44,148 nucleotides of DNA from an uncultured Bacilli bacterium (GTDB lineage Bacteria; Bacillota_I; Bacilli_A; RF39; UBA660), in NCBI GenBank assembly GCA_947626655.1, contig CANQTA010000006.1, forward strand, positions 1 to 44,148. The letters run 5' to 3'. Shown here in pieces: positions 1 through 44,148 of the stretch. A program made the translations under genes and the position numbers. Each line of letters starts with the position of its first letter. Positions within the stretch are counted from its first letter, which is position 1. The notes below the pieces were generated by a model. It was given only the letters and a program-made list of their open reading frames with translations. It had not been told where the DNA came from and made no database searches.

Positions 1-75
1 TTCATTCATTTTTATCATCTCTTTTTTATAATATCATTTTTTGCCTCTTTAATCAATATGGTCTAACATAGAGAT

Positions 76-2271
76 TTAGATATGAAGCGGATTTATATCA
101 ATTTCCAGATTAATTTTGGAATCATTAACATAAATACTATCAAGATAATTTAAAGTAGCCATTAATTGGGCATCGAACCGATATTTAATAACAATTTGAA
201 AACGATATTTATTATTTAGTTTAAAAATATTAGCTGTGGTAGGTCCTAAAATAATAGAAGTTTTATCAATATTAGCTTTTAGATAATCGCATATTTTAGT
301 AGCATTTTCTAAAGTTTGTTGATAATCATCGCCAATAATTTTTAAACTTACTAAATAATAATAAGGCGGATATTTCAAAATTCTACGCATATTCATTTCA
401 TTTTCATAAAATTTTTCAAAATCATTATTTTGCACACACTTTAAAACAAAATTATCTGGATTAAAGGTTTGAATAATAACATTACCTTGTAAATTACCGC
501 GGCCAGCCCGACCACTAGCTTGATATAGAAGGGCAAAAGTTTTTTCGTTACTTCGAAAATCAGGAATATTTAAAGAATTATCGGCATTTAAAATACCTAC
601 TAATGTCACATTTGGAAAATCTAACCCCTTACTAATCATTTGCGTTCCTAATAAAATATCATATTTTTGATTTTTAAAAGCTTCAATCATTTTTTCATGT
701 GAACCTTTTTTAGTTGTTGTATCTTGATCCATTCGTAAAATGCGAGCATCGGGAAATAATTTTTGTAATTCCATTTCCACTTTTTCTGTCCCCATCCCCA
801 AATAATTAAGAGCATCTTCTCCACAATTAGGACATTTATCTTCACATTTCTTATAATAACCACAATAATGGCAACGCAAATTATTTGTCGATTTATGATA
901 AGTTAAGGTAATATCACAATTAGGACATTTATAAGTAAAACCACATTTAGCACAACTTATCGTAGTCGAAAAACCACGACGATTAAGTAAAATAATGGCT
1001 TGTTCATGATTTATTAAAACTTGCGAAATTTTATTAGTTAATTCTTCACTGAAAACAAAATTTTTCTTTTTTATTTCTGTTAACATGTCGACAATTTCAA
1101 CATGAGGAAGACTGCCCATACCAGCTCTTTTAGTCAATCGTAAATATTCATAGACACCTTTTAATGCCCTAGATCTTTCTTCTAACATAGGAGTTGCACT
1201 TCCAAAAATTAAACTAGCATTATGATAAATACTTCTTTTAATAGCAATATCTAAAGCATTATAACGTGGCATATTATCTTGTTTAAAGGTTTCACTATGA
1301 CACTCATCAATGATAATTAACCCAATATTTTTTAAAGGAGTAAAAATTGCAGAACGAGTGCCAATAACAATACTCACCTCGCCTCGTATAATTTTTAAAT
1401 ATTCATCATATTTTTCTCCATTAGATAAGGCACTATGAAATATAGCTACTTTACTGCCAAACCACTCATAAAAACGGTCAACAATTTGCATTGTTAAAGT
1501 AATCTCTGGAACTAACATTATCGCGGTCTTTCCCATCTTGATTGTTTCATTAATTAAATTTAAATAAACCTCAGTCTTACCAGAGCCAGTAATTCCCTCT
1601 AATAAAAAGGTTTGAGCCTTATCATTTAAAATATTGGCTTTTATTTTTTGAAAAACATTTAATTGTTCACTGTTTAATTGATGTTTAACTACATCATCTT
1701 TACTATTTTTATTAATCCTATATTCTTGTTCTTTAACTTCTTTTATTAAATCTTTCTCTTTTAAAGCTTTTATTACATGATTAGCATAATTATTCTTTAA
1801 AACTTTATCTTGCACCAATAAATCTTGTAATAAAGAAGTTTGATAATTTTTTTTATGATAATTTTGTAAATAATTAGTAATCTCTTCTTTAGTTTTATTA
1901 AGTATTAAAAAATTTTTATAATAATTGTAATTAGTTTTTTGATTTTTTATTTTTAGAGAAGATGGCAACATCGTTTGATATGCCGTTATTAAAGGACAAA
2001 GTGTTTTCTCTTTAATATACATGCCTAAATCCATTAATTCATCATCTAATACTAATTCGGGATCTACTACTTCAATAATACTTTTTAATTCATATTCGCT
2101 TTGATATTCGGTAAATACTTGCATTACAAAACCATTAATAACACTTGTATTAAAAGGAATTTTGACTTTCATACCTCTTTTAACAATTCCCCTTAAATTT
2201 GGTGGTATTAAATAAGTAAAATATTTATCAATTTTTTTAGTTGGATATTCAATTAAAACTTCGGCGTACAT
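76..2271 (-). CDS. priA: Primosomal protein N' (PriA helicase)
   Basis: Walker A GITGSGKTEVY, DECH box, and paired Cys zinc motifs (CAKCGFTYKCPNC...CHYC...CPNC) in the 731-aa ORF. Confidence 0.97.
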   Translation of the reverse strand: MYAEVLIEYPTKKIDKYFTYLIPPNLRGIVKRGMKVKIPFNTSVINGFVMQVFTEYQSEYELKSIIEVVDPELVLDDELMDLGMYIKEKTLCPLITAYQTMLPSSLKIKNQKTNYNYYKNFLILNKTKEEITNYLQNYHKKNYQTSLLQDLLVQDKVLKNNYANHVIKALKEKDLIKEVKEQEYRINKNSKDDVVKHQLNSEQLNVFQKIKANILNDKAQTFLLEGITGSGKTEVYLNLINETIKMGKTAIMLVPEITLTMQIVDRFYEWFGSKVAIFHSALSNGEKYDEYLKIIRGEVSIVIGTRSAIFTPLKNIGLIIIDECHSETFKQDNMPRYNALDIAIKRSIYHNASLIFGSATPMLEERSRALKGVYEYLRLTKRAGMGSLPHVEIVDMLTEIKKKNFVFSEELTNKISQVLINHEQAIILLNRRGFSTTISCAKCGFTYKCPNCDITLTYHKSTNNLRCHYCGYYKKCEDKCPNCGEDALNYLGMGTEKVEMELQKLFPDARILRMDQDTTTKKGSHEKMIEAFKNQKYDILLGTQMISKGLDFPNVTLVGILNADNSLNIPDFRSNEKTFALLYQASGRAGRGNLQGNVIIQTFNPDNFVLKCVQNNDFEKFYENEMNMRRILKYPPYYYLVSLKIIGDDYQQTLENATKICDYLKANIDKTSIILGPTTANIFKLNNKYRFQIVIKYRFDAQLMATLNYLDSIYVNDSKINLEIDINPLHI

Positions 2272-2324
2272 TAAAACTCCTTCTCTTTAAATTATAAAAT
2301 AATTCTAACAAAAAAGAAAGCAAA

Positions 2325-3608
2325 TTAATTACTTTCTTGACTAAGACATTCTTCATCAACCATATGACATCCATAGCCAACCATTCCAACTTGTCCATCT
2401 GCAAAGCCTTTTTGACCATCCATCGTTAGTATTACCCATTGATGGGTCCAGCCATTTTCATTAGCATGGACTAAATTTGTATATCCCATATATTCTAAGA
2501 CTAGGATTAATGCCCTTGTACAACCAGCACAGGAAGCTTCCCCTTTTATAAACACCCCATAAGGAGTTCGATAGTCATCACCTTCTTCTACATGGGTACC
2601 ATTAAAATAATAAGAAGAAACTTTTTCAGCTGCTACACTTACTTTTTCTAAATCAGTACTATATCCCTTAGCTAAAATCTCATTAGCAATTTGTTTAGCT
2701 ATCTCACTAGATTGCTTATCTTTCTCACAAGCATTTTTATCGGTTGTTCGATAACCTCTTTTCTTTAAAATGCTACTAGAAGAGCAGTTAGAAGCACTAG
2801 AATTTGCTGAAGAACTACTATTACTGCTACTGCTACTGCTATTATTACTACTACCAGTACTTGGCTTTGGAGTTGTTGTAGTACTTTTCTTTTTTACTGT
2901 TACTTGCATCTTAGCATCAGTTCTGTTACCATTATGATCCACTGCATAAATTACTACATCATATGTCCCTGCTTTTTGATTATCAACTGTTCCCTCACTT
3001 AGTACTTCTAATGAACCTTCTTTTTCATCCGTAGCAGTAATTCCTTTTAATAAATCTAATTTATCACCAACATTGATTGTTATATTCTTAACGCCATTAA
3101 TAACTGGAAATATCGTATCTTTAACTTCCAAATTATATTCTTTATCGATAGTTACAATTTCTTCTTTTTGTGAATTAGAAACTTGATATTTATAATTTTT
3201 AGTTAGTATGATTTCCATCGTTAAAGCTTTAACTTCATCGAATTTTATTTCGCTATCTTTAATAATTTCGACATCATTAATTAAGATTTTTATTTCAGTT
3301 TCTGGAACTAATAACTCACTATCTACAAAATTATTTACCAATTCACTATATGTCCAATTAGTCAAATATTCGATATTATTATTAAATTCTTTATAAGCAC
3401 TATTATTTTGTTCTTTAATAGCATCTATCTTTTCTTTATTAGTGCTTGATACCTCAAATTTATTCACTTTATTATTATCTAAAGATTGTTTTTTAATGAT
3501 GTAAAAATAAGCTCCAACTGAGGCTAAAACACATAATAAAATAATGATTATCAAAACTATGATTATTTTTTTATCTTTGACATTTTTATTAATATTTTGG
3601 GTTTTCAT
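2325..3608 (-). CDS. Membrane-anchored transglutaminase-like protein with an Ig-like (DUF5011-type) domain and a Ser-rich linker
   Basis: N-terminal TM helix, ATDEKEGSLEV...GTYDVVIYAVDHNGN Ig-like domain, poly-Ser linker, candidate Cys-His-Asp triad in EASCAGCTRAL / WTHQWV / FADGQ. Confidence 0.75.
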   Translation of the reverse strand: MKTQNINKNVKDKKIIIVLIIIILLCVLASVGAYFYIIKKQSLDNNKVNKFEVSSTNKEKIDAIKEQNNSAYKEFNNNIEYLTNWTYSELVNNFVDSELLVPETEIKILINDVEIIKDSEIKFDEVKALTMEIILTKNYKYQVSNSQKEEIVTIDKEYNLEVKDTIFPVINGVKNITINVGDKLDLLKGITATDEKEGSLEVLSEGTVDNQKAGTYDVVIYAVDHNGNRTDAKMQVTVKKKSTTTTPKPSTGSSNNSSSSSSNSSSSANSSASNCSSSSILKKRGYRTTDKNACEKDKQSSEIAKQIANEILAKGYSTDLEKVSVAAEKVSSYYFNGTHVEEGDDYRTPYGVFIKGEASCAGCTRALILVLEYMGYTNLVHANENGWTHQWVILTMDGQKGFADGQVGMVGYGCHMVDEECLSQESN

Positions 3609-3660
3609 AATTTACCTTCTTATTCTTCTATTATACTCCTAATCGGCTTTTTTAAACTCT

Positions 3661-3882
3661 TTAATCTTCTTTAACTTCAAAATCTTTTAATTCACCATCT
3701 TGAGCTAAAATTTTATTAACTTTAGCAGTGGCATTATTAAGTTTATCACTACAACTTTTTACTAATTCCATCGCTTCTGTATATTTTTTGATGGCATCTT
3801 CTAAGGGAACATTACCCGTTTCAAGCTCATGCACTAAAGCTTCTAAATCTTTTAAATTAGTTTCAAATGATTTTTCTTCCAT
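3661..3882 (-). CDS. xseB: Exodeoxyribonuclease VII small subunit
   Basis: 73 aa, SFETNLKDLEALVHELETGNVPLEDAIKKYTEAMEL; overlaps xseA. Confidence 0.95.
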   Translation of the reverse strand: MEEKSFETNLKDLEALVHELETGNVPLEDAIKKYTEAMELVKSCSDKLNNATAKVNKILAQDGELKDFEVKED

Positions 3883-5228
3883 TATTTTCTTATCTCCTTT
3901 ACAATACTAATTACTTCTCCTTCATGGAACTTAATCTTAATTTCATCATCTATTTTTAAATCTTTACTACTTTTAATAACTTTATCTTCTAAACTGACTA
4001 AAGAATACCCATTACTTAATATATTTAATGGATTTACTAATTTCAAAGTATTTATTAAATAATCCAAATTATGACGAGTATTATTTAACTTTTTATCAAT
4101 TAAATTATTTAAAGTAATATTGATTTCTTTCAATTTATTTTGACGATTTTCAATTAAATTATGGGGACTTAAAAGTTTAATTTTATTCTTCAATATTTCT
4201 AAAGAATGTTGACGATTTTCCAAAACATTTTGCATATTACGATTTAAATTATCTATTAATTTATCCAATTTTTGCTCTTTTATTTCATATAAACTCATTG
4301 GATTTTTTAAAACAAAAGTATTTTTTAAATTATATAAAGCGATAAACTTAGTATTAACTAAAGTTTTAATATTTTTATTTAAACGTAATTTATATTGATT
4401 CAATAAATTATTAATATCAGCAACAGTCGGTACGGCCATTTCTGCTGCTCCAGTTGGGGTTGGGGCTCTTAAATCAGCCACAAAATCAGCAATTGTAAAA
4501 TCGGGTTCATGACCAACCGCACTAATAATCGGGGTTTTGGCATTATAGATAGCCCTAGCTACTATTTCTTCATTAAAAGCCCAAAGATCTTCAATTGAAC
4601 CACCACCACGGCCAACAATTAAGATATCACAATTATAATTATCAGCTACTTCAATTTGTTTTACAATATTCGGAGCAGCATCTTTGCCTTGAACCAATGT
4701 CGGAAACAAAATGGCTTCACATAAAGGATATCTTCTTCTAATAGTACTCATAATATCTCTAACCGCCGCTCCGGTATCAGCAGTTACAATTCCAATTCTT
4801 TTTGGAAACTTCGGAATTAATTTTTTATGTTCTTTATTAAATAATCCTTCTTTAAAAAGTTTTTCTTTTAACTTTTCATATTCTATATATAAATTGCCAA
4901 TACCATCTAATTCCATAGTATCAACATAAATTTGATAACTACCCGCTGCTGGATAAGCACTAATTCTTCCCTTAATTAAAACATTCATCCCATCTTCAGG
5001 AGCAAACTGTAGATTCTTAGCACTACTTTGAAACATTACGGCACTTATTCTTGCATTTCCATCTTTTAAAGTAAAATACAAATGCCCTCTCGTATGCCAT
5101 TTAAAATTTGATATTTCTCCTTTTAAATAAACTCTATTTAAAAACAAGTCATTATCTAAAATAGCTTTAATATATTCATTTATCTCACTAATACTTAAAT
5201 ATTTATTCTCTTCCATAGTAGCTATCAC
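3882..5228 (-). CDS. xseA: Exodeoxyribonuclease VII large subunit
   Basis: N-terminal OB fold and GRGGGSIEDLWAFNEE...VGHEPDFTIADFVADLRAPTPTGAAE motifs. Confidence 0.97.
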   Translation of the reverse strand: MIATMEENKYLSISEINEYIKAILDNDLFLNRVYLKGEISNFKWHTRGHLYFTLKDGNARISAVMFQSSAKNLQFAPEDGMNVLIKGRISAYPAAGSYQIYVDTMELDGIGNLYIEYEKLKEKLFKEGLFNKEHKKLIPKFPKRIGIVTADTGAAVRDIMSTIRRRYPLCEAILFPTLVQGKDAAPNIVKQIEVADNYNCDILIVGRGGGSIEDLWAFNEEIVARAIYNAKTPIISAVGHEPDFTIADFVADLRAPTPTGAAEMAVPTVADINNLLNQYKLRLNKNIKTLVNTKFIALYNLKNTFVLKNPMSLYEIKEQKLDKLIDNLNRNMQNVLENRQHSLEILKNKIKLLSPHNLIENRQNKLKEINITLNNLIDKKLNNTRHNLDYLINTLKLVNPLNILSNGYSLVSLEDKVIKSSKDLKIDDEIKIKFHEGEVISIVKEIRK

Positions 5229-5281
5229 TTTCTATTACTCTATAATCATATCAAACAATAATTCGTATGTCAACAATATTT

Positions 5282-6739
5282 TTACTTTTTTATTCTTTTT
5301 CTAATTTTGTTTTTGACTAACATTTTTACTAAAAGATGATAATTATCTTCATAAAGATTTTGTAAATAATTTTGGGATTTTATTTCTAATAAATCAGCTC
5401 CGACTTCTGTATACAAATAATTTTGTTGCTCCATAGTAAACAAAATATTTTGAAACCATGCAGGATTCATTATCTCTAAATAATTTTGTAATTGAAAATA
5501 GTAATGTTCGCTAATTCCTGTCAATAAATTTTGAATTTTACTATCATTAGTATAATTGCCATTTAAAAAACTAATTAATTTTTCTGGTTCTAATAAAACT
5601 TTTAAATTTCCATCGATCAATGCTAAACTAAATTCTAACTGAAAATTACCTATTAATAAATGATATACAATTGCTTTAATTATTTCATCAATAAGCTCAG
5701 CATCTTGATAAGAATTAAAGCACTCTAAAATATTTTCTAAAGATGTTGTTCCAAGGCTATAGCTAAAACAAGCTATGTTATTAGTCTCTGTTTGTTTACA
5801 GCAATAATACTGACCATTAAACCACACTAAATAAAAAGGAAAAACTGTAAAATTTAAATTTTTTTGAATTTCACTTTGTACTAAATATTCTTCCCCAATA
5901 TTTCTATTTGTAATCATTAAAGATAAATTTTCAAAATCTAGCATGGGAACTGTAGCAATTTTTTTAACATAAGTCCACGTTTTTTCAATTAACTGATGTT
6001 GTTTTTGAAAATTTACCACCATCTTTTGGTACTTTTGAAATAAATCTGGATATTCTATCTTTAATTCCTTAATAATATTTTCTAAATAATTGCCTTTAGT
6101 TATATTTAAAAAATATTCCCACCGTTCTTGAAATGCTAAAGGGAAGTTTTTTCGAAAGCTTAATAAATCTCTTCGCAAAACAGTTTTAGCATCTTCTATC
6201 TCAGCATCAATATTATAAACAGCAGATTTTTTGTAAAAAGACATTACACAATTAGCATCTTTATCTAACATAAAATCATGGTCAATCGTGGCAATATGCA
6301 TTTCATTATCTTTTTGAACTATTCCCCAATTATGGCAATTACGATCCCAATTACTAAAAAGAAGATCAAAAAAATGCATAATAAGTATTTCTTCTAAAAT
6401 GTTAGGTGGTAATTTATCTAACTGTTTTTGAATTTCGAAAATTGAATAGTTAATAATTAGTGAAATTCCTAACTGATTAGCTGTTTTAAAATCACCATAA
6501 TTATTTAAATCTTCTGTTAATATATAAACAAAATCTCTATCACAATAATCATTTAAGATATAGGTTTTTGGAGTTATTATTTTAAAATCTTGTAAAATTC
6601 TTGCTGCTAGCAAAGCTCTTTCACCACACTCTTTCAAAGTGTTTTTAACATAGAAAGAACCAGAATTCAATTTAACAGCTTCTACCCCTTTATAGGCAGA
6701 TGCTTTAATTTTTGACCAATCACCCTCTGTTATTTTCAT
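5282..6739 (-). CDS. HipA/PI3K-fold-like kinase-related protein
   Basis: LLFSNWDRNCHNWGI (D-x-x-x-x-N catalytic-loop-like) followed by ATIDHDFML (metal-binding-like) resembles HipA/CtkA-type kinases. Confidence 0.5.
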   Translation of the reverse strand: MKITEGDWSKIKASAYKGVEAVKLNSGSFYVKNTLKECGERALLAARILQDFKIITPKTYILNDYCDRDFVYILTEDLNNYGDFKTANQLGISLIINYSIFEIQKQLDKLPPNILEEILIMHFFDLLFSNWDRNCHNWGIVQKDNEMHIATIDHDFMLDKDANCVMSFYKKSAVYNIDAEIEDAKTVLRRDLLSFRKNFPLAFQERWEYFLNITKGNYLENIIKELKIEYPDLFQKYQKMVVNFQKQHQLIEKTWTYVKKIATVPMLDFENLSLMITNRNIGEEYLVQSEIQKNLNFTVFPFYLVWFNGQYYCCKQTETNNIACFSYSLGTTSLENILECFNSYQDAELIDEIIKAIVYHLLIGNFQLEFSLALIDGNLKVLLEPEKLISFLNGNYTNDSKIQNLLTGISEHYYFQLQNYLEIMNPAWFQNILFTMEQQNYLYTEVGADLLEIKSQNYLQNLYEDNYHLLVKMLVKNKIRKRIKK

Positions 6740-6747
6740 AAACCCCT

Positions 6748-7143
6748 CTATTTATTATTTATTTCTTTATCTAAGACAGCATTAATTATCTTTCTAACAC
6801 TTTCATCACTATATTTTTTAGCAAGTTCTATGGCTTCATTAATAACCACAATTTCTGGTGTTTCTGTATATTTTAATTCAAAAAGACCAATTCTTAATAT
6901 TGCTGCTCCTGTTTTATCCAATCTATCAATAGTCCACTCTTTCATTAAACTATTAGCTAATTCATCAATTTCTTTTTGATGAGTAACAACTCCATAGACA
7001 ATATCCTTAACAAAATCATTGTCAATGTCTAAATTTTCTCTAATAATATCATCAATATCCCTATTTAAACTATTTTTAAATAAATCCCATTGATATAAAA
7101 TTATCATACATTTTTCTCTTAACTCACTTCTTGTTTTTGCCAT
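6748..7143 (-). CDS. nusB: Transcription antitermination factor NusB
   Basis: 131 aa; WTIDRLDKTGAAILRIGLFELKYTETPEIVVINEAIELAKKYS. Confidence 0.95.
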   Translation of the reverse strand: MAKTRSELREKCMIILYQWDLFKNSLNRDIDDIIRENLDIDNDFVKDIVYGVVTHQKEIDELANSLMKEWTIDRLDKTGAAILRIGLFELKYTETPEIVVINEAIELAKKYSDESVRKIINAVLDKEINNK

Positions 7144-7241
7144 AAAATCACCACGTCTTTAATTATATCTTAAAAAATTATTATTTACTAGTTTATTTTT
7201 AATTCTATTTATATTTTTTATATAAATATTATAGTTAATAT

Positions 7242-7268
7242 AAAAAAGAAAGTATATTATTATACCTT
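7242..7268 (-). terminator. Intrinsic terminator after the PDZ protease gene
   Basis: GTATAATAATATAC hairpin followed by a T-run on the minus strand. Confidence 0.45.
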
Positions 7269-7332
7269 CCAATAATTTTTAATTTGTTTTCAAATTTTAT
7301 TACTTGAATAGTTTTTTAATTTCCAGTTAAAT

Positions 7333-8346
7333 TTACAAAGATTCTAAGTAATTAATAGCATCTTGCAAAGTTTTAACACTTATAATTTTTATTTTTAAAT
7401 TTCTTTTTTCTTTAACAGCTAAAGCTTCAGCATAATTTTCAAGAGGACAGAAGAAGATATCAGCTTTCTTTTTGGCAGCTGCTAAAACTTTATATTTAAC
7501 CCCACCAATTTCCTCGACTGTTCCATCAGCTAAAATAGAACCAGTGCCAACAATATTTAAGCCATGTGTAATATCCTCAGTTGTTAAGGCATTATAAATA
7601 GCTAAACTCATCATCAAGCCACCACTAGAACCTGATTCATTTTCTTTCATTTTTACGGTGACTGGTATTTCTGTTTCATATTCATAAGTAGTACTAAATG
7701 CAGCCCCAATTTTTAAAGTATCATCACTATCCTTATATAAAATAGCATATCTCTCATATTCATGATTCTTATTTTTGACTTTGAGAGTAATGCGCTCATT
7801 AGCCGTTAAAGTATTAAGATAAGCTTTTATATCTTCAACATTATTAACTAATTTATCATTAACACTTATTATTTCATCACCAATATTTAAATCAGTTTGA
7901 GCTTCTTCACCTAAATAAATTACTCTATTTATCTCTCTTTTAATAGTTATACTATAAGAAGAAGCATTAAATGCGGCGATGATAGCATTGTCTATTCCTT
8001 CGCTTAAATATTCTTTACCAACTTCTAAAACATCTTCGTAAGAATTGCTAGTAGTTATATCTTCAAGAGGAATTAAATCCCAATCTGGCATAACATAAGA
8101 TAAAAGAATAAACGGAGCAATTCCCTTCATTGCTGTTACATAACTCATCGAAAAAGTGCCTTCTTCTTCGTAATCTTTGGCAATTTCAACACGATTTTCT
8201 AAGTTAATAGTACCACCACTTTTATAAATAACATAAGGAAATTCATAATAAAATAAAAATATTAAAACAGTTAATATTATTAAAAATATGTAATTTTCTT
8301 TAAAAAACTTTTTAATTTTTTCATATAATTTATGGAACAATTGCAT
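7333..8346 (-). CDS. PDZ domain plus Lon-type (S16) protease, YlbL-like
   Basis: N-terminal TM; PDZ region LNIGDEIISVNDKLV; S16 motif ESGSSGGLMMSLAIYNALT and later K(YK)VLAAAKKKAD. Confidence 0.85.
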   Translation of the reverse strand: MQLFHKLYEKIKKFFKENYIFLIILTVLIFLFYYEFPYVIYKSGGTINLENRVEIAKDYEEEGTFSMSYVTAMKGIAPFILLSYVMPDWDLIPLEDITTSNSYEDVLEVGKEYLSEGIDNAIIAAFNASSYSITIKREINRVIYLGEEAQTDLNIGDEIISVNDKLVNNVEDIKAYLNTLTANERITLKVKNKNHEYERYAILYKDSDDTLKIGAAFSTTYEYETEIPVTVKMKENESGSSGGLMMSLAIYNALTTEDITHGLNIVGTGSILADGTVEEIGGVKYKVLAAAKKKADIFFCPLENYAEALAVKEKRNLKIKIISVKTLQDAINYLESL

Positions 8347-8385
8347 ATTATCACCTAATTTATTATAGCATGTTCCGAGGTATTT

Positions 8386-9315
8386 ATGAATAAAGTAAGA
8401 AAAATATTTACTATTATTTTAATATTTATTAGTTTTTATATATTATTTTCTAATAGCTATCTTATAAATAAAAGTGTCATGGATGCAACTAATCTTTGGT
8501 TTACAAAAGTTTTTCCTTCACTTTTTATTATGTTTATATTAAATGATTTAATTATTAATAGTCATATTTTAGATGGTTTAAATAATTTAATTAGCCCTTT
8601 ATTTAATAAAATATTTAATACTTCAGGCGGTTCTTCTTTATGTTTTATTCTAACTATTTTTAGTGGGACTCCTTCATCAGGTTTTATTATTAAAGAAATG
8701 CTTAATAATAAAGAAATAACTTTAAATGATGCTAATAAATTAATTGCTTTTACTTATTTTGCTAATCCATTATTTCTTTATAATATACTTAGATTAAGTT
8801 TTAATCAATTTATTACTATAAAAATTATTTTAATTCATTATTTTAGTAATTTGTTAATTGGTTTAATGTTTAGAGGAACTAAAGTAGCTTCTAAAAGGCA
8901 AATAACTGAATCGTCACTATCTGCAAATAATTTTTGGACTTTGATTCCTAAAGCGATTACCAAAAGTTTTAATACCCTTTTAATGATTTTAGGAACCATC
9001 ATTTTTTATATGATTATTACCAATTTATTTTTAAATATGGTACCTTTAAAAGGTTTAGGAGAAGTTTTATTTAAAGGATTATTAGAAATTACGCAAGCCT
9101 TAAATACAATTCCTAGCTTAAATAATATATCACTTTTAAAGGAACTTTTGGCTCTTATAATCATTTCTTTTGGTGGTTTATCTATTCACACTCAAATTTT
9201 ATCATTAATAATTGATCAAAACATTTCTTATAAAAATTTTTTAAAAGGACGAATTTTACATGTTTTATTTAGTACAATAACCTATTTGTTTATTAGTTGT
9301 ATTATTATTGGTTAA
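8386..9315 (+). CDS. YlbJ-like multi-pass membrane protein (nucleoside-recognition/gate-domain type)
   Basis: 309-aa polytopic protein; WFTKVFPSLFIMFILNDL, FSGTPSSGFIIKEML motifs. The only well-supported plus-strand gene. Confidence 0.65.
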   Translation: MNKVRKIFTIILIFISFYILFSNSYLINKSVMDATNLWFTKVFPSLFIMFILNDLIINSHILDGLNNLISPLFNKIFNTSGGSSLCFILTIFSGTPSSGFIIKEMLNNKEITLNDANKLIAFTYFANPLFLYNILRLSFNQFITIKIILIHYFSNLLIGLMFRGTKVASKRQITESSLSANNFWTLIPKAITKSFNTLLMILGTIIFYMIITNLFLNMVPLKGLGEVLFKGLLEITQALNTIPSLNNISLLKELLALIIISFGGLSIHTQILSLIIDQNISYKNFLKGRILHVLFSTITYLFISCIIIG

Positions 9316-9879
9316 ATAATTATCTTTAGTAATTAAATTAGATAAATTACCCACATAAGTTATTTCTAAATCATCAACCGCATTATTTCTATCAATATTA
9401 TTTTTTTCATTAAAAGGAACATTGTAAATATTAAAATTAATTTTTAAATAATAATTTTTAGCTAAATTATCACTATAAAATGTAAATAAACCACAGGGAT
9501 CAATTGTTGAACCTTTGACTTCCCAAGTATAATCTTCTTTTATACCTTCGTATTTTAAATAGTTTTTATCTTCTTTTTGAAATGTTGTTATTTTGCTTAC
9601 TAATTCGGTATTATCGAGACTTTTAAAATGAAAATTAATGTTAATATTTTGATTGACAGAATTATCACTGACTCCAATTAAAGTATAATTTTTTAAATCT
9701 TTTTGAACTTCATAAATAAATTCGGTACGATTTAATTGATTTTCATAGGCAAAATCATTATTATCAGTTTCATGTCTAACATCAACTAACATATTAAAAA
9801 GAAAGGTGATAATGACGCCGACTAAAGCAATACTAACAAGTAATTCAACTAAAGTTAAACCATGATTATCTAATTTCAT
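9265..9879 (-). CDS. Type IV pilin/pseudopilin-like protein
   Basis: Prepilin-like motif NHG-LTLVELLVSIALVGVIITFLFNM; SD AAGGAAGGT upstream. Confidence 0.7.
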   Translation of the reverse strand: MKLDNHGLTLVELLVSIALVGVIITFLFNMLVDVRHETDNNDFAYENQLNRTEFIYEVQKDLKNYTLIGVSDNSVNQNININFHFKSLDNTELVSKITTFQKEDKNYLKYEGIKEDYTWEVKGSTIDPCGLFTFYSDNLAKNYYLKINFNIYNVPFNEKNNIDRNNAVDDLEITYVGNLSNLITKDNYLTNNNTTNKQIGYCTK

Positions 9880-9891
9880 TATTTACCTTCC

Positions 9892-11295
9892 TTACTTAAA
9901 GTACACTGTACAAACAGTTGGCTGATCACTTATTACTTTTAAATTACCATTTCGATAATTAATACTAGCACCATTAGTACAACTTCCCGTATAAAAAGTA
10001 TAACCATAAATTGGGGCTGGACTTAATTCATAACGACCAGTATTTTTATTCATAACATAAACATTTACTTTTATATCATTAGTAGTCATATAATAATAGA
10101 TATGACACTCATCTTCTTCTGTAGCATCAACTAAAGGAGTATTACCAAACATAGTGATAACACTATTATGTTCACAATAACTTTTACCACTATTATAAGC
10201 ATAACCTAAAGTTGGTGGCATTGCAACTTCTTCATAAGTACCATTGCTAGTTTCTAAATAATAATTAAAGAAAACATTATTATTATATTCTTCAAAATAA
10301 ACATGACAAGTAGTTTGGACAACACTCTCACCAATAAATGTACCATTATGATAAGTTACAGTCGCTTCATCATTATCACATAGATAGCCTACATATTTAT
10401 AACCAGCACTCGGAATACTAAAACTACGACTATAACGTTTACCTGTCGTATATCCAGATACACCGTCGGTTGTCTCTTGCATAATTATTATTTCTACTTT
10501 CGAACTACCACCATTATAGTAGACATTGCATTCGTTTTGACCACTTGATTCAATATGAAGGCGACCATTTTCAGGATAAATAGTAGTTATTACATCTGAA
10601 TTATAGCATTTATGAGAATAATATTCATAATTTAATCCCGGTGCTTCATTTACTTCCACGTATTTTAAATCATCAAAGACATGAGTTCCTAAAGCATCTT
10701 CTTTATAAAAATGTAAAGTAACATCGGCAGATCTTTTAATAAAATCTACTTCACATTCACTTTTTTCTTTGGCATTAATAACTAATTCTCTTTTGGCTTC
10801 CGAAAAACTTATTTCTGTGCCATGATTACAAGTATAGCTTTGATAAGCATAACTACGATCAGGAACTTCAAAAACTTCAACTCTTTCAGCATCAGCACTT
10901 TCTTTGGTATAAATTTTGACTAATACATCATCATTGGACTTTTTAAAATAGGCAAAACAAGAATCTTTACCAGTGGCTTTGACATTTATTTGCCCGTTAT
11001 CGAAACTAATTTCAGAAGCATTTTTACAATAACTGTAATTACTTTCAAATAAATAGCCAAAACTAGGAATACTCGTCTCTTGTTCATATTCATGAGTTAT
11101 AGGATTCCATACTAAAATAGTAATGCCAATATCACCACCATCTTCATTAGCAAAAGTGTTACGAATATCATATTTATATTGATCTAATAAAAATCTAACG
11201 CGAGAATAATTATTTAAAAGATATAGCATTAAAATAAGAAAAACTAAAAAGAAACTATAAATTAAGGAGGTAGAAATAAAACCATTTTTCTTCAT
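9892..11295 (-). CDS. Pseudopilin-like anchor carrying six tandem two-cysteine modules
   Basis: N-terminus MKKNG-FISTSLIYSFFLVFLILML; repeats ending in C-x-[VIA]-[YD]-[FY]. The ORF track starts at 11313; the MKKNG start is more pilin-like. Confidence 0.65.
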   Translation of the reverse strand: MKKNGFISTSLIYSFFLVFLILMLYLLNNYSRVRFLLDQYKYDIRNTFANEDGGDIGITILVWNPITHEYEQETSIPSFGYLFESNYSYCKNASEISFDNGQINVKATGKDSCFAYFKKSNDDVLVKIYTKESADAERVEVFEVPDRSYAYQSYTCNHGTEISFSEAKRELVINAKEKSECEVDFIKRSADVTLHFYKEDALGTHVFDDLKYVEVNEAPGLNYEYYSHKCYNSDVITTIYPENGRLHIESSGQNECNVYYNGGSSKVEIIIMQETTDGVSGYTTGKRYSRSFSIPSAGYKYVGYLCDNDEATVTYHNGTFIGESVVQTTCHVYFEEYNNNVFFNYYLETSNGTYEEVAMPPTLGYAYNSGKSYCEHNSVITMFGNTPLVDATEEDECHIYYYMTTNDIKVNVYVMNKNTGRYELSPAPIYGYTFYTGSCTNGASINYRNGNLKVISDQPTVCTVYFK

Positions 11296-11297
11296 AT

Positions 11298-11876
11298 TTA
11301 CACACTTACCCAACTATAGTATCGATGACAATTAGTATTATCAATTGCACAAGTATTATATTCAACTACTAAAATATAAGTAGCGGGAATATCGACATAA
11401 ATAGTCTTTAAATAAGCTAATAATTCTTCAGAAGTATTTAAATATAAACTATTACAATTATTATAATCAGGACAATTTTTATCTAAAGAACAACTTTCTG
11501 TACAATTTTTTAGATTATCTAATTTATTTTCTTTAACAATTAACATTTCGCGAACTTCAAAATCGTTTAAAAGATGGGTAAAAAAGTTTTTATCATCATC
11601 ATGGCCTAAAAATAAATCTTGATACTCAGTACCAATTGTAATAAAAAATTTTCCTTCATTAGTTGTTAAATCTCGTAAAGGTGAGGTAATATTTAATTCA
11701 TTTAATTTGTTTTTTAAATAATAGGTCCGATAAATATAACTAGCATCATCATAATATACTCTTGTTTTTTCTTTTTGCAAAATATTACTAAAAGATGAAT
11801 ATATAAAGAGAAGTGAACCAGTTAGTATAACAATTGCAACAATAGTTTCAACAAAAATAAAGCCATTTTTGTGCAT
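11298..11876 (-). CDS. Pseudopilin-like protein
   Basis: MHKNG-FIFVETIVAIVILTGSLLFIYSSF: prepilin cleavage-like G, E5-like position, hydrophobic helix. Confidence 0.7.
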   Translation of the reverse strand: MHKNGFIFVETIVAIVILTGSLLFIYSSFSNILQKEKTRVYYDDASYIYRTYYLKNKLNELNITSPLRDLTTNEGKFFITIGTEYQDLFLGHDDDKNFFTHLLNDFEVREMLIVKENKLDNLKNCTESCSLDKNCPDYNNCNSLYLNTSEELLAYLKTIYVDIPATYILVVEYNTCAIDNTNCHRYYSWVSV

Positions 11877-11932
11877 ATTCGATTCACTTCCCTATTATTA
11901 ATTATACCCTACCTAAAGTACTTTTGCAATTT

Positions 11933-11962
11933 AAAAAAAATAATCTAGCGATTATTTTTTTT
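11933..11962 (-). terminator. Intrinsic terminator downstream of alaS
   Basis: AAATAATCGCTAGATTATTTTTTTT hairpin and T-run on the minus strand. Confidence 0.75.
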
Positions 11963-11963
11963 A

Positions 11964-13742
11964 TTATTCTAATATTCCTTTAATTCGTCTAACTCCAGCA
12001 CTAGAAGATTCTTCTTTAATAATTTTAAAGTGGCCTAAAACTTGGGTATTCTCGACATGAGGACCACCACAAATTTCTTTTGATAGATTACCAATTGTAT
12101 AAACTTTGACCATATTGCCATATTTAGAATCAAATGTTCCGTGAGCGCCTTCTTTTTTGGCTTGTTCATAAGGTATTTCTTCCCAAGTTACAGGCGTATT
12201 AGTATTGATCATTTCATTAACGCGATTTTCGACTTTTATTTTCTCTTCATCAGTCATTTTATGATCTAAATTAAAATCAAAACGAATTCTTTCACTGGTT
12301 ATATTGCAACCTTTTTGCATAACATCTGGACCATAAATTTCTTGAAGTGTTGCTAAAAGTAAATGGGCTAAGGTATGATATTTAACGGAGTTTTCACTGG
12401 TATCAGCTAAACCACCTTTAAATGAACCCGCATCAATAGTTCTTGATTTTTCTTGATGTTCTTTAAAAGCTTGATGAAATTCTTCCATGTTGACTTCCAA
12501 ATTATTTTCGTGAGCTAATTCAACAGTCATTTCGATAGGAAAACCAAAAGTATCAAATAGTTTAAAAGCATCATGACCAGATACCACATGACCATCTAAA
12601 TGTTTAATGGTTTTGTAAAATAATTTTTCCCCTTCTTTTAAAGTTTTACTAAATTTAGCATATTCTTTAGCCATTTCTTTTATAACTACTTCTTTATTGC
12701 GGCCTAGTTCTTCATAAACATCTTGATATTCGGCAATATATACTGCTGCTACTTGATCTAGGACAAATTCATTAACTCCTAATTTATTAAAAGAACGAAT
12801 AGCTCTTCTTAATAATCTTCTTAAAACGTAGCCTGCTCCGATGTTACTTGGCGTAATACCATGATCATCAGCTAAAATAAATGTAGCAGTCCGAAGATGA
12901 TCCATTATGATACGAAATTCTCTTTTATTATCGGTGTATTTTTGCTTAGTTAACTCTTCAATTTTGCTTTTAGCTTCAGCAAATATACTAGAATCGTAAA
13001 CACTTTCTAAGCCATTTAAAACACTAATAGTTCGTTCAAGGCCCATACCGGTATCAACATTTTGGTTTTCTAATTTACGAAGAGTGCCATCTTCCCCTTT
13101 GTAAAATTCCATAAATACATCGTTCCAGATTTCTAAATATTTACCACAACTACAGGCTGGACTACAATCAGGGCCACATTTCTCTTTACCAGTATCATAA
13201 AACATTTCGGTATCGGGACCACAAGGGCCAATACCACTTCCTAAAATCCAAAAATTATTTTCTTTAGGTAAAAAGAATAAATGATCCTCTGCTACTCCTA
13301 AACTGCGCCATATATTGTATGATTCCGTATCTCTTGGAGCATCATCATCACCAGCAAAAACAGTAAAATACAATTTATCTTTAGGAATACCTAAATATTT
13401 AGGACTAATTAAAAATTCATAACTATAAGTAATGGCTTCTTTTTTAAAATAATCTCCTAAACTCCAATTTCCAAGCATTTCAAAAAATGTTAAATGGGAA
13501 GCATCACCGACTTCATCTATATCGCTAGTTCGAATGCATTTTTGAACATCAGTAAGACGATTGCCACTAGGGTGATGAGCTCCTAATAAATAAGGAACTA
13601 ATGGATGCATACCAGCGGTTGTAAATAAAACAGTGGGATCATTTTCCGGAATTAGGGAAGCAGATGGAATTATTTTATGACCACAACTAGCAAAAAAATC
13701 TAAATAACTTTGACGAAGTTCATTTGCATTAATCTTTTTCAT
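11964..13742 (-). CDS. alaS: Alanyl-tRNA synthetase lacking the C-terminal C-Ala domain
   Basis: Catalytic core FTTAGMHPLVPYLLG..., editing-site HTLAH and CGGPH; the ORF stops at ...AGVRRIKGILE and a terminator follows. Confidence 0.93.
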   Translation of the reverse strand: MKKINANELRQSYLDFFASCGHKIIPSASLIPENDPTVLFTTAGMHPLVPYLLGAHHPSGNRLTDVQKCIRTSDIDEVGDASHLTFFEMLGNWSLGDYFKKEAITYSYEFLISPKYLGIPKDKLYFTVFAGDDDAPRDTESYNIWRSLGVAEDHLFFLPKENNFWILGSGIGPCGPDTEMFYDTGKEKCGPDCSPACSCGKYLEIWNDVFMEFYKGEDGTLRKLENQNVDTGMGLERTISVLNGLESVYDSSIFAEAKSKIEELTKQKYTDNKREFRIIMDHLRTATFILADDHGITPSNIGAGYVLRRLLRRAIRSFNKLGVNEFVLDQVAAVYIAEYQDVYEELGRNKEVVIKEMAKEYAKFSKTLKEGEKLFYKTIKHLDGHVVSGHDAFKLFDTFGFPIEMTVELAHENNLEVNMEEFHQAFKEHQEKSRTIDAGSFKGGLADTSENSVKYHTLAHLLLATLQEIYGPDVMQKGCNITSERIRFDFNLDHKMTDEEKIKVENRVNEMINTNTPVTWEEIPYEQAKKEGAHGTFDSKYGNMVKVYTIGNLSKEICGGPHVENTQVLGHFKIIKEESSSAGVRRIKGILE

Positions 13743-14266
13743 TTGTCCAATCCCTCTAAATATTTAAATACTTTATCTTTTAATGATTCCATGGTATCAT
13801 TTGGTAAAACATAATCGAAATCATTGTAATCTTCTAGTGCTGTTTCAGTGCGATGCATTTGTTCTTTTAAAGATAACTTACTGGCACTAAATTGATTTTC
13901 AACATAAATTGCATAAACGTTATCATAATTTAACTTAATATCTTCAATTTCTTCAGGCAACCGAACATCACTAATAACTATATTATTACATAAGGTTTCA
14001 TATATTTTCAAATCATTTAACATGTTGTTAACAAAATATTTACTGTCAATACTTCTAATTTTATCGCCAAGTTCTTGTAAATATGTTCGAGGCTTAGTAT
14101 TGTCATTACCATCCCAATCAGTTAATTCCATAGCAAACTTTTTTAAATATTTACTATATTGAGTTATTAAACAAGTTTCTAACTTATAGATATAATATTC
14201 TTTAATATATTTAGCTACTTCTCCTTTCCCACTTCCAGCTTTGCCAGCTACTAAAAATATACGCAT
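13739..14266 (-). CDS. P-loop kinase, deoxynucleoside monophosphate kinase-like
   Basis: MRIFLVAGKAGSGKGEVAKY Walker A, VISDVRLPEEIE. The track start at 14308 falls inside the T-box terminator; ATG at 14266 has SD AGAAAGGAAAG. Confidence 0.7.
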   Translation of the reverse strand: MRIFLVAGKAGSGKGEVAKYIKEYYIYKLETCLITQYSKYLKKFAMELTDWDGNDNTKPRTYLQELGDKIRSIDSKYFVNNMLNDLKIYETLCNNIVISDVRLPEEIEDIKLNYDNVYAIYVENQFSASKLSLKEQMHRTETALEDYNDFDYVLPNDTMESLKDKVFKYLEGLDK

Positions 14267-14282
14267 TTTTCTTTCCTTCTTT

Positions 14283-14480
14283 CTAAAATAAAAAGGTGGA
14301 ACCACCAAGGAGTCAATATGACGGTACCATCCTTTATTTAACTTAATTTTTTTAACGACTTTTCTGCCGATTAATCTCCTAAAGGAGCAATATTTAACTA
14401 TTTATTATTAGGTTTCACCAATTCCTAACTCTCTTTAAATAAAATTATTAAATACATCTTTATTCAACGATTACTTCATT
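14283..14480 (-). ncRNA. T-box riboswitch leader, probably tRNA-Ala specific
   Basis: Minus strand: AGAGAG...TTAGGAATTGGTGAAACCTAA, candidate specifier GCT in ATATTGCTCCTTTAGGAG, T-box AAAGGATGGTACCGTC, terminator GGTGGTTCCACCTTTTT; upstream of the alaS operon. Confidence 0.85.
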
Positions 14481-14504
14481 AATATATCATACTTTTCTAG
14501 ATTT

Positions 14505-15641
14505 TTAAATAGTTTTTTCAGGTTCTAAATATTTTTCGTGAAAAAATTCAATTAAAACTCGCAAGATTGTTAAGGTTGGAGCGGCTAAAACCATTCCTAG
14601 GATACCAAAGAAATGGCCAAAAACAAGTAAGGCAATAATAATAATTACTGGATGAGTTTGACTAGCACGGCTCATTACAATTGGTTGTAAGATATAATTT
14701 TCAAAAATTTGAACAATAACACAAATTATTAAAGCACCAATGCCAATTAAAGGATCTTGAGTTAACCCCACTATCACTGCTAAAGCCCCACCAATATAAG
14801 GACCAATAAATGGAATTAGATCAGTTAAACCACAAAACAACCCAAATAAAAGAGGAGCCCGTAAACCGACTAAAGTAAAGCCAATGGAATCACAAACTAA
14901 AACTACAAAAGCTACTAATAAAGTACCATTAACACATTTTCTAACTTCGCCACTCATTTTAGTTGATAATTTTTTGATATCGTGACTTATGTTCTTAGGT
15001 AATAATTTATGGAAATACTTACCGATATTTTCATAATCGATTAAAAGATATATTCCAATAATTAAGCCCATACCCATTGTACCTATACCACTAAATAGTG
15101 ATACTATAATCGTAATTAAAGTATTAGGAAGACTACTAGCAATATCAGTACCATAATTAGTTATAGTATCTAATAATTTTTCAGGAAAATCTCCTAATGA
15201 TAAGCCATTTTCTTCAAAATTCATAAAAAATTCATTGACACTAGTTGTTAATTTTTCAACAAAGGAAGGTAACAAACCAACCATTTCATTAACCTCATTA
15301 TAGACAGTTGGAATAAAAGTATATAAAGTTACTCCTATTACTAAGACAACGATTCCAAAAACAATTATCGAACTAATGGTATTATTATGAATTTTTTGAT
15401 TAAGTTTAACAACAACTGGTCTTAAAATCCAAGCTAAAACAAAACCGATAAAAAAGGGACTAATTACTTTTAAAATATCGAATATAATAGTTAAAATACC
15501 TAATTGACGAATAGCAATAATACTAACTAAAATTAAACAGGCAATAAAGACAATATAAAGAATCTTTAAAATTCTCTTACTAAGACTTATAACTTCATTT
15601 AATTCAGTTTTATTAATTTCTTTATCAAGTTTACCGCGCAT
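14505..15641 (-). CDS. AI-2E family transporter
   Basis: 378-aa polytopic protein; CGLTDLIPFIGPYIGGALAVIVGL motif. Confidence 0.9.
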   Translation of the reverse strand: MRGKLDKEINKTELNEVISLSKRILKILYIVFIACLILVSIIAIRQLGILTIIFDILKVISPFFIGFVLAWILRPVVVKLNQKIHNNTISSIIVFGIVVLVIGVTLYTFIPTVYNEVNEMVGLLPSFVEKLTTSVNEFFMNFEENGLSLGDFPEKLLDTITNYGTDIASSLPNTLITIIVSLFSGIGTMGMGLIIGIYLLIDYENIGKYFHKLLPKNISHDIKKLSTKMSGEVRKCVNGTLLVAFVVLVCDSIGFTLVGLRAPLLFGLFCGLTDLIPFIGPYIGGALAVIVGLTQDPLIGIGALIICVIVQIFENYILQPIVMSRASQTHPVIIIIALLVFGHFFGILGMVLAAPTLTILRVLIEFFHEKYLEPEKTI

Positions 15642-15723
15642 AATCTCACTTCCTTAATATAATTATACTATAATTTTTTTAAAAAACATATTTTATTTAG
15701 CATTTAACGAAAATTTGTCAATG

Positions 15724-15744
15724 AAAAAAGCACTAAGTGCCTTA
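15724..15744 (-). terminator. Intrinsic terminator
   Basis: GGCACTTAGTGCTTTTTT on the minus strand. Confidence 0.65.
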
Positions 15745-15903
15745 ATTTTTCATCATATTGTTAGACATATCAGTTGCTTTATCTAATATATTATTAATTA
15801 ATTTATCAGCTTTCTTTTTGGTATTTTTATTAATTAAAGTATAAGCTCCTAGGCCCATCATTCCTGCAAAAAGTGTACAAGCAACCATTTCCATTTTTTT
15901 CAT
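15742..15903 (-). CDS. Small membrane protein (53 aa), absent from the ORF track
   Basis: MKKMEMVACTLFAGMMGLGAYTLINKNTKKKADKLINNILDKATDMSNNMMKN; SD AGAGGTGG upstream, terminator at its end. Confidence 0.65.
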   Translation of the reverse strand: MKKMEMVACTLFAGMMGLGAYTLINKNTKKKADKLINNILDKATDMSNNMMKN

Positions 15904-15943
15904 TTTTCCACCTCTAATTGTAGTATTTTCAAATATTCAATTT

Positions 15944-18145
15944 TTATTCTTGAAAAAAGGTTTTTTCGAGTTTTTCTTTTAAAGAGGTTTTACGCATATT
16001 ACCATAATCATTCATTACTCCTTTATAAAAGCTATTCGCTTCCCCAATTAATATAAGACTTTTTTTAGCTCGACTAACACCCGTATAAAGTATTTTATTA
16101 TAAAGCATGGCTCCGTAATGATAAGTTATTGGCATAATCACATGATCAAATTCACTACCTTGGCTTTTATGAATTGTAATAGCATAAGCATGGCGAATAT
16201 TTTTTAAGTCTTTTTTCGGAATCATTACAATATTACCATCAAAATCGATAGTAATTACTTCCTTTTTATAAGGGGTGCTAATAGTAGCTATACTTTTTAT
16301 ATAACCAATATCACCATTAAAAACATTATTATCAGCATCATTAACTAATTGTAAAACTTTGTCGCCTTCTTTATAAACAATCTCACCATAATTAATTTTC
16401 TTTTGACCGGTATCAGGATTAAAAATATCACATAACATTTTATTTAAATTATCAATACCATTTATACCTCGATACATTGGGGCTAAAACTTGTAATTTAT
16501 TTTCATCATAGCCTTTTTCAAGACCAGCTTCGACGACTTTTTTAATAGTATTTTTAATATCTTTACTATCTTTAATAATAAAATTATAATCATCATGTTT
16601 AGCAATAAATTCTTCAGCTAAATCTTTATTTTTAATTTCTCTTGCTAAATAAGGAATATAAGAGTTTTCACTTTGACGATAAATATATTGTAATGGTACA
16701 AATGTAAATAAATCACTATTAATAAGGTCATTTAATACTAATCCGGGGCCAACTGATGGTAATTGGTAGACATCACCTACTAAAATAAGTTTAACATAAC
16801 TATGAATGCCTTTTAAAAGAGCAGCAAATAAAGCATTATCTATCATACTGGCTTCATCAACAATAATTAGTTTTTGAAAGTTTTTGGATTCACTATTGAC
16901 CATAAATTCATTACTATCTTTATTCCATTTTAGAAAGCGATGAATAGTTGAAGCTGTAAGACCTGTGGAAGTACTCATCTTTTTAGAAGCACGTCCGGTG
17001 GGAGCTAAAAGAGCAATATTTTCTATTATGCCAAGATTATCTAATTTATTTTTTTCAATATATAATTTAACAATAGCATTAATAATAGTTGTTTTACCGG
17101 TACCTGGTCCGCCACTTATTATGGTAATATTATTATTTAAAGCAGAAGTAACAGCTTTTTTTTGATCATCATTATATTCAATTTTTAATTTTTTTTCTAA
17201 CTTTTTAATATTATCAGTATAATCATATTTTTCAATAACTTTAGTATTTATTTTCTTTAAAAGTTCTGCAATTGTTATTTCATCTTCATAATTATTTTGT
17301 AAATAACATCGTTCGTTATCTGTTACAATGAGCAAATTTTGCTCTAAATCCCTTAAATATTCCAAAAACGTTTCGTAATCCAAAGAAATATTGAAAAGTC
17401 TATTTAAGTTACTAAAAACATCACCAATAATATAATATATATCACCAGTATTTAAGGAAATAGCTTTCATGGTTTCAATAATACAAGCTTTTATTCTTTT
17501 TTGATCGTATTTATCACCATCATTATTCAAAAATATATTGTCTAGTCTTTTAAAATCAACTATATCATTTAATAAATAAATATTAGTATTTAAAATGCTT
17601 TCTAAGTCACCCCGATATTTATTATAAATTTTACTAGCTTCTTCGATAGAAAAACCTAAATTTTTAAGTTTTAAAATCAAATCAGAACTTTTTGAATAAT
17701 TTAAAATTGAATTATATATTTTTTCACGTTTTGATTCGGTCATTCCTTCGATTTTATCCAAAGCAAACTTATTTTCTTTAATAACATCTAAACTTTTACT
17801 ACCAAACATAGCTACTATTTTTTCAGCCGTTTTCTTACCACAGCCTTTAACAAAATTACTACCTAAAAATTCTAAAATATCGTCATTTTCTTTAGGCATA
17901 ATAAGTTCGTAACTTTCGACTTTAAATTGCTTACCAAATTTATCATGCAATATAAATTCACCGGTAATTTGCATTAAAGTATCAAGTTTTAATTCTACGA
18001 AATTTCCAGTTATTGTAATGCTTTTTTTCACAATATTTTGATATTTTTCATCATCTACTTCGGATACGCGAAAAAGAGCAACTAAATAAGAACTTGCTTC
18101 ATTATAAAAAATACTACTTTTTATTTTGCCAACTAATTTAATCAT
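15944..18145 (-). CDS. recD2: ATP-dependent RecD2-like helicase
   Basis: HhH region FVKGCGKKTAEKIV, ISGGPGTGKTTIINAIV, LAPTGRASKKM, VDEASMID, YAITIHKSQGSEF. Confidence 0.93.
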   Translation of the reverse strand: MIKLVGKIKSSIFYNEASSYLVALFRVSEVDDEKYQNIVKKSITITGNFVELKLDTLMQITGEFILHDKFGKQFKVESYELIMPKENDDILEFLGSNFVKGCGKKTAEKIVAMFGSKSLDVIKENKFALDKIEGMTESKREKIYNSILNYSKSSDLILKLKNLGFSIEEASKIYNKYRGDLESILNTNIYLLNDIVDFKRLDNIFLNNDGDKYDQKRIKACIIETMKAISLNTGDIYYIIGDVFSNLNRLFNISLDYETFLEYLRDLEQNLLIVTDNERCYLQNNYEDEITIAELLKKINTKVIEKYDYTDNIKKLEKKLKIEYNDDQKKAVTSALNNNITIISGGPGTGKTTIINAIVKLYIEKNKLDNLGIIENIALLAPTGRASKKMSTSTGLTASTIHRFLKWNKDSNEFMVNSESKNFQKLIIVDEASMIDNALFAALLKGIHSYVKLILVGDVYQLPSVGPGLVLNDLINSDLFTFVPLQYIYRQSENSYIPYLAREIKNKDLAEEFIAKHDDYNFIIKDSKDIKNTIKKVVEAGLEKGYDENKLQVLAPMYRGINGIDNLNKMLCDIFNPDTGQKKINYGEIVYKEGDKVLQLVNDADNNVFNGDIGYIKSIATISTPYKKEVITIDFDGNIVMIPKKDLKNIRHAYAITIHKSQGSEFDHVIMPITYHYGAMLYNKILYTGVSRAKKSLILIGEANSFYKGVMNDYGNMRKTSLKEKLEKTFFQE

Positions 18146-18169
18146 AAATTAATTATAACCTATTTATAT

Positions 18170-18197
18170 AAAAAAGACTAGAATTTTCTAGCCTTTG
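18170..18197 (-). terminator. Intrinsic terminator after the repeat surface protein
   Basis: AGGCTAGAAAATTCTAGTCTTTTTT on the minus strand. Confidence 0.7.
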
Positions 18198-18226
18198 TTA
18201 GAATTAAATTTTGATATAATAAATTA

Positions 18227-20817
18227 TTATTCTAATTTAAAGTTTAATGCTGGATAACCTGTAGCTGAATCTATTATCCAATCTACTAAAGTATAATCTT
18301 TTAAGTCTTCATTATATGTTGTTAAGCCTTGATTATTTAATGTTTGAACATTACCATTTAATTTATAAAGTAAACTATTAGTATCATTACCATTAGTATT
18401 TTTCATGTTAGCTTCTGTTATTGGATTGGCACCTAATATGTCTCCAGTATTACTTTCTGCTATTCCACTTGCTTCTTTATAATAGGTATTTTGAATATCT
18501 ACAGTTCCTGTTGATATATTTCTTACTACACTATATTTTTCTGTTCCTTCTATATTTCCAGTGTTATATACATTGTTTATTGTTAAATTACTTTTAGAAG
18601 TAACATCACTAATACCAGATCCATAATTCTTAGATATTATATTTCCTAAATTACATGAATTTAATATTATAGATGTTGATGCATTTGCATTGTCATTAAC
18701 CCTTACAAATCCATTTACATAATTTCCGGTATTTGTTGATTGAGCTGTCATTGTACCAATATTATATGAATTTAATATATATGATATCGAATTATTCCAA
18801 GTATGGGATATTATTCCGCCTACATAAACACTAACTGAATATTTTGTATCTTCTTGACTAGTTAAATTTCCGGTATTATAACATCTGTTTATTATTATCT
18901 CTGAATTATTATTAAAATCTCCAATTATTCCGCCTGTCCTTACACCACCATTTATATTTCCTTTATTATAACTATTTTCTATTTTTGATAATTTTGATAT
19001 TCCAGAATTAATAACACCTCCTATTATTCCGCCTACACGACTTAAATAATTTTCAGTATTTTTGGAAGTTATTTCTCCGGTATTATGACTATTGGTTATT
19101 GTTATTGGGATATTATCAACTTCTCCAATAATACCACCTGTCCTTATTTCTGCTTTAGCATTAACATTTATTATACCTTCATTATAATTATTATCTATTG
19201 TTAATTCGCCATTACTTTTCAATCCTATTATTCCTCCGACTCTTGTAGTAGATGTTCCTGTTTCCGTTACTTCTATGTTTCCAGTATTATAATTATTGGT
19301 TAAATTTCCAATTGTTCCAGCTGTACTTTGTCTTCCTATTATTCCTCCAACATTTGTTCCGTCACCCGATGTTGTTTCTGATTGAACAACTATATTTGAT
19401 GTATTATAACTATTGTTTATTGTTTTTGTTTGATTAAATTCATATCCTATTAAACCTCCGACTGCTACTTCTTTTGTTCCATGATATATTACGTTTATTC
19501 CAGCTTCATCATTATCTGTTTTTATTTCATTTGAACTTTCTTCTATTGTAAGAGTACCAAATGAACGGCCCATTAATCCACCTACATGAGATGGAGTTGT
19601 TGCATCATTATTTTCAATCTTTATTTGACCATAATTATGACTTTTATTTATAGTTGTATTGGATGAGTTGTTATAATCTCTTCCCATTAATCCCCCAATA
19701 TTACCTCCTATATTACTTGTTATTGTTCCATAATTAGCACTTTCTTCTATCGTTACTGTACCAATGCCTTGAGCTATTATTCCACCTGTATTTGTTCCAT
19801 TAGTGGTTATATTTCCTTCATTACTAGAATTTGATAAATTAACATTTTCATTAACATATGCTATTATTCCACCTGTATAATTATTACTATTTGTAATATT
19901 AGCTTTATTATGAACATTTTCTATTATTAAATTACTTGCACTACTTGATGCTACTAATCCTCCAGCATGACTTTTGGTTCCATTTTTGGTTATATTTCCG
20001 GTTATGGTTAAATTTTTAAACGTATTTGTTGAACCAGCTATACCTACTAAGCCAAACAAACCTGCATGTTTATCAGTTACATTAATATACAAATTACTTA
20101 AAGTAAATTCTTGACCATTAAAGTTACCATTAAATCTATTTGTTACTCCATCTGTACTTCCTACCCCTATTGGTGTAAAACCTGTTCCTTCGGGATTGGT
20201 AAGTTCTGTCATACGTGGTTCTGTTCCATCTACACCATTGATATCTCCATAATTGGTTCTGTCATATTGTCTATAACTTCCTTCTTGCTTAAAGTCTAAA
20301 TCTCTTTCTAAAGTAAAATATACTCTGTCATATGTTTCACCATTATTTACTTTGTTACTTAAGTCTACTAAATCTTCGATATATTGTATTCTATATGGTT
20401 CATCTTCTGTTCCTAAATCAAAATATAAATAACAGTAAGCTGTTATTCCTGTATCTACGGTTGCTATATGAGTTTCATCATCATAAGTTAATATTTCTTC
20501 TTCTATTTTATTGCCATCACCATCTATACATCCTGACATTTTGGCATTAAATCTTAAATTTGTTGGCCAAGCAGTATCTGCACTTTCAACATAAGTATAA
20601 GTACCATCTTCTTGCTTAGTTTCATAGTACATAGCAAACATATTCTTATTTACTATATTTTTTAATTTTACTTCATCTAAAATTACTTTCCCTTTCTTAG
20701 AAAATATTACATTAGATAATATTATTGTTAATACTAATAGTATTAACAAACTAAAATATTTTAGTTTGTTAATACTAATAGTATTAACAAACTAAAATAT
20801 TTTAGTTTGGCTTTCAT
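18227..20817 (-). pseudogene. GLUG/GGIIG-repeat surface protein, frameshifted in the signal peptide by a 41-bp tandem duplication
   Basis: The track ORF begins at a TTG (20749). An upstream ATG (20817) with SD AAAGG reads MKAKLKYFSLLILLVLTN*. Removing one 41-bp unit gives the continuous MKAKLKYFSLLILLVLTIILSNVIFSKKG... Confidence 0.75.
20727..20809. repeat. Two exact copies of a 41-bp tandem repeat, each built of two palindromes
   Basis: Unit GTTAATACTAATAGTATTAACAAACTAAAATATTTTAGTTT at 20727-20767 and 20768-20808; GTTAATACTAATAGTATTAAC and CAAACTAAAATATTTTAGTTTG are each self-complementary. Confidence 0.97.
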
Positions 20818-20930
20818 CCTCTTCATCCTTTTCTTTACACTTATTATTTATTTCTTACATTAATTATAATCAATATCTTTTTATATTTCAACACTTCGGT
20901 TATAAATTTATTTTTTCATGTCAAACAACA

Positions 20931-21197
20931 TTAATTTTTTAATTCTTCAAGTAAAGCTTTAATTAATTCTAAGCCAATTTGTTTTTCTTTAGTAGTTTCG
21001 GGATCAATTAATTTAATTTGATTATTATTCATTTCAAATAATGAGTAATAAATACGCAATTTACCTTCTTCATTAAAAGTTCTATCTGTGTATACTATAA
21101 AATCTTTATTTAACGTTTCATCATGATATGTAGCAATTACTTCACATAAAACTTTACTACCATCAATTTTAGTTATTTCAAATTCCATTTTTGGCAT
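20931..21197 (-). CDS. DUF1292-like small protein
   Basis: 88 aa acidic protein, ITKIDGSKVLCEVIATYHDETLNKDFIVYTD; SD AAAAGGAG. Confidence 0.6.
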   Translation of the reverse strand: MPKMEFEITKIDGSKVLCEVIATYHDETLNKDFIVYTDRTFNEEGKLRIYYSLFEMNNNQIKLIDPETTKEKQIGLELIKALLEELKN

Positions 21198-21231
21198 AAA
21201 AATTTCTCCTTTTGATAGTTTTTTATCAATG

Positions 21232-21252
21232 AAAAACCCCTAAATATAGGGG
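21232..21252 (-). terminator. Terminator downstream of the displaced tRNA 3' end
   Basis: CCCCTATATTTAGGGGTTTTT on the minus strand. Confidence 0.8.
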
Positions 21253-21264
21253 ATAAATTCAATA

Positions 21265-21284
21265 TGGCGGAGCAGGAGAGATTT
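21265..21284 (-). other. Prophage attachment-site half: 3' fragment of a tRNA gene (probably tRNA-Ser)
   Basis: Minus strand AAATCTCTCCTGCTCCGCCA: T-stem 3' half, acceptor 3' half CTGCTCC, discriminator G, CCA; no tRNA body upstream; terminator follows. Confidence 0.75.
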
Positions 21285-21385
21285 AAAATTGTATATTTTT
21301 ATAACGCTTTATAAATGATTATATTTAATTATTCTGTGGTTTTATATATTTTATAACAATTATAAAAAAATATAAAATTATAAAT

Positions 21386-21407
21386 TTGCTATGTAATTGC
21401 TATGTAA
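21386..21407. repeat. Tandem direct repeat of 11 bp, candidate integrase arm-type sites
   Basis: TTGCTATGTAA TTGCTATGTAA, exact, about 100 bp inside the att fragment. Confidence 0.5.
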
Positions 21408-21616
21408 ATTTTTATAAAAATATTTAGAATAAAAACAAAATTTATTGAATTTCACTTTAATAATCCTCACATCTTTATTTCCTGCTTAATAACTTATTAT
21501 CCCTTATTTATAAGCTTGCTTTTGTTAAATCAATCATTGCCTCCATGCAATATTATTATATTGTCTAAATATTAGAATGTAAATACATTTTTTATGATTT
21601 ATTCTTTTTATTAATT

Positions 21617-21652
21617 AAAAAATAAGGTAGAGATTTGTTCCCTACCTTATTT
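21617..21652 (-). terminator. Strong terminator at the end of the phage late operon
   Basis: AAATAAGGTAG-GGAACAAATCT-CTACCTTATTTTT on the minus strand. Confidence 0.8.
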
Positions 21653-22306
21653 ATATAGTTTAATATTTTTAATATTCATAGAAGCCCACACAACCATTTT
21701 GCCATTACGATTAGCACTTAATACTGCTCTGTCACCACTTAATTGAGTAATAGTATAGTATTTATCGTATTGTTTTAATTTTGTGCCGTTATAATTAATT
21801 AATTTAATTGGTACGACTAAATCACCTACTCTAAATTTTTGCTCTTCTACAGGCTTACTTTCAGGTTCTGGTGCCGGTTCATCAATCATAGGTAAATCAT
21901 TATCAACATAAGATGTAGGATCTATTCTTACATCATTTTCATTTCTCACTTCAAAATGTAAATGTGCTCCATTGGAATGACCAGTATTGCCCATATAGCC
22001 AATTATTTGACCTTTAGTTACTCTGTCTCCAGTTTTGACTTTAACAGTATTATATTTTATGTGCCCGTACATAGTATAATAGCCATTATCATGTTGGATT
22101 TTAACATAATTTCCATAACTGTTACCAGTTTTATCGGTTTTATTATAATCATTTCTAAAGCCTACTACAGTACCATCAGAGTGAGCCAATAAATAATCTG
22201 TTACACTCCTGCCATTGTTACTCCCAACTATATCTATGCCATTATGCTTACCAGCTTTATAGATTTGTGTTATTTTATTAGGATAATTTTTTTAAAGTCT
22301 GCTCAT
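21647..22306 (-). pseudogene. Prophage M23-family peptidase endolysin with SH3-like tail, interrupted by TAA at codon 5
   Basis: ATG at 22306 after SD AGGAGGTG reads MSRL*KNYPNKITQIYKAGKHNGIDIVGSNNGRSVTDYLLAHSDGTVV...GNTGHSNGAHLHFEVR. The track ORF starts only at TTG 22189. Confidence 0.75.
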
Positions 22307-22309
22307 AAA

Positions 22310-22375
22310 TTACACCTCCTCGTATATTTCTTCTTCAATTGGCTCTGTTTCTTCCATCATAATTTCTTCTTCCAT
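22310..22375 (-). CDS. Possible 21-aa acidic leader peptide between holin and endolysin
   Basis: MEEEIMMEETEPIEEEIYEEV; SD-like AAAGGAAC upstream; its 3' end contains the endolysin SD. Confidence 0.35.
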   Translation of the reverse strand: MEEEIMMEETEPIEEEIYEEV

Positions 22376-22394
22376 TTTTTATTGTTCCTTTCTT

Positions 22395-22601
22395 TTATTT
22401 TTTTACTTCTGGTATACCGGCAACACTCGTTAAAATAGATAAGATGCCTGATAATAGACTGGCACTGCCTACTAATAACCAATCAATATCACTCATGACT
22501 GTTCCAACTCCAATTAATGAAATTGCCGTTTGAGCAATAGTTTTAATTGCTCGAATTGATGCTGCCTTTAACCACTCTTTAAAATTTTTCTTTGTCATCA
22601 T
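22395..22601 (-). CDS. Phage holin
   Basis: 68 aa with two hydrophobic segments, next to the endolysin. Confidence 0.75.
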   Translation of the reverse strand: MMTKKNFKEWLKAASIRAIKTIAQTAISLIGVGTVMSDIDWLLVGSASLLSGILSILTSVAGIPEVKK

Positions 22602-22633
22602 TACTCACTTCCTTCCAAAATAAAAACAGATTC

Positions 22634-22933
22634 TTAATCTGTCATTGCTATAGTGTTATCTTGTAAAATTACATTCTCACATAATTTCTTTGTATAACTA
22701 TCAAAACCCTTCGATAAATATAAATCGCAAACTTCGGCTCGTTGTATGTTAGGTACTTCCTTATTCCAAATTATTGCCTGCTGGGCTAATTTTGATGTCT
22801 CATTAAGTTGTTCATTCTGATAATCGAAATATCGAAATACTTTGAAGAAGCAACCAAATATTGCTGACAATATTCCTATTGATAAGGTTGTCCATCCCCA
22901 GTATTTTTTAATCTTCTCCATCATCTTGTCCAT
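22634..22933 (-). CDS. Phage membrane protein, unknown function
   Basis: N-terminal TM helix, in the lysis cassette region. Confidence 0.5.
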   Translation of the reverse strand: MDKMMEKIKKYWGWTTLSIGILSAIFGCFFKVFRYFDYQNEQLNETSKLAQQAIIWNKEVPNIQRAEVCDLYLSKGFDSYTKKLCENVILQDNTIAMTD

Positions 22934-23258
22934 TTAGTTCAACTCCTTCTTTATTTTTTATTTCGTCATCTTCAAATATATCTTCTGCATCTTTATAATT
23001 TTCAATTGTTTTCAAATATTCATATGCAGATACGATGTCTAATTTGTCATTATAATCAGTTATTACTCTATCAATAATTTTGTAAATATCATCACTATAT
23101 CTTAGTTGATTATTTTTTTCACGATTTCTTTGATTTTGATTTACGTAAGAATATATAACTAATATAGTCTTACCGTTAACTACATTTTGAATTTCAGCAA
23201 TTCTATGGTAATTCATAGATATGCCGTTTTCTAATATTATTTCTTTTTTTAGCGCCAT
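22908..23258 (-). CDS. Phage protein of unknown function
   Basis: Likely starts at MALKKEIILENGISMNYHRI (track start 23282); located after the tail fibre gene. Confidence 0.5.
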   Translation of the reverse strand: MALKKEIILENGISMNYHRIAEIQNVVNGKTILVIYSYVNQNQRNREKNNQLRYSDDIYKIIDRVITDYNDKLDIVSAYEYLKTIENYKDAEDIFEDDEIKNKEGVELNGQDDGED

Positions 23259-23274
23259 ATTTTTCACTTCCTTT

Positions 23275-26200
23275 CTAAACACCTGTATAAGTTGCCCATG
23301 CAGTCCAAATTCCGTTTTCTTGATGTCTAGTATATATGTGATTAAAATTTCCTAAGCCAAAGAAAATTTGGACAGTATATAATTTTGAACTATGATGGCT
23401 TATTACTATTAAATAGCCACTAGGATCTGGAGCATTTGTCATTGCATTCCCATAGTAAAATCCACTATCGACAACATAATTTACATTCATTGTATCTATT
23501 GACTTTGAAAGACCATCGGTACCTGTCCTTATAACATCTTTTAATCTTACGGCATGATTTGAAGCAGATGGTGTATCTTTTATAATAATATTTCTAGAAT
23601 TTATTTGATCTGGATTGCAAGAGAATATAATGTTATTAATATCTGAAACAATGCCATCAGATATAATCATATTTCCAGGTTCTGCATAAAATCTAAGGTT
23701 TGACTTATTTGGATAAAGTCCATTTAACCCATTTAAATTAATTCTACTATGATTTATACCTAAACTGTTTTGACCAGATGATATATTTAATCCATTTGAA
23801 TAAAAAGTTGATGTACCATAGCTACTTTCTATTTTTAGATTAGAATAACCTCCTGTTTGGCCATCATCTTTTATAATAATGTTTCCACCTTCAATACTAA
23901 TATCTTTAGCAGTACCTTTACTAAAGACAATATTTCCTTCTTCATCTAATCTAAAATTTTTAGAAGTAATAACAACTTTATCAGTAATTACATTAAATAT
24001 ACTTAATAAATCATCCTCATCTTTTAAAATATATAATTTTAATTTTCCGTCGACATCTTTTGTAATATTTCCTTCGCTATCTTTGATTTGCTGACTTACG
24101 CTCGCTTGGATTGAGTTTTCGCTATCGGTTATTTTTTGAGTAATAGCATTATTCATCTGTTCAGTAGTTGAATAATCATTGAATTTGCTATCAGTATCTT
24201 CTGGAGCAGGACTCCAATCGGTTGCTTTGGTACCTTTTTCTAATTTAAAGCCACATAATTCTACAACTCCAGTTTTGGCTTGAGCACCAATATAAATATT
24301 AGTATTTCCACTTGTGCTTCCATCAGATTTTTCCCCTATTGTAAATTTAAAACAATATTGTTTCCAAGCTGTTGTTACATCATAAGTGGTGCTAACATAA
24401 GGGCTTTTACCATATTGCATTCTAATTGTTCCATCGCCACTTGTTTTTCTTGCATAACAAGATAAAGTATAGGTTTCCCCATTTGCAACAGGTACACTAT
24501 CTTGTGCTAAATCATTTGGGCTTGTATTATTAGAATTCGCTCTTGTTATTCTAACCCCTGTTTTAATATTACCATTTGGCGAATCTGTAACTGTAAAAAA
24601 TGTTTTTGTTCCATTTCCACCACTTGCATTTCTCCATGTTGCATCAGCCCATTTTCCTGATGAACCTGATTTTGTAAATTTTTCTCCGGTTCCTCTTAGA
24701 ATTTGAGTTCCGCCTATTTCAATATTTCTATTTAAGTAGTACCATTTATAATCATTGAAATTAGTACTATCTTCCTTTGTAAAGTCTGTATATTCACCTC
24801 GCCAATCACTTGGTTTCTCTCCTATTTCATAATCACCTTCAGCTGGAGTAAAACTTTTTCCGTCTTCAGAATATTTAATATGAAGATATGAAGTTTTTCC
24901 ATCTGTACCTTTTTGTCCTGGAGTACCATTTTGACCATCTGCTCCTTTTATTAGTGACCATTTATATGCACTATAACTTGTAGGAGCAGTCGGACTTGTT
25001 GTACTTGCGACACCCATATATTTTGTTGATTCAGTTGGCACTTCCGTCATTGGATTACCAGTTTCATTAATAGAATATCTAATATGAAAATATGAAGATA
25101 TACCATTTTCACCAGGCGGACCTTGTTCACCTTTTTCGCCGTCTTTTCCTGGTATTCCTTGTTCTCCTTGAGGACCTGTATCACCAGTTTCTCCTTTTTC
25201 ACCTGGAACACCTTGAGGGCCTTGGTCTCCAGTATCGCCTTTAGGACCTTGAATACCATCTTTACCATTAATTCCTTTTTGTGAAAGTGTAATCATTACT
25301 TTTTTGCTTACTGTATAACTTTCTTCACCATCTTCGTATAAAAATTCAAATTCCAATTCGTTTGTTAAATCTGCAATTGATTCAGCATTGTTTACTGATA
25401 TATTAATGCTATTAGTGTTTGTTTCTACACTTATTCCTTTTATTTCGTTTTTATGTGTTGGTTTTATAAATACTTGCTCACCTTTAAAGTATGAATAATG
25501 ATTTATTATAAATTTATTAGAAGTTAAAGGATTATTATTTTCGTCTATAGGAATTGTTAAATTGTATATATCTAAATCTGTACTAAATTTTTGTATAGAC
25601 TTTGAGACTTCTGCTATTGTTTCTTGTGTTTTTGACACAGATAAAACTAATTGATCATATCCATCGATTAAATCTGTTTTTATTTTTCCAGCTGTTATAA
25701 AATCAGCAATTATATTACCATCTTGAGTTATTGCAATTTCATAAGGCCCATTAATTCCGTTTTTAGAATATCCTAAACCATTTAAATTCCATCGCCATAC
25801 TTTTGTCGCTGTATTAGGATTATCTGTATCCATAATAAATAATTCATTATTTGTTTTATAAACAAATCCTCCCATTGCACTTGTTAATAATTTTGTGGCA
25901 TTATCTTTAGCTTGTTCCAAAATAGTAGATGGATTTATTTCTTCAACATTTTTAACTATAGAATTGATAGTGCTTTGAAACGTTGGTTTAAAAGTGCCAA
26001 TTTCAAAAGTATCAATTTGTTTTGTTAAAATATTATAAGTCGTTTTAATAACTCTTGTTTCAAAACTTAATCCTAGTATTTCAGCAGTAATAGTATCACC
26101 TAATGAAACTTTTTCTAAAAAATTATATTTTTCATAATATTCTTTAGTTTTTGATAATTCTAACCAATCAATTTTAATATTTATAACCGGTTTATCAATA

Positions 26201-27018
26201 CCTGCTACAAATAGCAAATTTGTCTCATTTCTTAATGCTTGATAAGCTTCTTCAAGTGTATGATAAGCATCTTCATCTTCAGGATCATATTTTATATTGC
26301 TAAATTCATATTTTCCTATTTTGGGTGTTGGATAATCATTTATTAAAGGACTATTAACATATTTTTCTGGTAACATTAAACCATCGTATCCTAATGGCAT
26401 TATCTTTGTAAATAATGATGAAATATCAATATTTATATTAATATCTTTTATATTTTTGCCAATAATTAATTTTACGTTTTTATTATTACCTCTGTGTTTT
26501 AAAAATTTTATTAAATAGTTATCTCTTTCTATTTCCACATTATATAAATTGACTAATGAATTATCTATATTACCCATAAAACATTCGACAGGATTTCTTC
26601 TTACATATCTTGCTGAATGAAGACCAATAGCATCAGAATACACTTCAAATTTGGTTTTTAATTCTGCTCTATCTAAAAGCCACTTAGCGGCACTTGCACA
26701 ATCTAAATTAGTTGGAGCGGAATCTTCTATAAAATTATCTAATAAATCATAATAAATATGTCTAGCATATATTGAAATAGTTTTAAAATCTTTTTTTACT
26801 TGACTAATCCTAAATAATTGATAATTATTATCACCAACATCAGTTTTTATAATATTTCCTACAACTAAATAATCGTTTAAAGAAGAATTTAGCGGATATG
26901 TAATATTTAAACAATATTCACCATTTAATTCTTCTACTACATTAGCTGATAAACATTCTGTTAAGAATCCTAAACCATTATTATCAAAGTTTTCTTCTGT
27001 AGAAAGATAAATATTCAT
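23275..27018 (-). CDS. Tail endopeptidase/fibre-like protein with collagen-like repeats, a CBM-like module and a C-terminal knob-like domain
   Basis: N-terminal prophage tail domain, GXY repeats (GPKGDTGDQGPQGVPGEKGETGDTGPQGEQGIPG...), CBM4/9-like segment, C-terminal GNFNHIYTRHQENGIWTAWATYTGV. Confidence 0.85.
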   Translation of the reverse strand: MNIYLSTEENFDNNGLGFLTECLSANVVEELNGEYCLNITYPLNSSLNDYLVVGNIIKTDVGDNNYQLFRISQVKKDFKTISIYARHIYYDLLDNFIEDSAPTNLDCASAAKWLLDRAELKTKFEVYSDAIGLHSARYVRRNPVECFMGNIDNSLVNLYNVEIERDNYLIKFLKHRGNNKNVKLIIGKNIKDININIDISSLFTKIMPLGYDGLMLPEKYVNSPLINDYPTPKIGKYEFSNIKYDPEDEDAYHTLEEAYQALRNETNLLFVAGIDKPVINIKIDWLELSKTKEYYEKYNFLEKVSLGDTITAEILGLSFETRVIKTTYNILTKQIDTFEIGTFKPTFQSTINSIVKNVEEINPSTILEQAKDNATKLLTSAMGGFVYKTNNELFIMDTDNPNTATKVWRWNLNGLGYSKNGINGPYEIAITQDGNIIADFITAGKIKTDLIDGYDQLVLSVSKTQETIAEVSKSIQKFSTDLDIYNLTIPIDENNNPLTSNKFIINHYSYFKGEQVFIKPTHKNEIKGISVETNTNSINISVNNAESIADLTNELEFEFLYEDGEESYTVSKKVMITLSQKGINGKDGIQGPKGDTGDQGPQGVPGEKGETGDTGPQGEQGIPGKDGEKGEQGPPGENGISSYFHIRYSINETGNPMTEVPTESTKYMGVASTTSPTAPTSYSAYKWSLIKGADGQNGTPGQKGTDGKTSYLHIKYSEDGKSFTPAEGDYEIGEKPSDWRGEYTDFTKEDSTNFNDYKWYYLNRNIEIGGTQILRGTGEKFTKSGSSGKWADATWRNASGGNGTKTFFTVTDSPNGNIKTGVRITRANSNNTSPNDLAQDSVPVANGETYTLSCYARKTSGDGTIRMQYGKSPYVSTTYDVTTAWKQYCFKFTIGEKSDGSTSGNTNIYIGAQAKTGVVELCGFKLEKGTKATDWSPAPEDTDSKFNDYSTTEQMNNAITQKITDSENSIQASVSQQIKDSEGNITKDVDGKLKLYILKDEDDLLSIFNVITDKVVITSKNFRLDEEGNIVFSKGTAKDISIEGGNIIIKDDGQTGGYSNLKIESSYGTSTFYSNGLNISSGQNSLGINHSRINLNGLNGLYPNKSNLRFYAEPGNMIISDGIVSDINNIIFSCNPDQINSRNIIIKDTPSASNHAVRLKDVIRTGTDGLSKSIDTMNVNYVVDSGFYYGNAMTNAPDPSGYLIVISHHSSKLYTVQIFFGLGNFNHIYTRHQENGIWTAWATYTGV

Positions 27019-27026
27019 ATCATCAC

Positions 27027-27701
27027 CTATAAATATGCCTTTCTATATTTAATTTTAAAACTTGAAATATTTCCTAAATAATTAATAGTATTTTCTCCAG
27101 GTTTTAAAACTGGAAAATCATATTGCATTTGATTAGATGCATTAATACTATTATGAGTTATTACTTTATATTTAGAATCTAAAATATAATTGCCATCTAA
27201 ATTTTTTAAATTAAAAGTTTTATTGTTTATAGTAATTGATACATCACCATTGCCAGTTAATTCTATTATTGGATACATTTCAGCAGTAGCATTTTCTATA
27301 TTTAAAACATCATTATCGGCTAAAACAGTATATTCAGTCTCAACAATATCTTCTGATATAGGATTAACTAAAAATTGAACAACAAATGATCTAAAATTAA
27401 CTACTTTTTCAAAATCAATTGCATTTTGGATTATGGCAGTATATTCAGTTTTACCATCGAAAGATAACGTTCCATAACCATCTAAAAATTCTTTTATTTT
27501 ATTAATATCTACATTTTTCTCATTAAAATGACATTCTATTGTCTCAACAAAACTTTCGTAAGTTCCTGTATCAATTGACAAAAAGCCATTTCTACCTTCT
27601 ATTTCATATACATCAATTTTTTTCTTGGCCTTTGTTATTTTAGGTATTTTCTCAACAATAATTCCCTTTTTTCTAAATTCTATTCCTTTCCAAATTACCA
27701 T
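27027..27701 (-). CDS. Distal tail protein (Dit-like)
   Basis: Position between TMP and tail endopeptidase; KIDVYEIEGRNGFLSIDTGTYESF. Confidence 0.75.
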   Translation of the reverse strand: MVIWKGIEFRKKGIIVEKIPKITKAKKKIDVYEIEGRNGFLSIDTGTYESFVETIECHFNEKNVDINKIKEFLDGYGTLSFDGKTEYTAIIQNAIDFEKVVNFRSFVVQFLVNPISEDIVETEYTVLADNDVLNIENATAEMYPIIELTGNGDVSITINNKTFNLKNLDGNYILDSKYKVITHNSINASNQMQYDFPVLKPGENTINYLGNISSFKIKYRKAYL

Positions 27702-27703
27702 AA

Positions 27704-29734
27704 TTAATTACTTCCTTTCGCAGTAGCAGAATTTCTTCTATAAAATTCAAGTTCTTCAGCTAAAGCTTGAATATCAGTTTGTCTAGTATTATTAAAATTC
27801 TCGATTTGAATATATAATGGATTATTATTTGCGGTTGGATTAATAACTGGATTCACACTTGCTTCAACTTTTGAAGATAAACCTTTCATTGCTTTTTGAA
27901 CGTCTGATACTGTATTTTCTATACCTTCAACCATACCATAGCCTAAATTTTCACCAATTTGATCACGCATTACGGTAGATGGAGAATTTATTCCAAACAA
28001 TTTTTTAATAAATTTTAATACATTTCCAACCCAACTTTTTATTTTATTTTTTATCCAATCATAAGAATTGCTAATACCGGTCCAAATTCCAGAAACTAAA
28101 TTTTTGCCAATGTCAACTACCTTTAAAACACTAGCATCTAACGATTTTATTATTTTGGCAATTAATTCTGGTATCTTTGCAACTATTTTGGGCGTGGCTT
28201 TTACAATGCCAGTACCGATACCCAAAATCAATTGAAGTGCTGCTTCAATTATTAAATCTATATTATCAAGTATAATTTCAACTATCATAATGATGGTATT
28301 AACAATTACTGGAATTAACTCATCTGAATTTTGAGAAATTCCCATAATTAAGGCCAATAGAATTTGTAATCCTGCATTTAAAATTGTAGGTAAATTTTCC
28401 AAAATAAAATTAACTAAACTCATAAGTAAACTTGTGACCATATCTGCGATAGGTTGTACATTATTTTGAATCAAATTTACTAATGAGGAAATTAATTGTT
28501 GTGCTGCTTCAAATAATTTTGGCAACATATCAATTAATAATTGGCCAATTTTAGGCAATATATTAGCAATTAAAGTACTTATTCCACTTAATATTTGTGG
28601 TGCTAATTGAAGAATAACATTACTTACATTTGTAATGAAAGTAATTATAGCATTAGATAATTGTTCTGGACTACCACTGCCATTTAAAAAATTATCAAAT
28701 GCAGCTTTCATGGAAGACATACTACCAGATATTGTAGTCGATGCCTCAAGTGCTGTTGTACCTGTAACACCCAATTCCCCTTGAATTACATGAATAGCAT
28801 TATATACATCGCTTAAATTGTTTATATTATATTTGACTCCTGATATTTTTTCGGCATCTTTTAATAATCTTTCCATTTCGGTTTTAGTACCGCCATAGCC
28901 AAGTTTAAGATTATCTAACATGGTATAGTTTTGTTTTGCAAAACCTTGATAAGCATTTTGGATACTATCCATTGAAGTACCAAATTTATTAGCATTATCA
29001 GCCATATCAATTAATGCCATATCAGCTACATCAGCTGCTTTAACAGTGTCACCGCCTAAACTTTGAAGTAAAGATGCACTAAAAGAGGTTACTGTGCTCA
29101 TATATTCATTGGCTGATAAGCCCGCTGTCTCATAAGCTTTATTTGCATTTTTTATTACTGCATCAGCATTATCCTTAAATAATGTTTCAACACCACCTAT
29201 ATTTTGTTCTAATTCAGCATAAGATTTTACGCCAGCGGTTAAAACACCAGCAATAGCAGTGGATACAGCTGTAACTACTTGAGCCACTTTTTTTACAACT
29301 TCGGCTGCTATATCTCCTACTTTTCTTAAAGTATCACCTATTTTTGAAAGATTAATTGAATTTGTGCTAGACAGTGAATTTTTCATGTTTTTAATTGCGT
29401 TTTCTGTAGTTGTTATTTCTCTGGTTAATTCTCTATAACTTTCTTTTTGATTGTCAGTTAATTTATTATAATCTCCCATTTGGCTTTGAGCTGTTTTTAA
29501 TTGATTAAGTTTATTTGTTGAATCTTGAATATTTTTTTCTAATAATTCATATTTTTGAGATAACAATTCAGTATTTTTAGGATCTAATTTAAGTGCCTTA
29601 TCAAGTGCTTTTAACTCATTATTCGTCGCATATATACTAGAATTAACACTTTTTAATGCATCATTTAATTTAGTTGTATTACCACCAATTTCGATAGTAA
29701 TTCCTTGCAATTTCTTAGTAGCCATATTTTTCAC
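27704..29734 (-). CDS. Tail tape measure protein
   Basis: 676 aa; ALDKALKLDPKNTELLSQKYELLEKNI, coiled coils and hydrophobic repeats. Confidence 0.9.
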   Translation of the reverse strand: MKNMATKKLQGITIEIGGNTTKLNDALKSVNSSIYATNNELKALDKALKLDPKNTELLSQKYELLEKNIQDSTNKLNQLKTAQSQMGDYNKLTDNQKESYRELTREITTTENAIKNMKNSLSSTNSINLSKIGDTLRKVGDIAAEVVKKVAQVVTAVSTAIAGVLTAGVKSYAELEQNIGGVETLFKDNADAVIKNANKAYETAGLSANEYMSTVTSFSASLLQSLGGDTVKAADVADMALIDMADNANKFGTSMDSIQNAYQGFAKQNYTMLDNLKLGYGGTKTEMERLLKDAEKISGVKYNINNLSDVYNAIHVIQGELGVTGTTALEASTTISGSMSSMKAAFDNFLNGSGSPEQLSNAIITFITNVSNVILQLAPQILSGISTLIANILPKIGQLLIDMLPKLFEAAQQLISSLVNLIQNNVQPIADMVTSLLMSLVNFILENLPTILNAGLQILLALIMGISQNSDELIPVIVNTIIMIVEIILDNIDLIIEAALQLILGIGTGIVKATPKIVAKIPELIAKIIKSLDASVLKVVDIGKNLVSGIWTGISNSYDWIKNKIKSWVGNVLKFIKKLFGINSPSTVMRDQIGENLGYGMVEGIENTVSDVQKAMKGLSSKVEASVNPVINPTANNNPLYIQIENFNNTRQTDIQALAEELEFYRRNSATAKGSN

Positions 29735-29756
29735 CTTCTTTTCTTAATGAATACTA

Positions 29757-29804
29757 AAAAACCACTAAATAAGTGGCTTTTCACTACTCATTAAATTGAG
29801 TAGT
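29757..29804 (-). terminator. Tandem hairpins between the major tail protein and tape measure genes
   Basis: Minus strand ACTACTCAATTTAATGAGTAGT then GCCACTTATTTAGTGGTTTTTT. Confidence 0.65.
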
Positions 29805-29810
29805 ATAAAT

Positions 29811-30377
29811 TTATACAGCTTCGGCTTTTTCAACTACTTTACTAAAGAAAGAATTATAAGCTTCAGCATTTGATTCTGATAATTCGCCTATTACTTTAAC
29901 TAATCCATCGGATAGTCTAGGCATTGTTTTAATTGATAACGTATCTGTATTAGGCTCTTTTGAACCTTCGGTAGTAGATGCATTATTGGCAGGTCTTGTT
30001 GCAACAGCGTTGTAATACCAAAATTTTCTAGCCTTTTCATCACCTTCAACTTGAAATCCTATTGCAAAAGGTTTTATAATGTCATTTTTATTTTCAAATA
30101 AAAAACCATTTTCATCAGTTGTTTCTCCTAAGATTTTAGTTCTAAATTCATTAGTTATCATAGCAATTTCAAGATCACCTTCATATCCTTGATTATCACT
30201 TGCTGAAAAATAAATAGTATTATCAGCATGAAAATCATTAGAATCACCTGAGGCCTCTAATGATAAATTTACAGCTCCTGGTAATTTAAAAGGTGTTTCA
30301 TACTCATATTTACCTTCTTCATTAATCGTAAACGGTGCAATGTGGACATTACTTAAACCAAATTTAACTTTTCCCAT
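29811..30377 (-). CDS. Major tail protein
   Basis: MGKVKFGLSNVHIAPFT...; canonical position. Confidence 0.85.
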   Translation of the reverse strand: MGKVKFGLSNVHIAPFTINEEGKYEYETPFKLPGAVNLSLEASGDSNDFHADNTIYFSASDNQGYEGDLEIAMITNEFRTKILGETTDENGFLFENKNDIIKPFAIGFQVEGDEKARKFWYYNAVATRPANNASTTEGSKEPNTDTLSIKTMPRLSDGLVKVIGELSESNAEAYNSFFSKVVEKAEAV

Positions 30378-30394
30378 ATTTTTTTACCTCCAAT

Positions 30395-30709
30395 CTAAAT
30401 TTCATAAAAAATATGATAAATTTTCTCGTCTCTATCCCATACATCATCAGGTTTATCGTACGAGATATTATTATTAGTCAGTAACTTTTCTATTTTTCTC
30501 TCTAATTCAACATTTTTCTTTTCTGTAACTAGTTCTAGTTCAAAATTAAAAAAACTGATAAATGTTAAGTTATCAGCTTTAAAATTACTAGGACTTTGTT
30601 CCCTATATGCAAGAAATGGTGGAATCATTTTTTTATCATCTTCAAAGTGATCATAAGCAATAGGAATATTTAAGGTTTTTAATAAATTATATAAGTCTTT
30701 ATGGGTCAT
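30395..30709 (-). CDS. Tail completion/terminator-like protein
   Basis: IPIAYDHFEDDKKMIPPFLAYREQS; synteny. Confidence 0.65.
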   Translation of the reverse strand: MTHKDLYNLLKTLNIPIAYDHFEDDKKMIPPFLAYREQSPSNFKADNLTFISFFNFELELVTEKKNVELERKIEKLLTNNNISYDKPDDVWDRDEKIYHIFYEI

Positions 30710-31134
30710 TTTTTACCTCCACTTTGAATAATTTTTATAACATTTTTTTCATAATCAGAAACACATTTATCATGAACTGGTGCAATATGTGTTATAGGTT
30801 TAGTTTTTGAGCCATTTCTTGTCAAATGGCCGTTTTCAAGTAAATGAGTTAATTGATAATCAGTGGCATTATAAATTGTACAATTTACAAACCCTTTACC
30901 TTTTTCTACTTTTACTCGCCAACCTTTAGCATATTTTCCTTTATGAGAAGTATTTTTTTTCGATTTAGGTGATGTTTGTTTTAAAATATCTTTTCCTTGA
31001 TTTGCTATTTGTTCTGCTTCTTTAGTAATATTATCTTGAATTTCTTGACAATAATCATTTAAGATATCTTTTATATCTAGTATCGACTTATGCATTATTA
31101 CCAATTTTTTGAGAACAAATAAGGACAATATCAA
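30706..31134 (-). CDS. HK97 gp10-like head-tail protein
   Basis: TYAKGWRVKVEKGKGFVNCTIYNATDYQLTHLLENGHLTRNG-type motif. Confidence 0.8.
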   Translation of the reverse strand: MILSLFVLKKLVIMHKSILDIKDILNDYCQEIQDNITKEAEQIANQGKDILKQTSPKSKKNTSHKGKYAKGWRVKVEKGKGFVNCTIYNATDYQLTHLLENGHLTRNGSKTKPITHIAPVHDKCVSDYEKNVIKIIQSGGKK

Positions 31135-31408
31135 ATTTATTTTTTGGATCTACTGTACGAATTATAGAATAAATTCCATTATTCCATTTTAATTCAGTTT
31201 CACCAGAATAATTTAATCTTTTTATTACAAACTCAATAGATGGTGTTATGCCATTTTCAATTGCATTATAAAATTCATTTGTCCTAATGCTTTGTTTCTT
31301 TGCATAAACTTTTTTAGATGAAATTTGTGAAGATGAAATATTACCTATCTCATCTTCACTATTAGCATTTGTTATTAAATAAATTATCTCGCTATATTCC
31401 ATCTTCAA
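31088..31408 (-). CDS. Head closure/head-tail adaptor protein
   Basis: Size, synteny and content. Confidence 0.65.
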   Translation of the reverse strand: MKMEYSEIIYLITNANSEDEIGNISSSQISSKKVYAKKQSIRTNEFYNAIENGITPSIEFVIKRLNYSGETELKWNNGIYSIIRTVDPKNKFDIVLICSQKIGNNA

Positions 31409-31679
31409 TATAATCCTTTAAATGTCTTAAAATATCTTTTTGCAAATTATAAGAATTTAAGTACATTTCACTTCTATCAACATCTAAAAAACTTAATACA
31501 TAAGTTAAAATTGCTGTATGAATTAGAGAATCATCTTCTTCTATTTTTTTAGAAGATATACCAACTGCCGATAAATCTTTTTTACAAGAATCAACATAGT
31601 TACCTATTATTAAATCAAACTCACTATGATTAATTCCTTGAATTTTTTTTAATTCATCTAAAAAATTATTTTTTTCCAT
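31392..31679 (-). CDS. Head-tail connector (gp6-like)
   Basis: DSLIHTAILTYVLSFLDVD; synteny. Confidence 0.65.
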   Translation of the reverse strand: MEKNNFLDELKKIQGINHSEFDLIIGNYVDSCKKDLSAVGISSKKIEEDDSLIHTAILTYVLSFLDVDRSEMYLNSYNLQKDILRHLKDYIEDGI

Positions 31680-32944
31680 TATTTTTTAGAATCTGTTTCA
31701 TCATCAGTTTTAGCAGTTGTTGTTTTAGCAGTTGTTGTTTTAGCAGTTGTTGCTACTTTAACAGAACTTTTTAAAGCTACTGCTTCAGATGCGGCTGGTT
31801 TTGTTAACAATGTGAATGCTTTGTCAGCAACTAAACCTAAGCCAATATATTGTCTGCCTAGAATTTCTACCAAATCTTCTTTTTTACGAGAAAGTTCATC
31901 AAATTTAAAATCTACTACATCTTGACCATTAGGGAAGTTTGCTAAAGAACCATAACCCAAGTCACCAACGATAGCATATACAGCATCTTCTTCAGCTGTA
32001 CTATAAGCAGGCAATGAATTATTAAATTTAACATTTAATCCTTCAAATACATCCACACCGTAACCATTAGCATATTGTGCTTTCTTAAAATCTGCATACG
32101 TTAATTTATTCATAATAATTACTGGATTAGTAGCTTCATCACTTAAATTGGCAACTGCTACTGCAATTGTTACTGTTTCAGGTGCCATTTTTACTTTATT
32201 AGCACTAACAGATGTTGTTGTTGCTACTGCAGGTAATTTAGTTATTGACGTAATTAATTGGTCAGCGGCTTTCTTAGTGATTTTATAAGTTAATTCTCTA
32301 TAAATATATTCTAAGAATTTTTCACCTCTTAAATCCATTACTTCATCAGAAATAGCAATCCATTTCTTAATGTTATCAGGAGTAATTGTAACAATTCCTT
32401 CTTTTAATTCTTCTTCTGCTACTGCTTCTTTTCCTTCTTTATGAATTACAGCATCACTACCAGAAATTTCAAATTGAATTTTAATATTACCTTTTAATTC
32501 TGCCTTTGAAACTAAAGACATAATATCATTTTTATCCCATGCAGTTTTTACAACGTCATAAACGAAGTCAGGCACTGCAATAGAACCATTTTCTTCAGCA
32601 TTTGTAGTTAATAATGCTCTTACTTCTTCTTCTTTGCCTGTTTTAATATACTCAGCATATGCATTAATGTATTCTGCTGAATTTCTTATTTCTTTTAATT
32701 TATCAGTATCCATCTTTCTTTCCTCCTTAACTACTGATTTTTTAATTGATGGGTCATTATTTTCTAACCCTTTTGCTATAACAGCTCTTGATTGAATATC
32801 TTTAAGTTGTTGCTCTTCTGCATTTAATTCTTTTACTTCTTGAATTAAATTTCTTACTTCTTGAACATCTTTAAGATTCTCAATTTGAGATTTTATAGCT
32901 TCTTTTCTCGTTTGAATTTCATTTAGTCTATCCATAATAGACAC
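31679..32944 (-). CDS. HK97-type major capsid protein with fused N-terminal delta/scaffold coiled coil
   Basis: N-terminal coiled coil followed by the capsid fold region; synteny with protease and portal. Confidence 0.9.
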   Translation of the reverse strand: MSIMDRLNEIQTRKEAIKSQIENLKDVQEVRNLIQEVKELNAEEQQLKDIQSRAVIAKGLENNDPSIKKSVVKEERKMDTDKLKEIRNSAEYINAYAEYIKTGKEEEVRALLTTNAEENGSIAVPDFVYDVVKTAWDKNDIMSLVSKAELKGNIKIQFEISGSDAVIHKEGKEAVAEEELKEGIVTITPDNIKKWIAISDEVMDLRGEKFLEYIYRELTYKITKKAADQLITSITKLPAVATTTSVSANKVKMAPETVTIAVAVANLSDEATNPVIIMNKLTYADFKKAQYANGYGVDVFEGLNVKFNNSLPAYSTAEEDAVYAIVGDLGYGSLANFPNGQDVVDFKFDELSRKKEDLVEILGRQYIGLGLVADKAFTLLTKPAASEAVALKSSVKVATTAKTTTAKTTTAKTDDETDSKK

Positions 32945-32996
32945 CTCCTTTTTTCTTTTAATTCTTTAATGACTATTAAAAGTTAAAGTCAATTAT

Positions 32997-33105
32997 TGCT
33001 ATCCAGCATTTATTAAAGCTTCTATATGCATTAAAAAAAGACTTATCCAAGTCTCTTCAAATACATAAATACAAAAGTTATCCAACTTTTATACTTTCAA
33101 AGTAT
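32997..33105 (-). promoter_or_regulatory. Capsid-gene leader with three GGAT-loop hairpins plus one further hairpin
   Basis: Minus strand AAAAGTT-GGAT-AACTTTT, AGACTT-GGAT-AAGTCT(TTTTT), TGCT-GGAT-AGCA, preceded by ATACTTTGAAAGTAT. Confidence 0.6.
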
Positions 33106-33743
33106 TAACCTAATAATTTTTTTAATTCCTCTATGGCTGTATTAAATTCTTCTCTTTTTTCTTCTTCAGCTTCTCTTAATTCTTTTACTCTATCTTCAGT
33201 CTTTTTTAAGGACCTAGCATATAAAGAAGTTGAATCATAAAACGGTTGGTCCACTACTGAAACATCATACAATTTTTCAATGTCCGTAATTGTATAAGTG
33301 TTGGTATCGTAATCATAATTTTCAGCTCTTTTGGTAAAACAAAAACTCATCTTATCAATGAGCTTACTTTTAATCGCTTCATATACTGACCTATGTTCTT
33401 CAATATTTGGATTTAATGTTGCAACCATTTTCAAGCCTATTTCATCTTGTTTTAATTTTAATGAATTGTTTCTAGTTCTGGCTAAAACAATAAATGAATC
33501 ATTATGATTATATCTTAAGACAACATCTGTCATATCAGTATTATCTAACGCTCTAATATCTATGACCTCTGTAAACCCATGTGTTGCTGGGCTATTAAAG
33601 ATTATTGGATAACCTTCTATGATCATAGATTTTTCATCTTCACCCTCAACCGCTCTCATATGTAAATCAACATTTAAACATCTTACTTCTCTTTCTTCCA
33701 CTTTACTCACCTCCTCCTGATTGATAATTATCAGCAATATCAC
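33105..33743 (-). CDS. HK97-type prohead protease
   Basis: MRAVEGEDEKSMIIEGYPIIFNSPA...VLARTRNNSLKLKQDEIGLKM...DKMSFCF. Confidence 0.9.
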   Translation of the reverse strand: MILLIIINQEEVSKVEEREVRCLNVDLHMRAVEGEDEKSMIIEGYPIIFNSPATHGFTEVIDIRALDNTDMTDVVLRYNHNDSFIVLARTRNNSLKLKQDEIGLKMVATLNPNIEEHRSVYEAIKSKLIDKMSFCFTKRAENYDYDTNTYTITDIEKLYDVSVVDQPFYDSTSLYARSLKKTEDRVKELREAEEEKREEFNTAIEELKKLLG

Positions 33744-34923
33744 TATTAATATGATTTAAATCTTGAAGTATTTTATCACCATCTTCCACAGGTTCTAAAT
33801 TCAATACTTCTCTCATTTCATTTACAGTTAAGTAATTATTAGCATATCTTAATAAATTTATCTTTGTATTATTACTAGCATATTGTAATCTATTACTAGT
33901 AAAAATTATTTCATTGCCATGATTTATTTCAGTAACAGTGAATAATTTATTACTAAATTCTAATCCCATTTGTAAACCAATAGGTTCTAATACACTTTCA
34001 TAAAAGGCATTCCACTCATCTTCTGAATACTTAGATTGAACTATATTATCATTTATACCAAAATATGATAATAATTTTGAATCGATAGATTTTATTTGTG
34101 CCTCATCGGCCGTCTTAGGATTTAATTCTATTGATTTAAAATCTGTAGTAGCATCTAAACCACCTATTCCTGACTCATCGCCTTCACTAATAAAATCTTT
34201 AACAAATTGATCACGCATGGCTTTTACATCTTTAGGATTTAACATTGCTTTAGTAGATTTTAAAACACCTTTTATTGATTGAGATGTTTTTATAGCATTG
34301 ATAATACCTTCATCTATTACATGTTTAATTGATAATACTTTTGTTAAAGGTGCATTATTACCACCATTTAATCCTTCTTTACCTATAAATCTTTCAAGAT
34401 GAATTACATCTTTTAATGCAACATATCTACTTTTACCTGCGCCAAAATTAAATTTTATATATATATCTTTATCTTTTCCTACCTCATAAAATTTAAGAGT
34501 TTGATAATTTAACGGATATAAACCTGTTACACGCAAGTTTTCATCTCTTAAAATATAAATGTAAGCATTATTATATAAAAATAACTGAGAAATTATGTAA
34601 TAGTAAAACTTATAACCGTTCATTAATTCATTAGGTTGTTTACTGATTAATTTTTGTATATTATCATTTACATTTACAAAGCCTTTTGCCTCTTTTCTTA
34701 TATGTTTTGGACTTAATTTTGCACCATTTCTGGCGATTGCATCTATACAGGATCTTACATCAACATCATCATAATAATTATTATCATATTTAGTAAAAAT
34801 TGGAACATATCCATTTATAAATTTTAATTCTGTAACCGTTTGTTGCTGGTTTTTAGGAAGTTCTATTTCTTTTTCATTACCAAAAAATTTACTAAATAAA
34901 CTTCTTTTATTTTTTCTTGCCAT
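33703..34923 (-). CDS. Portal protein
   Basis: HK97-type portal; DVDVRSCIDAIARNGAKLSPKHIR, LLSYFGINDNIVQ. Confidence 0.9.
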   Translation of the reverse strand: MARKNKRSLFSKFFGNEKEIELPKNQQQTVTELKFINGYVPIFTKYDNNYYDDVDVRSCIDAIARNGAKLSPKHIRKEAKGFVNVNDNIQKLISKQPNELMNGYKFYYYIISQLFLYNNAYIYILRDENLRVTGLYPLNYQTLKFYEVGKDKDIYIKFNFGAGKSRYVALKDVIHLERFIGKEGLNGGNNAPLTKVLSIKHVIDEGIINAIKTSQSIKGVLKSTKAMLNPKDVKAMRDQFVKDFISEGDESGIGGLDATTDFKSIELNPKTADEAQIKSIDSKLLSYFGINDNIVQSKYSEDEWNAFYESVLEPIGLQMGLEFSNKLFTVTEINHGNEIIFTSNRLQYASNNTKINLLRYANNYLTVNEMREVLNLEPVEDGDKILQDLNHINSDIADNYQSGGGE

Positions 34924-34925
34924 TG

Positions 34926-36605
34926 TTATTCACCTCCTATAAAATTCAAATATTCTTGTTGTTTTTCAACAAATACACAATAAGCATCAATTAAACTTAC
35001 AGCACCATCTATTCTTTGCCGTGATTTTTCTTTTACTGGTCTTATATTTTCATTTTCGTCTTGTTTTATAGACATATTAGATAAACACCATTTTAATATT
35101 GGATTATTATTATAATTAATTTTCTTATCTATTAAATCAGCTTTTAATTGCTTCATCGGTTGAGACATTGTTTTGGCTCCTTGGCGAACTTCCAACATAT
35201 CAAAACCATATTCTTTCATTTCATCACACCAATATTGAGCATTCCAACTATCATATCCAACCCATAAAGGCCTTAAATTAAATTGTTCTACTTGTTCCAC
35301 AAACCAATTTGTTACATCTGAATAATTTACTTTACTTCCTTTTGATACTCGTAGCCAGCCTTTCTTTCGCCAAATATCATAAGGAATTTTATCTTCAGTG
35401 ATTTTTAAATCAAAATTTTTACTAGGCAAAAAATACATCTGCTTTACTTTTAATTCACCATTTTGATAACCCATTAATGTAGCACAAGTTAAATCGGTAG
35501 TAGAACTTAAATCACAGCCACCTAAACAATAACAGTCTTTAAATTCTTCATATTCGGATTCGTTATTTAATTCATCAAAGGTTAACCATGATCTAGTATC
35601 TACTTGTCTTATATTAAAATCTTTACATAATAAATTAGTTAATTCAGTAGGATTATTATTTGCTCTTTCGACTTTTGAACGTAAAGTACTAATTGATTTA
35701 ATCGTTCCTAGTCCAGGGTTTGATTTATACCAACACTCTTCATCCTGCCATTCTTCTAATTTATCTAATTCATATATTATAGCTAATAATGTTTCATCAG
35801 GTACCTTACCAAAAATAACTTTGCCTGAATAATTATACTCATTGTCAAAAACTGATTCTCTTATAATGCCCATTGTAGATGTCTCTAATAATAATGGTTG
35901 AACTCTTGCTCCCATTGAGTCATACATAACATCCATTAAGTTTTTATCTTTCCAAGCATGAACTTCATCTGCTATAACACCATGAGCATTTAAACCATCT
36001 AGGGAATTACTATCAGAAGAAACTGGCTTAAAAAAAGAATCAGTTTTATCATAAAATAAACCATTTACTAATGTTCTAATTCTTTTCTTTAAAGCCAAAG
36101 ACTTATTAATCATCTTTTTTGCTTCTTCCCATACAATTTTTGCTTGATCCTTTTTGGCTGCTACGGAATATATTTCAGCACCGCCTTCACCATCTTTTGT
36201 AAGAAGATAAGTTGCTATAGCAGCTGCTAATTCTGATTTTCCATTTTTTCTAGCAACAAATAAAATACCTTTTCTATATTTTCTTAATTTTGTATCTTTA
36301 TCTACAAAACCAAAAAGTGCTTCAACAAAAGCTTTTTCCCATAATTCTAAAATTAACGGTTTACCTGCCCATCTTCCTTTTGATTGTTTACAATATTTTT
36401 CTATAAATTGAATTACCCTTAAACCTAATTCTTCATCGAAGATATAAGTATGAGTTTCATTTTCTTTTGTTAATTTATTAAAAAAAGAAACCTTTTGTGG
36501 CTTCTTTATGTCTTCAACTAACTTTTTATAAACAGTTAATACTTTTAATGGTGCTCGTTTAGGATATTTTAACAAATAATTGTAATATTCTTCTATATAT
36601 GACAT
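34926..36605 (-). CDS. terL: Terminase large subunit
   Basis: Walker A-like LFVARKNGKSELAAAIATYLL; GLNAHGVIADEVHAW; GGCDLSSTTDLT nuclease motif. Confidence 0.95.
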   Translation of the reverse strand: MSYIEEYYNYLLKYPKRAPLKVLTVYKKLVEDIKKPQKVSFFNKLTKENETHTYIFDEELGLRVIQFIEKYCKQSKGRWAGKPLILELWEKAFVEALFGFVDKDTKLRKYRKGILFVARKNGKSELAAAIATYLLTKDGEGGAEIYSVAAKKDQAKIVWEEAKKMINKSLALKKRIRTLVNGLFYDKTDSFFKPVSSDSNSLDGLNAHGVIADEVHAWKDKNLMDVMYDSMGARVQPLLLETSTMGIIRESVFDNEYNYSGKVIFGKVPDETLLAIIYELDKLEEWQDEECWYKSNPGLGTIKSISTLRSKVERANNNPTELTNLLCKDFNIRQVDTRSWLTFDELNNESEYEEFKDCYCLGGCDLSSTTDLTCATLMGYQNGELKVKQMYFLPSKNFDLKITEDKIPYDIWRKKGWLRVSKGSKVNYSDVTNWFVEQVEQFNLRPLWVGYDSWNAQYWCDEMKEYGFDMLEVRQGAKTMSQPMKQLKADLIDKKINYNNNPILKWCLSNMSIKQDENENIRPVKEKSRQRIDGAVSLIDAYCVFVEKQQEYLNFIGGE

Positions 36606-36616
36606 TCATAATCACC

Positions 36617-36940
36617 TTAAAAATCATCAAACCCATCATCACCTGGATTAATATTTTCAGAAGGTAGTATTTCTATTATTTGCTTTATTGTTGAATTGTA
36701 ATTTTTAACCATTGTATTGTATTGGGAAATAGCTGGATTAGCTCTTTCAATATCATAGTTTCCTTGGCACATTTTAGTAATAACTTTACTCGAATTAATT
36801 TCCTTTTTTAACTTTTTTAAAGTTTTTTTCATAAAAATTAATTCGTCTATTAATTGATGGCCAAGTATTCCTTTCTCGTTATTCATTTCCTTAAAAGTCC
36901 CTTTTACAATGTTTAAATCAATTTTCAAAATTTTTGTCAT
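36617..36940 (-). CDS. Terminase small subunit
   Basis: P27-like small terminase by position and size; probable start MTKILKIDLN with SD GGAAGTGAT (track start 37027). Confidence 0.65.
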   Translation of the reverse strand: MTKILKIDLNIVKGTFKEMNNEKGILGHQLIDELIFMKKTLKKLKKEINSSKVITKMCQGNYDIERANPAISQYNTMVKNYNSTIKQIIEILPSENINPGDDGFDDF

Positions 36941-36957
36941 ATTATCACTTCCTTTCT

Positions 36958-37020
36958 CCAGAGATGGGGGTCTATGCGCGAACTTGTGCATTTTTTGGAG
37001 GTTCTGGCCTCGTTGTCTTA
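36958..37020. other. Candidate cos site
   Basis: Locally GC-rich AGAGATGGGGGTCTATGCGCGAACTTGTGC...GAGGTTCTGGCCTCG between HNH and terS in an otherwise very AT-rich phage. Confidence 0.45.
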
Positions 37021-37051
37021 AAAGCACTAAAAAAGGTTTTAAATGGGGGGA

Positions 37052-37393
37052 TTAACATCTCTTAATTAAGTTACCATCTTTATCAAATGCTAGTCCTGGT
37101 TTAGTAACTGAAGTGCTATTATGTTCTTCATTATGACAATCAATGCATATTCCCTCAAGGTTATCTTCATTTAATGTATAATTAGAATCGTTTACATTAT
37201 TTGCATTTAAATAAACTTTATGGTGAACAATTCCTTTTAATCTTTTTTCTTTTGAAATATAATCAGAAAGACCAGCAACATATACAGGTCTATGACATCT
37301 GTTACATATACATGCTTGTTTTCTCCAAACGTTTAATCTAACTTGCTTCCACACTTTTGAATTATAAAAAGAACTATCTATTGAACGGGACAT
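37052..37393 (-). CDS. HNH endonuclease
   Basis: CNRCHRPVYVAG...IVHHKVYLNANN...NLEGICIDCHNEEH. Confidence 0.92.
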   Translation of the reverse strand: MSRSIDSSFYNSKVWKQVRLNVWRKQACICNRCHRPVYVAGLSDYISKEKRLKGIVHHKVYLNANNVNDSNYTLNEDNLEGICIDCHNEEHNSTSVTKPGLAFDKDGNLIKRC

Positions 37394-37584
37394 TATCTAG
37401 TTTCTAATAATTTATTATCAATGACAGTTTTATAGATAGGTTTTTCTTTTGATATATTTTTTTTACCATCTTTTTCTCTAATGACTTTACCTTTTTCTTT
37501 TAACTCATTGAATCGCTCTTCATCTAAGTAAAGAAAAGTATTTTCCTTTACATAAAAAGGTTCTATTACTTTTGCTTTTATCAT
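37393..37584 (-). CDS. Phage hypothetical protein
   Basis: 63-aa ORF in operon. Confidence 0.45.
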   Translation of the reverse strand: MIKAKVIEPFYVKENTFLYLDEERFNELKEKGKVIREKDGKKNISKEKPIYKTVIDNKLLETR

Positions 37585-37595
37585 GATTATCCTTT

Positions 37596-37757
37596 CTAGC
37601 CAAATACAGCATCAATATCTTTTTGTGTTGCTTTAGTTTCTTTTTCTTCTACTGTTGATAAAAGAATATTTATTAAAGACACAAAAGACATTGTTTTCAT
37701 ATCTTCTATTGTTATATTTAGTCTTTTTGCTAAGGCGACTACTTCATATTCATCCAT
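37596..37757 (-). CDS. Tail assembly chaperone T-like extension (ATG-initiated form or part of a G-T frameshift product)
   Basis: Open frame overlaps the 3' end of the G-like ORF in the -2/+1 frame; ...DYKKLSNSSNSSAPMDEYEVVALAKRLNITIEDMKTMSFVSLINILLSTVEEKETKATQKDIDAVFG. Confidence 0.65.
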   Translation of the reverse strand: MDEYEVVALAKRLNITIEDMKTMSFVSLINILLSTVEEKETKATQKDIDAVFG

Positions 37758-37776
37758 AGGAGCAGAAGAATTGGAA

Positions 37777-38133
37777 CTATTGCTTAATTTCTTGTAATCG
37801 CCCTGATAAGGGTGTACATCCTAAAAGAATAACTTCTTCAATCCAAGCGGTATCAGAATATAAATCATCAATAGATTTTAAAAAACTTTTATAATCTTGG
37901 ACTTGATTTGGATCGGCTTCTTGTATCATCGCAAAAGATATTTTTAAAACTAATTCTGTAACTTTATCTAATTCAGATAATTCAATATTATCCATTGCTT
38001 TGGCTTTTAATTTTATAAGATCTTGTAAATCATTTAATAAACTCCTACCAGTTAGGTCCTTATATGCAAACTGTGTATATGCGCTTGATTGCATTGTATA
38101 ATCTTTGCCACTTATTTTAATGATTTTTTTCAT
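37777..38133 (-). CDS. Tail tube assembly chaperone (gpG-like)
   Basis: MKKIIKISGKDYTMQSSAYTQFAYKDLTGRSLLNDL...DSDTAWIEEVILLG-type sequence; SD GGAAGGAG; start at 38133 rather than 38169. Confidence 0.75.
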   Translation of the reverse strand: MKKIIKISGKDYTMQSSAYTQFAYKDLTGRSLLNDLQDLIKLKAKAMDNIELSELDKVTELVLKISFAMIQEADPNQVQDYKSFLKSIDDLYSDTAWIEEVILLGCTPLSGRLQEIKQ

Positions 38134-38156
38134 TGTACTCCTTCCATCAAAATAAA

Positions 38157-38185
38157 AATGATGCCTCAATTAGCATCATTCATAT
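38157..38185 (-). terminator. Leader terminator just downstream of the late promoter
   Basis: AATGATGC-TAATTGAG-GCATCATTTTTATTTT on the minus strand. Confidence 0.7.
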
Positions 38186-38202
38186 TTATTTCATTTTACC
38201 AT

Positions 38203-38231
38203 ATTATAAAGTTCTATTTTTGCATAGTCAA
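38203..38231 (-). promoter_or_regulatory. Consensus sigma-A-type promoter (candidate phage late promoter)
   Basis: TTGACT-17 nt-TATAAT on the minus strand. Confidence 0.75.
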
Positions 38232-38236
38232 GGCGG

Positions 38237-38257
38237 CTTTTTTGCAACTTTTTTGCA
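38237..38257. repeat. Tandem CTTTTTTGCA sites spaced 11 bp, candidate activator binding sites
   Basis: Exact CTTTTTTGCA at 38237-38246 and 38248-38257; imperfect CTATTTTTGCA in the promoter spacer. Confidence 0.5.
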
Positions 38258-38259
38258 TT

Positions 38260-38814
38260 TTAATTAATTTCATCAATGTATTTACCTGGAAAAATATACA
38301 CTTTTAATTCATTTAATAATTTATTAGTTTTTCTATAAATAGTCGTTTCATCACAATTTTTTTCAATTGCTAAATCTTTTGGATCTTCATTTTTAAAATA
38401 AATTCTTTCTAATAATGTATAATCAGGATTTTCTTTAATATTTTCTAATGCATCTTCAATAAAAGTTAAATAATTATCTATTTTTTCAATATCTTGTTTT
38501 AAATCAAGAATTCTTTTATTAATAGTATCCAAATCATTTAAGTTTACATTATTAGAATTAATTTCTAAATTATTCTTTGTAAATTTAGGTTTTAAACCTG
38601 ATAATGAGTTTTTAGAATTTTCTAATCCTTTAATTTGTTTATTAATTCCTTTTTTAGAATGTTTTAATTTTGCATAATTTTTTAATAAATGTTTTGTATC
38701 ATCAAATGTTGAATTGTTCTTTTTAATTAATTTTCTTCTAACAAGTTCATTTAACATAATATCAATTATTTCTTTTTTTAAATTTTTATTTTCTGCTTGT
38801 TCTTCATTTTGCAT
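38260..38814 (-). CDS. Phage late transcription regulator (ArpU/sigma-70 region 4-like)
   Basis: C-terminal HTH NPDYTLLERIYFKNEDPKDLAIEKNCDETTIYRKTNKLLNELKVYIF; located just before the late genes. Confidence 0.6.
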   Translation of the reverse strand: MQNEEQAENKNLKKEIIDIMLNELVRRKLIKKNNSTFDDTKHLLKNYAKLKHSKKGINKQIKGLENSKNSLSGLKPKFTKNNLEINSNNVNLNDLDTINKRILDLKQDIEKIDNYLTFIEDALENIKENPDYTLLERIYFKNEDPKDLAIEKNCDETTIYRKTNKLLNELKVYIFPGKYIDEIN

Positions 38815-39184
38815 CTTCTAGTCTTCCTTCTTTCTTTATAATGCTTTGCAAATAGTCAGGAATATTTTGTGAGCCATTCTTTCTAGCAAATAATAAAACC
38901 GATTTCTTTAATAATTTGTGTATTTCTTTTAATTCATTTTTAGTATTATATAATTTAAGTTGTAAATCATAAATGTAATCTAAAACTAAATTTAATTCAT
39001 AGTTTGTAAGATGATAATTATTTAATGTTATTCGCATAGCTCTTTCATCCATATGTTTTAATAATTCTCTTGTATCTTTATCTCTTATTTTAGATATCCA
39101 CTTATGAAAATTATCAGATTCTTCATCGGCTGATATTCCTAATTTAAGATTTTTTTTATAATCATTAATATTTATACCATTCAT
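38804..39184 (-). CDS. Phage hypothetical protein
   Basis: 126-aa ORF in the operon. Confidence 0.45.
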   Translation of the reverse strand: MNGININDYKKNLKLGISADEESDNFHKWISKIRDKDTRELLKHMDERAMRITLNNYHLTNYELNLVLDYIYDLQLKLYNTKNELKEIHKLLKKSVLLFARKNGSQNIPDYLQSIIKKEGRLEDAK

Positions 39185-39197
39185 TTACAATATTCTC

Positions 39198-40064
39198 CTA
39201 TTTAAACCTAAATTCATTAATTATTTTTGAAATTTCTTCCTTTGATTTTTGCTGATATTGTTTAGTAGTTTCTAAACTTTCATGTCCTAAAATATCAGCA
39301 ACTACTAAATCATCATTTACAACTTTAGTAAGTTCTTTACCTAGTAAATGTCTAAATGCATGTGGATGTCCTTTTTCTAAGTTAACTCTAGCTTGGCCTG
39401 TTACTCTATGCACTTTTTCCCACATAGTTTTACGACACAAAGGTGAATCTTTAATTCTTGATGATGGAAAAATATAACCACTTTTTATATTATTGTTTTT
39501 TAAGTAATTCAACAATTCTCTTCGTAACCAAGCTGGAAAAGGCACTTCATTATATTTACCTTTTGAGTGAATTTTTAAATAATCACTATTCTTCTTAGAT
39601 TCTTTTAACGATTCTACAGTTATTTCTAATATAGCAGATACTCTCATGCCTGTATAAGCAGCAATTAAAATAAAATAATAAGCTACTATATCTTTTTTCT
39701 TTGCACTTCTTAAAATTCTTTTATAATCAATAACTGTTGGTACATTATCAATAAAATGCTTCCTTTGATATTTAAGCTGTTTAATTTTTAAACCTTCTGA
39801 ACCGATAAAAGATAAATATTTATTTATGATCACAATATATTTATTAATAGTTGTTATTTTATAATGTTTTTTTTCTAAAAGATATGTACGATAATCTAAT
39901 ATAACATTTTTATCTATTTCGTCAATATTATTATCTTTTAAATAATTAATTAACTGTTTAATATTTGATTCATAAATTTTTAAACTCGAATTACTTATTT
40001 CATCATCTTTTAAAGATATAATAAAATCTTTAATATTATTTTCTAACTCACATAATTTAAGCAT
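39198..40064 (-). CDS. Tyrosine recombinase/integrase
   Basis: AYTGMRVSAILE (R), HAFRHLLG (HxxR), GHESLETTKQY (H...Y); start at 40064 has SD AAAAGGAG. Confidence 0.9.
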   Translation of the reverse strand: MLKLCELENNIKDFIISLKDDEISNSSLKIYESNIKQLINYLKDNNIDEIDKNVILDYRTYLLEKKHYKITTINKYIVIINKYLSFIGSEGLKIKQLKYQRKHFIDNVPTVIDYKRILRSAKKKDIVAYYFILIAAYTGMRVSAILEITVESLKESKKNSDYLKIHSKGKYNEVPFPAWLRRELLNYLKNNNIKSGYIFPSSRIKDSPLCRKTMWEKVHRVTGQARVNLEKGHPHAFRHLLGKELTKVVNDDLVVADILGHESLETTKQYQQKSKEEISKIINEFRFK

Positions 40065-40243
40065 TTTCAACTCCTTTTTAGAAAGTAACATTCACAAGTA
40101 ATTTTGTTACTTTAAATTATTAGGCTATTTTCTATTTTAAAATCTAATAATTATTAGTATTTTTTATTTAAAATAGTTTTTCTATTTTTTTAATGATTTT
40201 TTCATTAGTATTTACGCTTTTTTAAGTTTTATTTTTAACATAT

Positions 40244-40459
40244 TTATTCATCTTTTATCTCCTCCACTAATTCTAATGGTATAAGAAAAGTTCTAAATAC
40301 TTCTGCCATTAAATGCCATGCAACATATCCTTTTGGAAAAGTAAATAATCTTGTTTGTTCGTCATAATAATCAGATAAATCAAAATCATATTTCTTTATT
40401 GATTTCTTATTTACCATTTTAAAATCAACATTGTCTTTTAATCTATATTTATGATTCAT
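40244..40459 (-). CDS. Phage hypothetical protein
   Basis: 71-aa ORF in operon. Confidence 0.45.
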   Translation of the reverse strand: MNHKYRLKDNVDFKMVNKKSIKKYDFDLSDYYDEQTRLFTFPKGYVAWHLMAEVFRTFLIPLELVEEIKDE

Positions 40460-40908
40460 TATTTCTTACCTTCTTTCAAATTTTGTAATTTATCTAAAAT
40501 GAATTGTATAGTTACATATTCATCAATACCTACTTCATGACTATACTTTTCAAGCCACTTTTCAAATTCTACATAAACATTTAGTTTGCAAACAAAATCA
40601 CGATTATCTTTTACAGTTTCCCTAAATTTTTTACGATAGCACTCTATTGTTATTTTATTACGTTCGATTTCTTCTTTTAAATCATAAACTTCCTTAGAAT
40701 AACTAGTAGTAAATTTTTCACCACATTTAGGACAAACTGTTTCAATTTGGTCTGGACTATATAACTGTCTTTTTAAATTTGCGTTTTCTTGTTGCAATTG
40801 TTCAATAGCATTATAAATATCATCAGGAATAGCAAAATAACCTTTATCATCTATTTTTATTTCTCCTAATTCTTTGTTTATTAATCTTATTTCACTCATC
40901 TTTACCAC
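40459..40908 (-). CDS. Phage protein with coiled coil and CxxC
   Basis: QLQQENANLKRQL, ETVCPKCGEKFTT. Confidence 0.5.
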   Translation of the reverse strand: MVKMSEIRLINKELGEIKIDDKGYFAIPDDIYNAIEQLQQENANLKRQLYSPDQIETVCPKCGEKFTTSYSKEVYDLKEEIERNKITIECYRKKFRETVKDNRDFVCKLNVYVEFEKWLEKYSHEVGIDEYVTIQFILDKLQNLKEGKK

Positions 40909-41092
40909 CTTTTTTAATATAATCGACTATATTTATCCAAAAATTAATTGTTTTATCAAAATGTTTATCTAAACTTTTCCAATATTCATTTTGTTTTTTT
41001 ATTTCTTCTTTTATATCATTTAACCGATAAATTACTAAAGCAAATAATGAACATATAGAAATAATTAAAATTATAACAATTAAATAATTCAT
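40892..41092 (-). CDS. Small phage membrane protein
   Basis: N-terminal TM helix. Confidence 0.45.
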   Translation of the reverse strand: MNYLIVIILIISICSLFALVIYRLNDIKEEIKKQNEYWKSLDKHFDKTINFWINIVDYIKKGGKDE

Positions 41093-41433
41093 TATTTACC
41101 ACCTTTATTAACAAAATCTAGGACTTCTTGATAAACAATATATGCTGGTTTCATAATAATGTTTGAACTATTTATGTCTTGTGCTTTTTTAAAACCATCT
41201 TCATCATAATAGTTTGTTTTTATATTTGGTGTTGTTTCTTTTATCTTATCTTTCAAAAAAGAAATAAGTTGTTGTTTTTTTTCATATAATTGAAAAATAT
41301 TAACATTAAATATATCTTCATCATAGTCATTTACATTTTGGATTTCATATTGTTCCATGCCATAATGTGGTTTTAAATAAATAAGTTCAATATCACCTTT
41401 ACTATTTAATACTTTAAAAGTTCTAACTTTCAT
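41092..41433 (-). CDS. Phage hypothetical protein
   Basis: 113-aa ORF in operon. Confidence 0.45.
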   Translation of the reverse strand: MKVRTFKVLNSKGDIELIYLKPHYGMEQYEIQNVNDYDEDIFNVNIFQLYEKKQQLISFLKDKIKETTPNIKTNYYDEDGFKKAQDINSSNIIMKPAYIVYQEVLDFVNKGGK

Positions 41434-41538
41434 TTTTTTAACCTTTCTATTGTTTCTCGCAACTCATTTATAGAATCACTTATACGTTCTAAACTAATAT
41501 CAATAAAAATAGTAGCAATTATAATTATTATTTCCATT

Positions 41539-41703
41539 TTATTTTTCCTCCAACTTTTCTATTTCTTCAATAAAATCATCATCAATAGGCATTATTATTA
41601 ATGGTATTTCATTTTTAAGCATTTGACTAATTAAAAATAAATCTTCTTCTTTTATAATTTTGTAATAATCGTTATCGAAAATTAATAAATAATATTTAAT
41701 CAT
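41539..41703 (-). CDS. Small phage protein (54 aa), absent from the ORF track
   Basis: MIKYYLLIFDNDYYKIIKEEDLFLISQMLKNEIPLIIMPIDDDFIEEIEKLEEK; overlaps the end of the upstream ORF. Confidence 0.5.
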   Translation of the reverse strand: MIKYYLLIFDNDYYKIIKEEDLFLISQMLKNEIPLIIMPIDDDFIEEIEKLEEK

Positions 41704-42061
41704 TTTTATTCTCCAACTTTTCTTTTAAGTATTTTTGATTTTTAATTAAATCTCTTACATAATAGTAAAGTTCTATTGTTCTTTCATCGAGAGTTAAATC
41801 TAAAAAATCTTTTTTTGAACATTCTTCTATATCTTCCCACTCATCATTTTCTTCTGGTAGAATTTCAACTGTATCATCTAATGTTATATATCCTAATGTA
41901 ATTTTGTAAAATAAATCATTATCAACTAAAAATTCTTTATTAAGATAATATCGGCTTACTATCAATTCAAATACATTTTCTTTTATTTTTATCTTTTTAG
42001 GTGCTTTACCATCTTTAATAAGTCCAATTAATTCATATATTGTTATCTCTTTATTTTTCAT
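41696..42061 (-). CDS. Phage hypothetical protein
   Basis: 121-aa acidic ORF in operon. Confidence 0.45.
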   Translation of the reverse strand: MKNKEITIYELIGLIKDGKAPKKIKIKENVFELIVSRYYLNKEFLVDNDLFYKITLGYITLDDTVEILPEENDEWEDIEECSKKDFLDLTLDERTIELYYYVRDLIKNQKYLKEKLENKND

Positions 42062-42207
42062 CTTATTACTCCGAAATAGTGTATATACCAGTACCCCAAA
42101 TTATTAATAAAAATAAAGACCAACCATTTTGAAATATTAAACATAATATTGTTATAAATGTAAACCAAATTGCCGTCCATATTAAATTAAATTTACTTGT
42201 TTTCATC

Positions 42208-42468
42208 TTAATTTCCCTTTACTAAATAGCAATTATTCATAGATAAAAGATATGTTTCACCATCTTTAGTCTTAATTTGTATTTGTTCACCATCATAATC
42301 GTTCCATGTATCTATTTCTAATTCTAATCTTTCATTTCCTATAGTGCATACTGCTTTACCATATGTATAATCTAAATCTATTATTTGTTTGTTACACCCA
42401 CTACATAATAGTAGTACGAACAATACTCCTAATATCGTTAAAATTGTTATTGCTTTCTTATTTGTCAT
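42208..42468 (-). CDS. Phage-encoded small lipoprotein
   Basis: Lipobox LLCSGC; IDLDYTYGKAVCTIGNERLELEIDTWNDYDGEQIQIKTKDGETYLLSMNNCYLVKGN. Confidence 0.65.
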   Translation of the reverse strand: MTNKKAITILTILGVLFVLLLCSGCNKQIIDLDYTYGKAVCTIGNERLELEIDTWNDYDGEQIQIKTKDGETYLLSMNNCYLVKGN

Positions 42469-42471
42469 TAT

Positions 42472-42708
42472 TTATCCCTCCTCATAATAATTATCAACTT
42501 GGACATAATTGTTTTCATATTTGCAAAAGCAATCGCCATCCTCTGTTTGGTAGCATTCGTTACTTTGAAATATTTCGCCGTCTTTAGCAAACTCGTAAGA
42601 TTTTTGGCTATAAATATAACTGTTTATACCCCAATATACAAATATCGCTATAAGACCTGCTAAAACAATTAATAAAACTATTCCTTGCTTGTCATTTTTA
42701 CTCATCAT
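42472..42708 (-). CDS. Small phage membrane protein
   Basis: Single TM plus Cys-containing C-terminal domain. Confidence 0.45.
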   Translation of the reverse strand: MMSKNDKQGIVLLIVLAGLIAIFVYWGINSYIYSQKSYEFAKDGEIFQSNECYQTEDGDCFCKYENNYVQVDNYYEEG

Positions 42709-43165
42709 CTACTACCACCTTTTTTATAATGCTACTAGTTCTGCCTTTAGAATAAAGTTGCATCGTTTGCTTAGAGCCTGTACATTTTTTTACTGGTTTT
42801 ATTTCATAAATATTACCTTTAAATTTATCTAATATATCCTCTAATAAATCTATCTTTTTTATAACATAATCAATTTTATTGTCTAAATTATTTAGTATTT
42901 CTATTACTGATTTTTCTTTTTTAGCTTTGTTTTCTAAAGCTTTAATATCTTTTTCTTTCAATTCAACTAATTTAAGATTTTCTTTATTATCCGAATCTAA
43001 CTTATAATATTTATCTTTCCACTTGTTATTTTCATCTAATAAATCAAATAGTCTATCACTAATATTCATATTTAAAGATTTATTTGTATCTATTAAATCT
43101 TTCATTAATTCTTTTTGATTTTTCTTTTTACCATTACCCCTGAAAAAATTTGGCCAATTTTTCAT
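42698..43165 (-). CDS. Phage coiled-coil protein
   Basis: 155 aa, long charged coiled coil. Confidence 0.45.
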   Translation of the reverse strand: MKNWPNFFRGNGKKKNQKELMKDLIDTNKSLNMNISDRLFDLLDENNKWKDKYYKLDSDNKENLKLVELKEKDIKALENKAKKEKSVIEILNNLDNKIDYVIKKIDLLEDILDKFKGNIYEIKPVKKCTGSKQTMQLYSKGRTSSIIKKVVVDDE

Positions 43166-43178
43166 TTTCTCCCTCTTT

Positions 43179-43721
43179 CTAATTTTGTAAAAATTTTAAT
43201 GCTTCTTCTTTTTCTGGTGGATTAAAAATATTATTAATTAATTTTCTTTCCCACTCTAAACTTGTTGCTTTTTTTACAGTTTTTAAAAAATTGCTATAAA
43301 AATTTTCAAAATTTTCCTCAGAATACTGATACAATTCTTCTTTTATTTGATCATTAAAATCCCAATTATATTTTTTGCTTTTTCTTTCTATATAAAGAAT
43401 TGATGAGCATCTATCCTCATGTTTATGGCAATCATCGAGATTATTAAATGGCTTACGGCAATTCCTACAAAAATAAGTAATTTTAGTAAAATCTATTTTT
43501 TGCTTAATCTTTGGTAATTTAAATATTATTACTTCTAATTGTGGTGGTCTATTTGTATATTTGTCATTAGCCAGGCAATGTTTTAAACTAAGCTTTACAT
43601 CTTCAAATGAGTATTGTGATAATTCATTTGCCCAGTAACTAATCATATCAGCATTAAAATCATAAGTTGGATAACTTGCTTTTAAGAATCTAAATAATTC
43701 TTCTATTTCTTCCTTAGTCAC
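43179..43721 (-). CDS. Putative phage helicase loader (G39P-like N-terminus) with zinc-finger-like insert
   Basis: LFRFLKASYPTYDFNADMISYWANELSQYSFEDVKLSLKHCLANDKYTNRPP; CRNCRKPFNNLDDCHKHEDRC; next to the DnaD-like gene. Confidence 0.5.
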   Translation of the reverse strand: MTKEEIEELFRFLKASYPTYDFNADMISYWANELSQYSFEDVKLSLKHCLANDKYTNRPPQLEVIIFKLPKIKQKIDFTKITYFCRNCRKPFNNLDDCHKHEDRCSSILYIERKSKKYNWDFNDQIKEELYQYSEENFENFYSNFLKTVKKATSLEWERKLINNIFNPPEKEEALKFLQN

Positions 43722-44077
43722 TTATAATTTTCCTTCCATTCAGACAAAGCTTCTTCAAATTTATCTGATTTATTTTTATATAAATTCTTTTTTGATTTTT
43801 CTTGCCATTTTTTATCTCTTTCTTCTGCTTGAGACACTTTTGTAATATTATCTTTTTTGTAAGACAACAAGATTTTTTCGATGTATGGAATACTAAATGC
43901 TCTTGCTAATTCAGCCTGTTTAATGGCATATTTAGTAAGATCATTATCTTCCCATTTCTTAATGTGTTCTATTTCAGTAGAACCTAAAGGTCTTCCAAAT
44001 ATTTTTTCAATAAAACTAAATAAGTTTTCGTCTCCGTTTCTTACGTTTCCATCTCGTTCGCTTATTTCAGCATGGAT
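43718..44077 (-). pseudogene. DnaD-like replication initiator, 5' part missing
   Basis: AEISERDGNVRNGDENLFSFIEKIFGRPLGSTEIEHIKKWEDNDLTKYAIKQAELARAFSIPYIEKILLSYKKDNI; in-frame TAA at 44078-44080 and no start codon before the domain. Confidence 0.65.
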
Positions 44078-44080
44078 TTA

Positions 44081-44148
44081 TGTCAAGTTTTTAGACACAA
44101 TTTTATGGAGATCGCGTATTTAAAATTATTCCAATTTCCTTCTTGACA
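44081..44148. mobile_element. Possible insertion-sequence end
   Basis: TGTCAAGTTTTTAGACACAA starts exactly where the DnaD frame is lost; the last 7 nt CTTGACA are the inverted copy of TGTCAAG. Confidence 0.3.

Follow-up and report, generated by a model that had tools for sequence, protein, structure and literature searches.

What is the function of the RNA that separates the protease gene from the major capsid protein (MCP) gene in this prophage, where three hairpins present one and the same loop? The window, i.e. the whole stretch of 44,148 nt analysed here, is an HK97-type prophage. It has a GC content of 27% and belongs to a small, AT-rich host genome (G000) of 1.48 Mb. The minus strand carries, in this order, the genes for TerL, portal and S78 protease, the leader, and the genes for the MCP, a connector and tail proteins. 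The prohead serine protease gene (Peptidase_S78, Pfam PF04586, E=4e-31) spans positions 33105..33743 (-), with its stop codon at 33107-33105. The MCP gene (PF05065, E=1.6e-12; phrog_10) spans 31679..32935 (-) and starts with an ATG at 32935-32933, 169 nt from the protease stop. A Shine-Dalgarno motif of the MCP gene, GGAGG, was read from the sequence at 32944..32948 (-).

Three GGAU-loop hairpins in the capsid leader

The original prediction described three minus-strand hairpins with a U-GGAU-A loop in this gap, and all three were found exactly where it had placed them. The first, at 33073..33090 (-), is AAAAGTT-GGAT-AACTTTT, with a stem of 7 bp that extends to 13 bp if G.U pairs are counted (33096-33067) and a loop with an unpaired probability of 1.0. 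The second, at 33039..33054 (-), is AGACTT-GGAT-AAGTCT, with 6 bp, or 10 bp counting G.U pairs (33058-33035), and runs into seven T, the U7 tract at 33033..33039 (-). The third (H3), at 32997..33008 (-), is TGCT-GGAT-AGCA, with 4 bp. No other minus-strand hairpin in the 44-kb window has a GGAT loop and at least four perfect pairs. An array of three hairpins sharing a 4–6-nt loop inside 110 nt occurs once in the window and in 0 of 20 Markov shuffles, and the leader folds better than shuffled sequences (fold z-score -3.2). The 6-mer TGGATA by itself is not enriched (31 occurrences versus 30.9 expected); the unusual feature is its clustering within stems. The originally noted span of 32997-33105 holds the hairpins and leaves out the 3' part of the element, in which another helix, H4, and an AU-rich strand extend to ~32964.

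On the plus strand, a lone extra hairpin, AAGTT-GGAT-AACTT, lies at 43664-43677, opposite an ORF at 43179-43721 (-) that matches the G39P helicase-loader inhibitor. This hairpin is probably due to chance.

Distribution of the leader element

Relatives were found by MCP search of genomes from the host family and order. Prophage G372 carries three hairpins with the loop GGAG at the same place, and a blind scan of all fetched loci for hairpins with a shared loop detected an array before the MCP gene also in G242, G197, G524 and G519. From these five carriers, with the window left out, a covariance model (R1) was built; it matched the window with 47.4 bits (E=5e-6 over 127 kb) and gave a single confident hit in each carrier genome, located at the MCP gene. 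It also revealed a previously unseen carrier, G529, again with the match in the protease–MCP gap. The leader element is accordingly found in seven prophages, each from a different host genus (the window, G372, G242, G197, G524, G519 and G529), always at the same place before the MCP gene.

R1 searches over 388 family, 385 order and 296 class genomes retrieved no further convincing carrier, and the element is presumably missing from most genomes because the prophage is missing there. A search of a wider genome-contig collection with the window MCP found no relative. In 413 kb of DNA from carriers and related phages the covariance model had no second confident copy, and clustered GGAK hairpins are confined to the MCP leader. 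Rfam gave no match for the window at the gathering threshold and no credible match for six carrier loci up to E=5. Several candidates were discarded as chance matches: the low-scoring hits of the model in G186 and G400 correspond to terminator-like hairpins without GGA loops, that in G156 to a partial resemblance without an array, and DNA matches in Oenococcus, Listeria and Enterococcus phages and in MT835495 are short.

No such element is present in the named phages that come closest by TerL, portal, protease or MCP. In the sequence-near phages that lack it (prophages G485 and G332, Phage nd12, phiEG37K, Caldibacillus CBP1, Terrisporobacter ph2, C. difficile CD2301 and Lacticaseibacillus P2.4), the protease and MCP genes overlap or sit from a few to ~35 nt apart. 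This arrangement, and the position of the element exactly between low-copy and high-copy genes, would suit an RNA processing or stability element that keeps a scarce upstream mRNA apart from a stable and abundant one for the MCP, without any specific regulator. A host RNase would cut at the junction and the hairpins would shield the new 5' end; processed capsid leaders are known from T7-like phages. However, neither a protective nor a processing stem requires three copies of one loop sequence or a U-to-G change made in concert, and we regard this explanation as unlikely.

A pair of ORFs common to the carriers lies elsewhere in the prophage. In the window it occupies 37596-38169 (-) and comprises a 130-aa ORF (phrog_709, of unknown function) and, behind it in a different frame, an ORF of 53 aa; in the counterpart on contig C1 of G524 (32658-33195) the two ORFs overlap. 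A Pfam search gave no match for the pair, which we guess to resemble a frameshifted tail-assembly-chaperone pair. However, it sits upstream of the HNH and terminase genes, and no tail-assembly-chaperone-like gene was found between the tail tube gene and the next large tail gene.

Consensus architecture

In the consensus, a helix P1 begins ~2 nt past the protease stop (2 nt in the window) and closes a three-way junction that encloses two GGA-loop hairpins, one of which is followed by a U-tract. The linker UUUAAUAAA, the third GGA hairpin, with 4–5 bp (NGCU/AGCN) across carriers, and H4 follow 3' of P1. In the window, the first and second GGAU-loop hairpins are the two inside P1, and their order relative to the U-tract is reversed with respect to the consensus; the second hairpin corresponds to H1 of the relatives. 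This hairpin is covarying helix 2, and the third is covarying helix 4. The P1 strands of the window were assigned as CUUU at 33099..33102 (-), by eye and at the same place as ACGAU/ACAAU of other carriers, and GAAG at 33019..33022 (-), one base ahead of the linker UUUAAUAAA as in the relatives. The resulting helix is short and weak (4 bp, one G.U), whereas P1 covaries in the other carriers. The alignment of carriers delimits a conserved AU linker, CUUUAAUAAA, at 33009..33018 (-), and H4 at 32970..32991 (-), which is covarying helix 5 and has 5 bp in the window between the arms UGACU (32991-32987) and AGUCA (32974-32970). The outer pair of H4 is U-A, G-C, A-U or G-U, depending on the carrier. 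Positions 33018-33012 of the linker can pair with 32970-32964, which would form a possible outer A-U helix, P5.

The conserved helices end upstream of the MCP Shine-Dalgarno motif, which lies outside the conserved pairing and has an unpaired probability of 0.47 in the window and 0.34-0.86 in the carriers. There is therefore no evident sign that the structure occludes the ribosome site directly. Two other roles for the loops were rejected: as mimics of the Shine-Dalgarno sequence, GGAG could pair with the anti-Shine-Dalgarno sequence and GGAU could not, and for loop–loop kissing inside the leader no AUCC complement was seen in that of the window.

The U-tract, U7-U8 after H1 in six of the seven carriers, raises the question of transcription termination, and the middle hairpin had originally been proposed as a possible terminator or processing site. 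Such a role is possible but not general: the tract is broken in G529, and a consensus scan calls no terminator in the window. An intrinsic terminator would combine a U-tract with a G+C-rich stem, and the stems here are A+U-rich. A weak intrinsic terminator or attenuator in which H1 and the U-tract cut transcription into the MCP gene, with the remainder incidental, would moreover leave two further conserved loops and H4 unaccounted for, and a terminator ahead of the most expressed gene is implausible without a regulator. We consider this explanation very improbable.

Attenuation by a leader peptide would make use of the same U-tract. An upstream ORF (uORF) starting 4-7 nt past the protease stop would be translated through H1 and H2 by terminating or re-initiating ribosomes, whose position would decide whether H1 and the U-tract form and cause pausing or termination, and thus the amount of MCP mRNA. 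An in-frame ATG with a 14–17-codon ORF is present in five of the seven carriers (G242, G197, G519, G372 and G524), where it spans the first two hairpins and encodes similar peptides (MRKELDGSFFVGGY, MMKKELESSFFVSIY, MNEEELESSFFVGGD, MRKHLERCFFVAGE and MIKMNLDKFFFLLVDTN; roughly M-x-K-E-L-E-S-S-F-F-V-G-G); the chance of such an ORF per matched shuffled leader is 0.07. However, the peptide likeness stems partly from conserved RNA bases, as the U-tract yields FF and the loop LE or LD. The uORF is missing in G529 and the window has only MYLKRLG, of a different form, which speaks against a general mechanism, and the third GGA hairpin, H4 and the parallel loop change would remain unexplained. Attenuation is therefore, in our estimate, improbable, though a serious candidate.

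Covariation and loop constancy

In the alignment of the seven sequences (A5), 97.0% of cells are paired, compared with 37-52% with slid partners; both sides have changed in 16 of 25 pairs (6.3 +/- 1.6 in shuffles), and the covariation score is 0.646 versus 0.210 +/- 0.035 in shuffled alignments. As A5 was fitted to the model structure, these pair counts lean towards that structure. Compensatory changes are also directly visible in the sequences, as in the P1 strands AUUCC/GGAAU and the H1 strands AUCGCU/AGCGAU of G529 and in the pair changes of H4. On the sense strand of the seven carriers, wobbles amount to 16 G.U versus 1 A.C, an asymmetry indicating that selection acts on the sense RNA.

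The loop U-GGA[U/G]-A is kept in 20 of 21 hairpins, one of them closed by U.G; only the second hairpin of G197 deviates, with a retained stem and the loop AUUU. The fourth loop base is uniform within each phage: all loops are GGAU in the window, G524, G519 and G529, and GGAG in G372, G242 and G197, save that AUUU loop. If loops were independent, the probability of this uniformity would be 1.2e-4, although the change between GGAU and GGAG may have been a single event in one clade, in which case uniformity carries little phylogenetic weight. It does not derive from recent duplication, since the stems differ among the three hairpins of a phage. The constant loop on differing stems that the original prediction reported in one leader is thus borne out by covarying stems across seven prophages; the comparison of homologous leaders that it proposed found both loop conservation and covariation. 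Covarying helices at a fixed position before a gene are one mark of a cis-regulatory structured RNA, which would also change the expression of the gene downstream.

The best explanation for a constant loop and freely varying stems in three copies is a protein that binds them sequence-specifically, as we infer from the sequences. We therefore favour, with some reserve, the view that the leader is a new cis-regulatory RNA and probably a multivalent protein-binding operator that would set MCP expression; it would represent an RNA family outside Rfam. All three loops would be bound together by a single protein, probably a phage product passed on with the head module, and MCP expression would be adjusted in this way; the phage needs many more copies of the MCP than of the protease and portal, whose genes lie upstream. 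The most likely mode of action would be feedback by a free head protein, e.g. unassembled MCP acting through its conserved N-terminal region, in keeping with the autoregulation by a phage protein that the original prediction had named as an alternative: while the leader is bound, translation would drop or the MCP mRNA would be shorter-lived, until the head protein has been consumed by assembly. As the ribosome site is not evidently occluded, the effect may run through mRNA decay, the U-tract or upstream ribosome loading. Both the end of the helices upstream of the Shine-Dalgarno motif and the loss of the second loop in G197 count against an operator.

Exchange of the capsid core and loop type

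Protein identities among the carriers are 67-87% for TerL, 60-84% for the portal and 51-85% for the protease, apart from G529, which shares 57-62% (portal) and 50-62% (protease) with the others. The MCP core, in contrast to the leader and the N-terminus, falls into three types that are mutually 23-32% identical: window and G372; G519 and G524, plus G529 at 52-55%; and G242 and G197. The N-terminal ~75 residues, a delta-like region, resemble one another in all of these phages and also in those without the RNA. The MCP is hence a mosaic by domain, with a kept N-terminal delta-like segment and three cores, between flanking head genes that are ~50-87% identical. In the window, a repeat, TTAKTTTAKTTTAKT, at the MCP C-terminus (~31.7 kb, minus strand) is missing in the relatives.

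The core was swapped while the leader, the N-terminus and the other parts of the head module stayed similar; the leader was thus retained through core swaps. The loop type tracks the MCP N-terminus, protease and portal and not the core, as the window and G372 have a common core type and different loops; linkage alone could explain this tracking. An acidic character (net -2 to -16 over 75 aa) sets the N-terminal region apart from typical RNA-binding segments; this and the occurrence of the region in relatives without the RNA also count against the proposed operator.

Tentatively, and with more doubt than confidence, the leader might be the first RNA operator through which a tailed-phage capsid system of the HK97 fold senses its own head protein. 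Such an element with three loops would have changed its recognition base between G and U in all hairpins, along with the phage lineage, and would have outlived the core swap. To our knowledge, little is known about post-transcriptional tuning of capsid-protein amounts in tailed phages, and a literature search on capsid leader RNA in these phages found nothing relevant, an absence that is not proof. Three identical loops and a putative natural G/U specificity switch would permit a direct test of a head-protein binder and of its match to the lineage, and might provide an orthogonal RNA–protein pair.

Comparison with known systems

RNA phages have the textbook coat operator. In the MS2-type system, a fixed loop sits on a freely varying stem and the hairpin holds the replicase start codon. 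The capsid leader is alike in its capsid-related hairpins with a constant loop on varying stems and differs in that these are present in three copies and end upstream of the ribosome site. In HIV-1 psi, a GGAG tetraloop is recognised by the nucleocapsid (PMC7599994), which likewise brings together a capsid-related protein and this tetraloop. The likeness is of the loop only, as psi serves the packaging of a retroviral RNA genome and the carriers are phages with dsDNA genomes.

Csr/Rsm arrays of the RsmZ type also have multiple hairpins, each presenting GGA in its loop, and this repetition had led to the suggestion that the leader resembles a CsrA/RsmA target; a sponge is a variant of this explanation. 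That likeness did not hold. The absence of a visible csrA gene, noted originally for the window, extends to its host genome and to five other carrier genomes, in which CsrA (PF02599) was not found while controls did match (six assemblies, 74-96% complete). High-affinity CsrA sites consist of an ANGGAX hexaloop on a stem (PMC4005645), whereas in all 20 loops with GGA the second base ahead of this triplet is T, C or G and never A. With no CsrA found in the host assemblies, no A at -2, a U-A-closed tetraloop and a cis position, a CsrA/RsmA target is the least credible of the explanations considered.

The nearest documented precedent is the autogenous operator of the T4/RB69 DNA polymerase gp43, likewise a conserved-loop hairpin in a phage mRNA leader, which lies ~40 nt upstream of the start and whose loop is bound by the gene product (PMC3014915). 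That operator is a single hairpin with a UAAC loop before a polymerase gene, whereas the capsid leader comprises three hairpins with GGAU or GGAG loops and a putative binder.
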